DNA from: Candidatus Palauibacter polyketidifaciens
GTDB lineage: Bacteria > Gemmatimonadota > Gemmatimonadetes > Palauibacterales > Palauibacteraceae
DNA: 59,464 nt
Direction of reading: 5' to 3'
Assembly: GCF_947581785.1 (NCBI RefSeq)
Contig: NZ_CANPVO010000045.1
Span: 1 to 59,464, forward strand
Shown here piece after piece: positions 1 to 59,464 of the stretch; the first letter of the stretch is position 1, and every line of letters starts with the position of its first letter. The position numbers were made by a program, and so were the translations under genes. The notes under the pieces are model-generated. The model saw only the letters and a list, made by a program, of their open reading frames with translations, was not told the DNA's origin and did not search any database.

Positions 1-2312
1 AAGTTGCTGGTGCGGCCCCACATCTCCCACTCCGTCGCCGTGCGGATGTCGAAGAGATGGGCGTCCCGGCCGATGGCCTCGGTCAGCTCGACCATGGGCT
101 GGATGTCGTCGAGGATGAACGCGCCGCGCCCGTGCGTGCCGATGACGAGGTCGTTGTACTGGCGCTGGATCTTCACGCCCCGCACCGACACGCGCGGCAG
201 GTTGCCGCGGATGTCCACCCACGTGTCGCCACGGTCCCAGGACGCGAAAATGCCGCGCTCCATGCCGACGAAGAGCAGATCCGGGTTCGAGGGGTGCTGC
301 CGCACGACCTTCACGTAGTCGTCCTGCGGGAGCCCGGCGGAGATGTCGCGCCACGTCTGCCCGTAGTCGCGCGTCTCGTACAGGTGCGGGGTGAAGTCGT
401 CGAGGCGGTGGTTGTCGACGGCCATGTACGCGGTGCCGGCATCCGTGGGTGACGCCTCGATGTTGCCGATCCAGGTCTCGGCGGGCAGACCGGGCACGCG
501 GTCGCGGACGTTCGTCCACGTCGCGCCGCCGTCGCGCGTGATCTGCACGTTGCCGTCGTCGGTGCCGACCCAGATCACACCCGGCTCGAACTCGTCCTCG
601 GCGATGGTGAGGATCGTCGTGTGGAATTCCGCCGCGGTGTTGTCGAGGTAGATCTCGCCGCCCGAATCGAGCTGCTTCTCCGGGTCGTCGGTGGTGAGGT
701 CGGGGCTGATCACGTCCCACGAGTGGCCGTAGTCGTTGCTGCGGAAAACGACGTTGCCGCCCCAGTACACCGTCGCCGGGTCGTGCGGCGAGATGACGAT
801 CGGCGCGTCCCAGTTGAAACGGTACCTCGCCTGGTACATGCCCTGCCCCACCGAGCCGATCATGAGCGGCCACGGCTCGATCGACCGCATCTGCCCCGAG
901 TTCGTGTCCGTGATGCGGAAGTAACCGCCCTGCGCGTTCGAGTAGATCAGGTTCGGCTGACCCGGGACCGGCACGGTGTAGAAGCCGTCGCCGCCGGAGA
1001 CGGTGTAGAAATAGCCGGGCAGGATGCCACGGCGGTCGTTGAGCCGGCTCGGCCCGCACCAGTTGCCGTTGTCCTGCAGCCCGCCGCACACGTAGTACGG
1101 GTCGCGGTCGTCGACGAAGATGTGGTAGTACTGCGCGAGGCTGAAGTTGCGGAAGATGTGGAAGTTGGCGCCTCCGTCGTACGACACCTGCATGCCGCCG
1201 TCCGAGCCCGAGAGGATCCGCTCACCGTCTTCCGGGTCGATCCAGTACGCCTGGTGGTCGCCGTGCACGTCGTTGGCGATGCGCTCGAAGGTCCGGCCCC
1301 CGTCGGTCGATTTCGACAGTCCGCCCGAGAGCGTGTACAGCGTCTCGTGGTCGGACGGGTCGACGTAGACGTCGGAGTAGTAGAAGGGCCGGAAGTTGAG
1401 CTGGTTCCTGTTGTCGTTGACCATCTCCCAGGTCTCGCCGTGGTCGTCGGACATGAAGAGCGTGCCGGCGGTGGGGTATTCGGTGATCAGGTACACGATG
1501 TTCGGACGCGACTGCGCCACGCTGATGCCGATGCGGGCCATGGGCTCGTCCGGCGTGGTCGTGATCTTCTTCCACGAGATGCCGCCGTCGCGCGAGACGT
1601 AAAGCGCCGTCTCCCTGCCCCCGTCGTCGAAACGCCACGGCAGACGGCGGAAGGTCCACATGCCGGCGTAGACGTTGCGGGGGTTCGTCAGGTCGATGTC
1701 GATGTCCGAGCACCCGGTGTCCTCGTCGATGAACAGCACGTGGTCCCACGTCTGGCCGCCGTCGGTCGTGCGGAAGACGCCGCGCTCCCGGTTGGGGCCC
1801 CATTCGTGGCCCATCGCGCAGACCAGGGCGACATCGGGGTCGCGCGGGTCGACGACGATGCGCTTGATGCGTTCGCTGTCGTCGAGGCCGAGGTGGGTCC
1901 AGGTGGCGCCGCCGTCGGTCGAACGGTACACGCCGTCGCCGTACGAGACCGAGTTGCGCGGGTCGCCCTCGCCGGAGCCGAGCCAGACGACGTTGTGGTC
2001 GGAGGGAGCAAGCGTCAGCGCCCCGACCGAGTAGGTGTTCTCGTCGTCCCACTGATGCTCGAAGGTCACGCCGCCGTTGGTCGTCTTCCAGACGCCTCCG
2101 TTGGCCGCTCCGACCCAGAAGGTCCGCGGATCGCCCGGTACGCCGATGATGGCGGACACCCGTCCGCCCATGTTCACGGGACCGATGTGCCGCCACTCGA
2201 TGTCGCCCAGCGCAGCCGAGATGGCCGCAGGGCTTTGGGCCCGGGCCGGTGTGGCGGCGAGAAGAGCGAAGAGTGCGAGGGCGAGCGGGAATGCGCTGCG
2301 CGGCAACTTCAT
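1..2312 (-). CDS. Secreted VPS10/BNR-type beta-propeller protein (partial, C-terminus outside window)
   Basis: The frame is open from an ATG at 2312 to the window edge, giving about 770 residues with no stop. It begins with a Sec signal peptide (MKLPRS, then an Ala/Leu-rich core ending ARAQ). The body repeats the BNR/sialidase-type signature S/T-x-D-x-G-x-T-W many times (for example STDGGATWTHL, TTDGGQTWDHV, TRDGGATWTNV), together with GS/GT-x-DG strand motifs. This is the layout of the VPS10/sortilin-like WD40/YVTN/BNR proteins that are often around 1000 residues in Gemmatimonadota and Bacteroidota. They are exported or periplasmic and sometimes called glycosyl hydrolases, but a catalytic activity cannot be shown here. 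The family assignment is good; the substrate is unknown. A tRNA gene lies just upstream on the same strand. Confidence 0.9.
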   Translation of the reverse strand, partial: MKLPRSAFPLALALFALLAATPARAQSPAAISAALGDIEWRHIGPVNMGGRVSAIIGVPGDPRTFWVGAANGGVWKTTNGGVTFEHQWDDENTYSVGALTLAPSDHNVVWLGSGEGDPRNSVSYGDGVYRSTDGGATWTHLGLDDSERIKRIVVDPRDPDVALVCAMGHEWGPNRERGVFRTTDGGQTWDHVLFIDEDTGCSDIDIDLTNPRNVYAGMWTFRRLPWRFDDGGRETALYVSRDGGISWKKITTTPDEPMARIGISVAQSRPNIVYLITEYPTAGTLFMSDDHGETWEMVNDNRNQLNFRPFYYSDVYVDPSDHETLYTLSGGLSKSTDGGRTFERIANDVHGDHQAYWIDPEDGERILSGSDGGMQVSYDGGANFHIFRNFSLAQYYHIFVDDRDPYYVCGGLQDNGNWCGPSRLNDRRGILPGYFYTVSGGDGFYTVPVPGQPNLIYSNAQGGYFRITDTNSGQMRSIEPWPLMIGSVGQGMYQARYRFNWDAPIVISPHDPATVYWGGNVVFRSNDYGHSWDVISPDLTTDDPEKQLDSGGEIYLDNTAAEFHTTILTIAEDEFEPGVIWVGTDDGNVQITRDGGATWTNVRDRVPGLPAETWIGNIEASPTDAGTAYMAVDNHRLDDFTPHLYETRDYGQTWRDISAGLPQDDYVKVVRQHPSNPDLLFVGMERGIFASWDRGDTWVDIRGNLPRVSVRGVKIQRQYNDLVIGTHGRGAFILDDIQPMVELTEAIGRDAHLFDIRTATEWEMWGRTSN

Positions 2313-2372
2313 GAGAGTTCTCCCGGGATGGTTGGTGGAGGGCGGAGGGCCCTCCAGATCGCGCAAGTTCAA

Positions 2373-2447
2373 TGGGCGAAGAGGGATTCGAACCCCCGAC
2401 CTCCTGCTTGTAAGGCAGGCGCTCTGAACCGGCTGAGCTATTCGCCC
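2373..2447 (-). tRNA. tRNA-Val (anticodon UAC)
   Basis: The reverse complement folds as a full cloverleaf. The acceptor GGGCGAA pairs with TTCGCCC, followed by discriminator A. The D arm opens TAGCTC, the anticodon stem is CCTGC/GCAGG around loop CTTACAA (anticodon TAC, plus-strand 2410-2412), and the T arm carries GGTTCGAATCC. The 3' CCA is not encoded. It sits between a small membrane protein gene and the secreted propeller gene. Confidence 0.96.
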
Positions 2448-2517
2448 CGAATCGTGGCCATCCGCGCGGCGTTGCGGCGGGGCCTCCCCGGGCCGACTCC
2501 CGCTGGCCGAGCCGGCG

Positions 2518-2742
2518 CTAGCTGAGCCGACGCCAGCCGAGGATCAGGCCGGCGGGCAGGAACACCACATAGCCCAGGATGAGCAGGAGCGGCGCAGCCG
2601 TCACGGACCCCCGGTCGAGCAGCACGTACCCGGCGGCGATCGACGTGAGGCCGAGCGCGAACGCCACGTAGTTGGCCACTCCGAACTGGAGGCCCCGGGC
2701 GGGGGCGTCCCCACTCCTCCGGTCGCGTCTTCCCTGATTCAT
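2518..2742 (-). CDS. Small two-helix membrane protein
   Basis: A 74-residue protein with a short basic N-terminus (MNQGRRDRRSG) followed by two hydrophobic segments, about residues 23-42 and 48-67, and a basic end GWRRLS. The layout recalls small DUF3098-like inner-membrane proteins, but similarity is too weak to name it. It lies downstream of rluD with about 73 bp between them and upstream of tRNA-Val. Function unknown. It is considered real because of the strand, the clear membrane pattern and the lack of a competing ORF of better quality. Confidence 0.6.
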   Translation of the reverse strand: MNQGRRDRRSGDAPARGLQFGVANYVAFALGLTSIAAGYVLLDRGSVTAAPLLLILGYVVFLPAGLILGWRRLS

Positions 2743-2815
2743 GCGGGGACGCTAGACGTCCCTCCGACACGCGTCAACCACGATGGGCACGCGTTCCCGG
2801 CCCGCCGGGGGCAAC

Positions 2816-3808
2816 TCACGAACTCGCCCGGGCCCATTCCGAGGCCTCCAGGAGCGGCGAGGGGAGCGGCGAGGCGAAGGACAGCGCCTCGCCGGTCCCG
2901 GGGTGCTCGAACGCGAGGTGCGCGGCGTGCAGGAAGAGTCGCCCGGCCCGGCGCCGGAACTCTCCGGCCCAGCGGCCGCCCGCGCCGCCGAAGCCGCGTT
3001 CCCGGTTCGGTCCGTAGATCGGGTCGCCGACGACCGGGTGTCCGAGCGATCCGAGGTGCACCCGAATCTGGTGCGTCCTCCCCGTAGCGAGCCGCACGGC
3101 GAGCAACTCCGCGGCGTTCCACCGCTCCAGGCGCTTGAAGTGCGTCACCGCGGGCCGTCCGGTCTCGCGCACGGCCATCCGCTTCCGGGCGCGCGGATCG
3201 CGCCCGATCGGGCGATCGACCGTGAACCGCTCCTCGTCGAGGTGTCCCCAGGCCGCGGCGACGTACCCGCGCTCGACCTCGCGGCGCCCGAGTGCGGCGG
3301 ACAGCGCCCGATGCGCCTCGTCCCGGCGCGCGACGAGCATGAGCCCGCTCGTGTCCTTGTCCAGCCGGTGAACGATCCCGGGCCGGCGGTCCCCGCCGAT
3401 GCTCGACAGCCCGCCGAGGTGAAAGAGGAGGGCGTTCACAAGCGTGCCGCCCGGATGGCCGGGCGCGGGGTGGACGACGAGTCCTGCCGGCTTCTCGACC
3501 ACCGCGAGGTCGTCGTCCGCGTATCGGATCTCGACGGGGATGTCCTCGGGCTCCAGCCGGGTCGCAACCGGGGGCGGCAGTTCGACCTCGATCCGATCTC
3601 CCGCCCGCGGCCGGTATCGCTTCCTCGGGACCTGTCCACCGACGGTCACCCGGCCGTCGGAGATGAGTTGCACGACTCGGGCCCGGCTCAGCGAGAGACG
3701 TTCGGCCAGCAGGCGGTCGATCCGGTCGGCGGCCGCGTCCTCGCTCTCGCCGATCTCGATGAGCCGCGGCCCGCCCGCACCCGCCGCATCGGATTCGGGT
3801 GGACTCAC
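2816..3808 (-). CDS. rluD: RluA-family 23S rRNA pseudouridine synthase (RluD-like)
   Basis: A 330-residue protein. An N-terminal S4 RNA-binding domain (about residues 28-90, LSLSRARVVQLISDGRVTVG) is followed by the pseudouridine synthase fold with the catalytic motif HRLDKDTSGLMLVAR, where Asp is the nucleophile. Later motifs RTHQIRVHLGSLGHPVVGDP and LFLHAAHLAFEHP are typical of RluA/RluC/RluD enzymes, which isomerise uridines in rRNA. Start is a GTG one base after the lspA stop. The lspA-rluD pair is a widespread gene order (as in lspA-ylyB of Firmicutes), supporting translational coupling. The exact rRNA target (RluD or RluC type) is not decided. Confidence 0.93.
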   Translation of the reverse strand: MSPPESDAAGAGGPRLIEIGESEDAAADRIDRLLAERLSLSRARVVQLISDGRVTVGGQVPRKRYRPRAGDRIEVELPPPVATRLEPEDIPVEIRYADDDLAVVEKPAGLVVHPAPGHPGGTLVNALLFHLGGLSSIGGDRRPGIVHRLDKDTSGLMLVARRDEAHRALSAALGRREVERGYVAAAWGHLDEERFTVDRPIGRDPRARKRMAVRETGRPAVTHFKRLERWNAAELLAVRLATGRTHQIRVHLGSLGHPVVGDPIYGPNRERGFGGAGGRWAGEFRRRAGRLFLHAAHLAFEHPGTGEALSFASPLPSPLLEASEWARASS

Positions 3809-3809
3809 T

Positions 3810-4349
3810 TCACTCGGGGGTCGCCTCCGCCGCCGCAGCCGCTACCTCCCTCTCGCGCCGGCCCTCAAGCCAGAACGAGATCAGCAGCAGCACCGCGCCG
3901 ACCGTCACGGCGGAATCCGCGATGTTGAAGATGGGGAAGCGGCTCGCACCGATGCCGAAATCGAGGAAGTCCACGACGCCGGCTTCCAGCCGGATGCGAT
4001 CCCAGATGTTGCCGAGCGCGCCGGCGGATACGAGCGAGATGGCGAGGATGCGAAGTCGATCCGACGACGGGGTGCCGCGGTAGATGACGCCGAGCACGCC
4101 GAGCGCGATCAGGGAGAGGATGAGAAAGAAGATCCGCGAATGTTCGCCGATGTCGAGCCCGAAAGCGGCGCCGCGGTTGTGCGTGTAGGTGAAGCGGAAG
4201 AAGTCGCCGATCACGGGTGTTCGCTCGTACAGCTCGAACGTGTTCATGACCCACGCCTTGGTCACGATGTCCAGCGCGAGGATAACGACGATCGGAACGA
4301 GCGTCAGCCAGAGGCGGACCTGGTGATCGCGTCCGGAAGCTTCAGCCAC
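3810..4349 (-). CDS. lspA: Lipoprotein signal peptidase (signal peptidase II)
   Basis: A 179-residue inner-membrane aspartyl protease that removes signal peptides from prolipoproteins. Four hydrophobic segments are visible. Conserved blocks are FTYTHNRGAAFG, GALGNIWDR, VVDFLDF (first catalytic Asp) and FNIADSAVTVG (second catalytic Asp). Start is GTG, overlapping the dksA-like gene by 8 bp; the stop is one base before the rluD start, so dksA-lspA-rluD are probably co-translated. A likely substrate, a SPOR-domain lipoprotein, is encoded at 55317-56900. Confidence 0.95.
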   Translation of the reverse strand: MAEASGRDHQVRLWLTLVPIVVILALDIVTKAWVMNTFELYERTPVIGDFFRFTYTHNRGAAFGLDIGEHSRIFFLILSLIALGVLGVIYRGTPSSDRLRILAISLVSAGALGNIWDRIRLEAGVVDFLDFGIGASRFPIFNIADSAVTVGAVLLLISFWLEGRREREVAAAAAEATPE

Positions 4350-4728
4350 CCGTCTCCTCCTTCTCCTTGCACCTGATGCAGAGCCGCGCGTGCGGGAGGG
4401 CGTCGAGCCGCTCGAAGCTGATCTCCTCGTCGCAGTCCTCGCACCTTCCGAATTGCTCCGGGTTCCGATAGAGCCGCCTCAGCGCCTCGTCGATGTGGTA
4501 GAGCAGCCGACCCTCCTTGCTCGCGAACAGGAACGCCTTCTCGCGCTCCATGGCGTCCGTCCCCTGGTCCGCCATATGGAAGCTGTAGGCGGCCAGGTCG
4601 CTGTCCGCCCCCTGAAGGGAACTCGTGAACGAGTCGTCGTACTGACCGAGCTCCCGCGTCGCGCGCGACCGGGCCGCCAGCAGTCTCTTCTCGATGTGTT
4701 TCCGTTGTTCCGCGTTCATCCTTCTCAA
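4342..4728 (-). CDS. TraR/DksA-family zinc-finger protein
   Basis: A 128-residue protein with an N-terminal helical part and a C-terminal four-Cys zinc finger (CEDCDEEISFER then LCIRCKEKEE), the arrangement of DksA/TraR proteins. Family members bind RNA polymerase through the secondary channel, but many short homologues of this type remain uncharacterised. A TTG start at 4728 overlaps the ileS stop as TTGA; an ATG three codons later (4719) is the alternative. The coiled-coil tip usually carries an Asp-rich DxxDxA motif; here GADSDLAAYSFHMADQGTD is comparable. Placement between ileS and lspA is also common in other phyla. Confidence 0.88.
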   Translation of the reverse strand: MRRMNAEQRKHIEKRLLAARSRATRELGQYDDSFTSSLQGADSDLAAYSFHMADQGTDAMEREKAFLFASKEGRLLYHIDEALRRLYRNPEQFGRCEDCDEEISFERLDALPHARLCIRCKEKEETGG

Positions 4729-7700
4729 GCGCGTTCGTCGACTCCGCCGATTCCGATGCGGACCTCGACGTCGTCGATCTTCACCACGGCCGTACTCAGG
4801 CCTCCCCGGGGGACCGACCCCGTCTGTACTTCTACGGCCAGCGTCTCGCCGGCGACGTAGTCCGCGTGCTTCGACACCGCCTGTTCCAGATCCTGCGGAC
4901 CCGCCACGCCGAGGCGGATGCGGTCGGCGACCTCGAGCCCCGCATCGCGCCGCAACCGCTGGACGCGGTTCACGATCTCCCGCGCGTAACCTTCGCCGCG
5001 CAGCGCATCATCGATGTCGGTATCCAAGGCCGCGAGGTAACCGCCTCCCGTCGCCACGGCGAGATCGGTGAGCGTCTCCTCGTGAATCACGAGGTCTTCG
5101 GGCGTCACCCGAACCCGTTCGCCTCCGATCTCGACGTCGAGCGGCTCCCCGTCCCTGAGCCTCCTCAGGGCCACCGCATCCAGATCCGCGATCCCGGCCG
5201 CGACGGCCGGCGTGCGCGCCCCGTGTTTCGGACCCAGCGCACCGAACCGCGGCTTCGCGTATAGCCGGGTAAGATCTTCGCTGTCCCCCAGCGACACAAC
5301 CATTTTCACGTTGAGTTCTTCCATCGCAAGCGCAGCCATCGGGTCCGCGAGCGCCCGTCCCTCCGGCAGAACCGCGTGAAGCGTGCGCAGCGGCTGCCGA
5401 ATCCGCACCCCCGCCTTTTCCCGGGCGGCGCGGCCCAGCGCCACCAGGCGCCGGACGTCGTCCATCGCCTGCTCGAGCTCCGGCTCCGAATGCCCTTCCG
5501 GCTCCGGGAAATCCGCCAGGTGGACGGACGCTTCGTCTGTGAGCGCCCGGTACAGCCAATCGGACATGAACGGGGCGTACGGGGCGAGCAGCCGCGCGGT
5601 CGTGGCGAGACATTCGTGGAGCGTCGCGAAGGCGTCGGCGCTCGCGGCCGCGGTCCCCGGTTGCGTCGCCCAGAAGCGGTCGCGGCTCCGGCGCACGTAC
5701 CAGTTCGACACGTCGTCGAGCACGAACTCCTGGATGGCGCGCGCCCCGGCCGTGAGATCGAACGCCTCCAGCGCTTCCCCCACGAGCCGCACGACCCGGT
5801 CCAGGCGGGCGAGCACCCAGCGGTCGAGGTCGCTTCGGTCGGAGACGGGAGCCGCGGAGGACGCGGTGTGGGACCACCCCTCCTCGTTCGCGTAGAGGGC
5901 GAAGAAGCGGTACGTGTGACGGAGTGTGGCGAACAGCTTGCGGTCGGTCTCGCGGAGCGCCGACGGATCCCACCGCTTCGGCACCCAGGGGTTGGACCCC
6001 GAGAGGAAGTAGAAACGCGTGACATCGGCCCCGTACGTGTCGAGCGCGTCGCGCGGATCCACCGCGTTGCCCCGCGACTTCGACATCTTCCGTCCCTTTG
6101 CATCGAGCACCTGGTCGTTGACGACGACGGCCCGGAACGGTGCGCGGTCGAAGAGAATGGTGGACAGCGCGAGGAGCGAGTAGAACCAGCCGCGCGTCTG
6201 GTCGACGCCCTCGGCGATGTAGTCGGCCGGGAAGTAGCGCTCGAAGGTGTCCCGGTTCTCGAACGGATAGTGCCACTGGGCGTAGGGCATGGAGCCGGAG
6301 TCGAACCACGCATCGGCGACTTCCGGGACGCGCCGCATCGTGCCGCCGCATGCGTCGACGGGACAGCACCACTCGTATCCGTCGATCCCCGGCCGGTGAG
6401 GATCGAAGTCCTCGGGGAGGCCGCCGACGCGGCGCCCCAGTTCCGCGAAGGATCCGAGCACCTCCCGGTGTTCGTCGCAGTCGGAGCAGAGCCAGATGGG
6501 AAGGGGGGTTCCCCAGTACCGCTCGCGCGAGAGCGCCCAGTCGATGTTGTTCTGCAGCCACTCGCCCATGCGGCCGGATCCCGTCTCGGGCGGATGCCAG
6601 TCAATGGACGCATTATGCTCGAGCAGGCGCGACTTCACGGCGGTCGTCCGGATGTACCACGAATCGCGCGCCATGTAGAGAAGCGCGCTGTCGCAGCGCC
6701 AGCAGTGGGGATAGCTGTGCTCGTACATCTCGCGCAGATACAGCTGGTCGTGCGCGACGGCCCAGTCGCGGAGCGCGCGTTCGGTCTCTCCATCTTTCAC
6801 GTGCATCCCGGCAAGTCCGCCCGGCACGGTGTCGAGGAAGCGCCCGTCCCCGCCGACCGTGTGCTGCATCGGCAGTCCCGCCGCCTCGCCCAGCCGGAAG
6901 TCGTCTTCCCCGTACATCACCGCCGTGTGGACGACGCCCGTCCCGTCGTCGACCGTGACAAAATCCGCCTCCAGCACCGTCCATGCCGTATCGGAGCCGG
7001 CGCCGTCCACCGCGTTCGGGAAGAGCGGGCGGTAGCGCCGCCCGGCGAGTTCACCGCCGCGCACCTCCCCGACGATCTCATAGGGGTGCCGCAGCACCTC
7101 GGCGACGCGGTCGCGGGCCAGGATGAGCACCTCTCCCGGCGAAGCCCCGCCGGGCCCGTCGTGCGCCCGTGCGGGGGTCGTGCCGCCGTCCGCACCCTCG
7201 GGCAGGACGCGTACGCGGGCATAGGGGATGTCGGGCCCCACCGCGAGGCCGAGGTTGCCCGGAAGCGTCCAGGGGGTCGTGGTCCAGCTCAGGATCCGCG
7301 CGCCGTCCGGGTCGTCGACGAGATGGAACTTCATGTAGACCGCGGGCTCGGTCACGTCGCGGTAGCCCTGGGCCACCTCGTGGCTCGAGAGGCCGGTGCC
7401 GCAGCGCGGACACGTCGGGATGACGCGGTATCCCCTGTACAGCAGGCCCCGCTTCTCGATCTCCGAGAGCGCCCACCAGCCCGACTCGATGAACTCGTTC
7501 GAGTACGTGACGTACGGGTCGCCGTAGTCCAGCCAGTAGCCGATGTCCCGGGACAGCCGCTCCCAGGCGTCCTGGTAGCGGAACACGTTGTTCCGGCAGT
7601 TGTCGTTGAACTTCCGGATTCCGTAACGCTCGATGTCCGGCTTGCCGGAGATGCCGAGCGAGCGCTCGACCTCGAGTTCCACCGGCAGTCCGTGGGTGTC

Positions 7701-7952
7701 CCAGCCCGCTTTCCGCGGCACGTGATGGCCGGACATGGTGCGGTATCGCGCCACCGCATCCTTGATCGTGCGGGCAAGGATGTGATGGACGCCGGGCGCG
7801 GCGTTCGCGGTCGGCGGTCCCTCGTAGAACACGAAATCCGGCGCAGCCGACCGGGCCGCGAGGCTGCGCTCGAAGGTCTTCTCTTCCTCCCAGCTTTCGA
7901 GGACTTCGGCTTCGAGCCCGCGTGCGGACTCCGGTATCGGCCGGTAGGCCAT
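4725..7952 (-). CDS. ileS: Isoleucyl-tRNA synthetase
   Basis: A 1075-residue class I aminoacyl-tRNA synthetase that charges tRNA-Ile. The HIGH-type motif appears as GVHH (residues 54-57) inside GPPTANAAPGVHHILAR, and the KMSKS loop as KMSKSRGN near residue 621. Between them lies the CP1 editing domain. The length, GVHH variant and C-terminal region match the longer, eukaryote-like IleS2 type, which in many bacteria is associated with mupirocin tolerance (family knowledge, not tested here). Downstream it overlaps the DksA-like gene by 4 bp. Upstream, 78 bp separate it from divIVA; I see no T-box. Confidence 0.97.
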   Translation of the reverse strand: MAYRPIPESARGLEAEVLESWEEEKTFERSLAARSAAPDFVFYEGPPTANAAPGVHHILARTIKDAVARYRTMSGHHVPRKAGWDTHGLPVELEVERSLGISGKPDIERYGIRKFNDNCRNNVFRYQDAWERLSRDIGYWLDYGDPYVTYSNEFIESGWWALSEIEKRGLLYRGYRVIPTCPRCGTGLSSHEVAQGYRDVTEPAVYMKFHLVDDPDGARILSWTTTPWTLPGNLGLAVGPDIPYARVRVLPEGADGGTTPARAHDGPGGASPGEVLILARDRVAEVLRHPYEIVGEVRGGELAGRRYRPLFPNAVDGAGSDTAWTVLEADFVTVDDGTGVVHTAVMYGEDDFRLGEAAGLPMQHTVGGDGRFLDTVPGGLAGMHVKDGETERALRDWAVAHDQLYLREMYEHSYPHCWRCDSALLYMARDSWYIRTTAVKSRLLEHNASIDWHPPETGSGRMGEWLQNNIDWALSRERYWGTPLPIWLCSDCDEHREVLGSFAELGRRVGGLPEDFDPHRPGIDGYEWCCPVDACGGTMRRVPEVADAWFDSGSMPYAQWHYPFENRDTFERYFPADYIAEGVDQTRGWFYSLLALSTILFDRAPFRAVVVNDQVLDAKGRKMSKSRGNAVDPRDALDTYGADVTRFYFLSGSNPWVPKRWDPSALRETDRKLFATLRHTYRFFALYANEEGWSHTASSAAPVSDRSDLDRWVLARLDRVVRLVGEALEAFDLTAGARAIQEFVLDDVSNWYVRRSRDRFWATQPGTAAASADAFATLHECLATTARLLAPYAPFMSDWLYRALTDEASVHLADFPEPEGHSEPELEQAMDDVRRLVALGRAAREKAGVRIRQPLRTLHAVLPEGRALADPMAALAMEELNVKMVVSLGDSEDLTRLYAKPRFGALGPKHGARTPAVAAGIADLDAVALRRLRDGEPLDVEIGGERVRVTPEDLVIHEETLTDLAVATGGGYLAALDTDIDDALRGEGYAREIVNRVQRLRRDAGLEVADRIRLGVAGPQDLEQAVSKHADYVAGETLAVEVQTGSVPRGGLSTAVVKIDDVEVRIGIGGVDERA

Positions 7953-8030
7953 GGAGGTGCTCCGTCTGGTTATCTCTCGATGGTCGACGCAGTCGTCGGA
8001 ACGGCGGGCGTGCGCAGCGGGGTGCTGCGG

Positions 8031-8678
8031 TCAGGTCGACGCGGCGCCCGAACCGCCGGCGTCGACCCGGCTAATCGATGGAAGCGGGGCCTCGGTATCG
8101 GACTCCGGAGCCATGGGCTCGGCCGCGATGGGCTCGGCGGCGGCAACCTCGGGTGCCCCGTCTCCGCTCGCTCTCCGGAGCCGCTCGATGAACCGGTCGA
8201 GATCGCCGGCTCCGTCCCCGAACCGTTCATCCTCGAAGTCGAGGTATTCGTCGAAGCGCTCGAACAGTTTCCGCAGCGCGGCGAGGAAGCGGCCCCGGGT
8301 CGCCTTCAGGTCTTCGACCTTGTCGTGGCAGAGGCGGACGGCCCGCTCCGCGTCGGCGAGCACGGCGCCCGCGCGCATCTCGGCCTCGCGGAGCCGCACG
8401 GCCGCGTCGCGCTCGGACTGCAGGCGGGCCTCCTCGCGCAGCTCCTGAGCGGCCAGGAGCGCTTCGTTGAGGGCCTTCTCGCGAGCCCTGTAGCTCTCCA
8501 ACTGGTGTTTCTGCTGCTCGATCCGATCGCTGAGCACGACGTGCTCGCGCACGTGGCGTTCGAGGCAATCCGCCACGACCGCGAGGAACGCATCGACCTG
8601 CTGTGCGTCGTACCCGCGCACCGAACGCCTGAAGTCGTCCTTCTTCTTGCGGACGTCAAGCGGTGTCAGATCGATCAT
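8031..8678 (-). CDS. DivIVA-domain coiled-coil protein
   Basis: A 215-residue protein starting MIDLTPLDVRKKKDDFRRS. This matches the DivIVA/GpsB N-terminal lipid-binding domain, followed by GYDAQQVDAFLAVVADCLE and a long Glu/Arg/Ala-rich coiled coil to about residue 175. The C-terminus is acidic and Ser/Glu-rich. DivIVA proteins mark curved membrane at poles and septa. Its 4-bp overlap with yggS (ATGA) mirrors the yggS-...-divIVA neighbourhood near division genes in Firmicutes and Actinobacteria. A role in polarity or division is an inference from the family. Confidence 0.88.
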   Translation of the reverse strand: MIDLTPLDVRKKKDDFRRSVRGYDAQQVDAFLAVVADCLERHVREHVVLSDRIEQQKHQLESYRAREKALNEALLAAQELREEARLQSERDAAVRLREAEMRAGAVLADAERAVRLCHDKVEDLKATRGRFLAALRKLFERFDEYLDFEDERFGDGAGDLDRFIERLRRASGDGAPEVAAAEPIAAEPMAPESDTEAPLPSISRVDAGGSGAAST

Positions 8679-9373
8679 CTCTCCCCCAGTAGCACCGTGC
8701 CGAGTCGCACCCGCGTGCTCCCCTCCTCGATCGCGATCTCGAAATCGTTGCTCATCCCCATCGAGAGCGCCCTGCCCTCAAAATCCGGAATCTCCGCGCG
8801 ACAGCGTTTCAGCAGCCGCGCCGCGCCGCGAAACGCGGGCCGGACCTCCGCCTCGTCCGCCGTAAACGGCGCCATCGTCATCAGCCCGGCCACCCGCAGA
8901 CCGGGCAGTTCACAGATCTCGGCCACGGCGTCCAGCACCACGTCCGGGTTCAGGCCGGCCTTCGCCGCCTCCCCCGACGTGTTCACCTGCACGAGCACCT
9001 CGACCGGTTCGCGCCGTTCCTCTTCGACGATCCGGTTCAACGTGCCCGCGAGCCGCACGCTGTCCACCGACTCGACGACATCGAACAGCCGGACCGCGCG
9101 CCGCGCCTTGTTGCGCTGCAGCCGACCGATCAGGTGCCACGCGACGCCGGGCGTCGGCCCCAGTTCCAACCGCTTGGCTTCGGCTTCCGGCACCCGGTTT
9201 TCGCCGATCCGGCCCACGCCGAGCGCCTTCACGATCTCGATTCCCCCTGCGGGATGTCCCTTCGTCACGGGGAGGATCTCGACGTCGCTCGCGCGCCGTC
9301 CTGCCCGCCTCGCCGCAGCCTCGATGCGCTCCGTCACCTCGGCCAGCCGGGCCTCGACCTGATCTTTCGTCAC
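8675..9373 (-). CDS. YggS/PROSC-family PLP-binding protein
   Basis: About 232 residues, a TIM-barrel PLP-binding protein (PLPBP/YggS). The lysine-bearing strand is EILPVTKGHPAGGIEIV, followed by IGENRVPEAEAK and WHLIGRLQRNKAR. The C-terminal phosphate-binding part reads LSMGMSNDFEIAIEEGSTRVRLGT. Family members bind PLP without known catalysis and affect B6 and amino-acid homeostasis. The start chosen is the GTG at 9373 (VTKDQVEARL); the longer 9436 ATG adds a low-quality Arg/Pro-rich leader. It overlaps divIVA by 4 bp. Confidence 0.9.
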   Translation of the reverse strand: MTKDQVEARLAEVTERIEAAARRAGRRASDVEILPVTKGHPAGGIEIVKALGVGRIGENRVPEAEAKRLELGPTPGVAWHLIGRLQRNKARRAVRLFDVVESVDSVRLAGTLNRIVEEERREPVEVLVQVNTSGEAAKAGLNPDVVLDAVAEICELPGLRVAGLMTMAPFTADEAEVRPAFRGAARLLKRCRAEIPDFEGRALSMGMSNDFEIAIEEGSTRVRLGTVLLGER

Positions 9374-9447
9374 GCGGCACAGTTTACGGGGCCGCGCCCG
9401 GCGATGCGAGCCATCTACCGGGGGTCCGGGCGGCACCCGGCGGACCG

Positions 9448-9490
9448 AAAAAAAAGAGCGCCCGGCGTCGCTTTGGCGTCGCCGGGCGCT
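9448..9490 (-). terminator. Intrinsic terminator after tonB
   Basis: On the minus strand a perfect 11-bp GC-rich stem (plus-strand 9457-9467 with 9480-9490), with three further pairs around a 4-nt loop, is followed by eight T residues (plus-strand A 9448-9455). It lies 47 bp after the tonB stop and ends the exbB-exbD-exbD-tonB transcript before yggS. Confidence 0.9.
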
Positions 9491-9536
9491 TGCCGTCGCT
9501 CGGAAGCGGGACGGCTGGTGTCGTGTCTCCGTAGTT

Positions 9537-10196
9537 CTAGATCACCTCGAACGTCACCCACTGGGAGACCCAGACCGCCGTGACCTTGTCGCGGTTCTTC
9601 GCAGGCGTGAACCGCATCTGCTGCACGACCTTCCCCGCCGCCTCGTCCAGGAGGCCGTTATCGGAGGAGGTCTTCACCTCGAAGTTCTCGACGGCTCCGT
9701 TTTCCGTCACGTAGAGCCAGAGTTCGACCCGGCCCCCGATGCCCGCATCCATCAGCGTGCGCGGATACTCCCGCTGCAGTATCTGCTGAATCTCACCGCC
9801 GTTCAGCAGCACGGGAGGCGTGTCGTACACGATGAACGACGGCCGATCCGCCGGACTGCCGGTCTCGGGAGGCGGCGGCAGGGCGTTATCCGTCGTGAAC
9901 GACTCGAACGTCGTTTCCGCGATCGTAATGTCCTCGGAGATGTCAACCGAAGCGACCCGCGGGGTGGCCGGACGGGCGATCTGTTCCGGCGGCGGCGGGA
10001 TCTTCACCTCGGGCGGCAACGCCACCGCCTCGATCTCATCGACCACGACGCCCAGGTCCGCCGCCTCGAACGGGCGGACGAGGACGAACAGTCCGAAGTG
10101 GAGCGTGACGGCAACCAACAACCCGACCTGCGTCCAGTTGGTGCTCGCCCGCTTGAACTGATCGTTCGCGGTGAGCCGAATTCCGGTCTCTTCCAT
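9537..10196 (-). CDS. TonB-family energy transducer
   Basis: A 219-residue protein with a cytoplasmic N-terminus and one TM helix (about residues 23-42, VGLLVAVTLHFGLFVLVRPF). A proline-rich periplasmic linker (KIPPPPEQIARP, ALPPPPETG) follows. The C-terminal TonB domain has YPRTLMDAGIGGRVELWLYV and MRFTPAKNRDKVTAVWVSQW, with the conserved YP and F-x-PA elements. It would transmit proton-motive energy from ExbB/ExbD to outer-membrane receptors. It is the last gene of the exbB operon and precedes a strong terminator. No TonB-dependent receptor is in this window. Confidence 0.92.
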   Translation of the reverse strand: MEETGIRLTANDQFKRASTNWTQVGLLVAVTLHFGLFVLVRPFEAADLGVVVDEIEAVALPPEVKIPPPPEQIARPATPRVASVDISEDITIAETTFESFTTDNALPPPPETGSPADRPSFIVYDTPPVLLNGGEIQQILQREYPRTLMDAGIGGRVELWLYVTENGAVENFEVKTSSDNGLLDEAAGKVVQQMRFTPAKNRDKVTAVWVSQWVTFEVI

Positions 10197-10241
10197 CGTT
10201 TCTCTCCCGGTCTCCTGAAGCCCGTGGTGTCCTGCTGCTGG

Positions 10242-10688
10242 CTAGCGCCGAGCCCGCATCGCGCGCTGCTCGAGCCGCGTGGCGAAGGTGACGCGCACCG
10301 CGCCGGACGCCTGCAGTTCTTCCGTAATCGTATTGATCTGCTGATAAGGCACTTCGGAATCGCCGCGAATCGCGATCACGAGTTCACGGTTCTCCGCGTA
10401 GATCGGCCGAACGGTCTCCGAGATGTCCTCGAACGGCGTCAGCACGTCGTTGATCCAGACCGAACCGTCGCGCTGAACCCAGAGGTGGAGGATGTTCTGC
10501 CGCTTCTCGTCGATCTTCTCGGTGGCCTCCGCCGTCGTCCATTCGATCTGCCGGTTCCGGTCCTTCCGGAAGACGGTCGTGACCATGAAGAAGATGAGAA
10601 GGAGGAACGCGATGTCCGCCATCGAAGAGGTCGGGATCGACCCGTCCGACCCGGACTTTTTCTTGAAGCCGCTGTCCTTGATGGCCAT
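10242..10688 (-). CDS. ExbD/TolR-family protein (second copy)
   Basis: A 148-residue single-pass membrane protein. The N-terminal TM segment follows the family signature IPTSSMADIAFLLLIFFMVTT, whose Asp is the proton-pathway residue. The periplasmic C-terminus resembles ExbD (YAENRELVIAIRGDSEVPYQQINTI). It directly abuts the upstream exbD paralogue (1 bp) and precedes tonB by 45 bp. The TM region is nearly identical to the first copy, while the periplasmic parts differ (TTAEATEKIDEKRQNILHLW here). Two different ExbD copies per ExbB are common in this type of operon and may form a mixed complex. Confidence 0.93.
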   Translation of the reverse strand: MAIKDSGFKKKSGSDGSIPTSSMADIAFLLLIFFMVTTVFRKDRNRQIEWTTAEATEKIDEKRQNILHLWVQRDGSVWINDVLTPFEDISETVRPIYAENRELVIAIRGDSEVPYQQINTITEELQASGAVRVTFATRLEQRAMRARR

Positions 10689-11111
10689 CTAGTTCTCCAT
10701 CTCCTGTAGCGAGATTCGCTCGGCGCCCGCCAGCTTCACCTCATCGAGCACGTTGACCATGTGACGGTAGGGCGCGTTGGGGTGGGTCTGAATGGCGGCG
10801 ATGAGATTCTCGTTGCCCGCCAGTTCGGTGCGCAGAATGTTCGCCACCTGCGTGTGCGCCACGACCTGTTCCTGTTCGCTTTCGCCCCGGCGCACGATGA
10901 CGCGGCCGTCAGGCTGCACGATGAAGAAGATCAGGTTCCGCCCCGACACATCCTGCTCCTCGGCCTGCTCCGGGAGCACGATCGGCAGTCCCCGTTCCTC
11001 GTTGAACACCGTCGTCGTGAGGAAGAAGACCAGGAGGAGGAACGCGATGTCCGCCATCGAAGAGGTCGGGATCTCGTCCGACACCTTCTGCTTGCGTTTC
11101 ATGATCGCCAT
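10689..11111 (-). CDS. ExbD/TolR-family protein (first copy)
   Basis: A 140-residue paralogue of the next gene. The TM signature is IPTSSMADIAFLLLVFFLTTT, again with the essential Asp. The periplasmic domain contains IVLPEQAEEQDVSGRN and NAPYRHMVNVLDEVKLAGAERI, the ExbD/TolR C-terminal fold. Located 48 bp after exbB and abutting the second exbD, it belongs to one operon with exbB and tonB. Confidence 0.93.
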   Translation of the reverse strand: MAIMKRKQKVSDEIPTSSMADIAFLLLVFFLTTTVFNEERGLPIVLPEQAEEQDVSGRNLIFFIVQPDGRVIVRRGESEQEQVVAHTQVANILRTELAGNENLIAAIQTHPNAPYRHMVNVLDEVKLAGAERISLQEMEN

Positions 11112-11159
11112 TGTGGACTTCTTTCTCCGTTTGTCGCTTCGATCTGCGACCCGGGCTCG

Positions 11160-11825
11160 TCAGCTCGCCCGCGCGCCCCGGTCCTCGAGGTCCCAGATAA
11201 GCCCGAGCACCTCCTGCGCCCCCTCCTCCATGTCGAGGATGAGACGATCGATGCGCGTGACGAAAAAGTTGTAGCCGATGTTGACGGGGATCGCGATTGA
11301 GAGCCCCGTGGCGGTCGTGATGAGCGCCACCTTGATGCCGCCGGCGACGAGCCCCGGCTCGACCTGTCCCGCGATCTCGATGGCCTGGAAGGCGAGGATC
11401 ATCCCGATCACGGTTCCGAGGAAGCCCAGCATGGGGGCGACGTTGGCGATTGTGCCCAGAACCGTGAGGCCGCGCTCGAGGAAGTCGAGCTCGATCACAC
11501 CCGTCGTGGCGATCGCCTTCTGGATGTCCTTGCCGTCGGAGCGCGCCTCGCTGCCGCGGTCGCGGAGGCGGCGCAGTCCGGCGAGGAGGATCGCGGCGAC
11601 GGGTCCCCGCGTTTCCTCGGCCGTCGTAATCGCTTCGCCCAGGCGGCCGCTCACTCCGAGACTCTCGATCTCGTGGAGCAGCTTCCTTGAATCGCGGTGG
11701 GCGATCCACAGCGTCCACGCCTTGGCCAGCATCACGCCGATCGCGATCAGCGAGCAGAGGACGAGGGGGTACATCATGAACCCGCCATCGGTGAACAGAG
11801 TCAGCAGCTCGTACTGATTGTCCAT
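11160..11825 (-). CDS. MotA/TolQ/ExbB proton-channel family protein
   Basis: A 221-residue inner-membrane protein with three hydrophobic segments: near residues 14-35 (FMMYPLVLCSLIAIGVML), around 115-140 (GLTVLGTIANVAPMLGFLGTVIGMI) and around 150-180 (LVAGGIKVALITTATGLSIAIPVNIGYNFF). The GLLGTVxGMI and TALxTTxxGLxxAIP blocks are diagnostic for ExbB/TolQ. With the two ExbD proteins it forms the proton-driven motor that energises TonB. It is the first gene of the operon; the cdaA stop lies 59 bp upstream. Confidence 0.94.
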   Translation of the reverse strand: MDNQYELLTLFTDGGFMMYPLVLCSLIAIGVMLAKAWTLWIAHRDSRKLLHEIESLGVSGRLGEAITTAEETRGPVAAILLAGLRRLRDRGSEARSDGKDIQKAIATTGVIELDFLERGLTVLGTIANVAPMLGFLGTVIGMILAFQAIEIAGQVEPGLVAGGIKVALITTATGLSIAIPVNIGYNFFVTRIDRLILDMEEGAQEVLGLIWDLEDRGARAS

Positions 11826-11884
11826 ATCGCCTGCCCGTAAGGGATTTGTCGCTCGATTCCCGGCCTGGTCGCAACTTGAAAAGT

Positions 11885-12754
11885 TTAGGGGACTGACGGG
11901 GCCTCGTCAAACCGTTTGGGTCCATCCGGCCGATCCCCGGGCTCCGCGTCGAGATCCGCACCGGGACGGCCCAGTTCAGGCGCCGGGACGTCGGCCGCCA
12001 GATGGTCCCGAAGCTGCTGCGGCGCCAGGTTCCTTCGCAGGACGCCGCGACGGGCCAGCGAGATCTGGCTGGTCTCCTCGGACACGACGACGACGTACGC
12101 GTCGGTCTCTTCGGAGAGGCCGAGCGTGGCCCGGTGCCGGGTCCCCAGCGTCCGGTCGCTGAGGGGGTACTGCGTGAGCGGGAGATGGACGCCGGCAGCC
12201 ACGATCTGCCCGTCGCGCACGACGACCGCCCCATCGTGGAGGGGCGACCTGGGCGTGAACAGAGACACGAGCAGGCTGGACGACACATCGGCCCGGAGGC
12301 GCGTCCCCGTCTTCTCGATGTACTCTTCGAGAGACAGTTCACGTTCGATCGCGATGATCGCCCCCGTCCGGGTGCGGGACAGTTCCGCCGCCGCCTTTGC
12401 GATCTCATCCGCGACCGCTTCGCTCCGCTCCTGCAGCCGGGTCAGCACGCTCAGCACGCGGCTGCGGCCGATCCGGGCGAGCGCGTTCCGCAGCTCGGGG
12501 TGAAAGACGACGATGAGCGCGAAGGCGCCGTAGGTGAAGGCCTGCGAGAGAATCGACCGGATGAGGTCGAGGCTGAGCCATCCCGCCGCCGCGTAGACCG
12601 CCGCGAGGAGGACGAGGCCGAACAGCATCTGGAACGCCCGCGTGCCGGACCAGAGGATGAGCACCCGGTAGATGAGGACCGCGACGACGGTGATCTCGAA
12701 GACGTCCAGAAGATCGATCTGCAGGAGGCGCAGGTAGTTCCAGAAAGCGTCCAT
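11885..12754 (-). CDS. cdaA: Diadenylate cyclase CdaA (c-di-AMP synthase)
   Basis: 289 residues from the ATG at 12754, which overlaps the folP stop (TGATG). Membrane helices lie at about residues 18-35, 42-60 and 70-85. The DisA_N cyclase domain follows, with the DGA motif in SPLHDGAVVV (174-176) and RHR in GTRHRATLG (206-208), the two catalytic ATP-binding motifs. It condenses two ATP to c-di-AMP. The first 83 codons of the longer reading frame are antisense-like Arg-rich sequence and are excluded. The usual partner gene cdaR (YbbR domain) and glmM are not adjacent; the next gene downstream is exbB. The C-terminal tail of about 40 residues is Pro/Asp-rich and non-conserved. Confidence 0.94.
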   Translation of the reverse strand: MDAFWNYLRLLQIDLLDVFEITVVAVLIYRVLILWSGTRAFQMLFGLVLLAAVYAAAGWLSLDLIRSILSQAFTYGAFALIVVFHPELRNALARIGRSRVLSVLTRLQERSEAVADEIAKAAAELSRTRTGAIIAIERELSLEEYIEKTGTRLRADVSSSLLVSLFTPRSPLHDGAVVVRDGQIVAAGVHLPLTQYPLSDRTLGTRHRATLGLSEETDAYVVVVSEETSQISLARRGVLRRNLAPQQLRDHLAADVPAPELGRPGADLDAEPGDRPDGPKRFDEAPSVP

Positions 12755-13671
12755 CACCTGCGGCCTCCAGCCGCGCGCGGGCGAGCTGACGGACGGGCGC
12801 CGCGGACGACCCCGGGTCGGCGGACCTCGATCGCACCCTCGACGTCGAGCGCCTGACGCATCTCGCAAACATCGTGCACGCGGAGCACATGGGCGCCGCG
12901 CCGCGCCGCGGCGAGACACGCCGCGACGGAGGCTGTGACGCACTCGTCCGGCCCCACATCGAGCAGCGCCCCGAGAAAGGACTTGCGCGACGGGCCGACC
13001 CACACCGGCGCTCCGAGCGACGCGATCTCGTCGAGCCGGGCCAGCAGCTCGAGATTGCCGTCCAGCGACTTTCCGAAGCCGATCCCCGGGTCGACCGCGA
13101 CCTGACCTGGGTCGCAGCCCGCGTCGAGCGCCGCCCGCCGCGCCTCGGCGAGGGCGCCGCGGACCTCCGCCGCGACATCGCCGTAGTCGGTGTCGAGCTG
13201 CATGGTGCGGGGTGTGCCGCGCATGTGCATGAGCACGAGCCCCACGCCCGTCCGGGCCGCGAGCCCCGCCAGCGCCGGATCGGCGCGCAGGGCCGTCACG
13301 TCGTTGATCGCCGCGGCGCCCGCGTCCACCGCCCGCTCCGCCACCTCGAGCTTGTGTGTATCCACGGAGATGGGGATCGGAAGGTCACGCAGTCCGCGGA
13401 GCACCGGTTCGAGCCGGGCCCACTCCTCGTCCGCCGGCACCGGGTCGGCGCCGGGGCGGGTGGACTCGGCCCCGATGTCGAGGATCGCCGCCCCCTCCTC
13501 CGCGATCTGCCGACCTCGCGCGATCGCCTTCCGCGGCTCGGTGTACCGGCCGCCATCCGAAAACGAATCGGGCGTGACGTTCAGTATCCCCGCGATCACG
13601 GGTGATTCCAGGGAGATCTCGCGATCGCCCGTCCGCCAGGTGCGCGCCGGCCCGACCGCCGAGAGCCCCAT
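12754..13671 (-). CDS. folP: Dihydropteroate synthase
   Basis: A 305-residue TIM-barrel enzyme that joins para-aminobenzoate to dihydropterin pyrophosphate in folate synthesis. Motifs: AGILNVTPDSFSDGGRY (pterin/phosphate loop), AAILDIGAESTRPGADPV, PISVDTHK, INDVTALR, VLMHMRGTPRTMQ, VDPGIGFGKSLDGN and VWVGPSRKSF, all in the expected order. It lies 26 bp after ftsH and is coupled to cdaA. A para-aminobenzoate pathway gene (pabA/trpG) lies at 26781-27434. The ftsH-folP order is a familiar bacterial arrangement. Confidence 0.96.
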   Translation of the reverse strand: MGLSAVGPARTWRTGDREISLESPVIAGILNVTPDSFSDGGRYTEPRKAIARGRQIAEEGAAILDIGAESTRPGADPVPADEEWARLEPVLRGLRDLPIPISVDTHKLEVAERAVDAGAAAINDVTALRADPALAGLAARTGVGLVLMHMRGTPRTMQLDTDYGDVAAEVRGALAEARRAALDAGCDPGQVAVDPGIGFGKSLDGNLELLARLDEIASLGAPVWVGPSRKSFLGALLDVGPDECVTASVAACLAAARRGAHVLRVHDVCEMRQALDVEGAIEVRRPGVVRGARPSARPRAAGGRR

Positions 13672-13697
13672 CCGCGCGCCGCGCCCCGTCAGCCCCG

Positions 13698-15698
<2,001 letters not shown>

Positions 15699-15759
15699 TT
15701 TGATCTATTCCGACCTGTTCCGGCTCCGATGTCTCGCCCGAGACTGTCCCGCATACGAC

Positions 15760-16323
15760 TCACGTACGGGGACACGCGATGAACGGAAGGTGACGAAAAT
15801 CCTCCGCGTGATCCAATCCATACCCCACAAGGAACTCATTTGGTGCATCGAAGCCAACCCACCGCGGCTCCCAATCGAGATCCGGCGCGATGCGCTTGTG
15901 GAGGAGCGCGCAGATCTCGACGGACGCGGGATCCCGATCGGCGATCCCGCCGCACAACTGGTTCAGCGTGGTGCCGCTGTCGACGATGTCCTCGACGATG
16001 ATGATGTGCCGGCCGGCCATCGGGGCCCGCGGGTCGTAGAGCAGTTCGACGCTGCCCGAACTCTTCATGCCCGTGCCGTAGCTCGACGCGACGAGGAAGT
16101 CGACCTGCAGCGGCCGCCGGATCTGGCGGACCAGGTCGCCGAGAAACACGAACGACCCCTTGAGCAGTCCGAGCAGCAGGATATCGGCATCCGGCGGGTA
16201 CGCGGCGGCGATCTCCGCTCCCATGCCGGCGACGCGGGCCGCGATCTCCGACGCGGAGTAGACGATGCGTCCGAGCGGTTCGCCCCCTGTGTACTCCTCG
16301 AACTCACGTTCCGCGGCTGTCAT
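15760..16323 (-). CDS. hpt: Hypoxanthine phosphoribosyltransferase
   Basis: 187 residues from the ATG at 16323 (MTAAEREFEEY), overlapping the 3' end of tilS by 20 bp. The PRPP-binding signature is HIIIVEDIVDSGTTL, preceded by LLGLLKGSFVFLGDLVRQI and FLVASSYGTG; the purine-specificity loop lies near EPRWVGFDAPNEFLVGYGLD. It salvages hypoxanthine/guanine to IMP/GMP. The longer frame to 16461 lies inside tilS and is not used. Confidence 0.95.
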   Translation of the reverse strand: MTAAEREFEEYTGGEPLGRIVYSASEIAARVAGMGAEIAAAYPPDADILLLGLLKGSFVFLGDLVRQIRRPLQVDFLVASSYGTGMKSSGSVELLYDPRAPMAGRHIIIVEDIVDSGTTLNQLCGGIADRDPASVEICALLHKRIAPDLDWEPRWVGFDAPNEFLVGYGLDHAEDFRHLPFIACPRT

Positions 16324-17749
16324 CGTTCCGGTCCCGGCGCTCTGTGAATCCAATGGCGAACCACGCTCCTCCGGAGTCGATCGGTTCCACCGCCGCCCGG
16401 GAGTGTCCGGCCACCCACAGCACTCTCCGGTCGGCGTCCACGACGACCGGCACGCCCGCACGATCCGAGGCCGGCACGCGGCACTCCATCAGGAGCTTCG
16501 CGACCTTTCGCGACCCGGCCCGCGTGCGGATCCGGTCTCCGGGTTGCGGCCCCCGTACGCGGATCGGGAACCGGATCCTGTCGACGGGGAAGGCGGTCGC
16601 CCAGCGTTCCGTGCCCTCGAGGGCGCTCCAGCGCACCTCCCAGGCGTTCCCGCCGAGGCGGAGCGGCCCGCGACCCGCCCGCCGCGCCCGCGTCCGATCG
16701 ATGTCGAGTTCGTGGTCGAGCGGCACCTCTCGCCCGCGTCGCACATGGATCCGATCGAACTCCCGTTCGACCCGCAGGCCCGCCGCGATGTCCACTCCGC
16801 GTCCGCTTTCCCCCGCGTCCAGGAAGGCTGCGCCCGTCCGGGTGCCGCGCCGGGACACTCGGAAACCCATGTCCCGGGCGACGTGCCGCAACATGCGTCC
16901 GCGAGCCGCCCGATCATATCCCAGCAATCGAGGCCGGGCAATTTGGGCTCCGTCGGCGCTTTCCCGGTATCCCGCGGCGGAGAGGAGGCGCCGGGCGGCC
17001 GCTTCCAGCCCGCCTTCGGCGACCAGGGCGTTCCGTCCGAGTTCCGCCAGCAGTGCGCGGACGGAGGGCTCCTCGGCGGCCAGCGCCGGGAGCAGCCCGT
17101 GCCGCATCCGCGAGCGGCGGTAGCGGGGATTCCGGTTGGCGGGGTCTTCCGCCCACTCCCGTCCCGTGGCTCGCAGGTAGCCCCTCAGCTCCTCTCGCGA
17201 GAAGCCGAGCAGCGGGCGCACGAACGCGGCGCGGCGCGCGGGGATGCCGGCCAGCCCGCGAAAGCCGGGGCCGCGCAGGAGGTTCATCAATACCGTCTCC
17301 ACGTGGTCATCGCGCTGGTGTGCGAGGGCGACGCGATCCGCCCCGGCGCGACGCCGCGCGTCGGCCAGGAACGCGTATCGGGCCGCCCGCCACTCCGCCG
17401 GGCCGCCCGCGAGTCCGTTCGTCCGGCCCACGTCGCACGGCACTCCGGCCCGGCGGCAGACTTCCGCCGCCCTCGACGCCGATGCGGCGCTTTCCGGCTG
17501 GAGTCCATGGTCAAAATGGGCCGCGCTCAGCTTCAGCGGCCAGGACTCGCCGAGCGCGCGGAGGAGGTGCAGGAGCGCGAGCGAGTCCGATCCGCCGGAG
17601 AAAGCCACGAGGACGCGCGAGCCTCGCGGCAGAAGTTCCGGAGCCGCGCGGAGCACACCCCGCAGGCGCGCGGCGACGCCGGCGCCCGGAGCTGACGGGG
17701 CTTCGGCGCGGGGCGTCAGGACTCTCCGTGAGGGGGGCGGTCTCTCCAC
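16304..17749 (-). CDS. tilS: tRNA(Ile)-lysidine synthase
   Basis: A 481-residue N-type ATP pyrophosphatase with the PP-loop VLVAFSGGSDSLALLHLLRAL near residue 45, LSAAHFDHGLQPES, and the HQRDDHVETVLMNLLRG motif typical of TilS. It converts the wobble cytidine of the AUA-reading tRNA-Ile2 to lysidine. A C-terminal TilS domain (IRVRGPQPGDRIRTRAGSRKVAKLL) is present. GTG start at 17749, overlapping the small upstream gene by 34 bp; a start a few codons downstream is possible. Hpt follows with a 20-bp overlap. Confidence 0.94.
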   Translation of the reverse strand: MERPPPSRRVLTPRAEAPSAPGAGVAARLRGVLRAAPELLPRGSRVLVAFSGGSDSLALLHLLRALGESWPLKLSAAHFDHGLQPESAASASRAAEVCRRAGVPCDVGRTNGLAGGPAEWRAARYAFLADARRRAGADRVALAHQRDDHVETVLMNLLRGPGFRGLAGIPARRAAFVRPLLGFSREELRGYLRATGREWAEDPANRNPRYRRSRMRHGLLPALAAEEPSVRALLAELGRNALVAEGGLEAAARRLLSAAGYRESADGAQIARPRLLGYDRAARGRMLRHVARDMGFRVSRRGTRTGAAFLDAGESGRGVDIAAGLRVEREFDRIHVRRGREVPLDHELDIDRTRARRAGRGPLRLGGNAWEVRWSALEGTERWATAFPVDRIRFPIRVRGPQPGDRIRTRAGSRKVAKLLMECRVPASDRAGVPVVVDADRRVLWVAGHSRAAVEPIDSGGAWFAIGFTERRDRNDDSRGT

Positions 17750-17967
17750 GCCGCAGGGCCGCGGCGGAAGTCCAGTTCCTCGGCCACGGAGACGCCGAAC
17801 TTCGGTCGTGCCGGCAACTCCCCGAACGCGATCTCGCGCGGGGGCTCCGGAGAGGCGTCCGCGGAGGCCGCCCCGGATCGGCCGAGCTTGCGCCCGTGCT
17901 CCCAGACGCGATCCCGCCCGGCGACGTATGCGCGCAGAGCGCCCGTGACGTCCCTGGATCCGCTCAA
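17716..17967 (-). CDS. Small conserved-position hypothetical protein between frr and tilS
   Basis: An 83-residue soluble protein starting at a TTG that overlaps the frr stop (TTGA). The N-terminal part MSGSRDVTGALRAYVAGRDRVWEHGRKL looks helical. A linker follows, then a C-terminal stretch rich in charged and aromatic residues. No signal peptide, TM segment or known domain is seen. Tight coupling to frr and overlap with tilS argue that it is translated, but it could be a chance frame. Confidence 0.5.
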   Translation of the reverse strand: MSGSRDVTGALRAYVAGRDRVWEHGRKLGRSGAASADASPEPPREIAFGELPARPKFGVSVAEELDFRRGPAAWRDRPPHGES

Positions 17968-18521
17968 ACCTCCATCACCTCCGCTTCCCTGCGCGCGAGC
18001 ATCGCATCGATCTTCTTCACGTACTCGTCGGTGTGCGTCTGGACCTCCGACATCGTGCGGCGGGCGATGTCTTCACCGACCTCCCCGTCCCGCTGCATCT
18101 TCAGGAGCCGGTCGCGCGCTTCGTGCCTCGCGTGCCGGATCGAGACCCGCCCCTCCTCCGCCATCCGGTGGAGGATCTTGACGAATTCGCGCCGGCGCTC
18201 CTCGGTCAGCGGTGGAATGGGGACCCGGACGACGGCCCCGTCCACCGAAGGGTTGAGCCCCAGGTCGCCGCTCTGGATCGCGCGCGCGACATCCTGGGCG
18301 ATGTTCGGGTCGTACGGCTGCACCAGGAGCATCGTCGGCTCGGGGGCGCTGACGTTCGCCACCTGCCGCAGCTGCACGATGGACCCGTACGCCTCGACCC
18401 TCACACCGTCGAGGATCGCCGTCGTCGCCTTGCCCGTACGAACGGTGGCGAATTCCCGCGCGATCGCCTCGATCGCGCTCTCCATCGCCAGGACCGCATT
18501 CTCCAGCGTCTCCTCCGGCAC
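17964..18521 (-). CDS. frr: Ribosome recycling factor
   Basis: A 185-residue protein covering the complete RRF fold. Conserved segments are the N-terminal MESAIEAIAREFATVRTGKA, then VEAYGSIVQLRQVANVSAPEP, LLVQPYD, LGLNPSVDGAVVRVPIPPLTEERR and the C-terminal helix VRHARHEARDRLL-type (here ISIRHARHEARD-like, read as VSIRHARHEARDRLL). With EF-G it splits post-termination ribosomes. The pyrH-frr order directly after tsf is the classical rpsB-tsf-pyrH-frr arrangement. Confidence 0.96.
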   Translation of the reverse strand: MPEETLENAVLAMESAIEAIAREFATVRTGKATTAILDGVRVEAYGSIVQLRQVANVSAPEPTMLLVQPYDPNIAQDVARAIQSGDLGLNPSVDGAVVRVPIPPLTEERRREFVKILHRMAEEGRVSIRHARHEARDRLLKMQRDGEVGEDIARRTMSEVQTHTDEYVKKIDAMLARREAEVMEV

Positions 18522-18549
18522 CGTCCCCTCCGATCAAAGGCTCTGTCGC

Positions 18550-19275
18550 CTAGGCGACGAGGGTCCCGATCCTCTCGCCTTGCAACGCTGCCAGGATTGC
18601 ACCCGGCCGCTTGATGTTCAAGACGACGATGGGCAGCGAGTTTTCCTTGCACAGGGAGATCGCCGCCGCGTCCATGACGCCGAGTTCGCGGGTCATCACC
18701 TCGAGATAGCCGATCTCGTCGATGAGCGAGGCCTCCGGGTCGGTCTCCGGGTCCGCCGTGTACACACCGTCGACCCGCGTCGCCTTCATGATCACGTCGG
18801 CTTCCATCTCGATCGCCCGGAGCACGGCCGCCGTATCGGTGGAAAAATACGGATTTCCCGTACCTCCCGCGAAGATCACGACCCTGCTCTTCTCGAGATG
18901 GCGCAGCGCGCGGCGGCGGATGTAGGGCTCCGCGAGTTCCTCCATCCGGATGGCGGACATCACGCGGGTCTCCACGCCGGACTGTTCGAGCATGTCCTGG
19001 AGCGCCATCGCGTTGATCACGGTCGCGAGCATGCCCATGTAGTCCGCGCTCACCCGATCCATGCCGCGCGCGCTCGCCACGGTGCCGCGCATGATGTTCC
19101 CGCCGCCGACGACAAGCCCGAGACTCACGCCGCTCCGGTGGACGCGACGGATTTCGTGCGTGAGTTCCTCGATGACCGGCGGGTCGATGCCGAACCCCCG
19201 GTTCCCGGCGAGCGACTCGCCGGAGAGCTTCACGAGGGCGCGGCGATACTTCAGGTCGGCCGCGCCCCCGGGCAT
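18550..19275 (-). CDS. pyrH: Uridylate kinase (UMP kinase)
   Basis: A 241-residue amino-acid-kinase-fold protein. The phosphate-binding [21 protein letters not shown], the UMP-site region [37 protein letters not shown] and [14 protein letters not shown] all match hexameric bacterial PyrH, which phosphorylates UMP to UDP. It lies 12 bp after tsf and 28 bp before frr. Confidence 0.97.
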
Positions 19276-19286
19276 CCGGTCGGAAC

Positions 19287-20135
19287 TCAGCCGCCCACCT
19301 CGAAGCGGACGAACCGCCGAACGGCCAGATCCTCTCCCGCCTTGCGCAGTACGTCCTTCACCGTCAGGTCCGGATCCCGCACGTAGGCCTGCCAGAGGAG
19401 CGCGTTCTCCTCATAGAACTTGCGCATGCGGCCCTCCACGATCTTCTCCGTGATCGAGGCCGGCTTGCCCTGCTCCAGCGCCTGTTCGGTCAGCAGCTTG
19501 CGCTCGCGTTCGACCTCCGCCTCCGGAATGTCGTCCGGCGACACGCCCCGGGGATTCGTGGCCGCGGCATGCATCGCAACCCCGCGGGCCGCCTCGGTCG
19601 CGGCATCGCCGGAGTCCGAAACCTCCAGCAGCACGCCGATGCGATTTCCGAAGTGGACGTAGGATGCGAAGGCCCCGTGCGCGCCGAGATCATAGCGCAC
19701 GGCGCGTCCGACCTGGACGTTCTCTCCGACCTGCACCCGCAGCTCGTTGAGGCGGCTTTCGATCGCGTCTCCCCCCTCGAGCTCAAGCAGAGCGGTGCCC
19801 TGCACGGTCTCCCCGTCCGGCACCGGGAGGTCGAGCAGCCGGTCCGCCAGGTCCCGCGAGAAGTCCTCGAACGCCTCGCTGCGCGCGACGAAGTCCGTTT
19901 CGCTCAGCACTTCGACCATCGAAGCGGACCCGTCGCGCATCGCGATGCGGATCGTGCCCTCCGAAACCGCACGCGCCACGCGCTTCGCCGCCTTTGCCGC
20001 GCCCGCCTTCCTGAGCAGGTCCACGGCCCGCTCCGTATCTCCGTCCGATTCGATCAGCGCGCGCTTGCAGTCCATCATCCCGGCGCCTGTCCGGTCGCGG
20101 AGAGCCTTCACCGCCCCGGCCGTGATCTGCGTCAT
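19287..20135 (-). CDS. tsf: Elongation factor Ts
   Basis: 282 residues. It starts [21 protein letters not shown] and carries the [13 protein letters not shown] motif, both typical of EF-Ts, the nucleotide exchange factor of EF-Tu. The start is set at the ATG at 20135 because the Shine-Dalgarno AAGGAG (around 20147-20152) lies about 10 nt upstream and alignment with known EF-Ts starts there. ATG 20144 would sit almost on the SD, and the 20192 start lies inside the upstream terminator. An intrinsic terminator separates it from rpsB. Confidence 0.96.
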
Positions 20136-20155
20136 GGTCTCCATATCTCCTTCCC

Positions 20156-20181
20156 AAAAAAAAGGGCCACCGAAGTGGCCC
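20156..20181 (-). terminator. Intrinsic terminator/attenuator between rpsB and tsf
   Basis: Minus strand GGGCCAC-TTCG-GTGGCCC, a perfect 7-bp stem with a UUCG tetraloop, is followed by eight T residues (plus-strand A 20156-20163). It begins 8 bp after the rpsB stop and its T-tract ends 3-4 nt before the tsf SD. In this position it would lower tsf relative to rpsB by partial termination. Confidence 0.92.
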
Positions 20182-20188
20182 CTTGTGG

Positions 20189-21241
20189 TCACTTCTCTTC
20201 TGACTCCACCTCTCCGACAACTGCCGCTTCGGCGCCCTCCGATCCGGCGTCCGCCGCGGGCTCCGGGTTGTCGGCCACCGCGGGCTCCGGCTTGTCGGCC
20301 GCCGCGGGCTCCGGTCTGTCGGCCGCTTCGGGCTCCGACTTGTCGGCCGCTTCGGCCTTCGCATCGCTCTCGGCCGGCTCGGCTCCCTCGTCCGCACTCT
20401 CTATCACGGCCGGATGGTGCAGCCGCTGCGCGATGACCTCCGGGCGTGGCTTTCGCCTCGGCCTCCGGCGGCGCGAACTGCCGGCGGCGTCGGCGACCCC
20501 TCCGGCGTCGCTCGAATACGTGTACGCCTGCGACTCGGCCTCTTCCCGTCCCGCCTCCGGAATCTCGCGACGCGCCGCTTCCACGACATCCGCGACCGAG
20601 CAGGTGATCAGGGAGACGGAGCGAATCGCGTCATCGTTGCCCGCGATGGCGATCGTGAGGAGATCGGGATCCGCATTCGTGTCCGCGATCGCGACGACCG
20701 GGATGCCGAGGCGGTTCGCCTCGCGCACCGCGATGTCCTCGCGGGTCGAATCCACCACGAACACGAGCCCCGGAAGCCGTGACATCTCCTTGATGCCCGA
20801 CAGATAACGGTCGAGCTTCTGGCGCTCCCGCTCAAGGAGCAGCCGTTCCTTCTTCGTATAGAACTCGAACGCCCCCTCCTCGACGCCGCGCTCGAGTTCC
20901 TTCAGGCGTGCGATGTTCTTCTTGATCGTCTGGAAGTTGGTGAGCATCCCGCCGAGCCAGCGTTCCGTGACGTAGAAGGAACCGCACCGCTCGGCCTCTC
21001 CCCGCACGACGCGGGCGAGTTGGGGCTTCGTGCAGACGAAGAGCACGGACTTGCCCCCGACGATCGTCTCGCGCACGAGTTCGTGAGCCCGTTCGAGCTC
21101 CCGCTGCGTCTTCTTGAGATCGATGAGGTAGATCCCGCCGCACTCGGCGAAGATGTACTTCCGCATCTTCGGATTCCAGCGGTGTGTCTGGTGTCCGAAG
21201 TGTACGCCCGCCTTCAGGAGGTCCTGCAACTCGACGCCCAT
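20189..21241 (-). CDS. rpsB: 30S ribosomal protein S2 with extended acidic repeat tail
   Basis: A 350-residue protein. Residues 1-230 are S2 (GVELQDLLKAGVHFGHQTHR, WNPKMRKYIF, SVLFVCTKPQLARVV, RWLGGMLTNFQTI, DSTREDIAVREANRLGIPVV). About 110 extra C-terminal residues follow: a basic RRRRPRRKPRPE segment, then an Ala/Glu/Pro tail made of four 8-residue repeats of the type EAADKPEP, encoded by a 24-bp DNA repeat (20257-20352). It starts the rpsB-tsf half of the operon; the tail end lies against the terminator. Confidence 0.96.
   Translation of the reverse strand: MGVELQDLLKAGVHFGHQTHRWNPKMRKYIFAECGGIYLIDLKKTQRELERAHELVRETIVGGKSVLFVCTKPQLARVVRGEAERCGSFYVTERWLGGMLTNFQTIKKNIARLKELERGVEEGAFEFYTKKERLLLERERQKLDRYLSGIKEMSRLPGLVFVVDSTREDIAVREANRLGIPVVAIADTNADPDLLTIAIAGNDDAIRSVSLITCSVADVVEAARREIPEAGREEAESQAYTYSSDAGGVADAAGSSRRRRPRRKPRPEVIAQRLHHPAVIESADEGAEPAESDAKAEAADKSEPEAADRPEPAAADKPEPAVADNPEPAADAGSEGAEAAVVGEVESEEK
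20257..20352 (-). repeat. 24-bp tandem repeat in the rpsB tail
   Basis: Four head-to-tail 24-bp units (starting at 20257, 20281, 20305 and 20329) share CGGGCTCCGG-x-TTGTCGGCC on the plus strand and encode the octapeptides EAADKSEP, EAADRPEP, AAADKPEP and AVADNPEP in S2. A slippage-prone low-complexity array. Confidence 0.85.
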
Positions 21242-21264
21242 GCGCTCGGCTTTCCGCCTTCCCG

Positions 21265-21660
21265 CTATCGTTTGGAGAACTGGAAGCGCTTGCGCGCCTT
21301 GGGACGACCCGGCTTTTTCCGCTCGACGATGCGGGGATCGCGGGTCAGCATGCCGTGGGACCGCAACGTGCGCCGGCGGTCCTCATCCATCGCGAGGAGG
21401 GCGCGCGCGATGCCCAGGCGCGTGGCCTCCGCCTGGCCGGTGATGCCCCCCCCGCGGACCCGGACGGCGATGTCGTACGACGCTCGCGTCCCGGTGACGT
21501 CGAGGGGCGCCGCGACGACCGAACGGTGTCGCGGGATCGTGAAATACTCCTCGAACGGCCGGCCATTCACGTTCACGACGCCCACGCCACGCTTCATCGT
21601 GATGCGGGACACCGACTTCTTCCGGCGTCCGACCGACTGGACCTGTTCCGTTTCCGCCAA
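21265..21660 (-). CDS. rpsI: 30S ribosomal protein S9
   Basis: 131 residues with the S9 hallmarks VGRRKKSVSRITMKRG, VNVNGRPFEEYF, RVRGGGITGQAEATRLGIARAL and the basic C-terminal tail KKPGRPKARKRFQFSKR, which reaches toward the P-site tRNA. It follows rplM by 54 bp and precedes rpsB by 23 bp. Confidence 0.97.
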   Translation of the reverse strand: MAETEQVQSVGRRKKSVSRITMKRGVGVVNVNGRPFEEYFTIPRHRSVVAAPLDVTGTRASYDIAVRVRGGGITGQAEATRLGIARALLAMDEDRRRTLRSHGMLTRDPRIVERKKPGRPKARKRFQFSKR

Positions 21661-21714
21661 CTCTCGTCTCCCTGGCAGTCCGTGTGCGCTCTGTCGTCCC
21701 TGTGCGCGCTGCCG

Positions 21715-22152
21715 CTATTCCGCGATCGCGTCGAAGGGGCGGGGGCGCTGAGGCGCGTGAGGATGCTCCGGCCCCGCGTACACTCTCAACTTTCCGAGCA
21801 TCTGCCGCCCGAGCGTGTTCTTCGGCAGCATGCCCTTCACGGCCAGCTTGATCACCCGGTCGGGGTGCCGATCGAGCATGCGCCGGAAGGGGATGAAGCG
21901 CTCTCCGCCCATGTAGCCGGAATGCCGGAAGTATTCCTTCTGATCCGCCTTGTTCCCGGTCAGCCGGACACGCTCCGCGTTGACCACGACGACGTAGTCG
22001 CCGGTGTCGAGGTGCGTGCTGTAGATCGGCTTGTGCTTTCCGCGAAGGACGGTCGCGATCCTCGTCGCGAGCCGGCCGAGAACCTGATCCGCGGCGTCGA
22101 CCACGTACCAGTCCCGTTCAATCTCCCCCGCCTTCACCGAGTACGTCTTCAT
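21715..22152 (-). CDS. rplM: 50S ribosomal protein L13
   Basis: 145 residues from [20 protein letters not shown], with [39 protein letters not shown] and [20 protein letters not shown], all standard L13 blocks. The ATG at 22152 is chosen because the upstream frame to 22170 runs into a terminator T-tract; a GAGGTG Shine-Dalgarno lies between the T-tract and this ATG. It is the first gene of rplM-rpsI-rpsB-tsf-pyrH-frr. Confidence 0.96.
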
Positions 22153-22168
22153 TCGTTCTGCCCACCTC

Positions 22169-22191
22169 AAAAAAACCGCCCGGCGGGACGG
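22169..22191 (-). terminator. Intrinsic terminator just upstream of rplM
   Basis: Minus strand CCG-T-CCC-GCC-GGG-CGG, a 6-bp GC stem with one bulged T and a 3-nt loop, is followed by seven T residues (plus-strand A 22169-22175). It lies 67 bp after the sigma factor stop and only about 17 nt before the L13 start codon, so it may end the sigma transcript, act as a leader attenuator for the ribosomal operon, or both. Confidence 0.8.
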
Positions 22192-22243
22192 ATGCCGAGC
22201 GCGTGAAAATGATAGCCCGTGAAGCTATTCAGCGCTTCGCATG

Positions 22244-22266
22244 AAGTCAATCGCGGGTCAATCGCG
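22244..22266 (-). repeat. 11-bp tandem duplication spanning the sigma factor stop codon
   Basis: Plus strand TCAATCGCGGG occurs twice in tandem (from about 22247 and 22258). On the minus strand each copy supplies a TGA, so the duplication gives a second stop-like copy after the sigma gene. A TTGACT sequence overlapping the second copy could be a -35 element for the rplM leader. Confidence 0.55.
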
Positions 22267-23028
22267 GGTGGAGGCGCATCTTCGGACGGGACGAGAGGGC
22301 GACGCGTCCCGACGCGGGACGTTTCCGGCCCGGGGCGCGCCGTCGCCGACATGGCGAACGAGCCCGGACCGCTCGGCGCCCGCGCGCAGCCGCGAAAGGC
22401 CGCGCTCCTTGAGTTGGCGCGTCCGCTCCCGGGACACGTCGAGGGCAGCCGAGATCTCGGCTGGCGTCTGCGGCCGCTCGAAGCCCAGACCGAAGTATCG
22501 GCGCACGACCTCCGATTCGAGCGGCGGGAGGTCGGCCAGACTCGCCTCGATGGCGTCCTGCAGCCGCTCCCGAATCAGTCCGGCTCCGGGCTCGGGCGCC
22601 TGTTCGTCTGCCAGCAGTTCCTCGAAGGTGCAGGTGCCCCCGGGGGCCATCTCGTCGAGAGAAAAGCGGTGCGGGGCGGGTTCGCCGCGCGGCCGATGAT
22701 CGCCGTAGTCGGCGATGGCCTGCGTCATGGCCCGCCGCACCCAGTAATGCGCGTAGCTGATGAAACGGACGCCGCGCTCCGGGTCGAACCGGTCGGCGGC
22801 GCGCACGAGTCCCAGATTCCCCTCGTTCACGAGGTCGGCCAGCGGAACCCCGCGGCCCCGGTAGCCGCGCGCGACCGACACGACGAAGCGGAGATTCGCA
22901 CTGACGAGCCGTACCCGCGCCGCCTGGTCGCCGGCCCGACTTCGCCGCGCCAGTTCCACTTCGGCTTCCGCGTCGAGCAGGGTCTCGCGACCGATGTCCG
23001 TCAGGTAGCGTTCGAAGATGCGGACCAT
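22258..23028 (-). CDS. RNA polymerase sigma-70 family factor (short, group 2/RpoH-like)
   Basis: A 256-residue sigma factor without the long region 1.1. Region 1.2/2 reads YLTDIGRETLLDAEAEVELA, then NLRFVVSVARGYRGRGVPLADLVNEGNLGLVRAADRFDPERG and FISYAHYWVRRAMTQAIADYG (core binding and -10 recognition). A degenerate region 3 follows, then region 4 LPPLESEVVRRYFGLG with the HTH TPAEISAALDVSRERTRQLKERGL. It is likely an alternative sigma factor of the RpoD/SigA-like type; its regulon is unknown. It is encoded 12 bp after lepB and before the rplM operon. The last 30 residues are basic and non-conserved. Confidence 0.9.
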   Translation of the reverse strand: MVRIFERYLTDIGRETLLDAEAEVELARRSRAGDQAARVRLVSANLRFVVSVARGYRGRGVPLADLVNEGNLGLVRAADRFDPERGVRFISYAHYWVRRAMTQAIADYGDHRPRGEPAPHRFSLDEMAPGGTCTFEELLADEQAPEPGAGLIRERLQDAIEASLADLPPLESEVVRRYFGLGFERPQTPAEISAALDVSRERTRQLKERGLSRLRAGAERSGLVRHVGDGAPRAGNVPRRDASPSRPVRRCASTRD

Positions 23029-23040
23029 TCCGGGTCGAAC

Positions 23041-23841
23041 TCAGTCGACGCCGCGCAGAATCCGGCCCCAGCGGATCTCGGTGAGCCAGGACCAGGGGCC
23101 CCTCGGCTCGCGAGCGTACGAATAGTACACCAGGAAGGGCGTCCCCCGGATCGCATCCCTGGGCACGAAGCCCCAGTAGCGGGAGTCTTCGGAGTTCGAC
23201 CGGTTGTCGCCCATGACGAAGTAGCTGTCTCCGGGCACCACGAGAGGACCCCAGTTGTTTCGCGTCGTCACCGCCCCGGAGCGGCGCGCGCCATCGGTCA
23301 GGAACCGGCGCTGCCACGCGAACTTCGGGCTCGGGGCGTCGGGGAAGTTCGACGCGGCCTTCACGTAGGGCTCCTCGAACGGAACCCCGTTCACGAAGAG
23401 CCGCGCCCGCCGCATGCGCAGCGTATCTCCCGGCATCCCGACGATCCGCTTCACGTAGTTCGTGCGCGGGGGCTGTTCGGCGGACTCGGGCGGCGCGAAC
23501 ACGATGACGTCGCCGCGCGAGGGCTCACCGAAGGCGGGAAGCTCGAGGTCGGTGCCGGGGATTTCGGCTCCGTACACCATCTTGTTGACGAGGAGGAAGT
23601 CGCCGATAAGAAGCGTGTTCTCCATCGAGGCGGTCGGGATCTGGAAGGCCTCCACGACGAAGGTCCGGATGAAGAGGAACAGGACGAGGGCGACGAAGAT
23701 GGACTTCGTCCATTCCCACATCCACCGGCCGACGGACGCGTCGCGTCCCCTCCGCGCCCGGATCGAGGGAGCCCGGAACCTGCGGACTCGCCGACGCCCC
23801 TCGGCGTCCTCTTCCATTCCCTCAGTCGGTCGTTCCTCCAT
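23041..23841 (-). CDS. lepB: Signal peptidase I
   Basis: 266 residues from the ATG at 23841. An N-terminal Arg-rich cytoplasmic region is followed by a TM helix (about 47-63, SIFVALVLFLFIRTFVV). Catalytic Ser72 is in FQIPTASMENTL and the general-base Lys131 in NYVKRIVGMPGD. The later boxes DNRSNSEDSRYWG and FLVYYSY complete the S26 family pattern. It cleaves Sec/Tat signal peptides at the periplasmic membrane face. Alternative starts at 23817 or 23925 change only the cytoplasmic leader. Confidence 0.95.
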   Translation of the reverse strand: MEERPTEGMEEDAEGRRRVRRFRAPSIRARRGRDASVGRWMWEWTKSIFVALVLFLFIRTFVVEAFQIPTASMENTLLIGDFLLVNKMVYGAEIPGTDLELPAFGEPSRGDVIVFAPPESAEQPPRTNYVKRIVGMPGDTLRMRRARLFVNGVPFEEPYVKAASNFPDAPSPKFAWQRRFLTDGARRSGAVTTRNNWGPLVVPGDSYFVMGDNRSNSEDSRYWGFVPRDAIRGTPFLVYYSYAREPRGPWSWLTEIRWGRILRGVD

Positions 23842-23970
23842 CCCACCCTTCCCTGTTCCACAAGCCGGTGATTGGCGGTCCCGTGCGCGGTCCGGTTTCA
23901 CGTCCCGAATCCGGGCCGGCCGCACTCTGTGATGTACGGGGGAACCTCAACGCGGTCTCACCGCCCGGGC

Positions 23971-25461
23971 TCACCAATCGACATCGATCTGCGCGCGCTG
24001 CAGCGTGCCGCTGTAATCGACGTACGCCACCTTCGTTTCCGTGTAGAACTCGTAGACTTCCCACCCCCCTTCACGGTGCCCGTTGCCCGTGTTTTTGACG
24101 CCGCCGAAGGGGAGGTGCGCCTCCGCGCCGATGGTGGGCGCGTTCACATAGGTGATGCCGTTGTCGAGTTCCTCCACGGCGCGGAAGGACGCGGTCACGT
24201 CCCGCGTGTAGATCGACGACGAGAGCCCGTATGGAACTTCGTTGTTGATATCGAAGGCTTCGTCGATCGTGTCGAAGCGGATCACGGAGAGCACCGGCCC
24301 GAAGATCTCCTCGCGCGCGGCCCGGTGTTCCCGTTCGACGCCCGCGAGAACCGTCGGCTCGAAGAACCAGCCGTCGGCGAGGCCGCTCTCCGCCGGCCGC
24401 CCGCCCCCCGTCGCGACGGTCGCCCCCTCCTCGCGGGCGATCGCGATGTAGCGCTCGCACTTCTCGCGAGCCGCCTCGTGGATGAGCGGACCCACGTCGA
24501 CGCCGGCCTCCTGCCCGTCGCCGAGGCGGAGGGAGCGCGCTTCGTAGCACAGTTTCTCCACGAACTCGTCGTGGACCTCGTTCTGCACGAGGAGCCGGCT
24601 CGTCGCGGTGCAGCGCTGCCCGGTCGTGCCGAAGGCGCCCCATAGCACGCCCTCGAGGGCGAGGTCGAGATCCGCGTCCGACATGACGATCTGTGCGTTC
24701 TTGCCGCCCATCTCGAGGGAGAGGCGCTTGTGCAGGCGCCCCGCGACCTCGCCGATCCGGCTGCCCGTCTCGGTGGATCCGGTGAAGGAGAGCCCGGGGA
24801 TGCCGGGGTGTTCGACAATGGCGCGGCCGATCGTCTCGCCGCGGCCGTGCAGCAACTGCACGCACTCGGGCGGCAGGCCGGCCTCGAGCAGGATTTCCAC
24901 GAACCGATGCGCGCTGTGGGGCACGTCTTCCGAGGGCTTGTAGATGATGCTGTTCCCGCAGAGCAGCGCGGGGAAGATCTTCCAGCTCGGGACCGCGACC
25001 GGGAAATTGAAGGGGGTGATGATCCCGAACACGCCGATCGGACGCCGGAACGACATCGCCCACTTGCTCCGCAGCTCGGAGGGCGCCGTGCGTCCGAAGA
25101 GTCGCCGGCCTTCCACCGCCGCGTAGTAGGCCGTGTCGATGGCCTCCTGGACGTCGCCGCGCGTCTCGTCGAGCACCTTTCCCATCTCGCGCGTGGCCGT
25201 GCGCGCGAGATCCTCCTTGTGCCGCGTGAGGAGGTCCCCCGCCGCTTTCAGCACGAGACCCCGCTCCGGGGCCGGCGTCCTGGACCACCGCTCGAAGCCA
25301 CGCTGCGCGGAGGCCACGGCCGCGTCCAGTTCCGCTGCGCCGGTGTCCGGAAAGAGGCCGATGAGGTCCGACGTGCGCGCCGGATTCCGGTTCTCGATGT
25401 ACTCGCCGGTGGCGGGCGCGACCCACTCGCCCGCGACGTAGTTGAGGAACTTCTCAGCCAT
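23971..25461 (-). CDS. NAD(P)-dependent aldehyde dehydrogenase
   Basis: A 496-residue ALDH-superfamily enzyme. The nucleotide fold contains ITPFNFPVAVPSWKIFPALL and FTGSTETGSRIG. The general-base Glu lies in LEMGGKNAQIV (about 250) and the nucleophile Cys in GQRCTATSR (about 284). The C-terminus has EIFGPVLSVIRF and LPFGGVKNTGNGHREGG. The closest overall flavour is the semialdehyde/lactaldehyde or aminoadipate-semialdehyde branch (ALDH7-like), but substrate cannot be fixed from sequence. It is followed closely by an unknown membrane-anchored protein gene upstream (19 bp). No pathway neighbour gives a clue. Confidence 0.92.
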   Translation of the reverse strand: MAEKFLNYVAGEWVAPATGEYIENRNPARTSDLIGLFPDTGAAELDAAVASAQRGFERWSRTPAPERGLVLKAAGDLLTRHKEDLARTATREMGKVLDETRGDVQEAIDTAYYAAVEGRRLFGRTAPSELRSKWAMSFRRPIGVFGIITPFNFPVAVPSWKIFPALLCGNSIIYKPSEDVPHSAHRFVEILLEAGLPPECVQLLHGRGETIGRAIVEHPGIPGLSFTGSTETGSRIGEVAGRLHKRLSLEMGGKNAQIVMSDADLDLALEGVLWGAFGTTGQRCTATSRLLVQNEVHDEFVEKLCYEARSLRLGDGQEAGVDVGPLIHEAAREKCERYIAIAREEGATVATGGGRPAESGLADGWFFEPTVLAGVEREHRAAREEIFGPVLSVIRFDTIDEAFDINNEVPYGLSSSIYTRDVTASFRAVEELDNGITYVNAPTIGAEAHLPFGGVKNTGNGHREGGWEVYEFYTETKVAYVDYSGTLQRAQIDVDW

Positions 25462-25480
25462 TGCCGGAGGAACTCCGCTG

Positions 25481-26128
25481 TTAGCGATTCATCAGGAGGA
25501 TGATCTCCTCGTTTTCCACCCGGACGTCGACGACGGTCGCGGGGATGTCGAAGAGCACGGTTCGTCCGTCCGCACGCAACCCCAGCTGCTGCGCGGCCAT
25601 GCCGAGCATCATCGGGGGCACCGGGAGGACGCCCGCCTGGAGATTCACGACGTGAAGCCCCCCCTCGCCGCTCTCCCCCACCCGCGGGAGGACCTCTCCG
25701 GCGACCCGGGCGGAATCCCCGAGCATCGTCGCCAGGCTCTCCGCCATGTCCGCGGCGATCGGGAGTTGCGTGAAGTCGAGCACAACGGAAAAGGCGACGG
25801 TCGAGTCGCGCAGTTCGACGGCGGGCTCGCCGACGCCCGCCGGCAGCCGGGGGGTCAACTCGTAGCGAACGTAGCTCTGGAGTTCCGTCTCGGTGAACCG
25901 CGTCTCGGCCGCCCCGCCGCCGCCCGCCAGTTCCTGCAGCGCCGCGTCCACGTCCGCGGCCGCCTCGGGGCCGAATTCGGGCGCGGACTCGACGACGACG
26001 ATCTCATCCGCGCCGACGTTCGAGAGCCACGCCTCGATGTCCTCCCGGAAGATCCAGCCGGCGAGCAGCAGAATCAGGAGGAAAATGAGAAAACCCAAGC
26101 CTGTGAAGAGCTTCCGGAAGAATCCCAT
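25481..26128 (-). CDS. Membrane-anchored hypothetical protein
   Basis: 215 residues. An N-terminal TM anchor (about 4-27, FRKLFTGLGFLIFLLILLLAG) is followed by an acidic, extracytoplasmic region with no recognised domain. Two segments, RFTETELQSYVRYELTPRLP and VAFSVVLDFTQLPIAADMAE, suggest an alpha/beta fold of the LmeA/DUF2993-like kind (lipid-binding proteins near the membrane), but this is only a resemblance. The ALDH gene lies 19 bp downstream on the same strand. Confidence 0.75.
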   Translation of the reverse strand: MGFFRKLFTGLGFLIFLLILLLAGWIFREDIEAWLSNVGADEIVVVESAPEFGPEAAADVDAALQELAGGGGAAETRFTETELQSYVRYELTPRLPAGVGEPAVELRDSTVAFSVVLDFTQLPIAADMAESLATMLGDSARVAGEVLPRVGESGEGGLHVVNLQAGVLPVPPMMLGMAAQQLGLRADGRTVLFDIPATVVDVRVENEEIILLMNR

Positions 26129-26167
26129 GTCAACCGCCTCCGACCGGAATCGGGTAAAGAGGAAAAG

Positions 26168-26782
26168 CTAGCGTCGTGCGCGCCGGACGTCATCGGTGCC
26201 GCCCGCCAGCTGGCAGGCGGCGACTTCGGTGTGCCGTGCTCCGCGGGGGAGAAGTTCGCTCCGCATCAGTGACACGCACCGGACGTCAACCGTGGCCTCG
26301 AAGCGGACACCCGCGACGGCGCCCGCCAGACCTACGGGTGGTCGGGGGCGGCGGATTCGTCCCACCGTTACGTGCGGGCGGAAGGGACGCGGGTCGGGGG
26401 CGACGCCGACGCCGACCACGGCCTCTTCCGCGGATCGCCGCAGCGCGGAGAGCGGCGGAGCCTCCTCGACACCGACCCACAGAACGCGGGCACGCCGGTG
26501 GGAGGGGAAGACGCCGGCGGCGCGCAGCCGGATCGGGAAGCGCGGCAGCTCCGCGGTCGCCGCGGAGATCGCCCGTGCAAGCGGCGCCTCGAGGCGGCGG
26601 TCGACCTCTCCGATGAAGCGCAGCGTGAGGTGCATTTGCTCCGCACGCACCGGCCGCACCCCCTCCAGCGCCCGCAGGGCCGCGGTCGCGCGCGTCAGCT
26701 CCGCGCGGATCGCGGAGGGGAGGAGGACGGCGACGAAGAGCCTCGACCGGGCGTCGGGGGCGACATATCCTGCGGCTGCCAT
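26168..26782 (-). CDS. thpR: RNA 2',3'-cyclic phosphodiesterase (2H family)
   Basis: About 204 residues. It shows the two catalytic H-x-T/S-x motifs of the 2H phosphoesterase family, HLTLRFIGEV near residue 51 and HVTVGRIRRPR near 138, and the opening RLFVAVLLPSAIRAEL typical of ThpR/LigT. It hydrolyses cyclic phosphates on RNA ends in vitro. Start is placed at the ATG at 26782, which overlaps the divergent pabA start by 2 bp; a start at 26800 or one further downstream is possible. Confidence 0.88.
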   Translation of the reverse strand: MAAAGYVAPDARSRLFVAVLLPSAIRAELTRATAALRALEGVRPVRAEQMHLTLRFIGEVDRRLEAPLARAISAATAELPRFPIRLRAAGVFPSHRRARVLWVGVEEAPPLSALRRSAEEAVVGVGVAPDPRPFRPHVTVGRIRRPRPPVGLAGAVAGVRFEATVDVRCVSLMRSELLPRGARHTEVAACQLAGGTDDVRRARR

Positions 26783-27434
26783 GATCCTCCTCATCGACAA
26801 CTACGATTCGTTCGCCTTCAACCTCGCGCGGTATCTCGAGGAACTTGGGGAGACCGTGCGGGTGCGGCGCAACGATGACGTCGATCCGGGGACCCTCGAG
26901 GACGAAGGCTTCTCGCACATCGTCATCTCGCCCGGTCCCTGCACGCCCGCCGAAGCCGGCGCTTCCGTCGAGGTGATCCGGGTGGTGGGCGCGGAGATCC
27001 CGATTCTCGGCGTTTGTCTCGGACACCAGTGTATCGCCGCGGCGACCGGCGGACGCGTCGCCCGGGCCGCGCGTCCGATGCACGGTCGCCTGTCGGCGAT
27101 CCGGCACGAAGGGAGCGGGCTGTTCGCGGGCCTCCCCTCGCCGCTCGAGGTCACCCGCTACCATTCGCTGATCGTGGATCCCGGCGAACCCGGGGACGGC
27201 CTCCGGGTCACGGCCCGAACGGAGGAGGGCGAAGTCATGGCCCTCGAACACGAGTCGCGGCCGCTGTGGGGCGTCCAGTTCCATCCGGAAGCCGTACTGA
27301 CGGCGGGCGGACGCCGCCTGCTCGGGAACTTCCTCGCGCTCGGAAGGGGGGAGGTTCCCGCTTCCGAGCCCGTGGAAGCCGGCCTCTGCGCGGAGCTCCC
27401 GGCCGACGCCCTGGTCCCGGCGGACTCGCGGTAG
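26781..27434 (+). CDS. Aminodeoxychorismate/anthranilate synthase, glutamine amidotransferase subunit
   Basis: 217 residues starting MILLIDNYDSFAFNLARYL, the diagnostic N-terminus of PabA/TrpG. The class I amidotransferase nucleophile Cys is in GVCLGHQCIA; His and Glu are in WGVQFHPEAVLT; the oxyanion region is ISPGPCTPAEAG. It supplies ammonia from glutamine to a PabB/TrpE subunit, which is not encoded here. Whether it serves folate or tryptophan synthesis (or both, as in B. subtilis) is open; folP lies about 13 kb away. It is divergent from thpR with overlapping starts. Confidence 0.93.
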   Translation: MILLIDNYDSFAFNLARYLEELGETVRVRRNDDVDPGTLEDEGFSHIVISPGPCTPAEAGASVEVIRVVGAEIPILGVCLGHQCIAAATGGRVARAARPMHGRLSAIRHEGSGLFAGLPSPLEVTRYHSLIVDPGEPGDGLRVTARTEEGEVMALEHESRPLWGVQFHPEAVLTAGGRRLLGNFLALGRGEVPASEPVEAGLCAELPADALVPADSR

Positions 27435-27777
27435 CAGGCCCGTCATCAACTCATCATCGGCTCACAACGACGAAGTGTCTTGATTGGCATGGCAGCGACG
27501 TTCGCGACGACGTTGCTGCCCCCCTACATGTACCCCGGCCCAGGTGCCACGCTATGGGTGCTGCGGACACGATCTGACGTAACCGGATTGCCCGCCGACC
27601 GACGAGGTTTGCCGCGTTTGAGCCGTTCGCGATGGACGACACCGGCATCTCCGATTGGTACGGTTGTCGTAGCAATTCCAACCGATGGCGGCGACGGCGT
27701 CCGGCGAGCTGATGCCGGAACGACGACCTTTGTACGGCTTCTTCGTTGGGTCAGGATCATGTGCCGGGGGAGAAGAC

Positions 27778-27801
27778 CGACATCGCGTGGACGGAGAGTC
27801 T
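27778..27801 (+). repeat. Short interspersed repeat, copy 1
   Basis: CGACATCGCG-TGGAC-GGAGAGTCT. It shares the arrangement CG-x-C-(A/G)-TCG-x-G, 3-5 nt, GGAGAGTCT with two more copies in the same orientation. It lies 37 bp beyond the stop of the Cys-rich gene. Confidence 0.6.
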
Positions 27802-27838
27802 TGAGCCACCGTCCGCGCGATATCGGGAAAGGGTCATG

Positions 27839-28111
27839 CTAGTTTACGCAATCTCCTATGTCGCGTCCGCAATCGCGGCAAGCTCCAGCCGCAGCCCAGC
27901 AAGCCCCAAGGTCTCCTGTCACGCATTCTAGGCCTAAAGCTGCGCACAGGGCACAGCTCTCAAGGGCCTCGATACACTCCGTTAGGCCCTCCTCTTGTGC
28001 GCATACAGGCGCAGCGCCGACCGGTAGCGTGACGCCTGCAATTTCTGGCGATTGCGCGGGAAAGAAGAACGCAGCGACAACAACCAACGCGATTGGGACA
28101 AACCGCTTCAT
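27839..28111 (-). CDS. Small secreted Cys-rich protein with duplicated C-x6-C-x2-C-x6-C module
   Basis: A 90-residue protein with a strong Shine-Dalgarno (AGGAGG, 8 nt before ATG 28111). The signal peptide has charged MKR and hydrophobic FVPIALVVVAAFFF, with a possible cleavage at VCA-QEE near residue 39. The mature part of about 50 residues has eight cysteines spaced C-x6-C-x2-C-x6-C, x7, C-x6-C-x2-C-x6-C, two identical modules in tandem (ECIEALESCALCAALGLEC and ACWAAAGACRDCGRDIGDC). It contains no basic residues except two Arg. I do not recognise the family. Eight paired Cys suggest a disulfide-rich or metal-binding helical peptide. It stands alone between flanking repeats. Confidence 0.8.
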   Translation of the reverse strand: MKRFVPIALVVVAAFFFPAQSPEIAGVTLPVGAAPVCAQEEGLTECIEALESCALCAALGLECVTGDLGACWAAAGACRDCGRDIGDCVN

Positions 28112-28139
28112 GGGGACTTCCTCCTATCGAGGGTGAACC

Positions 28140-28161
28140 CGTCGTCGAGCACGGAGAGTCT
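28140..28161 (+). repeat. Short interspersed repeat, copy 2
   Basis: CGTCGTCGAG-CAC-GGAGAGTCT, in the same orientation as copies 1 and 3. It lies 28 bp upstream of the Cys-rich gene start, so copies 1 and 2 bracket that gene. Confidence 0.6.
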
Positions 28162-28182
28162 AGTGGGTAGCACGCGACCGGG

Positions 28183-28398
28183 CTAGGCAGTTTCGTATGG
28201 AGACCGCATGAAACGTGCGGCGACATAAACAGAATCGTCGAGAACTTCCTCTGGCATGCGATGAACGCATAGGCGCATGCGGAACAAGCGGTTGCCGCCA
28301 TCATCGTCCAGTCTTGCGCACACACCGGACCGCACCACACCGACCAGAAACTCCCGCGCGCGGTCGGTGCCTTCACTGCTGTGAAGGACGCAACGCAA
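28183..28398 (-). CDS. Possible small protein or gene remnant
   Basis: A 71-codon frame with a TTG start and no clear Shine-Dalgarno. The middle reads plausibly (REFLVGVVRSGVCARLDDDGG, RMRLCVHRMPEEVLDDSVYVA) with mixed residues rather than the Arg/Pro bias of shadow frames here. No domain is recognised. It lies between repeat copies 2 and 3. It could be the end of a decayed gene, because the frame has a stop just upstream of the TTG. Confidence 0.3.
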   Translation of the reverse strand: MRCVLHSSEGTDRAREFLVGVVRSGVCARLDDDGGNRLFRMRLCVHRMPEEVLDDSVYVAARFMRSPYETA

Positions 28399-28457
28399 AC
28401 CGACTCATCGCGGGGATTGGATTAGTCGTTTCAATTGGGTCGCTCCGTTCGGAAGGT

Positions 28458-28480
28458 CGGCGTCGCGTGAGGGAGAGTCT
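28458..28480 (+). repeat. Short interspersed repeat, copy 3
   Basis: CGGCGTCGCG-TGAG-GGAGAGTCT. Nearest to copy 1 in sequence (one gap, few substitutions), 318 bp after copy 2 and 91 bp before the comM stop. Confidence 0.6.
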
Positions 28481-28570
28481 GGTGTCACAAAACCAAAGCG
28501 GCTCCCTAGAAGCGTAGACAGGATCGCCATCCCACGAGCCTCTGCTCCGAACTCCATGGCGCCCGTGACC

Positions 28571-30106
28571 TTAGCAGGGTCCGCGGAAACGAATCGCTTC
28601 GGCGACGTGGTCTTCGGATACGCGGCCCCGTCCCTCCAGGTCTGCGATGGTTCGGGCGACGCGAAGCGCGCGGTGGTAGCCGCGGGCCGTCAAGCCGAGA
28701 TGCGTCACGGCTTTCCGCAGGAGCGAACGGCCGCCGCGGTCGATCCGGCAGGCCTCCTCGAGACGGACTGGCGGGATCCGCGCGTTGATCGTTCCGTGAC
28801 GGCGGGCGGCGCGGGCCCGGGCCTTCGACACCCGGGTCCGCACGACCGCGCTCGTATCGCCGGACGCCGCTTGCGCGAGTTGCTCCCAGCGCACGGCCGG
28901 GACATCGACGAGCATGTCGATCCGGTCGAGGAGCGGTCCACTGACCCGGCGGCGGTAGCGCAGCACGGTTTCCTCGAGACAGCGGCAGCGGCCCGGCACG
29001 CCCAGGAAGCCGCACGGACAGGGGTTCATCGCCGCCACGAGGGTGAACTCGGCGGGAAAGCTGGCCGATCCGGCCGCGCGGACGATCCGCACCTGTCCTT
29101 CCTCGATCGGCTGGCGCAGCGCCTCCAGCGTGCGGCGCCCGAACTCCGGGAGTTCGTCGAGGAAGAGCACGCCGTGATGGGCAAGCGATGCCTCGCCCGG
29201 CCGCGGACGGGTCCCGCCCCCGATCAGCCCGGCCTCGCTGATGGAATGGTGCGGCGCCCGGAAGGGTCGGGCGCGCTTGAGTCCGGAACCGTCGGCCAGG
29301 AGGCCGGCGATGCTGTGGATCGCCGTCACGTCCACCGCCTCCCTTACGTCGAGAGTGGGGAGGAGACCGGGGAGGCAGCGGGCGAGGCTCGTCTTGCCCG
29401 AACCCGGGGAGCCCGAAAAAAGGAGGTTGTGCCCGCCGGCGGCCGCGATCTCCAGCGCCCGCTTGGCGACCGGCTGCCCCTTCACGGCCGACAAGTCGAA
29501 CCCGGGATCGTCAGGCGCGGGGTCACCCGAGGTCCGAGCGGCGGGGGATAGCAGCACCGCGGGTTCGCGCAACCGGGCCTTGCCATTCAGCGCGGCGAGG
29601 AGGTAGGTCAGCGACTCCGAGCCGCCCACGGCGATTCCTTCCGCCGCCGACGCCTCCCGCAGGTTCGCGACCGGCAGGAGGAGGCGCGCGACCTGCGGGT
29701 TCGCGGCCGCGAAAAGGGCGATCGGGAGGGCGCCCCGGATCGGGCGCAGCGAACCGTCGAGCCCGAGTTCGCCCACGGCCAGGGTCCCGTCGAGGGCGTC
29801 CTGAGGGAGGTCCCCCTTCGCGCACAGGATCCCGAGCATGATCGGCAGATCCAGCGCGGCCCCGGTCTTGGGAAGGTCCGCCGGCGCCAGGTTCACCGTG
29901 ATGCGCAACCCGGGAACGTGAAGGCCCAATTGGGCCGCGGCGGCCCGGATTCGCTCGCGGCCCTCGCGCACGGCGCTCTGCGCGAGGCCGACGATCTGCA
30001 TCAGCGGCGTCCCGTGGATCAGCGACACCTCGACGCTCACCGGCCGCACGTCGAGTCCCATCACCGCCGCCGACATCACCGAGGCCGACCCCACCCACTT
30101 TGCCAT
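28571..30106 (-). CDS. comM: YifB/ComM-family Mg-chelatase-like AAA+ ATPase
   Basis: About 511 residues. The N-terminal ChlI-like domain contains VEVSLIHGTPLMQIVGLAQ and ITVNLAPADLPKTGAALDLPI. Walker A is SGSPGSGKTSLARCLPGLLP, Walker B VLFLDELPEF, and NPCPCGFLGVPGRCRC supplies the Cys cluster typical of the family. ComM is a hexameric helicase that promotes branch migration in natural transformation; many homologues are simply called YifB. The start is placed at ATG 30106 (MAKWVGSASVMS) behind a GGGGAGG-type SD. The C-terminus RGYHRALRVARTIADLEG is complete. Confidence 0.95.
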   Translation of the reverse strand: MAKWVGSASVMSAAVMGLDVRPVSVEVSLIHGTPLMQIVGLAQSAVREGRERIRAAAAQLGLHVPGLRITVNLAPADLPKTGAALDLPIMLGILCAKGDLPQDALDGTLAVGELGLDGSLRPIRGALPIALFAAANPQVARLLLPVANLREASAAEGIAVGGSESLTYLLAALNGKARLREPAVLLSPAARTSGDPAPDDPGFDLSAVKGQPVAKRALEIAAAGGHNLLFSGSPGSGKTSLARCLPGLLPTLDVREAVDVTAIHSIAGLLADGSGLKRARPFRAPHHSISEAGLIGGGTRPRPGEASLAHHGVLFLDELPEFGRRTLEALRQPIEEGQVRIVRAAGSASFPAEFTLVAAMNPCPCGFLGVPGRCRCLEETVLRYRRRVSGPLLDRIDMLVDVPAVRWEQLAQAASGDTSAVVRTRVSKARARAARRHGTINARIPPVRLEEACRIDRGGRSLLRKAVTHLGLTARGYHRALRVARTIADLEGRGRVSEDHVAEAIRFRGPC

Positions 30107-30218
30107 TCTTCTTCGCTCCCCTCCCCGCAGCCTTGTAACTTCACCGTGAGTCATTGATCGGCGCCGGTCTCAACCGGTTCTCAAACAGGCCGGGAACGAG
30201 CGCAGGAACGAGGGCAGT

Positions 30219-30962
30219 TTGGCGAAGAGCGTGAGATCGTCGTGCGGCGGCGCCATCAGTCCGCGGGAAGACCGGGCGTCACCGCCGAGAGCGGTGAGGC
30301 TGCCGGGCGTGCTCCTGCTGAGTGCGCTGCTCGCGGGACTGCCGGCTCCCCCGCCGCTGAGCGCGCAGGAACTGGACGCGGGCCACCTGTATCTTCGCGA
30401 AGCCGGACGCCGGGTGGGGACGGAGCGCTTCCGGGTCTGGCGGACCGGGTCCACGGTGAACGCCGCCGCGAGCGTCGAGATGGTGCAGCGGACCGCATGG
30501 CTGGTGCGGCTCCAGATGGACCCGGACCTGCTCCCGGTGAAATACGAGATTCGCGAAGGGGTATCGGCTATCGTGAGCGGGGAGCGCTTCCCCGACCGGG
30601 TCCGCTTCCACTTCGCGACGCCGGAGGGCGAGCGCTGGAAGCAGTACCCGGTCCAGGATGCGGCCGCGATCCTCGAGCCGGGGGTCGCTCATCACTATCT
30701 CGTGCTCGTGCGTGCGCTCAGAGAAGCGCCGGACGGGCGGTTGACGGCGATCCTGCCCCTCGACGGGCGGACCGTGACCGTTCGCCTCGCCGCGCGGACG
30801 GGGGAGAGCGTCTCGCTCGGCGAGGAGTCGGTGGACGCGACCCGGTACGACGTGGACATGGAAGGCGCCCTGCACCGGGTGTGGCTCGACGCGGAAGACC
30901 GGCTCCTCCGCGTCCTGGACTCCGAGGGACGCGAGGCTCTGCGCGCCCCAGCCGGGGGCTGA
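30219..30962 (+). CDS. Secreted hypothetical protein (DUF6134-like)
   Basis: 247 residues. Around residues 25-50 a hydrophobic stretch (LPGVLLLSALLAGLPAPPPLSA) ends in AQELD, a Sec signal peptide. The true start may be a codon downstream of ATG 30219, since the first 25 residues are polar. The mature part is a beta-rich protein (GHLYLREAGRRVGTERFRVW, then repeated short strands such as VDATRYDVDMEGALHRVWLD). This recalls periplasmic proteins of the DUF6134/DUF3108 type that bind hydrophobic ligands, but the match is weak. The next gene in the same direction is the YIP1 protein 56 bp away. Confidence 0.75.
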   Translation: MAKSVRSSCGGAISPREDRASPPRAVRLPGVLLLSALLAGLPAPPPLSAQELDAGHLYLREAGRRVGTERFRVWRTGSTVNAAASVEMVQRTAWLVRLQMDPDLLPVKYEIREGVSAIVSGERFPDRVRFHFATPEGERWKQYPVQDAAAILEPGVAHHYLVLVRALREAPDGRLTAILPLDGRTVTVRLAARTGESVSLGEESVDATRYDVDMEGALHRVWLDAEDRLLRVLDSEGREALRAPAGG

Positions 30963-30979
30963 GACAGACCACCGAGGGG

Positions 30980-31007
30980 TCAGAACAGAACGGTCAGAAC
31001 AGAACGG
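30980..31007 (+). repeat. 14-bp tandem repeat before the YIP1 gene
   Basis: Two exact copies of TCAGAACAGAACGG (30980-30993 and 30994-31007) immediately precede the GGAGGAG Shine-Dalgarno of the YIP1 gene. Confidence 0.8.
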
Positions 31008-31018
31008 AGGAGAAGAAG

Positions 31019-31762
31019 ATGGAACACCTTCCGGAATCGTCCGAGGCATCCGTGGAGGAGCACGCGATCCCCTCCCTGCCCGTGCGCATCGTGCAGGTCT
31101 TCGTCTCGCCGGCGGCGCTGTTCGATGCACTCCGCCAGCGGCCGGCCTGGATGGGCGCCACCCTGGCGCTGATCGGACTGAGCATCGCGCTTCAGTTCCT
31201 CACGCCCGTCATCGTCCCCGAAGAGGTATTGCGGAGGGCGGCGGAGGCCCGAATCGCGGACTTCATACCGGCGGGAGCCGACCCCGAGGTTCTGGAACAG
31301 CAGGTCGACGCGGCCGTAACCCCGGGAGTAGGCGTCGTCGTGGGCACGATCATCATGACGCCCCTCGTACTCTCGCTCATCGCGGGACTCCTCCTCATCG
31401 CGTTCAACGTCATGCTGGGGGGCGAAGCCAGCTTCAAGCAGCTGCTGAGCGCCGCCGCGCACGCGATGTACATCGGGACGGCGGGTGGGCTCGTTTCCAT
31501 CGGCCTGATGGCGGTCGGGGCCGAGATCGTGACGCTCTCGCCCGGTCTCTTCCTGCCCGAGATGGAGGGGTTCATCGGCAGGTTCCTAAACGGAATCAAC
31601 GTCTTCTCTGTTTGGACCTGCGGGGTGCTGGGGGTGGCGGTGAGCCGCTTCTATCCGGGCCGGTCCGTGGCGGCGGGCACGACGTATCTGCTCGTACTCT
31701 ACCTGATCTTCGTGGCGGCGGTCGCGGTGTTCGCGGGCCTGCTAGCCGGCCTGGCCGGCTAG
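31019..31762 (+). CDS. YIP1-family membrane protein
   Basis: 247 residues starting MEHLPESSEASVEEHA behind a GGAGGAG SD. A soluble N-terminus is followed by five hydrophobic segments. The VSPAALFDALRQRPAWMGATLAL opening is typical of bacterial Yip1/DUF1282 membrane proteins (in this family: short lead, F-x-x-L-x-x-x-P then TM1). Function is unknown. It lies just upstream of the MacAB-like export operon and may be cotranscribed, although a hairpin and an operator-like array separate them. Confidence 0.86.
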   Translation: MEHLPESSEASVEEHAIPSLPVRIVQVFVSPAALFDALRQRPAWMGATLALIGLSIALQFLTPVIVPEEVLRRAAEARIADFIPAGADPEVLEQQVDAAVTPGVGVVVGTIIMTPLVLSLIAGLLLIAFNVMLGGEASFKQLLSAAAHAMYIGTAGGLVSIGLMAVGAEIVTLSPGLFLPEMEGFIGRFLNGINVFSVWTCGVLGVAVSRFYPGRSVAAGTTYLLVLYLIFVAAVAVFAGLLAGLAG

Positions 31763-31763
31763 C
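31741..31763 (+). terminator. Perfect hairpin over the YIP1 stop codon
   Basis: GCTAGCCGGC-CTG-GCCGGCTAGC is a perfect 10-bp inverted repeat with a 3-nt loop covering the last codons and the TAG stop. No T-tract follows, so it may be a 3'-end stabiliser or a weak/Rho-assisted terminator. Confidence 0.5.
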
Positions 31764-31789
31764 AGGGGTGAAACCGCGCAGGTCGCCTC

Positions 31790-31817
31790 GACGTACCCGT
31801 GACGTATCGATGACGTA
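31790..31817 (+). promoter_or_regulatory. Three GACGTA direct repeats at 11-bp spacing upstream of the export operon
   Basis: GACGTA starts at 31790, 31801 and 31812, exactly one helical turn apart; the first two 11-bp units also share the flank (GACGTA-Y-C-S-R-T). It lies about 70 bp before the adaptor start codon. Such phased direct repeats are typical of operators for cooperatively binding regulators; the regulator is unknown. Confidence 0.45.
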
Positions 31818-31886
31818 CAGCCGGGGGCGGGCCATGCAGTCGCCCGGACCGCCCGCCGAATCTCGAAATAAAGGTCGTTGTACAGG

Positions 31887-33197
31887 ATGAAGAAAGCGAT
31901 CATCGCGGTCGTCGTGGTTGGGCTTCTCGCGACCATGGGATTCCTCGCCATGCAGCGGGAAGGGCGTGGCGCCGTCGAAGTCCGCGTAGAGGCCGTAGGG
32001 CTGCGGGATCTCATCGACGACGTCTCCGCGACAGGCCATATAGAACCCAAGACGCACGTGGACATCACGACCGACGTCGCCGGGCGGATCATCGAACTCC
32101 CGGTGGAGGAAGGGCAGGACGTGGAGGAGGGAGACCTCCTGCTTCAGATCGACCCGGCCCTCTTCCGCGCGGCGGTCAACCGGGCGGAGGCCGGGGTGGC
32201 GCAGGCGCAGGCCACCCTCGCCCAGCAGCGGGCGGCATACGAGCAGGCGCAGCGGGACGCGGATCGTCTCACGGCGTTGCAGGCGCGAGGGACCGACTTC
32301 GTGACCGAGGCGGAGGTTGAGCAGGCGGTGACAAACGCCGAGGTCCAGCACCGGCTCTTCGAGGCTTCGGAACATTCCGTGCAGCAGGCGGAGGCAAACC
32401 TCGACCAGGAGCGTGACCGGCTAGGGAAGACGACGATCCGGGCGCCCATGTCGGGCCGGATCACGCGGCTCAACGTCGAGCGCGGCGAGACCGCAATCGT
32501 CGGGACGATGAACAATCCGGGAAGCCTGCTCCTCACCGTCGCGGACCTGTCCGTCATGGAGGCCGTGATCGAGGTGGACGAAACGGACGTGCCCGACATT
32601 ACCATCGGCGACTCCGCGTATGTCGAGATCGACGCCTTCCCCAACCAGCGTTTCGTGGGGACCGTCACCGAGATCGGCAACAGCTCGATCGTCCCCCTTA
32701 ATCCCGCCACGTCCGGAGGTTCGGCCCAGGCGATCGACTTCGAGGTGCGCATCGAGCTTCGTGAGCCGCCCGAAGGGATCCGGCCGGACCTGTCCGCCAC
32801 AGCGGACGTGATCACGGCCACCCGCGACCAAGTGCCCAGCATCCCCATCACGGCGCTGACGCTGATGGATGCGGACGAATACGAGGAGATCCCGAACGAG
32901 AATCTGCCGAGCGCTCCGGGCTCCGACGCGGCGCGGGATATCGAGGGCGTCTTCGTCGTGGAGGGGAACATCGTCCGCTTCCGGCCCGTGGAGATCGGCA
33001 TCGCCGGAGAGAACTACTTCGAGGTCGTCTCGGGGATCGAACTCGGCACGACCGTGGTCTCCGGCTCGTTCCAGGCGATCCGCGAACTCGGCGACGGGAG
33101 CCGGATCCAGATCGACGGGCCGGGGCCCGGGGCCGCCGTCAACGGCGACGGCAGCGAAGGAAGCGACGCCGCGATCAACGGGGAGGACGGACGATGA
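31887..33197 (+). CDS. MacA-like periplasmic adaptor (HlyD/RND-type membrane fusion protein)
   Basis: About 436 residues. The N-terminal TM anchor ([21 protein letters not shown]) is followed by a barrel-sandwich domain ([22 protein letters not shown], then [19 protein letters not shown] half after the hairpin, here [18 protein letters not shown]). A long coiled-coil hairpin (about 75-170, Ala/Gln-rich) and a beta-barrel ([21 protein letters not shown]) come next. The C-terminus is Gly/Asp-rich. It pairs with the ATPase encoded with a 4-bp overlap. MacA-type adaptors connect MacB to an outer-membrane channel; no TolC gene is in the window. Confidence 0.93.
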
Positions 33198-34198
33198 GCG
33201 CGAACGGCCAGATGACGTCGATGATCGTCACGCGCGATCTCCGGAAGGACTACGTGATGGGCACGGAGACGGTGCACGCGCTGGCCGGCGTGGACATCGA
33301 GATCCTCCGGAACGAGTACGTGTCGATCATGGGACCCTCGGGCTCGGGCAAATCGACGCTCATGAACATGATCGGCTGCCTCGACTCCCCGACGAGCGGG
33401 GAATACGTCCTCAACGGGCAGGCGGTCCAGGACCTGAGCGACGACAACCTGGCCCGGATTCGAAACCGCGAGATCGGCTTCGTGTTCCAGACCTTCAACC
33501 TTCTGCCGCGGGCGACGGCGCTGCACAACGTGGAGTTGCCGCTGATCTACGCGGGGGTGTCGAGCAAGGACCGGCAGCGGAGGGCGGCGCACGCGCTCGA
33601 GATCGTGCAGTTGGCCGACCGGATGGACCACAAGCCCAACGAGTTGTCCGGCGGTCAGCGCCAGCGCGTGGCCATCGCGAGGGCGCTCGTCAACGACCCC
33701 TCGATCCTCCTCGCGGACGAGCCGACAGGCAACCTCGACTCCTCGACCTCCGAGGAGATCATGGATGTCTTCGACACGCTCCACGAGAACGGCCAGACCA
33801 TCATCATGGTCACGCACGAGTACGACATCGCGGCCCGCTCCCAGCGCGTGATCACGCTCGTCGACGGCAAGGTCGAGGCGCAGATGTCGGTGGACTACTA
33901 CCTCGCGCGCGGCCTCCAGCAGCCCACGGCGGCTCCGGCCGCGGCGGACCCGCCGGCGAGCCCGGAGGCCGAGACCGAGCCCGAGACGTCCCCGGAGGCC
34001 GAGCGCGCTCAAGCACCGTCCCTGAAGGCCGACGCCGCTCCAGCGCCGACGCTGGAGCCTGCTCCGGCACCGCCGCCGACAGCCGCTCCGGTGGACCCGG
34101 TGCCGCCGGAGGCCGCGCCTCCCGCCCCGGGAACGCGGCGTCCCATTTCGAACCCCTGGGCGCCCCCGCCCACGCCGCCCGCCGATGGCGGCCGCTAG
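33194..34198 (+). CDS. MacB/LolD-type ABC transporter ATP-binding protein with Pro/Ala/Glu-rich tail
   Basis: 334 residues. The nucleotide-binding domain occupies about 1-230: Walker [11 protein letters not shown]-loop [17 protein letters not shown], signature [15 protein letters not shown], Walker [13 protein letters not shown] and H-loop VTHEYD. This is the classic MacB/LolD class, except for about 105 extra C-terminal residues rich in Pro, Ala and Glu ([18 protein letters not shown]) with no counterpart in standard members. It overlaps the adaptor stop by 4 bp. It would power the permeases encoded next. Confidence 0.94.
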
Positions 34199-34219
34199 CG
34201 GCCGCGCGACGCTCCGCCG

Positions 34220-35464
34220 ATGAGATTCTGGGAGGGCATTCGCCTGTCGCTGCAACAGGTATGGACGCAGAAGCTGAAGTCGTTCTTCGCGCTCCTCGGC
34301 ATCATCATCGGGATCACGTTTCTAATCGCCGTGATCACGATCGTTGAGGGCTTGAACAGCTATGTGCGCGACGATTTCGCGGGTTCCCTCTTCGGCGTGA
34401 ATACGTTCACGGTCGTGCGGCGTCCGCAGATCACCACTGGTCGCATCGATGAGGCCGAGCGACGCCGGCAGCGCCGCAATCCCCAACTCACCATGGAGGA
34501 CGTGGCGGTCGTGCGAGACGCGGCGCCCGACGCCCAATACCTGGCCTACTACGCGCGAGATGTCGCGGGCTCGGCTCGCTACGGGCAGTACGAGCGACGC
34601 AATGTCCTCATGGTCGGAGGTTCGCCGGAATACGAGGCGGTCCAGGGGTGGAAGGTGGTGGATGGGCGGGGGCTGACGCCGATCGATGACCAGCAGGCGC
34701 TTCCCGTCGCGGTCATCGGCGCCCAGATCGCCGAACGGCTCTTCCCCACGACATCGCCCATCGACAAGCGCATCCGGGCGGGCGGGCACGGCTTCAGGGT
34801 CGTCGGCGTGCTGGAGGCCGAGGGTGGCTTTGTGGGGAATCTGCGCGATGCGGCCATACTCGTTCCCTTCGAGACGTTTCAGCGCACGGTGGCGCGTCGG
34901 CGGCTGGAGGTCGACGGGATCACCGTCAAGATGGGATCGATCGACGAACTCGAGCCGGCCATGGCGGAGGTGGAGGGCGCGATGCGCTCCAACCGGCGCC
35001 TGCGGCCCTCCGAACCGAACAATTTCGGCATCGACACGTCGAGCGGGCTGCTCGATGCGTGGGAGACGATCAACCGGGTGCTGATGACGGCGCTCCCCGG
35101 GCTGGTCGGGATTTCGCTCGTGGTGGGCGGCATCGTGATCATGAACATCATGCTGCTCTCGGTCACGGACCGGACGCGCGAGATCGGGCTCCGCAAGTCT
35201 CTCGGAGCTCGGCGCCGCGACGTCCTCTTTCAGTTCCTGACCGAGGCGTCGACGCTCTCGATCGTGGGGGCGGCGCTCGGCATCGGGACCGGATTCGGGC
35301 TCGCGTTCATAATCGAGCGACTCTGGTCGCTCCCGACAGCGGTCTCGGTTCCGGCGATGATCATCTCCCTAATGCTCGGGCTCGGCGTCGGAATCGCCTC
35401 CGGACTCTACCCGGCGTATCGGGCGGCGCGGCTCGACCCGATCGAAGCCCTCAGGTTCGAGTGA
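34220..35464 (+). CDS. MacB/FtsX-type ABC transporter permease 1
   Basis: 414 residues with MacB topology. TM1 is near 20-42 ([21 protein letters not shown]), then comes a large periplasmic MacB_PCD domain (about 45-285), and three C-terminal helices in the FtsX domain ([46 protein letters not shown]..., [28 protein letters not shown]-type ending). The opening [20 protein letters not shown] resembles the canonical MacB permease. It is more divergent from the next two permeases than they are from each other. Confidence 0.92.
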   Translation: [414 protein letters not shown]

Positions 35465-35471
35465 GGCTGCG

Positions 35472-36758
35472 ATGAGCGGGCGCGGGCGCGGCATGGGGTT
35501 CATCGCGACGGTCACCGAGGGGATCGCCGTCGCCTTCGACTCGCTCGGGGCGAACAAGGTACGGAGCGGTCTCACGATCCTCGGGGTGACGATCGGAGTC
35601 CTCGTCGTCATGGTCATGGCGGCGGTGATCACCGGGATCAACCGGAGCTTCTCGGAGTTGATGGCCCCTGAGGGGGTCACGACCTTCTGGGTGGCGCACT
35701 TCGACTTTTCCTCCATGCAGATCAGCGGTCCGCTGGAGGAAGGCGAGGACGCCTTCTTCAAGAACCCTCCGCTCGAGCCTGAATGGACGAAGGAACTGGG
35801 CCGGATCGAGGGGATCCGGAGCGCGGCGCCGATCGTGGACCTCGCGGGGTCGGGATACGAGGCCTCCTCCGGCGGCGACCGGGTCGAGATCGGACTCTAC
35901 GGAGTTGGCGCCGACTACATCGAGATCTCGGGCGGAGATATCATCGCGGGCCGCTGGTTCACGCAGTCGGAGGCCGACCGGCGCGCTGCGGTCACCGTGA
36001 TCGACTCGGCCACGGCGGTGGAGCTGTTCGGCACGCGGGATCCGATCGGACGGGACATCCGCGTCAGCCGGGGCAGCGAGAACGCGAGGGTCCGCGTGGT
36101 CGGCATCTACAGGGTGCCCGCCAATCTCTTCGCCGGCCTGGTTTCGCACTACGTGTGGATGCCCTTTGCGACGGCCGACAAGCTGCTGCGGGTATGGGAT
36201 CGGCAGATCAGCTTCGTCGTGCGGCCGGAACCGGAGACGGAGCTGCAAACCGCGCTCGACGCGACCCGCGCCCGTATGCGGCAGTTGCGGGGATTGCAGA
36301 TCGGCGAGGAAGACGACTTCGCCATCATGACTCCCGATCAGATGATGGCGCTCTGGGGCCAGCTGACGAACGTGCTCTTCGCCGCCATGGTCGGCCTGTC
36401 GAGCATCGGGCTCATGGTCGGTGGTGTCGGCGTCATCGGCATCATGATGATCTCCGTCACGGAGCGGACCCGCGAGATCGGGCTCCGCAAGGCGATGGGC
36501 GGACGCCGCCGGGACATCATGTGGCAATTCCTCGTGGAAGCGGCCACGCTCACGCTGCTCGGCGGGGCGACGGGGATGGTGCTCGGAGGCGGGCTCGTGT
36601 GGATCGTGAACCAGGCCACGCCGCTCACCGCCGTCGTGCCGATGTGGTCGATCGTGGCCGCGCTGGCGGCCTCGATTCTGACCGGTATCGGCTTCGGACT
36701 CTACCCGGCCTCCCGGGCCGCGGGTCTGGACCCCATCGACGCGTTGCGTTACGAGTAG
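35472..36758 (+). CDS. MacB/FtsX-type ABC transporter permease 2
   Basis: 428 residues. TM1 ([20 protein letters not shown]) is followed by a MacB_PCD periplasmic domain and the C-terminal FtsX helices. The coupling segment is [20 protein letters not shown] and the ending [10 protein letters not shown]. It starts 7 bp after permease 1. It is closely similar to permease 3 along the whole length, with very high DNA identity over the C-terminal third. Confidence 0.92.
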   Translation: [428 protein letters not shown]

Positions 36759-36832
36759 TCCTCTCCCGCGGCGTTAAACGCGCGACCTGACTCCGGCACG
36801 CGACGGAAGCCGCGGGCGATGGGGAGGCGCGT

Positions 36833-38131
36833 ATGACCGCTCGTGGCGGCATGGGCTTCTTGTCAACGGTCACCGAAGGGATCGCGGTCGCCTTCGACTC
36901 GATCGGCGCCAACAAGGTTCGGAGCGGCCTCACGATCCTGGGCGTCACCATCGGCGTGCTCGTCGTCATGGTGATGGCGGCCGCGATCACCGGCATCAAC
37001 AAGAGCTTCGAAGACGCGATGTCGCCGAACGGCGTCGAGACGTTCTACGTGGCGCACTGGGACTTCACGTCGGGGGGCTTCGGTGGCGGCCCTCTGGGCG
37101 AGGAGGAGCCGGACCTGTTCCGGAACAAACCCCTCGATCCGCGGTGGGCCAGGGACCTCGGACGCATCCCGGGCATCCGGAGCGCATCTCCGTTCGTCGA
37201 ACTCACCGGCGATTTCGGTCCGGGGGCCTTCGAGGCGAGCGTCGGATCGGATCGTGTCGAGATCTCGTTCTACGGGGTCGGGGCCGACTATCTCGAGATC
37301 TACAGCGGCGACTTCATCTCGGGCCGCTGGTTCACGCACCCCGAGGCCGAGCGGCGGGCGCCCGTCGCCGTGATCGATTCCACCGTGGCGGCCGACCTGT
37401 TCGGGTCGCTCAATCCGCTCGGCCGCGAGATCCGGATCGGCGAAGGCAGCCGCGGAGCCATGTTCCGCGTGGTCGGCGTGTACCGCGTGCCGGCCAACCT
37501 GTTCGCCGGCCTCGCGTCGCACTACGTGTGGGTACCGTTCGCGAGCGCGGACAAGCTGCTGCCCGTCTGGGACCGGGCCGTCAGCATCATCGTGCGGCCG
37601 GAACCCGAAGCCGACCTTCAGATGGCGCGCGACGCGACGCACGCGCGGATGCGGCAGCTTCGCCAACTGGAGCCAGCCGAGGAGGACGACTTCGCGGTGC
37701 TGACCCAGGAGCAATTGCTGAATCTCTGGGGTCAACTGACAAACGTCCTGTTTGCGGCGATGCTCGGGTTGTCGAGCATCGGGCTCATGGTGGGGGGGGT
37801 CGGCGTGATCGGGATCATGATGATTTCCGTGACGGAGCGGACGCGGGAGATCGGGTTGCGGAAGGCGATGGGCGGACGGCGGCGGGACATCATGTGGCAA
37901 TTCCTGGTCGAGGCGGCCACGCTCACGCTGCTGGGCGGAGCGACCGGGATGCTGATGGGCGGCGCAATCGTTTGGGTCGTGAACGCGCTCACGCCGCTCC
38001 CGGCCGTCGTGCCACTGTGGTCCATCGTGGCGGCCCTTGCGGCATCGGTGCTCACCGGGATCGGTTTCGGACTCTACCCGGCTTCGCGGGCCGCAGCGCT
38101 GGATCCGATCGAAGCGCTGCGCTACGAGTAG
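36833..38131 (+). CDS. MacB/FtsX-type ABC transporter permease 3 (tandem duplicate of permease 2)
   Basis: 432 residues. MTARGGMGFLSTVTEGIAVA and the TM1 VRSGLTILGVTIGVLVVMVM mirror permease 2, as do VFGVYRVPANLFAGL-like and EIGLRKAMGGRRRDIMWQFL segments. The periplasmic domain differs most near residues 70-110, where a Gly-rich insert (SGGFGGGPLGEEEPD) occurs. Duplication of permease 2 is the simplest explanation. 74 bp separate the two. It is the last gene of the export cassette, 30 bp before bshB1. Confidence 0.92.
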   Translation: MTARGGMGFLSTVTEGIAVAFDSIGANKVRSGLTILGVTIGVLVVMVMAAAITGINKSFEDAMSPNGVETFYVAHWDFTSGGFGGGPLGEEEPDLFRNKPLDPRWARDLGRIPGIRSASPFVELTGDFGPGAFEASVGSDRVEISFYGVGADYLEIYSGDFISGRWFTHPEAERRAPVAVIDSTVAADLFGSLNPLGREIRIGEGSRGAMFRVVGVYRVPANLFAGLASHYVWVPFASADKLLPVWDRAVSIIVRPEPEADLQMARDATHARMRQLRQLEPAEEDDFAVLTQEQLLNLWGQLTNVLFAAMLGLSSIGLMVGGVGVIGIMMISVTERTREIGLRKAMGGRRRDIMWQFLVEAATLTLLGGATGMLMGGAIVWVVNALTPLPAVVPLWSIVAALAASVLTGIGFGLYPASRAAALDPIEALRYE

Positions 38132-38161
38132 GCGACCGAAAGGCGAGCGGCTGACCGCCCG

Positions 38162-38887
38162 ATGACCGAACAATCTCTGGACCTCCTTGCGATCGCGGCG
38201 CATCCGGACGATGCGGAACTCACCTGCGGCGGGACGCTGGCCCGTGCCGCGGAACAGGGATACCGGACGGGGATCCTGGACCTGACCCGGGGCGAGATGG
38301 CCTCGCGCGGGACTCCGGAGTTGCGGGCGGAGGAGGCGGACCAGGCGGCGGCGGCGCTGGGCGTCGGGGTCCGGGTCAACGCCGGGCTCCCGGATGCGCG
38401 ACTCGAGAACTCGCAGGAGGCGCGGCGGATCGTCGTCGGACACCTGCGGGACCTCGCTCCGGCGACCGTGATCCTGCCGTATCCGCGCGGCCGTCATCCG
38501 GATCATCGGGTCGCCTCCGAGCTCGCCCGCGATGCCTGTTTCCTCGCGGGACTGCGGGAGTACGAAGGCGGCCCGGGGCGGCGGCCGGAGAAGATCCTCT
38601 ACGCCATGGCGTATCGGGAGGACGCGGTGAAACCGACCTTCGTCGTCCCGCTCACCGAAGAGCAGTTCCAGCGCAAGGTCGAGGCGGTGCGGTGCTACGC
38701 GTCACAGTTCGAGGGCTCGACGGCGGCGGGCGAGATCTTCCCCACCGGACAGCCGCTCGTCGAACGCATCGAGACAGCGTCGCGGCACTACGGCTCGCTG
38801 GTCCGGGCGCCGCACGGGGAACCGTTCCATACGGATGAGACGATGCGCGTGAGCGATGTCACACGCCTCGGAGTCCGCTCGTTGTAA
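38162..38887 (+). CDS. bshB1: Bacillithiol biosynthesis deacetylase BshB1
   Basis: A 241-residue LmbE/PIG-L-family zinc deacetylase. The metal/catalytic motif is AHPDDAELTCGG, followed by LDLTRGEMASRGTPELRAEEA and ILPYPRGRHPDHRVASEL (third zinc ligand in PDH). Signature segments ILYAMAY and CYASQF match the BshB1 subgroup (removes acetyl from GlcNAc-malate). This implies bacillithiol as the low-molecular-weight thiol. The other bsh genes are not in the window. It follows the export operon by 30 bp. Confidence 0.93.
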   Translation: MTEQSLDLLAIAAHPDDAELTCGGTLARAAEQGYRTGILDLTRGEMASRGTPELRAEEADQAAAALGVGVRVNAGLPDARLENSQEARRIVVGHLRDLAPATVILPYPRGRHPDHRVASELARDACFLAGLREYEGGPGRRPEKILYAMAYREDAVKPTFVVPLTEEQFQRKVEAVRCYASQFEGSTAAGEIFPTGQPLVERIETASRHYGSLVRAPHGEPFHTDETMRVSDVTRLGVRSL

Positions 38888-38903
38888 GAAGGCGCTGGAG
38901 CCG

Positions 38904-39338
38904 TCAGCCGCAGCGAACCTCGACGAGGAGCCGCTTCCAGCTCGGGACCGACTCGGCGCCCACCTTGATCACCTGCACGCGTGCCGCGCCGCCGCGCCGC
39001 ATCCAGGGGGCGAGCCAGGCGCCGATTTCCCTCGGGAGGTGGCCGACCGGATCGCCATCGCGGATGTGGACCCAGACATCGTCGGGTTCGCCTCCGGGCG
39101 GGTCGGGGATGAGGAGGAGTTCCTCCTGCGGGCTTACCGTGTCGAGGTGGCGGGCGCGGTCTTCGAAAGCGAGTCCGTGTACGGTGGTGCGGAACACCGG
39201 GGCCCCGAGCGGTGGTATGCTCTGCTCGTCGGACGTGGGCCCTGTGGGGCTTGGCGCCGGGGGGGTCGGCCCCGGCGCGGAACGTGGTGGCTCCATGTAC
39301 TCCATCCCGAGTTGCGGCGTTGTTTGAAGCTTCGACAC
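38904..39338 (-). CDS. HIRAN-domain protein
   Basis: 144 residues. The first 45 are Pro/Ser/Thr-rich and unstructured. Residues about 48-142 read as a HIRAN domain: FRTTVHGLAFEDRAR, then LLLIPDPPGGEPDDVWVHI, then DGDPVGHLPREIGAWLAPWM and ARVQVIKV. HIRAN domains bind 3'-OH ssDNA ends in helicases such as HLTF; stand-alone bacterial versions are poorly known. The gene is convergent with bshB1 (17 bp) and divergent from the desulfurase. Assignment rests on pattern reading; moderate certainty. Confidence 0.72.
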   Translation of the reverse strand: MSKLQTTPQLGMEYMEPPRSAPGPTPPAPSPTGPTSDEQSIPPLGAPVFRTTVHGLAFEDRARHLDTVSPQEELLLIPDPPGGEPDDVWVHIRDGDPVGHLPREIGAWLAPWMRRGGAARVQVIKVGAESVPSWKRLLVEVRCG

Positions 39339-39384
39339 AATAGACGCTCTCTGCTCGACGGGCGAATCCGGACCGAAAACGACG

Positions 39385-40557
39385 ATGACACAGCGGGAAG
39401 AAGAGAGACTCTACCTCGACTACGCGGCGACCTGGCCCATGCGGCCGGAGGTATGGGAGGCGATGGGAGCGGAGCTGCGGCACGGCTTCAATCCCGCGAG
39501 CGCCCATGCCCCGGGACGGCGGGCCCATCGCTGCCTCGAGGTCGCGCGCGGGCGGATCGCGGATCTGCTCGGGTGCGCGCGGTCATCCATCTACTTCACG
39601 GGCGGTGGCACGCAGTCCGACAACCTCGCGATCCTCGGCTTCGTGCGGTCGAATCCGGGGCGGAGTCCGCGCGTGTTCGTGTCCGAGATCGAGCACAAGG
39701 CATGCCTCGAGGCGGGGGACCGCGGCGCGGTGGAGGGAGCCCGCGTGGCGCGGATTCCCGTGGACGGGTCGGGGACGATCGACCTCGGATGGCTGCGGCG
39801 GGAACTCGCGGCGGACCCGGACGCGCCGACGCTGATTTCGGTGATGTGGGCGAACAACGAGATCGGCACGGTCCAGGCGATGGGGGAGATCGTCGAGCTG
39901 GGCCACGAGTACGGGGCGCTCGTACACACGGACGCCGTGCAGGCCCTGGGGAAGGTGGACTGCGATCTGGAGCGGACGCCGGTCGATCTTCTCTCGGCTA
40001 CGGCGCACAAGCTCGGCGGGCCCGTGGGGATCGGCCTCCTCTACCTGCGCCCGGGGGTGACGCTTGAGCCGCTGAGCTACGGGGGCGGCCAGGAACGGTC
40101 CATGTGGCCGGGCACGCAGAACCCGATCGGCGCGACGGGTTTCGCGGCCGCACTCGCGCTCGCGCTCGAGGACCGCGAGGCAGAGGTCGCACGCTGGACT
40201 GCGCTGCGGGATCACCTCGAGGCGCGGATCCGCGCGGAGATCCCCGACGCCCGGATCCATGCCGGCGACGCGCCGCTGCGGATGCCGAATCTCGTCAGCA
40301 TCGGGATCCCGGGGTGTGACAGCGGAGCCGTGCTCGTCTCCCTCGATTTCGAGGGGATCGCGGCCTCGGGCGGATCGGCCTGCGGTTCCGACTCGAGCGT
40401 CGGCTCCGACGTGCTGGACGCGATCGGGATCACCAGCGACGTCCCGTACGCGGCCGTGCGCTTCAGCTTCGGCCACGACACGTCCCGGGCGGACGTCGAC
40501 GCGGCGGCGGATGCGCTGGCCCGGGTGGCCGCGCGGGTCGTCGCCATCACGGCCTGA
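39385..40557 (+). CDS. Cysteine desulfurase (NifS/YrvO-like)
   Basis: A 390-residue PLP enzyme of class V. YLDYAATWPMRPEVWEAM is the N-terminal NifS/IscS signature; FTGGGTQSDNLAI and NNEIGTVQAM are substrate/PLP loops. The Schiff-base Lys is in SATAHKLGGP (about 209), and the active-site Cys (about 332) lies in GGSACGSDSSVGSDVL. The loop after the Cys deviates from the usual SGSACTSG of group I enzymes. It mobilises sulfur from cysteine. Immediate linkage to mnmA (12 bp) points to a dedicated sulfur donor for tRNA thiolation, as in yrvO-mnmA of Bacillus. Confidence 0.93.
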   Translation: MTQREEERLYLDYAATWPMRPEVWEAMGAELRHGFNPASAHAPGRRAHRCLEVARGRIADLLGCARSSIYFTGGGTQSDNLAILGFVRSNPGRSPRVFVSEIEHKACLEAGDRGAVEGARVARIPVDGSGTIDLGWLRRELAADPDAPTLISVMWANNEIGTVQAMGEIVELGHEYGALVHTDAVQALGKVDCDLERTPVDLLSATAHKLGGPVGIGLLYLRPGVTLEPLSYGGGQERSMWPGTQNPIGATGFAAALALALEDREAEVARWTALRDHLEARIRAEIPDARIHAGDAPLRMPNLVSIGIPGCDSGAVLVSLDFEGIAASGGSACGSDSSVGSDVLDAIGITSDVPYAAVRFSFGHDTSRADVDAAADALARVAARVVAITA

Positions 40558-40569
40558 GATCGCGCATCC

Positions 40570-41667
40570 ATGATCGCCCCGAACCGCCTCGCGGACTCCG
40601 TGCTCGTCGCCATGTCGGGCGGTGTGGACTCGTCGCTCACCGCGGCGCTGCTGGCGCGCGAGGGCCGCCCGATCATCGGCGTGACGATGAAGACCTTCTG
40701 CTACACCGGCAGCGAGGGCCCCACGCGCACCTGCTGCGGCCTCGACGGGATCGCGGACGCCAAGTCCGTCGCCGCCCAGCTCGACATGCCGCACCACGTG
40801 TTCGACGTGGAGGAGGAGTTCACGCGCGACGTGATCGACGACTTCGTGTCGGAGTACGCGGCCGGCCGCACACCGATCCCGTGCGTCCGCTGCAACAGCT
40901 TCACGAAGTTCCGGGACCTCCTCGTGCGGGCGGACGCGCTGGACTGCCGCTGGCTGGCGACGGGGCACTACGCGCGCGTGGTCCGACCCCGCTCCGGCCC
41001 TCCGGAACTCCACCTCGGCGCGGATGACCACAAGGATCAGACGTACTTCCTGTGGGGGATGCCCCGCGAGGCGCTCGACCGTCTGCTCCTGCCGGTCGGC
41101 GAGCTGACGAAGCCACAGGTCCGCGCGGAGGCGCGGCGGCTCGGCCTCGACACGGCGGACAAGCCGGAGTCGTTCGAGATCTGCTTCGTCCCCGACAACG
41201 ACTACGCCGGGGTCCTGCGCCGGTACCTGCCGGAGGACCACCCTGCCCTCTCACCCGGCGCCATCCGCTTCGAGGACGGCTCCGATGCGGGCGAGCACCC
41301 GGGCTACGCACACTACACCGTGGGACAGCGCAAGGGGCTCCCGGGCGGCCTTCCCGAACCGATGTTCGTGCTCGAGATCCGGCCGGAGTCGCGCGACGTC
41401 ATCATCGGGCCGCGGGCCTCCCTGGCCCGCTCGCGCATCGGCGCCGAGGGTGCGAACTGGCTGGCCGAGCCTCCCGACGGGGGCGAGCGCATCGGGGTGC
41501 GGATCCGGCATGGTGCCGCGATCGTCGAGGCGGAGGTCATCGAGGCGACGCCGACGGGCTTCTCGCTGGAGCTGCCCGTGCCGCAGTCGGCCATCACGCC
41601 GGGCCAGAGCGCCGTGCTCTACCGGGACGATCTCGTCCTCGGCGGCGGCGTCATCGTCTCAAACTGA
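40570..41667 (+). CDS. mnmA: tRNA-specific 2-thiouridylase MnmA
   Basis: 365 residues. PP-loop SGGVDSSLTAALL (16-28), then the substrate-binding segment TPIPCVRCN (Cys about 104, the first catalytic cysteine) and SFEICFVPDND with the second catalytic Cys (about 203); HYTVGQRKGL is also typical. It installs sulfur at position 2 of U34 in tRNA-Lys/Glu/Gln. TRTCCGLDG near residue 50 adds a Cys pair. It is the last gene of the plus-strand block and convergent with dnaJ. Confidence 0.95.
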   Translation: MIAPNRLADSVLVAMSGGVDSSLTAALLAREGRPIIGVTMKTFCYTGSEGPTRTCCGLDGIADAKSVAAQLDMPHHVFDVEEEFTRDVIDDFVSEYAAGRTPIPCVRCNSFTKFRDLLVRADALDCRWLATGHYARVVRPRSGPPELHLGADDHKDQTYFLWGMPREALDRLLLPVGELTKPQVRAEARRLGLDTADKPESFEICFVPDNDYAGVLRRYLPEDHPALSPGAIRFEDGSDAGEHPGYAHYTVGQRKGLPGGLPEPMFVLEIRPESRDVIIGPRASLARSRIGAEGANWLAEPPDGGERIGVRIRHGAAIVEAEVIEATPTGFSLELPVPQSAITPGQSAVLYRDDLVLGGGVIVSN

Positions 41668-41676
41668 CGGCCGGCG

Positions 41677-41695
41677 CAAGGCGCTGGCGGCCAGC
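41677..41695. terminator. Hairpin between convergent mnmA and dnaJ
   Basis: GGCGCTGG-CGG-CCAGCGCC is a perfect 8-bp stem with a 3-nt loop centred between the two stop codons. There is no T-tract on either strand, so it may work with Rho or simply protect both 3' ends. Confidence 0.4.
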
Positions 41696-41715
41696 GCCAA
41701 GGCGCGGGGCGCGGG

Positions 41716-42816
41716 TCAGTAGGAGAGGCCCTCCTGTTTCGCGAGATCCTGGACCGTCTTCAGGCCCTCGCCGGAGAGGTCGGGCGTTTCCACGACGACC
41801 TTGACGAGCTGGTCGCCCCGGTTGTCGCCGCGCCGGATGCCCTGGCCCCTTATCCGGAACGTGGTGCCGCTCTGCGTGCCCGGCGGGATTCTGAGCACGA
41901 CCTTGTTCCCGCCGATCGTCCTCACCTTCACCTTCGAGCCGAGGATCGCCTGCGCCACGTTGATCGGCACCTCGCAGGCGAGGTCGAGCCCGTCGCGGGT
42001 GAAGAAGCGGTCGGGGTCGACCTGGAACTTGATGATGAGGTCGCCTGCGGGGCCGCCGCCCGGACCGCGTTCGCCCTTGCCGGAGATGCGGACGCGCGAG
42101 CCGCTCTCCACCCCCGCGGGCACCTTGACGCTGAGCTTGCGCCGCGTGTTCACCTGGCCGCGCCCGGAACAGCTCGAGCACGGCGTCTCCGGCACCATCC
42201 CTCGGCGCATGCACACCGGGCACGGGCGCGTGACGGAGAACCCGCCCTGCCCGAACGTGACCTCGCCCTTGCCATCGCACTCGGCGCAGCGTACCAGCGA
42301 CGTGCCGGGAGCGGCGCCATCCCCGTCGCACGTCGCGCACTCCTCGTTGATCGGCACCGTGACCGCGACCCGGCCGCCCCGCGCCGCCGTGCGGAGCGGC
42401 ACCGTGACCAGGTATTCGACGTTGCGGCCCCGCTTCGGCCCCTTGCTCTCCGGCTTCGCCTTCTTCCCGAAATCGAAGATCGAGGAAAAGATGCCGCCGA
42501 TGCCGCCCAGGTCGGACAGATCCTCGAACTTGAAGTTGCCCGCGCCGCCGGGGGCTCCGCCCGGCTGGCCGGGCCCGAATGCGCCGAGGCCGCCGTACTT
42601 CCGCACGCGGTCGTACTTCTTGCGCTTGTCGGGATCGGAGAGGACGCCGTGCGCCTCCGATACCTCCTTGAACTTCTCCGTCGACCTCGGATCGCCCGCG
42701 TTCGCGTCCGGGTGGTGCTCCTTCGCGAGCTTGCGGTAGGCCTTCCGGATCTCGTCCTCGCTCGCGTTCTCCGCGACCCCGAGAATCTTGTAGTAATCCT
42801 TCGCCTGCGTCGCCAT
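41716..42816 (-). CDS. dnaJ: Chaperone protein DnaJ
   Basis: 366 residues: J-domain with the HPD motif ([12 protein letters not shown]), a Gly/Phe-rich linker ([19 protein letters not shown]), four zinc CxxCxGxG-like modules ([32 protein letters not shown]) and the C-terminal substrate domain. The third module lacks the second Gly of the usual CxxCxGxG. It stimulates DnaK ATPase. It is 4 bp after grpE; dnaK and hrcA are not adjacent. Confidence 0.96.
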
Positions 42817-42820
42817 CGGA

Positions 42821-43447
42821 TCAGGAAGCTTCCGCTTCGTGGCGGTAGACCGTGACGCGCGCGGGGCGAAGCAGCCGGTCGCCGAGCCGGTATCCGATCA
42901 GGACGACGTGCGACACGAGTTCGTCCTGCTCCGGGTCGTCCGTCGGGGTCATCATCAGAGCGTCGTGGAGGTTGGGATCGAAGCGCTCGCCTACGGGGTT
43001 CACCGGTTCCACGCCGTTGTCGGAGAGGACCTTCGCGAACTTCCGGGCCACGAGCCCGATCCCCTCGTGCAGGGCCTCCGTCGTCGTGCCCTCGAGCGGC
43101 GTGTCGGCCACGCGCTGCAGGTCATCCATCGTTTCGAGCAGCTTGCCGGCGAGTTCCGCGCGCGCCCGCTCCCCCGCATCGCCCAACTCGCCCCTCGTCC
43201 GGCGCCGGAAGTTGTCGAACTCCGCGGCGAGCCGGAGGTGGCGGTCCTGCAGCGCCGCGAGTTCCTCCGCCGGCCCGAGATCCTCGCCGGACTCGGGCGG
43301 ACCGACCTCGTCCACGTGCCCGGGAGTCTCCGGCGCAGGCGCATCGGGCTCGGCGGCGTCGCCGGCGGCCTCCGGAGCGACGTCCTCCGGAGCGGTATCC
43401 TCCGGCGGCGCGCTCTCCATTTCCTGTTCCAGATCCCTCGTTCCCAT
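42821..43447 (-). CDS. grpE: Nucleotide exchange factor GrpE
   Basis: 208 residues. A long acidic, Pro/Glu-rich N-terminus (about 1-60) precedes the dimerising coiled coil ([23 protein letters not shown]) and the C-terminal beta-domain ([40 protein letters not shown]). It releases ADP from DnaK. It is linked to dnaJ by 4 bp and lies 22 bp after cinA. Confidence 0.94.
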
Positions 43448-43469
43448 CGAATATCCTCGAGTGTGCTCG

Positions 43470-43934
43470 TCAAAGCCGCGAATCCAGCCAGCGCATCGCT
43501 TCCAGCGCGGCAGCTTCCCGGATCTCGTCCCGGCTCCCCCCGAAGCGGTGGCACCGCGCGTCGCGGGAGGGGCCGTCGTGGGCGATCCACACCGTGCCCA
43601 CGGGCTTCTCGGCGGATCCCCCCGAGGGCCCGGCGATTCCCGTGACGGCGATGGACCAGGTGCTCTCCGCCACGCGCCGCGCCCCGGCGGCCATCTCCTC
43701 CGCCACCGCCCGCGAAACGGCGCCGTACCGGTGGAGCGACGCCTCCGACACCTTCAGCAGCTCCCTTTTGGCGTCGTCATCGTAGCTTATCAGCCCACCC
43801 CACAAAACCTTCGACGCTCCGGGTACAGCCGTGAGGGCGGCGCCGATCAGGCCGCCCGTGCAACTCTCGGCGAGCACCAGGGTGTGACCCCTCTCCCGCA
43901 GGCCTTCGATGAGCGTCGCGGCGGCCTCGACCAG
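43470..43934 (-). CDS. CinA C-terminal-domain protein (nicotinamide-nucleotide amidase type)
   Basis: About 154 residues as read here. Core motifs are LVLAESCTGGLIGAALTAVPG, YGAVSRAVAEEMAAGARR, TGIAGPSGGSAEKPVGTVW and the closing ALEAMRWLD, matching stand-alone CinA/PncC domains that deamidate NMN. The first canonical start (GTG 43877) falls inside the conserved core and would remove the first helix. The conserved N-terminus LVEAAATLIEGLRERGHT continues upstream to a CTG at 43934 with AAGGG 10 nt before it, overlapping nothing but starting just past the pgsA stop (43948). Start codon CTG is therefore inferred. Confidence 0.85.
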   Translation of the reverse strand: MVEAAATLIEGLRERGHTLVLAESCTGGLIGAALTAVPGASKVLWGGLISYDDDAKRELLKVSEASLHRYGAVSRAVAEEMAAGARRVAESTWSIAVTGIAGPSGGSAEKPVGTVWIAHDGPSRDARCHRFGGSRDEIREAAALEAMRWLDSRL

Positions 43935-43947
43935 CGACGGACCGCCC

Positions 43948-44577
43948 TTACGAATGGCGACCCGCCATGAGGCGCGAAAACGTGCCCAGATAGGTCACGG
44001 CGGAGGCCAGGGTGAGCAACACGGCGAGGGTGAGAAAGGTCGTCGTGAACCATCCGTGGAAGGCGGAGAACCACTGCCACGCCCGGCCGCCGGGGGCCAC
44101 GAAGCCGGGCGTCAGGAACGCGACCCAGAGGATCGCGGAGCCGATGAAGATGTTCTGCGCGAGCGCCTTCCTCTTTCCCAGGATCTGCGCCGCGACGATC
44201 CGCCCGCGCCGCGCGGCGAAGGAGCGGAGCAGCGTGATCAGCGCCTCGCGCCCCAGGAAGATGACAATGGCCCAGAGCGGAATGACGCGGAACAGGGGGA
44301 GAGACGGGCTTCCCGCCTGCCCGAGATTGATGCTGTAGACGGGGATGAGGGCGGCGACGAGCAGCAGTTTGTCCGCCAGCGGGTCGACGATCTTGCCGAA
44401 GGAGGTCACCTCGCCGCGGGCTCGGGCCAGGTGTCCGTCCCACAGATCCGAGAGCGCGGCGAGGACGAACACGACGAACGCGATCATGCGCGGCGCCGGA
44501 CGAGGTTGCAGGAGCAGCGCCGTCACGACGGGAGCCGCGAGAATCCGGCCCGTGGTAATCGTGTTCGGGAGATTCAG
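43948..44577 (-). CDS. pgsA: CDP-diacylglycerol-glycerol-3-phosphate 3-phosphatidyltransferase
   Basis: About 209 residues, an integral membrane CDP-alcohol phosphatidyltransferase. Its motif reads DLWDGHLARARGEVTSFGKI then VDPLADKLLL, the full D-G-x2-A-R-x8-G-x3-D-x3-D pattern. Several TM segments follow. It makes phosphatidylglycerol phosphate. The natural N-terminus (LNLPNTITTGRILAAP) corresponds to a CTG at 44577 that overlaps the upstream stop as CTGA, with GGAG 7 nt upstream. The only ATG/GTG/TTG in frame (44679) would add 34 Arg/Gly-rich residues inside the previous gene. Confidence 0.9.
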   Translation of the reverse strand: MNLPNTITTGRILAAPVVTALLLQPRPAPRMIAFVVFVLAALSDLWDGHLARARGEVTSFGKIVDPLADKLLLVAALIPVYSINLGQAGSPSLPLFRVIPLWAIVIFLGREALITLLRSFAARRGRIVAAQILGKRKALAQNIFIGSAILWVAFLTPGFVAPGGRAWQWFSAFHGWFTTTFLTLAVLLTLASAVTYLGTFSRLMAGRHS

Positions 44578-44924
44578 TGTGGGTCTCCGCTCTCCAGGAC
44601 CTCGTCGCTCGCGAGCACGCTCTCGAGACTCTCCAGAACCGCCGTCGCGCGCTTGCGGAGGAGCGGTCGCTCCTCCCATGCCAGATAATCTCTCAACAGC
44701 GGCAGATCGTCCACGGACGGGTGCGACTTCAGGTATCCGAGGGCGGCCAGGCGCCGGAGCGGATGCGGACTGAACAGTTCGCGCCGGTGGCGGCGCATCT
44801 GATCCCGCGCGAGATAGATCCCGAGGCCGACGGCCGCGGCGGCGCCCAGCAGGGCCGCGGCCGCGATCTTCCAGCCCGTCGCGGAACGGCGGTCCGCATC
44901 TTCGTATTCGATTCGAGTCGTCAT
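44574..44924 (-). CDS. Membrane-anchored HEAT-like hypothetical protein
   Basis: 116 residues. A TM helix lies at about 19-39 (WKIAAAALLGAAAAVGLGIYLA), followed by a basic helical region with HEAT-repeat-like spacing (PLRRLAALGYLKSHPSVDDLPLLRDYLAWEERPLLRKRA). Function unknown. It overlaps pgsA by 4 bp and follows recR by 5 bp, so it is part of this operon. Confidence 0.68.
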   Translation of the reverse strand: MTTRIEYEDADRRSATGWKIAAAALLGAAAAVGLGIYLARDQMRRHRRELFSPHPLRRLAALGYLKSHPSVDDLPLLRDYLAWEERPLLRKRATAVLESLESVLASDEVLESGDPH

Positions 44925-44929
44925 CGCTG

Positions 44930-45517
44930 CTACATCTCCCGTCGGCCGGCGAAGGCTTCGGCGATCGTCACTCCGTCGGCGTACTCGAGGTCCCCCCCCA
45001 CGGGCAGCCCGCGCGCGAGGCGTGTGACCGTGACATCGGCGGCCGAGGCGAGCAGGCGCTGCAGGTACGTCGCCGTCGCCTCTCCCTCGACGCTCGCGTT
45101 CGTCGCGATGATCACCTCCCGGATCGGGGTGTCGAGACGCCGAAGCAGGGCCCGGATATTCAGGTCATCGGGCCCCACCCCATCGAGAGGGGACAACCGT
45201 CCGCCAAGTACATGATACTGCCCCGCGAAGTTCCCCGAGTTCTCGATCGCCGGAATGTCCGAGGCCTCCTCCACGACGCACACCTGCGCCGGGTCGCGCC
45301 TCGGACTGCTGCAGTATTCGCACGGGTCCATGTCGCTGAGGTTGCCGCAGATGCCGCACACGCGGACCTCGGCCGCGATCCGTTCCAGGGCCCGTGCCAG
45401 GCGCCGGGTATCGTCCTTCGAATTCCTGAGAAGGTGATACGTGAGGCGCCGCGCGGTCTTGCGACCGATCCCGGGGAGCCGGCCGAATTCGCCCACGAGC
45501 GCTTCGATGGCGTTCAC
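44930..45517 (-). CDS. recR: Recombination mediator RecR
   Basis: 195 residues. HhH region (RLPGIGRKTARRLTYHLL), four-Cys zinc finger (CGICGNLSDMDPCEYC), Toprim domain with CVVEEASDIPAIENSG and the Walker-B-like VIIATNASVEGEATATYL, then the C-terminal DVTVTRLARGLPVGGDLEY. It loads RecA with RecO/RecF. It overlaps ebfC by 4 bp in the conserved dnaX-ebfC-recR unit. Confidence 0.96.
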   Translation of the reverse strand: MNAIEALVGEFGRLPGIGRKTARRLTYHLLRNSKDDTRRLARALERIAAEVRVCGICGNLSDMDPCEYCSSPRRDPAQVCVVEEASDIPAIENSGNFAGQYHVLGGRLSPLDGVGPDDLNIRALLRRLDTPIREVIIATNASVEGEATATYLQRLLASAADVTVTRLARGLPVGGDLEYADGVTIAEAFAGRREM

Positions 45518-45849
45518 GGACCGCCGAGGATGTTGCCCAGACCCGGCAGCGGCAGGCCTCCCGCAGCCTGACGCATTTCACTCTCCATTCGGTCCTTCGC
45601 CCGCCGCTGCGCCGCGGAGGCCGCGGCGACGATGAGGTCCTCGAGCATCTCGACCTCTTCCGGGTCCACGACGGCGGGGTCGATGGAGACGCCCTTGATG
45701 TTCCCCTGGCCATCCACCGTCACCTCCACCATCCCGCCGCCGGAAGCCGCGACCATCGTCTCGCGCTCGAGCTTCTCCTGCATCTCGCTCATGCGCGACT
45801 GCATTTGCTGACTGAGCTGAATCAACTGCTGGATGTTTACGCCGTCCAC
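45514..45849 (-). CDS. ebfC: YbaB/EbfC-family nucleoid-associated protein
   Basis: 111 residues; N-terminal Gln/Met-rich helix (IQQLIQLSQQMQSRMSEMQEKLE), then EVTVDGQGNIKGVSIDPAVVDPEEVEMLEDLI, the full YbaB fold. These dimeric tweezers-like proteins bind DNA. The position between dnaX and recR is nearly universal. Confidence 0.95.
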   Translation of the reverse strand: MDGVNIQQLIQLSQQMQSRMSEMQEKLERETMVAASGGGMVEVTVDGQGNIKGVSIDPAVVDPEEVEMLEDLIVAAASAAQRRAKDRMESEMRQAAGGLPLPGLGNILGGP

Positions 45850-45867
45850 TCCGATTCTCCTGTTCTC

Positions 45868-47604
45868 CTACTCCTTCAGGGTGAGGTCGAGTTCCTTCAC
45901 GGCTTCCCGCAGCTGCGGGTTTCCGTCCAGCAGCCGCTCGACCCGCGTCCGGGCCGCTTCCCCGGCGGTCATGCGGCCGCCCTTGTGGTCGACGATCGCG
46001 AATCTGACGGTCGGCAGTCCCAGGCGTTCCGCGAGATTCGCGCGGAGGGCGCCGGAACGCGAATCGTCCTTCAGCAGTTCCTCAAGCTCCTCGCGCCACC
46101 CGGCCTGGACCCGGAGCCGAAGCTCGTCCTTCACGAGGCCGGCGACCTCGGTGCCGCGCAGAGCCAGCCCGGACATGCCGCCCAGCCCCTGCGTCTCGGC
46201 GACCGCCGCCGCCCACGCATCGCGGACGGGGGATGACGGCGCCGTCTCTCCGGCGTCGGCGGGCGGCGGCGGGGGCGGCGCGGACTGCCGGGCCGACGCG
46301 CGCTGCGGGGGCGCCGCGGAGGGCGCGGGCTGCGGGGCCGGCGACCGGTCCGCGGAAGCGGGAGCGGGCCGAGAAGGACGTTTCTCGCGCTGGTGCCGGG
46401 GCGGGTTCGGCGTTCGCGTCCGGGACGCGGGCTCGCCGTCGGGGGCGCCGAGGGCCGCCAGGAGTTCCTCGAGTTCGACGGTCGATTCCATGCGGACGAG
46501 ACGCAGGAGCAGGACCTCGAGCTGGATGCGCGGCTGGGAGGACCGGTGGAGCATGCCGGAGGCCTCGAATTCGCTGAGGGCGGCGAGCATCCTAAGCAGG
46601 TCCGCCGGCACCAGGGCCTCGGCGGCGGCGAGGAAACGCCCCCGCGACTCGGGCAGGAGTTCGACCGCCTCGGCGTCCGGATCGAGCCTCAGCACCAGGA
46701 GGGTGCGCAGCGCGTCGCCGAGTCCGCGCAGAAACTCCGCGGGGTCGTGCCCATCGTCGAGGAGGTCCTGGACGAAGGCGAACACCCCGGCCCGATCCCC
46801 GTTCGCCGCAATCTCGAAGAACGCCAGGTATCGATCTTCGTCGACGAGCCCGAGCATGCGGCCGACGTCCGCGAGTTCCACCGCGTCGCCACGGAAGGAG
46901 AGCACCTGGTCGAGGGACGAAAGCGCGTCGCGGACGCCGCCTTCGGCCCGGCGCGCGATCGCCCGCAACGCCGCCGACTCGGCCGCGATGCCCTCCGCCT
47001 CGAGCACCGTCTCCAGCCGGCCCGCGATGTCGCGGACGGAGACCCGCCGGAAGTCGAATCGCTGGCACCGGGACATGACGGGAGCCGCGCCGCGCTCGAT
47101 CTTCTGCGGCTCGGTGGTGGCGAAGGCGAAGATCACGCGTGGCGGCGGTTCCTCGAGGATCTTCAGAAGCGCATTCCACGCATCGCGCGTGAGCATGTGC
47201 GCCTCGTCGAGGATGTAGACCTTGTAGCGCTCCTCGCTCGTGGGCGCGTAGGCGGCCCGGCGGCGGAGGTCCCGCGCGTCCTCGACGCCCCGGTGGCTCG
47301 CCGCGTCGATCTCCACGACATCGAGCGAGGCGCCGCCGGACCAGATCCGCTCGCACGAGGGACACGTGCCGCACGGTTCGCCGCCGGAGCGGTCGGGGCA
47401 GTTCAGGGCCATCGCGAGAATGCGCGCCGTCGTCGTCTTCCCGACCCCGCGCGGGCCGCAGAAAAGATACGCGTGGCCGACGCGCCCGGACTCGATGGCG
47501 GCCTTCAGCGTGGACCCGATGTGGTCCTGTCCGACCAGCTCCGAGAAGCGTCGGGGCCGGTAGGTTCTGGCCAGCGCGGTGCGGTACAAGGGCTCGTGAG
47601 CCAT
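45868..47604 (-). CDS. dnaX: DNA polymerase III subunit gamma/tau
   Basis: 578 residues. Clamp-loader AAA+ domain: RPRRFSELVGQDHI, Walker A GPRGVGKTTTA (50-57 core), zinc Cys set C69, C78, C81, C84 (CPDRSGGEPCGTCPSC), Walker B YILDEAHMLTRDAWNALLK and sensor 1 FAFATTEPQKI. The middle collar domain (AIARRAEGGVRDALSSLDQ) is followed by a Pro/Ala-rich linker and a tau-like C-terminus. No A-rich slippery site for gamma frameshifting was noticed. It is followed 18 bp later by ebfC. Confidence 0.95.
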   Translation of the reverse strand: MAHEPLYRTALARTYRPRRFSELVGQDHIGSTLKAAIESGRVGHAYLFCGPRGVGKTTTARILAMALNCPDRSGGEPCGTCPSCERIWSGGASLDVVEIDAASHRGVEDARDLRRRAAYAPTSEERYKVYILDEAHMLTRDAWNALLKILEEPPPRVIFAFATTEPQKIERGAAPVMSRCQRFDFRRVSVRDIAGRLETVLEAEGIAAESAALRAIARRAEGGVRDALSSLDQVLSFRGDAVELADVGRMLGLVDEDRYLAFFEIAANGDRAGVFAFVQDLLDDGHDPAEFLRGLGDALRTLLVLRLDPDAEAVELLPESRGRFLAAAEALVPADLLRMLAALSEFEASGMLHRSSQPRIQLEVLLLRLVRMESTVELEELLAALGAPDGEPASRTRTPNPPRHQREKRPSRPAPASADRSPAPQPAPSAAPPQRASARQSAPPPPPPADAGETAPSSPVRDAWAAAVAETQGLGGMSGLALRGTEVAGLVKDELRLRVQAGWREELEELLKDDSRSGALRANLAERLGLPTVRFAIVDHKGGRMTAGEAARTRVERLLDGNPQLREAVKELDLTLKE

Positions 47605-47707
47605 CTGGGTCGGCCGGGGGTCACGGCCCCGGCCGGGTTCGACTCCTTCGGGTCTGAGGGCGCCCGCGTCTCGCGACGCGAGGACGCCGCCGGCGTCGGG
47701 CGAACGA

Positions 47708-47800
47708 CCCCAGGCGGGCCGTGGCGACCGTCACACGCTTACCGCTGCTACCTTCACGGTCCTGACGGGATTTACGCGCTCCGGCCCCACGGGCCTGGGG
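47708..47800 (-). ncRNA. ffs: Signal recognition particle RNA (small 4.5S type)
   Basis: About 93 nt on the minus strand. The ends pair as CCCCAGGC/GCCTGGGG, then CCGTGG/CCACGG. The internal conserved core is GTCAGG-ACC-GTGAA-GGT-AGCAG, the helix 8 M-domain site for Ffh, followed by GCGGTAAGC. The apical loop is read as five nucleotides (GTGAA) rather than the common GNRA tetraloop. No Alu domain. It lies between yraN and dnaX, a frequent bacterial location. Confidence 0.88.
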
Positions 47801-47804
47801 CACC

Positions 47805-47813
47805 ATTATCTTA
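47805..47813 (-). promoter_or_regulatory. Candidate -10 region for the SRP RNA
   Basis: Minus-strand TAAGATAAT lies immediately upstream of the predicted RNA 5' end at 47800 and matches a sigma-70 -10 element as TAAGAT or GATAAT. No convincing -35 was found 17 bp upstream. Confidence 0.35.
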
Positions 47814-47846
47814 TCGGCCCGCAGGAGCAGCGGCCAGAAAAAACCG

Positions 47847-48209
47847 TCATGTATCGTCGCCATAGAAGGCTTCCGGGATGTGTTGGACCCGGGACGTTCC
47901 GCGGCGATCGACCTCCACCGCGACGATGTCGAAGCGGGCCTCCGCGGCGGCGCCCGGATGGCGGCTGAGCCACGCTCCGGCCGCGCGGCGGATCCTGCCG
48001 CGCTGGGCGCGGGAGAGCGCCTCCTCGGGCGCCTGCACGCCGGGGCGGCGGGTCTTCACTTCGACGAAGGCCACCGTGTCCCCGTCCCGGATCACGAGAT
48101 CGATCTCCAGCCGTCCCACGCGCCAGTTGCGGTCGAGGATCTCATATCCCGCGTCCGCCAGGTGGCGCGCGGCGATTCGCTCGCCGAGGCTGCCGAGGCC
48201 GCGCTTCGT
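47847..48209 (-). CDS. YraN family (UPF0102) endonuclease-like protein; start unresolved
   Basis: The core GRLEIDLVIRDGDTVAFVEVKTRR matches the UPF0102/YraN restriction-endonuclease-like fold (E-x-D and E-V-K). The first canonical start (GTG 48119) sits right before this core. The conserved N-terminal helix TKRGLGSLGERIAARHLADA continues upstream to about 48209 in frame and without stop, giving 120 residues, the normal family length, but with no ATG/GTG/TTG. The start may be ACG (48209), CTG (48161), the short GTG form, or the result of a sequence error. It follows aroF by about 25 bp. Confidence 0.8.
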   Translation of the reverse strand, partial: TKRGLGSLGERIAARHLADAGYEILDRNWRVGRLEIDLVIRDGDTVAFVEVKTRRPGVQAPEEALSRAQRGRIRRAAGAWLSRHPGAAAEARFDIVAVEVDRRGTSRVQHIPEAFYGDDT

Positions 48210-48234
48210 CGGGGGCCGGGCGCCCCGGGCCCCT

Positions 48235-49278
48235 TCAGCCGTGGGCGGGGACCGGAGCGCGCGCGATCCGCCGGCCGATGGCGTCCGCGATGGCGTGAAG
48301 CTCGACCATCAGCGCGTCGAACTGCTCGAACGTGAGAGACTGCTGGCCGTCCGATGCCGCCGTCGGGGGATCGGGATGGACTTCGAGGATGAGCGCGTCC
48401 GCGCCCGCCGCGACGGCGGCGCGGGCCATCGGTCCGACCTTCGACCGGGCCCCCGTGCCGTGGCTGGGGTCCGCGACGATCGGGAGGTGCGACAACTCGT
48501 GGATCGTCACGATGGCGGTGAGGTCGAAGAGGTTCCGCGCGTGCGTGTCGAAGTTGCGGACGCCGCGCTCGCACAGCATCACGCGCGATTCGCCCTCGGC
48601 CACGATGTACTCCGCAGCGAGCAGCAACTCCTTGATCGTCGCGGACATCCCCCGCTTGAGGAGGACCGGCTTGCCGGCGCGGCCCGCCGCCCGCAGCAGC
48701 GAGTAGTTCTGCATGTTCCGCGCGCCGATCTGGATGACGTCGGCGTATTCCGCGACGAGGCCCATGCTCTCCGTGTCCAGCGCCTCGGTGACGACGGCGA
48801 GGCCGGTCTCCTCCCGCGCGCGGGCGAGCAACTGCAGTCCCTCCTCCCCCAGCCCCTGGAACGAATAGGGCGAGGTCCGCGGCTTGAAGGCTCCGCCGCG
48901 TAGCGCGGTCGCCCCGGCTTCCGCGACCCGGTGCGCGGTCTCCAGAATCTGTTCGCGCGATTCCACGGAGCACGGACCGGCCATGACGACGACGTCCTCC
49001 TCGCCGATCCGCACGCCGTTGGACAGTTCGACGATCGTGTCCTCGGGCCACCACTCCCGGCTGACCTGCTTGTACGGGGGCGACACGTGGATGACGCGGA
49101 GCACGCCCTCGATCCCCACGAGCCGGCTCTCCTCGACGCGCCCATCGTTGCCGACCAGACCCACGGTCGTGCGCTGGGCGCCCGGCATGGGCCGGGCCCG
49201 ATATCCCATATCCTCTATCGCGCGGACCACGTCCTCGACCTGCCCGTCCGTGGCGCCGTGCTTCATGACCACCAGCAT
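48235..49278 (-). CDS. aroF: 3-deoxy-7-phosphoheptulonate synthase (AroAII-beta, PheA-like fused N-domain type)
   Basis: 347 residues from the ATG at 49278. An N-terminal ferredoxin-like regulatory domain (about 1-70, [20 protein letters not shown]) precedes the DAHP synthase barrel: [66 protein letters not shown] and [20 protein letters not shown]. This is the AroAI-beta/KDO8PS-like type that starts the shikimate pathway. Transcribed toward yraN. Confidence 0.94.
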
Positions 49279-49390
49279 TGGTCCCCCTGTGGGTGGATTT
49301 CGCCCGTTGCGCACGCTCCCGGCGCGGCAGGGCCGTGACTCCCCGGTCCGCTCCCCGCGGCGCCGGCAGGAGCAGGATACTCCACTGGCG

Positions 49391-50230
49391 TCACCCGTTC
49401 GTCAACGAGACGCCGAGTCCCTCCCTCGCGACGCACGTAGCGCCGGCGTATCCGGCCTCGGCCACGAGACGGGGAACGTCGTGACCCGTGCGGAGGTGCG
49501 GGTAGATGTGCGTGAGCACGAGAAGACGCGGGCGCGCGACGGCCGCCAGCTCGGCGACGCGCGCGGGCGACAGGTGGTTGTCCGTCGCCTGCGAATCGGG
49601 GAGCGAGCACTCGCAGACGAGGGCGTTCACGCCGCGCATGAACGACCCCAGTTCCGTGGACGGCCCCGTATCGCCCGTGTAGCCGAAGCTGAACGCCCCG
49701 CCATCGAGGCGCCACGCGACGCTCTCCGCGGTGTGCGGCGTCTTGTGGGCTTCGAGCCGCGGACCTCCGCTCAGCTCGCGCACCTCCCCCGGCGGGAGTT
49801 CCTCGACGAGGACGGGGAAGCCGGGATCCAGGACGAAGTCCCCGCAGGCGCCGGCAAGCTTCTCGAGGAACCCGCGCGTGCCCGCGGGCCCCCACACCGT
49901 GAGCGGCCGGGTGCGGGGGTGGGCGAGACCGTGTTTCAGCGCGAAGAAGAGTCCCGGGAGCGCGCCGACGTGATCCGCGTGAAAGTGGGTGATCGCGAGG
50001 TCGGTGATCTTCCCCCACGGGAGGCCGAGCCGGGCCAGCGCCTGCAGTGCTCCGGGGCCGCAGTCGAAGAGGACGCGCATGCGTGCCGCGGATTCCGGGT
50101 CAGCGGACGAGACCCAGTAGGAGGAGGCCGCCCGGTCCGCTTCCGGGACGACGGTCCCGCACCCGACGACGATGAGTTCATCCGCCGCCGCGCCGTCCGG
50201 CGCGTCTCGCGCGGGTTCCGCCTCGTTCAC
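49391..50230 (-). CDS. MBL-fold metallo-hydrolase (ribonuclease Z-like)
   Basis: 279 residues. Metal motif [18 protein letters not shown] is preceded by [20 protein letters not shown] and [12 protein letters not shown], and followed by [14 protein letters not shown] and VLTHIYPHL. The arrangement is that of the RNase Z/arylsulfatase branch (tRNA 3' processing or related phosphodiesterase). The flexible-arm exosite of true RNase Z is not obvious, so the precise role is open. It overlaps smc by 4 bp. Confidence 0.88.
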
Positions 50231-53200
50231 GCCACCTGCGTGGCGGAGTTGAACTCCACGCCGACGATCGACGAGACGCCCGCCTCCTGCATCGTCACGC
50301 CGTAGATCCAGTCGGCGTTCTCGATGGTCCGCGGATTGTGCGTGATGACGATGAACTGCGTCTCCTCCTTGAATTCCTTCAACATGCCGACGAACCGGAG
50401 GATGTTCGTCTCGTCGAGCGGCGCGTCGACCTCGTCAAGCAGACAGAACGGGCTCGGCTTCGCGAGGTAGATCGCGAACAGCAGGGCGAGCGCGGTCAGG
50501 GCCCGTTCACCGCCGGAGAGCAGGTGAATCCGTTGCGTCTTCTTGCCGCGGGGGCTGGCCGAGATCTCGATCGGGGAATCCAGGGCATCGTCGGGATTCT
50601 CGAACTTGAGGTCGCACTGTCCGCCCTCGAAGAGGGAATCGAAGGTGCGGTGGAAGTTCGTCCTGACCTGCTCGAACGTCTCCATGAGCGCGGAGGTCGC
50701 CTCCCGGTTGATGCGTCGGATCGAGGTGCGGAGGTCGTCTCGCGCGCGGGTCAGGTCGTCGCGCTGTCCCGTCAGGAATTCGAGACGCTTCTGTTCTTCC
50801 TCGTATTCCTGCTGCGCGAGGAGATTCACCGGGCCGATGCGGGCGATGGAGCGCCGCACGCGCTCGAGCTCCGGTTCCCACTCGGCGGGCTCGGCATCGT
50901 CGACCGGGTCGACGCGTTCCCGGAGTTCCGCGAGCGGCGCGTCCCACTCCGCTTCCACGCGGCCCCGAATCGCGGACTCCCCGGCCTCGAGCTGCGTGAC
51001 TTCCAGTTCGAGCCGATGCCGGGCGTTCACGCGCTCGCGCTCGAGCCGACGCGCCTCGCTCAGCTCCGATTCGAGTCTGTCCAGCCGTGCGCGGCGTTCG
51101 GCGATTCGGCGCTCCAGCGCGGCGAGATTCGCTTCACGCCGGGTCCTGGTTTCGAGCGCGGCACCGATGGACGCCTCCACCTCCTCCGACTGCGCCTGAC
51201 TCTCCGCGATCAGGACGTGGAGCCCATCCACCTCCCGCGCCAGCGTCCGCGACCGCTCCTCCGCGTCGTCGGCGGCCTCCGCGAGGCGGCCCTCCACTCC
51301 GCGGCGGTTCTCGACCTCGGCCTCCCGCCGCGCCTGCGCAAGCTCCGCGTCGTGCAGTTCGGCCTTCCCCGTGTCGGCGGCGGCACGGGCGGCATCGGCC
51401 TTCTCTCGCGCATCCGCGTATGCGGAGGACAGTCGCGAAACCTTCCCGTCGAGTTCCCCGCCGCGGGCGTCGTCGTCCGCCGAGAGCGACACCTCATCGT
51501 CGCTGAACGCTTCCAGTTGTTCGATCCGGCCGGCGAGTTCGCGACGCTCATCTTCCAGCCGGACGAGCCGCGCCTCGGCGGAGGTCCGGTCGGCTTCGGC
51601 TTCGCGGCGCGCCGCCTCGGCATCGGACACCGAGCGCTGCAGCGCGTTCACCTGCGCGAGCGCCTCGGCGGCTCCGGCCCCCGACGCCTCCACCGCCTCC
51701 CGCGACCGCACGCGGTCCGCTTCCAGCGCCTCCACTTCCGCGCGGAGTGCCTGAAGTTCGGCTCGCCGGCTCAGGAGCCCCTCCGAGGTCGGGCCTCCCA
51801 CGTAGACGCCGCCCAACCGATCCTGGCGCCGCCCCTCGGAATCCACCCAGGGGTGCGGGCGCGGCGTGAGGTCACCGCTCGACGCGACCTCGATGCCGGC
51901 GAGGAGCGCCTTCACCCAGACCGCGCCGGCCCCCTTCGCGTCGACGTGTCGCATGAGCGGCGCGGCGGCCTCAGCCGGCCCCGGGAGCGGGCCCGGATCG
52001 AGCGGGAGCACGAGGAGGCCTTCCTCTCCGTCCCGGCGTTCGAGCCACGCCTCGACCGCCCGGACCGCGGCCACGTCGCGCACGACGACGCCGTGCAGGT
52101 ACGGGCCGAGCTGAGACTCGACCGCCGCCGCCCAGGGAGCGGACACTTCCATGAACTCCGACAGTGCGCCGTGGAGCCCGGGGATCGCGCTCCGGTCCTT
52201 CAGCAGTTGGGCCACGGCTTCGGGGAGCAGCGCGCTCGACCCCACCAGAGACCCGAGACTCGAGGCGCGGGCGCGCGCGGCGGCGAGGCGTCCCTCGAGG
52301 TCGGCCGCTTCCTCGCGGCCCCGGCTCAGCGCCCCGTCCGCGGAGGACGCGGCCTCACGCGCCGTTCGCAGCCGGTCGCGCGCCTCCTCCTGAGCCCGGC
52401 CCGCCTGCGCCTCGCGTCCCGACGCACGCTCCGCCTCCGCCCGAAGTCCGTCCTCCTGGGCCGCAAGCGCGTCGAGGGCGGGCCGTCGCCGCTCGAGTTC
52501 CTCGCTGCGGTCGCGGGCCCGCACCTCCTTCACGCTGAGTTCGAGGCGCCAGCGTTCCACCTCGCGGCGCGCCTCTTCGACCGCTTCCCTCGCGGCACCG
52601 CGCGCGCGCGCGGCGTCGCGGGCCGTCTCGGCCAGAGCCTCCGCCCGAAGCTCCAGTTGAGCCGCTTCAGCGGCGCCCTCGGCGGCGAGCGACTGCCCCT
52701 CCTTCAGGGCGGATCGCGCCTGCCCCACCCGTTCCCGGAGGTCCTCGCGCCGGCGCTCGTTCCGGCGCACTTCCTCCTCGAGCGTCGCCAGCCGGTCGCG
52801 CGCGCTCGAAGCTCTCGCCCCGGCGAGGAGGCGGGTACGCTCCAGCTCCTCCACGGCGCGCCTGGCCTCCTCAAGGCGCCGTGCGACACCGGCCCGTTCC
52901 CGCTCCATGTCCGTGTACTCCAGGCGAAGCGTTTCCGCCCGGGTCTCCGCCGTACCCAGATCCACATGGTCCGGCCCCGTATCCGGCTCAAGGCGCTCGA
53001 GTTCCGCGCGTGCCTCGGCCAGCCGCCGCGTCGTCTCCTCAAGTCGGGCGTCCGCGACGGCGACCTCGAGTTGCAGGAGCCGGGCCCGCAGCTTCGCGTG
53101 GCGCTCAGCCCGTCCGCGCTGTTGCGCGAGCGAGCGGACCTTGGACCCCACCTCGATCAGCACGTCCTCGAGCCGCTGCAGATCGCTGTCCGCCTGCTCG

Positions 53201-53742
53201 AGCCGCCGGATCGCGATCCGGCGGCGGTCCTTGTAGCGCCCGATCCCCGCCGCTTCCTCGAACAGCGTCCGGCGCTCCTCGGCGCGGTCCGAGAGGATCG
53301 CGTCGACCATGCGGCCCTCGATCATCGCGTAGGCGTTCGAGCCCAGCCCGGTGTCCCGGCACAGGTCCAGGATGTCCTTGAGCCGGCAGGCCGTTCCGTT
53401 GAGCGTGTATTCGCTCTCGCCTCCGCGGTAGACCGTGCGGCCGATCGCGACGTCGGCATACGGCACCGGAAGCACGCCGTCCTCGTTCGAGAGTTCGAGC
53501 AGGACTTCCGCCCGGTGGATGGGCTGGCGCGCCTCCGTGCCTCCGAAGATCGCCTCCTCCATGCGGGACCCTCGGATGGCGGTGGGACGCTGTTCCCCCA
53601 GAACCCAGCGCAGCGCGTCGGAGAGGTTCGATTTTCCGCAGCCGTTCGGGCCGACGACAGCGGTGATGCCCTGGTGCAGCTCGATCCGCGTCCGGTCGGC
53701 GAACGACTTGAATCCGCGCAGCGTCAGGGCCTTGATCTTCAA
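50227..53742 (-). CDS. smc: Chromosome segregation protein SMC
   Basis: 1171 residues. Head: MKIKALTLRGFKSFADRTRI, Walker A GPNGCGKSN (31-39), then about 330 residues of coiled coil, a hinge near 500-660 (LKDRSAIPGLHGALSEFMEV, GVYVGGPTSEGLLSRRAEL), a second coiled coil, and the C-terminal head with signature LLSGGERALTALALLFAIY (about 1074) and Walker B FCLLDEVDAPLDETN. It condenses chromosomes with ScpA/ScpB (not in window). It starts 6 bp after the CpsD-SPOR gene. Confidence 0.96.
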   Translation of the reverse strand: MKIKALTLRGFKSFADRTRIELHQGITAVVGPNGCGKSNLSDALRWVLGEQRPTAIRGSRMEEAIFGGTEARQPIHRAEVLLELSNEDGVLPVPYADVAIGRTVYRGGESEYTLNGTACRLKDILDLCRDTGLGSNAYAMIEGRMVDAILSDRAEERRTLFEEAAGIGRYKDRRRIAIRRLEQADSDLQRLEDVLIEVGSKVRSLAQQRGRAERHAKLRARLLQLEVAVADARLEETTRRLAEARAELERLEPDTGPDHVDLGTAETRAETLRLEYTDMERERAGVARRLEEARRAVEELERTRLLAGARASSARDRLATLEEEVRRNERRREDLRERVGQARSALKEGQSLAAEGAAEAAQLELRAEALAETARDAARARGAAREAVEEARREVERWRLELSVKEVRARDRSEELERRRPALDALAAQEDGLRAEAERASGREAQAGRAQEEARDRLRTAREAASSADGALSRGREEAADLEGRLAAARARASSLGSLVGSSALLPEAVAQLLKDRSAIPGLHGALSEFMEVSAPWAAAVESQLGPYLHGVVVRDVAAVRAVEAWLERRDGEEGLLVLPLDPGPLPGPAEAAAPLMRHVDAKGAGAVWVKALLAGIEVASSGDLTPRPHPWVDSEGRRQDRLGGVYVGGPTSEGLLSRRAELQALRAEVEALEADRVRSREAVEASGAGAAEALAQVNALQRSVSDAEAARREAEADRTSAEARLVRLEDERRELAGRIEQLEAFSDDEVSLSADDDARGGELDGKVSRLSSAYADAREKADAARAAADTGKAELHDAELAQARREAEVENRRGVEGRLAEAADDAEERSRTLAREVDGLHVLIAESQAQSEEVEASIGAALETRTRREANLAALERRIAERRARLDRLESELSEARRLERERVNARHRLELEVTQLEAGESAIRGRVEAEWDAPLAELRERVDPVDDAEPAEWEPELERVRRSIARIGPVNLLAQQEYEEEQKRLEFLTGQRDDLTRARDDLRTSIRRINREATSALMETFEQVRTNFHRTFDSLFEGGQCDLKFENPDDALDSPIEISASPRGKKTQRIHLLSGGERALTALALLFAIYLAKPSPFCLLDEVDAPLDETNILRFVGMLKEFKEETQFIVITHNPRTIENADWIYGVTMQEAGVSSIVGVEFNSATQVA

Positions 53743-53748
53743 GCGCGC

Positions 53749-55320
53749 TCAGGGGGTTGAAGGAGTGGCGGCGCCGCGTCTCACGATGAGTGGCGCGCTT
53801 TCGCCGGCGGCGTCGAGTGCATCGCTCATGGGGGTGGCCGCCGCCTCGTTCTCGTACGCGCCGCCGTACACCCTGAAGACCGGCATGCCGTCGAGTGCCG
53901 TCTCCAGGCTGTACGCGGGGATGCCGACCGACGCGAGTTGGGCAATCCGCGCCTCCATCCCCGCGCGATCCGTGAACACGCCGAGATCGTACGCGAGTCG
54001 CACGGGGCGGAGGAGCCATGCACTCGCCTCCTGGGCCACGCCCACCGCCGCGAGTTCGTCCATGAGGGCGGAAGCCTCCGCCTCGCTCGCGACGGCCCCG
54101 GCGAGAATCCGCTGATACCGGACCTCCCGGATCGTGGTGGGGGCCATGAAGTACAGCACGCCTCCGTGAAGTGTCCGGATTTCCGCCACGCGCTCCGCCG
54201 CCTCGGCCGGATCGCTGAAGCTCCCGAGGAGGACGGAGTAGGGCCGTTCGGCGGCCGACTGGAAGGCGGCTGCGACCGCAGACTCGTCCGGCGGCGGCGG
54301 AATGGAGGCCGGCGCCGCGATCTCCGGCGGAGCCGTCAGCGCGGCGCCCTCCGGCAGGTCCGTCGGCGTGCCCGGGTCTTCGGCGGCCGGGCCGTCCTCC
54401 ACGGGCGTCGTCTCCGCCGCCGGAACCTCCGCCGGAGCCTCATTCCGGGCCGCGATCATCGACCCGACACGGGAGATCGCGTTGTCGAACCACCCGTTCC
54501 TGTACGCCCACAAGTTCCCGACCGCCAACGCCGCGATCGCCAGCGCCGCGACGAGCGGCCCACGCGGGCGGCGGTGCCGGGCTTTCCCGGGTGTCGGTGG
54601 AGAGTCCACCGGCGCCGGGTCGGGCCCGGACTCCGGATCGGCCTCGGCGGCCGCCGTGGGCGCGGGCTCCGGCAGGGGTTCGGCGACGTCTTTCACGGAC
54701 TCCCGCGCGGGCGCGGGCTCCGGCCGGGGCTTGGCCGCGTCTTCCGCGGGCGCCGGCTCGGACCCCGGAGCTGGTGTGGGCGCCACGCTCGACTCGAAGG
54801 GTACGTGGCCGTAACACGGCATGCCGTGGTCCTCGAGGGGAACGCTTCCCACGGCGATGTACCCGTCGATGAGATCGATCAGGCCGGGGGAGGGCTGCCC
54901 GCGTTCGGACATGACGATGAAGAGCGTCCCGTCCTCCTCCTTAACGCGGGAAACGAAGCGCGCGAGCGCGGGCGATTCCAGCAGACCGACGACGCCTTCC
55001 GGCACCTGTCCCGCCGGCAGGTATACGTAGGGGCAGTCCGCGCGCCGCACGGCCACGCGGGCAAGCCGGGACTGGCCCGCGAGGAACTCCGCCATGCCGC
55101 GGGACTCGGCCCGTTCGGGCGCGCCGGCCAGCTCATCGAGGGGCGACGGCGCGGATTCGGAATTCAGTACGAGCGTCCGCCCCCGGCGGCGGGCGATGGA
55201 GGTCGCGATCGTATCGACGACCGTCGCGCTCCGCCCGGCCTCCGAATGCTCGAAGACGAGCGCCACGATCCGCGCATCCGCGGGCAGTTCCCACGTGAAC
55301 GGGACGGCGGCGGCGCTCAC
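53749..55320 (-). CDS. Degenerate CpsD-like ATPase domain fused to TM and two SPOR repeats
   Basis: 523 residues. Residues 12-170 align in pattern with the ParA/CpsD (BY-kinase) fold, but the P-loop is degenerate (EHSEAGRSATV where GKGGVGKST or GEGKST is expected). The downstream landmark LPAGQVPEGVVGLLESPALA matches the LPAG-x-x-P-x-x-x-x-x-LL-x-S block. A Pro/Ala/Glu linker with repeats (PAPAEDAAKPRPEPAPA) is followed by a TM helix at about 255-273 (GPLVAALAIAALAVGNLWAY) and a second linker. Two SPOR-type units occupy about 360-430 and 436-510 (YSVLLGSFSDPAEAAERVAE). The layout joins a cytoplasmic domain to septal peptidoglycan. It overlaps the next gene by 4 bp. Confidence 0.8.
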   Translation of the reverse strand: MSAAAVPFTWELPADARIVALVFEHSEAGRSATVVDTIATSIARRRGRTLVLNSESAPSPLDELAGAPERAESRGMAEFLAGQSRLARVAVRRADCPYVYLPAGQVPEGVVGLLESPALARFVSRVKEEDGTLFIVMSERGQPSPGLIDLIDGYIAVGSVPLEDHGMPCYGHVPFESSVAPTPAPGSEPAPAEDAAKPRPEPAPARESVKDVAEPLPEPAPTAAAEADPESGPDPAPVDSPPTPGKARHRRPRGPLVAALAIAALAVGNLWAYRNGWFDNAISRVGSMIAARNEAPAEVPAAETTPVEDGPAAEDPGTPTDLPEGAALTAPPEIAAPASIPPPPDESAVAAAFQSAAERPYSVLLGSFSDPAEAAERVAEIRTLHGGVLYFMAPTTIREVRYQRILAGAVASEAEASALMDELAAVGVAQEASAWLLRPVRLAYDLGVFTDRAGMEARIAQLASVGIPAYSLETALDGMPVFRVYGGAYENEAAATPMSDALDAAGESAPLIVRRGAATPSTP

Positions 55321-56900
55321 GGGCCTCGCCTCATCGCCTCATCTCCCTCCTCGTGAATCCACGCGTCGATCCCTCTCTCCCGCCGCAACTCGAGTGCCGC
55401 GCCCTCCGCGTCGGACTGCGTCTCGTACGGGCCGACGAGGAGCCGATGCCACATGTCGCCCGCCTCATCCACCCGCCGCAGTACGTGCGTCGAGTAGCCC
55501 GAGGCGTCGAGGAGTTCGCGCATCTGCCCGAGCGCCGCCGCCTGCCGCGAGGAGAGCGCGACGGCGTAGAAGCCGCCGGGAAGCTCCGGCAGCGGAGCAG
55601 GCGCGAGATCATCGAGGAGTGCCGGGCTCCCGTCCGTCGTCCTCCCGACCCTCCCCACCGTCAACAGTCCGATGCGGCGGCCGGGCGGAACACTGTCGGC
55701 AAGTGCGTCCAGTGCCTCCTCGGCATCTTCCAGCGTGTCCTCCGGCACGACGGCGGCGGACGCGACGGGCAGGCGACGCCCCCAGCGGAACGGGAGCCAC
55801 CAGGCGTCGGCGGGGCCCTCCACGGCGGCGACTCCGCCGTCCGGGCGAAGGAGGCCGAGGCCGCTCTCCGCGGACACCAGGACCGCTCCACCCGGAAGCG
55901 CGAGCGGCAGGTCCGCCCGCCACTGTCCCGGCACTGCGTCCAAACCGGCTTTCCCCGCCCTCGCGGACCACGCGTTCGAGCCATCCCAGGCGACGAGCCG
56001 GTCTCCCGTCATGCCCGGCCGCAACGCCTCGAGGGGCGCCTCCAGCCGCGACGACCCGAGTTCGCGCCAGTCGTAGCGATCGATGACCGTGAAGCGCGGC
56101 CGGTCGACCGACGCCGCGAACACGCGGTGCTGCGAGGGGGAGATGGCCAGAGCCGACGGCGCGCCGCCGATCTCCGCCCCTTCGGCCGGCTCGAGCCCGG
56201 GTATCGACCACTCCGTGAGTCCCCGGCCATCCCCGGACGCCGTCACGATCGTCCGACCCCAGCCCGCGAGCGCGACGGGGCCTCTCGTACCGACCTCCCG
56301 CGTCGTCGCGGGCCGCGATTCCCCGGCTTCCCATACCGCGAGTTCAGCTCCGTTCGCCCCTTCGACGAGGGCGACGACCCGATCTCCGGCGGCGGGGGCC
56401 GCCCAGTGCACGGCACCGTCGGCCGTGACCTCCGCGGTGCCGGTGAGGGTGACGGCGAGGATCCGGTCCCCGGACACGAAGGCGCCCCCGGCGGGAGACG
56501 GGATCCAGCGCGCCTCGGCGGATACGTCGGGAAGCGGGGTCTCGGCCTCCACCGGCGAGGTCGTGTAGAGGCGAAGCTGCCTCCCCCGCCGCAGCACGGC
56601 GGCCGAACCGAGCGAATGGGCCGCCGTGACGCCTTCAAGCGACAGGCGTCCGGTCCAGCGCACGGTGGACGGGCTCTCGATCGAACGGAACTCCGCGACT
56701 CCGCCGCCGCGCGGAATGACGAGAAGTCCGTACCGCTCGAACGACGTGCCGGAGACGAGAGTCGGGCCTTCGAGGGGGGCGGGCTGATCTTCCGGGGGGC
56801 TTCCGCAGGCGCCCGACGCACCCCCGACACCCAGCACGAGAAGGAGCGCAGCCGGCAACTTCGCCCCGCACACGACGAAGCGAGAGGAAGAACGATTCAT
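55317..56900 (-). CDS. SPOR-domain lipoprotein with beta-propeller-like middle
   Basis: 527 residues from ATG 56900. The N-terminus MNRSSSRFVVCGAKLPAALL continues with a hydrophobic core and a lipobox-like GGASGAC (Cys32), so it is probably lipidated by Lgt/LspA. The middle (about 50-400) has repeating short strands with G/A-x-x-x-W/V patterns suggesting a seven-bladed propeller or WD40-like fold. The C-terminal 90 residues form a SPOR-like domain (LPELPGGFYAVALSSRQAAAL, then WHRLLVGPYETQSDAEGAAL). It binds denuded glycan if typical. It is coupled to the CpsD-SPOR protein (4-bp overlap), so they may act together. Confidence 0.78.
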   Translation of the reverse strand: MNRSSSRFVVCGAKLPAALLLVLGVGGASGACGSPPEDQPAPLEGPTLVSGTSFERYGLLVIPRGGGVAEFRSIESPSTVRWTGRLSLEGVTAAHSLGSAAVLRRGRQLRLYTTSPVEAETPLPDVSAEARWIPSPAGGAFVSGDRILAVTLTGTAEVTADGAVHWAAPAAGDRVVALVEGANGAELAVWEAGESRPATTREVGTRGPVALAGWGRTIVTASGDGRGLTEWSIPGLEPAEGAEIGGAPSALAISPSQHRVFAASVDRPRFTVIDRYDWRELGSSRLEAPLEALRPGMTGDRLVAWDGSNAWSARAGKAGLDAVPGQWRADLPLALPGGAVLVSAESGLGLLRPDGGVAAVEGPADAWWLPFRWGRRLPVASAAVVPEDTLEDAEEALDALADSVPPGRRIGLLTVGRVGRTTDGSPALLDDLAPAPLPELPGGFYAVALSSRQAAALGQMRELLDASGYSTHVLRRVDEAGDMWHRLLVGPYETQSDAEGAALELRRERGIDAWIHEEGDEAMRRGP

Positions 56901-56953
56901 GGCCCTCCAAGCTAGCGCCGTACCTCCGGTCACGGAACGGCCACGAGCCCGGT

Positions 56954-57349
56954 TCACTCCAGTTCAAAGAGAGGGGCGTCGCCCCACAGCCGCTCGAGCC
57001 GATAGAACTCCCTGACCTCGCCCAGGAAGACGTGTACGATGAGACCCACGTAGTCCATCAGCACCCAGCGACCCTTGTTCAGCCCTTCCACGCCGACGGG
57101 ACGGAACCCGTCCTCGCGCGTTCGATCGAGGATGTTCTCGCTGATCGCTCGGGCGTGCGTGTCGGAGTCACCCGTCGCGATGACGAAGAAGTCGGTGACG
57201 TCGGACAGCCCCCGCAGATCGAGAATCGTCGGGAGGCGCGCGTTTCTCTCGAGCGCGGCCTCCGCCACGCTGCGGAGTTCCGGGGAAGGGTCTCCCCTTT
57301 CAGAGAGCCGGCGCCACACTTCTTCCAGCGGGAGCGGACCGTGCGTCAT
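56954..57349 (-). CDS. rsfS: Ribosomal silencing factor RsfS
   Basis: 131 residues; core RNARLPTILDLRGLSDVTDFFVIATGDSDTHARAISENI, VGVEGLNKGRWVLMDYVGLIVHVFL and FYRLERLWGDAP match the RsfS/Iojap family, which binds L14 and blocks subunit joining. It follows rplI by about 13 bp. Confidence 0.94.
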   Translation of the reverse strand: MTHGPLPLEEVWRRLSERGDPSPELRSVAEAALERNARLPTILDLRGLSDVTDFFVIATGDSDTHARAISENILDRTREDGFRPVGVEGLNKGRWVLMDYVGLIVHVFLGEVREFYRLERLWGDAPLFELE

Positions 57350-57362
57350 CGGTTGCGGCCCG

Positions 57363-57812
57363 CTATTCCTCGGCGACCACGGACACCTTGAGCGTCGGCT
57401 CGATGTCCATGTGGACTCTCACCGGGACCTCGTGTTCGCCGAGGTCCTTGATCGGATCTTCGAGCCGGATCGCGCGACGGTCCACGGCGACGCCCTCCTT
57501 CTCCAGTTCGTCCGCGATGTCCGCGGCCGTGACCGAACCGAACAGACGTCCGCCCTCGCTCGCCCTGCGGACGAAGCTCACCGCCCTGCCCTCGAGTTCG
57601 CCCGCCAGTTCCTGGGCCGCTTCGCGCTCCCGCTCGGCGGACTGTTCGATCTGGCGCCGCTCCTCCTCGAACCGCCGCCGGTTCCCCTCCGTCGCCGCGA
57701 GCGCGATCCCCTGCGGAATCAGGTAGTTGCGCGCATACCCCGGCCGCACGTTCACCATCTCGCCGGCGAGGCCGAGATCCGCGACGTCCTTTCTCAGAAT
57801 CACTTCCACCAT
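57363..57812 (-). CDS. rplI: 50S ribosomal protein L9
   Basis: 149 residues. N-terminal domain MVEVILRKDVADLGLAGEMV, VRPGYARNYLIPQGIALAAT, long connecting helix (EEERRQIEQSAERERE), and C-terminal GGRLFGSVTAADIADELEKEG. It lies in rpsF-rpsR-DUF2232-rplI order. Confidence 0.96.
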   Translation of the reverse strand: MVEVILRKDVADLGLAGEMVNVRPGYARNYLIPQGIALAATEGNRRRFEEERRQIEQSAEREREAAQELAGELEGRAVSFVRRASEGGRLFGSVTAADIADELEKEGVAVDRRAIRLEDPIKDLGEHEVPVRVHMDIEPTLKVSVVAEE

Positions 57813-57831
57813 CGGTCCCTCCAGTTTTATC

Positions 57832-58767
57832 TCACGCGCCGTCCGTCTTCATCCCCGGACGCGACCGCAGGTCCAGCCACGTATCGCTGATTCCCATGAC
57901 GAGGGCCGCACCCGCCGTCACCGGGTAGAGGACCAGCGCCGCGAGCACCCACGCGCCGATCGCCCAGCCCGAGCTTAGCACGGAAGCCCCCAGCCACACG
58001 AGCACCGCAAGACCTCGGAGCAGATAGAGGCCGCCCATCACCGTCACCATGTTGCCGCCCGTGCGCTCCGCCCACGCCCCCGCGGGGAGGACGAGGAGCG
58101 CGAGCCCCAGCACGAGCACCCAGACCAGGTGATCGCCGAACCGGAACTCCCGCAGCGGCGGAAGCGGTCTCCGTTCTCCCCGGATTCGCCCGAGGATGTA
58201 GGCGGCGACCCCCAGGGCCGAGATCGAAGCGAGCGCGAGCAGGGCCGGGTAAACAGCCTCCCACGCGCTCACGATGCCGCGCACCGTCGCTTCCACCGGT
58301 CGACCGCCCCATGCATTGAAATCAACCACGGCCAGCGCCCGGCTGAACTGCGCCGTGATCTGCCAGTCGAGATCCGCGGGCAGTCCGGGTCGCAGCACGG
58401 CGAGAGCCGCCACCGTGGCTCCCGCGATCGCGACCGCCGCCAGCGACCGGTCGAACACTGGCCGATCCGGCCCCAGCGCCGTGCCGAAGGCGAATCCGCC
58501 AGCCAGCAGCACTGCCCAGCCACGTTCGATGAACCACGGCGGCCCTGCCTCCTGAAACCCGAGCCCCGCCCCGGCCAGAAGGAGCAGCGCCAGGGCGGCC
58601 GACCCGGACTGGGGCGGTTCGAAGGTCAGAATCGCCACGGCTGTGGGCACGCCGACGATGGCCATGAGCCCGAGCGGCGACGAACTCAGCGGCGACAGCA
58701 GCATGACCAGCAGGAGGAGACCCGCGGCCGGCCAGAGGCCGCTCCAGCGTTCCCTCAGCGGCCCCAT
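57832..58767 (-). CDS. DUF2232/YybS-like membrane protein
   Basis: 311 residues, 7-8 hydrophobic segments (for example LWPAAGLLLLVMLLSPLS, LVWVLVLGLALLVLPAGAWA, GAWVLAALVLYPVTAGAAL). It sits between rpsR and rplI, the place where DUF2232 (YybS) proteins occur in Firmicutes and Gemmatimonadota, and the FGDHLVWVLVLGLALL and LYLLRGLAVLVW segments fit that family. Function unknown. Coupled to the ribosomal operon with 12 and 19 bp gaps. Confidence 0.85.
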   Translation of the reverse strand: MGPLRERWSGLWPAAGLLLLVMLLSPLSSSPLGLMAIVGVPTAVAILTFEPPQSGSAALALLLLAGAGLGFQEAGPPWFIERGWAVLLAGGFAFGTALGPDRPVFDRSLAAVAIAGATVAALAVLRPGLPADLDWQITAQFSRALAVVDFNAWGGRPVEATVRGIVSAWEAVYPALLALASISALGVAAYILGRIRGERRPLPPLREFRFGDHLVWVLVLGLALLVLPAGAWAERTGGNMVTVMGGLYLLRGLAVLVWLGASVLSSGWAIGAWVLAALVLYPVTAGAALVMGISDTWLDLRSRPGMKTDGA

Positions 58768-58779
58768 GCCGGGGTCGTA

Positions 58780-58998
58780 CTAGTCGTGGTAGCCGCGGAT
58801 GTACGGCAGTAACGCGAGATATCTCGCCCGCTTGATCGCCACCGTCACCGCCCGCTGGTGCCGTGCGCACGACCCCGTGGCTCGCCGCGGCAGGATCTTG
58901 CCGCGATCCGAGATATAGCGATCCAGCGCGCGTTCATCCTTGTAGTCCACGCCGACGATCCGGGTCTCACAGCACCGGCACGCCTTTCGAAAGGCCAT
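58780..58998 (-). CDS. rpsR: 30S ribosomal protein S18
   Basis: 72 residues: [20 protein letters not shown], then [20 protein letters not shown] and [19 protein letters not shown], standard S18. It contains four Cys in the CxxC..C..C arrangement, the zinc-binding (C+) version. It directly abuts rpsF. Confidence 0.96.
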
Positions 58999-59464
58999 CT
59001 ATTCCTCCTTCGCGTCGGCGGACTCTTCCGGTTCCCCGGCGTCCGCGTCCGCACCGTCCTGCTCGGTATCCGCATCGTCGGCCGGCGCCTCGGCTGCGGC
59101 TTCGGCCTCGGCGGGAGCCTCGTCGGTTGCGTCGTCGGCGTCGTCCGCGGCTTCAGCCTCAGCCTCAGCGTCGGTCTCGTCGGGAGCTTCGTCGGCGTCG
59201 GCGGCTTCTTCGGCCTCGTCCGCCGCGTCGGCCGCGTCGTCAGCCTCGTCCGCCGCGTCGTCAGCCTCGTCCGCCGCGTCGTCAGCGCCGTCCGCCGCGT
59301 CGTCAGCGCCGTCCGCTTCGGCGCCGTCCGCCTTCTCCGTCTCCTCGGCTTCGGACGCGTCCTCCGCGTCGGCTCCCTCTGCGCCGTCTTCCTCCGGCTT
59401 GGGGGCGGTCGGCGCCGGATCGGGAAGCGGCCACGGATGTTCCTGGATCACGATCAGATACCGG
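58999..59464 (-). CDS. rpsF: 30S ribosomal protein S6, 3' part with long acidic tail (partial)
   Basis: The frame is open at the window edge and ends just before rpsR. The visible N-terminal piece RYLIVIQEHPWPLPDPAPTA looks like the last strand of S6 running into a tail of about 140 residues composed almost only of Ala, Asp and Glu, ending ESADAKEE. The tail is encoded partly by a 21-bp tandem repeat. The S6 identity rests on this short strand and on the rpsF-rpsR context; the body of S6 lies outside the window. A GTG at 59451 would make a separate 150-residue ORF, which is less likely. Confidence 0.82.
   Translation of the reverse strand, partial: RYLIVIQEHPWPLPDPAPTAPKPEEDGAEGADAEDASEAEETEKADGAEADGADDAADGADDAADEADDAADEADDAADAADEAEEAADADEAPDETDAEAEAEAADDADDATDEAPAEAEAAAEAPADDADTEQDGADADAGEPEESADAKEE
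59236..59316 (-). repeat. 21-bp tandem repeat in the rpsF tail
   Basis: Nearly four units of 21 bp starting at 59236, 59257, 59278 and 59299 on the plus strand (GTCGTCAGC-CTC or GCC-GTCCGCCGC), encoding repeated Ala/Asp/Glu heptapeptides such as ADEADDA on the minus strand. Confidence 0.85.

Follow-up and report, generated by a model that had tools for sequence, protein, structure and literature searches.

Results

The window analysed here is the whole stretch of 59,464 nucleotides. On its minus strand, at positions 27839-28111, lies a coding sequence for a protein of 90 residues, P0001 (in our labels P stands for proteins, G for genomes, of which G000 is the window's own, L for loci and C for contigs). 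An earlier sequence-only reading had proposed this frame with its strand and coordinates, together with a strong Shine-Dalgarno sequence, a signal peptide and eight regularly spaced cysteines, and we confirmed these features. The Shine-Dalgarno sequence, AGGAGGA, is found at 28119-28125 (minus strand), 7 nt ahead of the ATG. Residues 1-38 (27998-28111, minus strand), which leader profiles mark as conserved, form a signal-like leader ending in PVCA before Gln39, a probable signal peptidase I site at which cleavage would leave Gln39 as the first mature residue. The mature region, residues 39-90 (27842-27997, minus strand), has a net charge of −8. Its cysteines are at positions 46, 53, 56, 63, 71, 78, 81 and 88, giving gaps of 6-2-6-7-6-2-6, and a further cysteine at position 37 belongs to the leader. 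No model in Pfam, NCBIfam, PHROG or PADLOC matched P0001 above its cut-off, in agreement with the earlier view that it fits no known family; the best Pfam match was DUF326 (PF03860; E 0.46, 11 bits against a cut-off of 20.4). When P0001 was used as a query against 5.8 billion proteins, the sole return was P0001 itself.

The gene is carried by an accessory insert of about 1.15 kb (27414-28570, unstranded), the right edge of which falls between 28538 and 28583 depending on the genome compared, and which has a GC content of 0.608 against 0.693 for the window. The insert is flanked by a class-I glutamine amidotransferase (GATase) gene and a Mg-chelatase-type gene, which we take to be trpG-like and yifB-like, respectively. 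It is absent at the same junction in 11 other genomes of the genus (G001, G002, G004, G006, G007, G008, G009, G010, G014, G015 and G100, the last from the same species), where the flanks are 0-100 bp apart. The flanks are on different contigs in G011, roughly 1.3 kb without a family match occupies the junction in G003, only partial alignments were obtained for G005 and G012, and one flank was matched in G013. A Pfam scan of seven ORFs in the insert gave no match, and no modifying enzyme was found in the seven ORFs neighbouring P0001 (23974-33194). The codon-position GC of P0001 (0.68/0.54/0.56) is atypical when compared with that of the neighbouring yifB-like gene (0.75/0.54/0.86). Upstream of P0001, at 28251-28400 (minus strand), there is a possible decayed second copy of the peptide, in which a leader-like ...GPVCAQD is followed by C-x2-C-x6-C; this match is weak (i-Evalue 0.0017) and was obtained with a leader profile that included P0001.

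Further features were observed around the insert. The sequence TAGCAGG is found near both ends (27432-27438 and 28572-28578) and also, as a single copy, at the empty G006 junction; it could be a target-site repeat or a microhomology. The yifB-like gene (28571-30154) is 89% identical to its homologue in the same-species genome G100, compared with 99% for the trpG-like gene, suggesting a recombination breakpoint near the insert. An HlyD-type gene starts at 31878, more than 3.7 kb and less than 4 kb from P0001, and is followed by ABC-transporter/permease-like ORFs up to 38131.

P0001 had been described as an orphan, which proved not to be the case: its leader recurs in a family with members in two genomes outside the genus and in 7 of the 17 within it. 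A search of 100 related genomes with P0001 alone returned many weak matches, the best of which came from the same-genus genome G009 (E 9.8e-4), with another from the same genus, G011, fifth among the remaining matches (E 0.041). The ORFs in these two genomes share the leader with P0001, not the cysteine layout. Profile searches found the family within the genus in G000, G002, G007, G008, G009, G011 and G015, and outside it in 2 of 394 genomes of the class that were searched (G090 and G292); database proteins were added to these genome-derived members. The window's own genome has a second member at C25:46121-46399, and the profile searches returned none from G100. One candidate, G275 (E 0.0044), was rejected on inspection as not family-like, and among the new loci at E 0.0025-0.1, L248, L258 and L264 contained nothing family-like under a filter of at least four cysteines and 40-300 aa.

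Three classes have the leader in common: class I, class II, which includes P0001, and class III. Because P0001 had been among the earlier seeds, we built three leader profiles that excluded it: one used seven members of classes I and III, one used six of class II, and one pooled both sets. With all three, P0001 came first of the 664 frames in the window (E 2.6e-5, 5.2e-7 and 2.7e-8), in a test that is not wholly independent, since the seeds came from searches begun with P0001. The consensus of the family leader is about P-x(6-7)-AG[VI]-x(1-4)-G-x4-CA/Q, where the slash marks the likely cleavage point; exceptions occur, and P0001 matches it (E 2.7e-8 with the pooled profile). At the level of sequence, the family and the place of P0001 in it through the shared leader are well supported. 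Among the matches listed in the open-access literature on secreted or cysteine-rich peptides of Gemmatimonadota, helical-hairpin bacteriocins, 6-bladed propellers, NVEALA and sponge-symbiont hypervariable leaders, we found no description of a leader-sharing cysteine peptide family, and a passage on ranthipeptides (PMC11651109) contains nothing on one.

Class I consists of P0002-P0011, P0013 and the copies on G000 C25 and G011 C62, and has six cysteines, with gaps of 14-7-3-10-1 in P0002; the G292 member is class-I-like with ten cysteines. An AlphaFold2 model of class I contains a helix at 45-64 and strands at 71-78 and 84-92, with block means of 87-95 over residues 51-93, and had no confident match in the PDB. 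In CSalphabeta defensins a CxxxC on a helix is joined to a CxC strand; in the class I relatives CxxxC and CxC are both on predicted strands, the helix of the model being that at 45-64. Class III is represented by G002 C51 and G090, with gaps of 7-6-9-6-7, and by G007, in which one cysteine is lost. In class II, where P0001 is an eight-cysteine member, the cores are 6-2-7-2-6 in L209 (G008 C188), 6-2-11-2-6 in L238 (G011 C33), 7-2-15-2-6 in P0015 (G008 C207) and 11-2-13-2-6 in L234 (G015 C56), and the class also takes in the database protein P0016 and two forms with a four-cysteine core, G011 C46 and G002 C47. A C-x6-C-x2-C ... C-x2-C-x6-C core is found in P0001 (46-53-56 and 78-81-88), L209 and L238, and P0015 is one residue off.

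The leader and the mature part were compared in a set of 25 sequences, in which a sequence found identically in the database and in a genome counted as one and from which truncated P0012, P0014 and P0017, two split G015 copies and a broken G011 C33 copy were left out. Across 55 pairs among 11 representatives picked from this set, identity at non-cysteine positions was 0.38 in the last 24 residues of the leader (0.20 when shuffled) and 0.19 in the mature part (0.17 when shuffled), the leader being the more alike in 54 pairs. The number of mature cysteines was even in 24 of the 25 sequences (6, 8, 10 or 12), the exception being G007 with 5, and the mature parts were acidic in all 25 (−3 to −20).

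Other observations concern single loci. In G015, the two class I peptide genes (L157 and L158) are each split over two frames, and one of the adjoining propeller genes described below is also split. Beside an arginase-family gene, which at L238 was identified from the start of its sequence, L236 and L238 carry differing class II peptides in two genomes, and G011 also has a broken peptide copy on the opposite strand; this may reflect cassette turnover. At 4403-7516 of L238, close to the class II gene, lies a coding sequence for a protein of leucine-rich-repeat and Ig-like type that also matches a metallopeptidase.

The cysteine spacing of P0001 had been taken as two identical modules, an exact duplication. 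The gaps of the two halves are indeed equal, but the sequence is not duplicated (1 of 14 non-cysteine positions matches), and the spacing is better read as a palindrome because those of the relatives, 6-2-7-2-6, 6-2-11-2-6 and 7-6-9-6-7, are palindromic and not tandem copies. When the eight cysteines of the 52-residue mature part were randomly placed, the first three gaps equalled the last three with P = 4.0e-4 and a perfect palindrome was obtained with P = 3.8e-4, these values being two readings of one property. The probability of symmetry by chance was about 3e-3 in class III; L238 and L209 each had a value of about 6e-3, P0015 had 0.016, and L234 was not palindromic (P 0.19). The last four were scored on hand-trimmed cysteine cores that leave out two to six further linker or tail cysteines, and within class II the values are not mutually independent. 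The class I peptides were without palindromic symmetry (P 0.66 and 0.80).

Positions i, i+7, i+10 and i+17 are the a and d positions of heptads, and antiparallel coiled coils pack in a-d′ layers. In an ideal antiparallel coiled-coil model of P0001, which used ideal helices and Cβ atoms only, the nested pairing 46-88, 53-81, 56-78 and 63-71 was the best of 24, with an rms of 0.00 Å from a Cβ-Cβ distance of 3.9 Å at interhelix distances of 7.5-8.5 Å and of 0.56 Å at 10 Å, and these fits had left-handed pitches between −118 and −189 Å. The second-best pairing (46-88, 53-78, 56-81 and 63-71) had an rms of 0.95 Å. A fit as good as that of P0001 was seen in 0 of 482 random placements of 4+4 cysteines and in 9 of 482 random palindromic ones, and a separate geometry run gave 0 of 250 random placements. 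The 6-2-n-2-6 core fitted the ideal-helix model in the same way as P0001; the 7-6-9-6-7 type required a right-handed twist (pitch about +135 Å) to fit, unlike ordinary coiled coils.

This geometry defines a proposed helix 1 with Cys46, 53, 56 and 63 (27923-27976, minus strand) and a proposed helix 2 with Cys71, 78, 81 and 88 (27848-27901, minus strand), whose partners would be, in nested order, 63, 56, 53 and 46. AlphaFold2 modelling of mature P0001 gave low-confidence helix (mean pLDDT 58.6, pTM 0.39) only at 41-51 and 54-58 for the former and only at 68-80, followed by coil, for the latter, leaving residues 59-63 and 81-88 of the proposed hairpin uncovered; its input was five shallow sequences whose MAFFT alignment is poor in the C-terminal half. 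A Foldseek search of this model against the PDB returned no match. A VKOR homologue is encoded in the window's genome, above its cut-off (E 5.2e-24), and this together with the even cysteine counts favours disulfides over metal or free thiols. A disulfide-stabilised helical hairpin, which had been among the suggestions of the sequence-only reading, is the best reading of the predicted structure, with ideal-helix geometry as its basis and weak help from AlphaFold2. As a model, the two-helix hairpin is fairly supported; within its helices and pairing, the inner two rungs of the predicted disulfide ladder are the least certain.

At 9 of the 10 loci of classes I and III, the gene directly downstream of the peptide gene encodes a 6-bladed beta-propeller. 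DUF5128 scored above cut-off beside the genes at L153, L154, L155 and L157, and the propellers at L158 (split), L159, L160, L240 and L241 were assigned by homology; in the exception, G009, the peptide gene is followed by one with a carboxypeptidase-regulatory-like domain. Both loci outside the genus are among those with a propeller, that of L240 being 76% identical to the one at L159 and that of L241 46% identical to the one at L153. The units of peptide and propeller gene extend over 6359-8000 in L153, 7857-9445 in L154 and 679-2277 in L155, and are also present at L157-L160, L240 and L241. Close matches to the L153 propeller (E at most 1e-30) are encoded in 4 of 17 genomes of the genus, and the only close one in G000 belongs with the other peptide gene, on C25. 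No propeller gene was found downstream in the seven class II loci, P0001 included, some of whose contigs end a few kb away. The six-cysteine peptide and the propeller occur as a two-gene unit in two families of the class and perhaps move as a unit. The propeller product may hold or receive the sister-class peptide.

One account of the whole family would make it a ligand or plug of the 6-bladed propeller, with the window copy a cassette parted from its partner. The DUF5128-type or homologous propellers beside nearly all class I/III genes, including both loci outside the genus, argue for this, but we regard it as unlikely for P0001, as none of the class II loci, the window's among them, has a propeller within reach of its contig and the close propeller of G000 goes with the C25 peptide. 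We find it distinctly unlikely that P0001 is an ORF on acquired DNA that is decaying or never had a function, its cysteine pattern being a relic. Its atypical codon-position GC, the possible decayed copy upstream, the two frame-split class I copies of G015 and the lack of any member in another genome of the species are all consistent with such an origin, but the P0001 frame is intact with a strong Shine-Dalgarno sequence, the leader matches profiles built without it, and the cysteine set is fully palindromic and even. More doubtful still is a secreted or periplasmic metal-binding peptide, an option of the sequence-only reading in which Zn or Cu(I) would be bound by the CxxC pairs 53/56 and 78/81 and the peptide stabilised by the outer cysteines: CxxC...CxxC is kept in P0001, L209, L238, P0015 and L234 and DUF326 gives a weak hint, but that match stays below its cut-off, the even cysteine counts and the VKOR gene point elsewhere, the 7-6-9-6-7 type and the two four-cysteine-core relatives lack core CxxC pairs, and elsewhere the length separating one CxxC pair from the other ranges between 7 and 21 residues.

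Discussion

With modest confidence, we favour P0001 as an exported peptide of a leader-sharing hypervariable family that forms a two-helix hairpin with four nested disulfides and is likely to be an extracellular binding or antagonistic peptide. P0001 would be exported through Sec and cleaved before Gln39, oxidized in the periplasm, a VKOR homologue being present in the genome, and folded as two helices stapled by the four nested pairs. It would then act outside the cell as a secreted effector, used either in competition or as a ligand recognised by a host or neighbour; this role is the least certain part of the proposal. A secreted effector, unlike a metal carrier with a housekeeping role, would be expected to combine a constant leader with diversified cargo and to be present in some genomes and absent from others. 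Its acidic charge makes P0001 less likely to be a cationic, membrane-lytic peptide and more likely to have a specific protein target.

Several known systems resemble P0001 in part. Glycocins are helix-loop-helix peptides with C-x6-C pairs. Like P0001, whose disulfides are predicted, sublancin 168, glycocin F and thermoglycocin are small bacterial peptides with nested disulfides, and the geometry of P0001, with its low-confidence model, is compatible with their hairpin. P0001 differs from them in its Sec-type leader, in place of a double-glycine or GK leader, in its eight cysteines and in its strongly acidic charge; its match to sublancin (2mij) was at chance level (E 4.5), and neither a glycosyltransferase nor a peptidase-containing transporter was found in the seven insert ORFs and seven neighbouring ORFs (23974-33194). 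Thermoglycocin has two nested disulfides and a third that forms a C-terminal loop (PMC12457901).

The sister classes of P0001 recall another system in adjoining DUF5128-type propellers. NVEALA peptides (PF14055) of Bacteroidota are small and exported, have a conserved motif at the leader end and are linked with propellers. P0001 itself is without a propeller, its Pfam scan gave no PF14055 match, and the best match to this model in the genome lies elsewhere, at 13.8 bits against a cut-off of 27. DUF326 proteins are Cys-rich and helical and are linked to copper storage proteins; P0001 differs from them in cysteine spacing, in addition to its score below cut-off. Plant alpha-hairpinins have two antiparallel helices with nested disulfides between CxxxC pairs. 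They are eukaryotic, P0001 has a 6-2-6 spacing and not CxxxC, and the likeness lies in the predicted fold.

The stapled-hairpin reading of P0001 has consequences beyond this gene. The palindrome rule turns an odd cysteine spacing into a testable disulfide map, and could flag fast-evolving secreted hairpins that sequence searches miss. If the predicted disulfide ladder is true, it would be a compact natural scaffold. More speculatively, and as an analogy that we put forward tentatively, one export leader might deliver fast-diversifying acidic disulfide-ladder peptides on several scaffolds, in the manner of cone snails, to protein targets of a host or of other microbes, in a Gemmatimonadota genus that is probably sponge-associated. 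The scaffolds would then be helical hairpins with eight, six or four cysteines and an alpha-beta-beta fold, and the eight-cysteine palindrome would be a new stapled-hairpin scaffold. If true, a constant leader with variable stapled cargo, carried on accessory cassettes and partly paired with propellers, would amount to a secreted-peptide system that has gone unrecognised, in a lineage that is apparently still uncultured.
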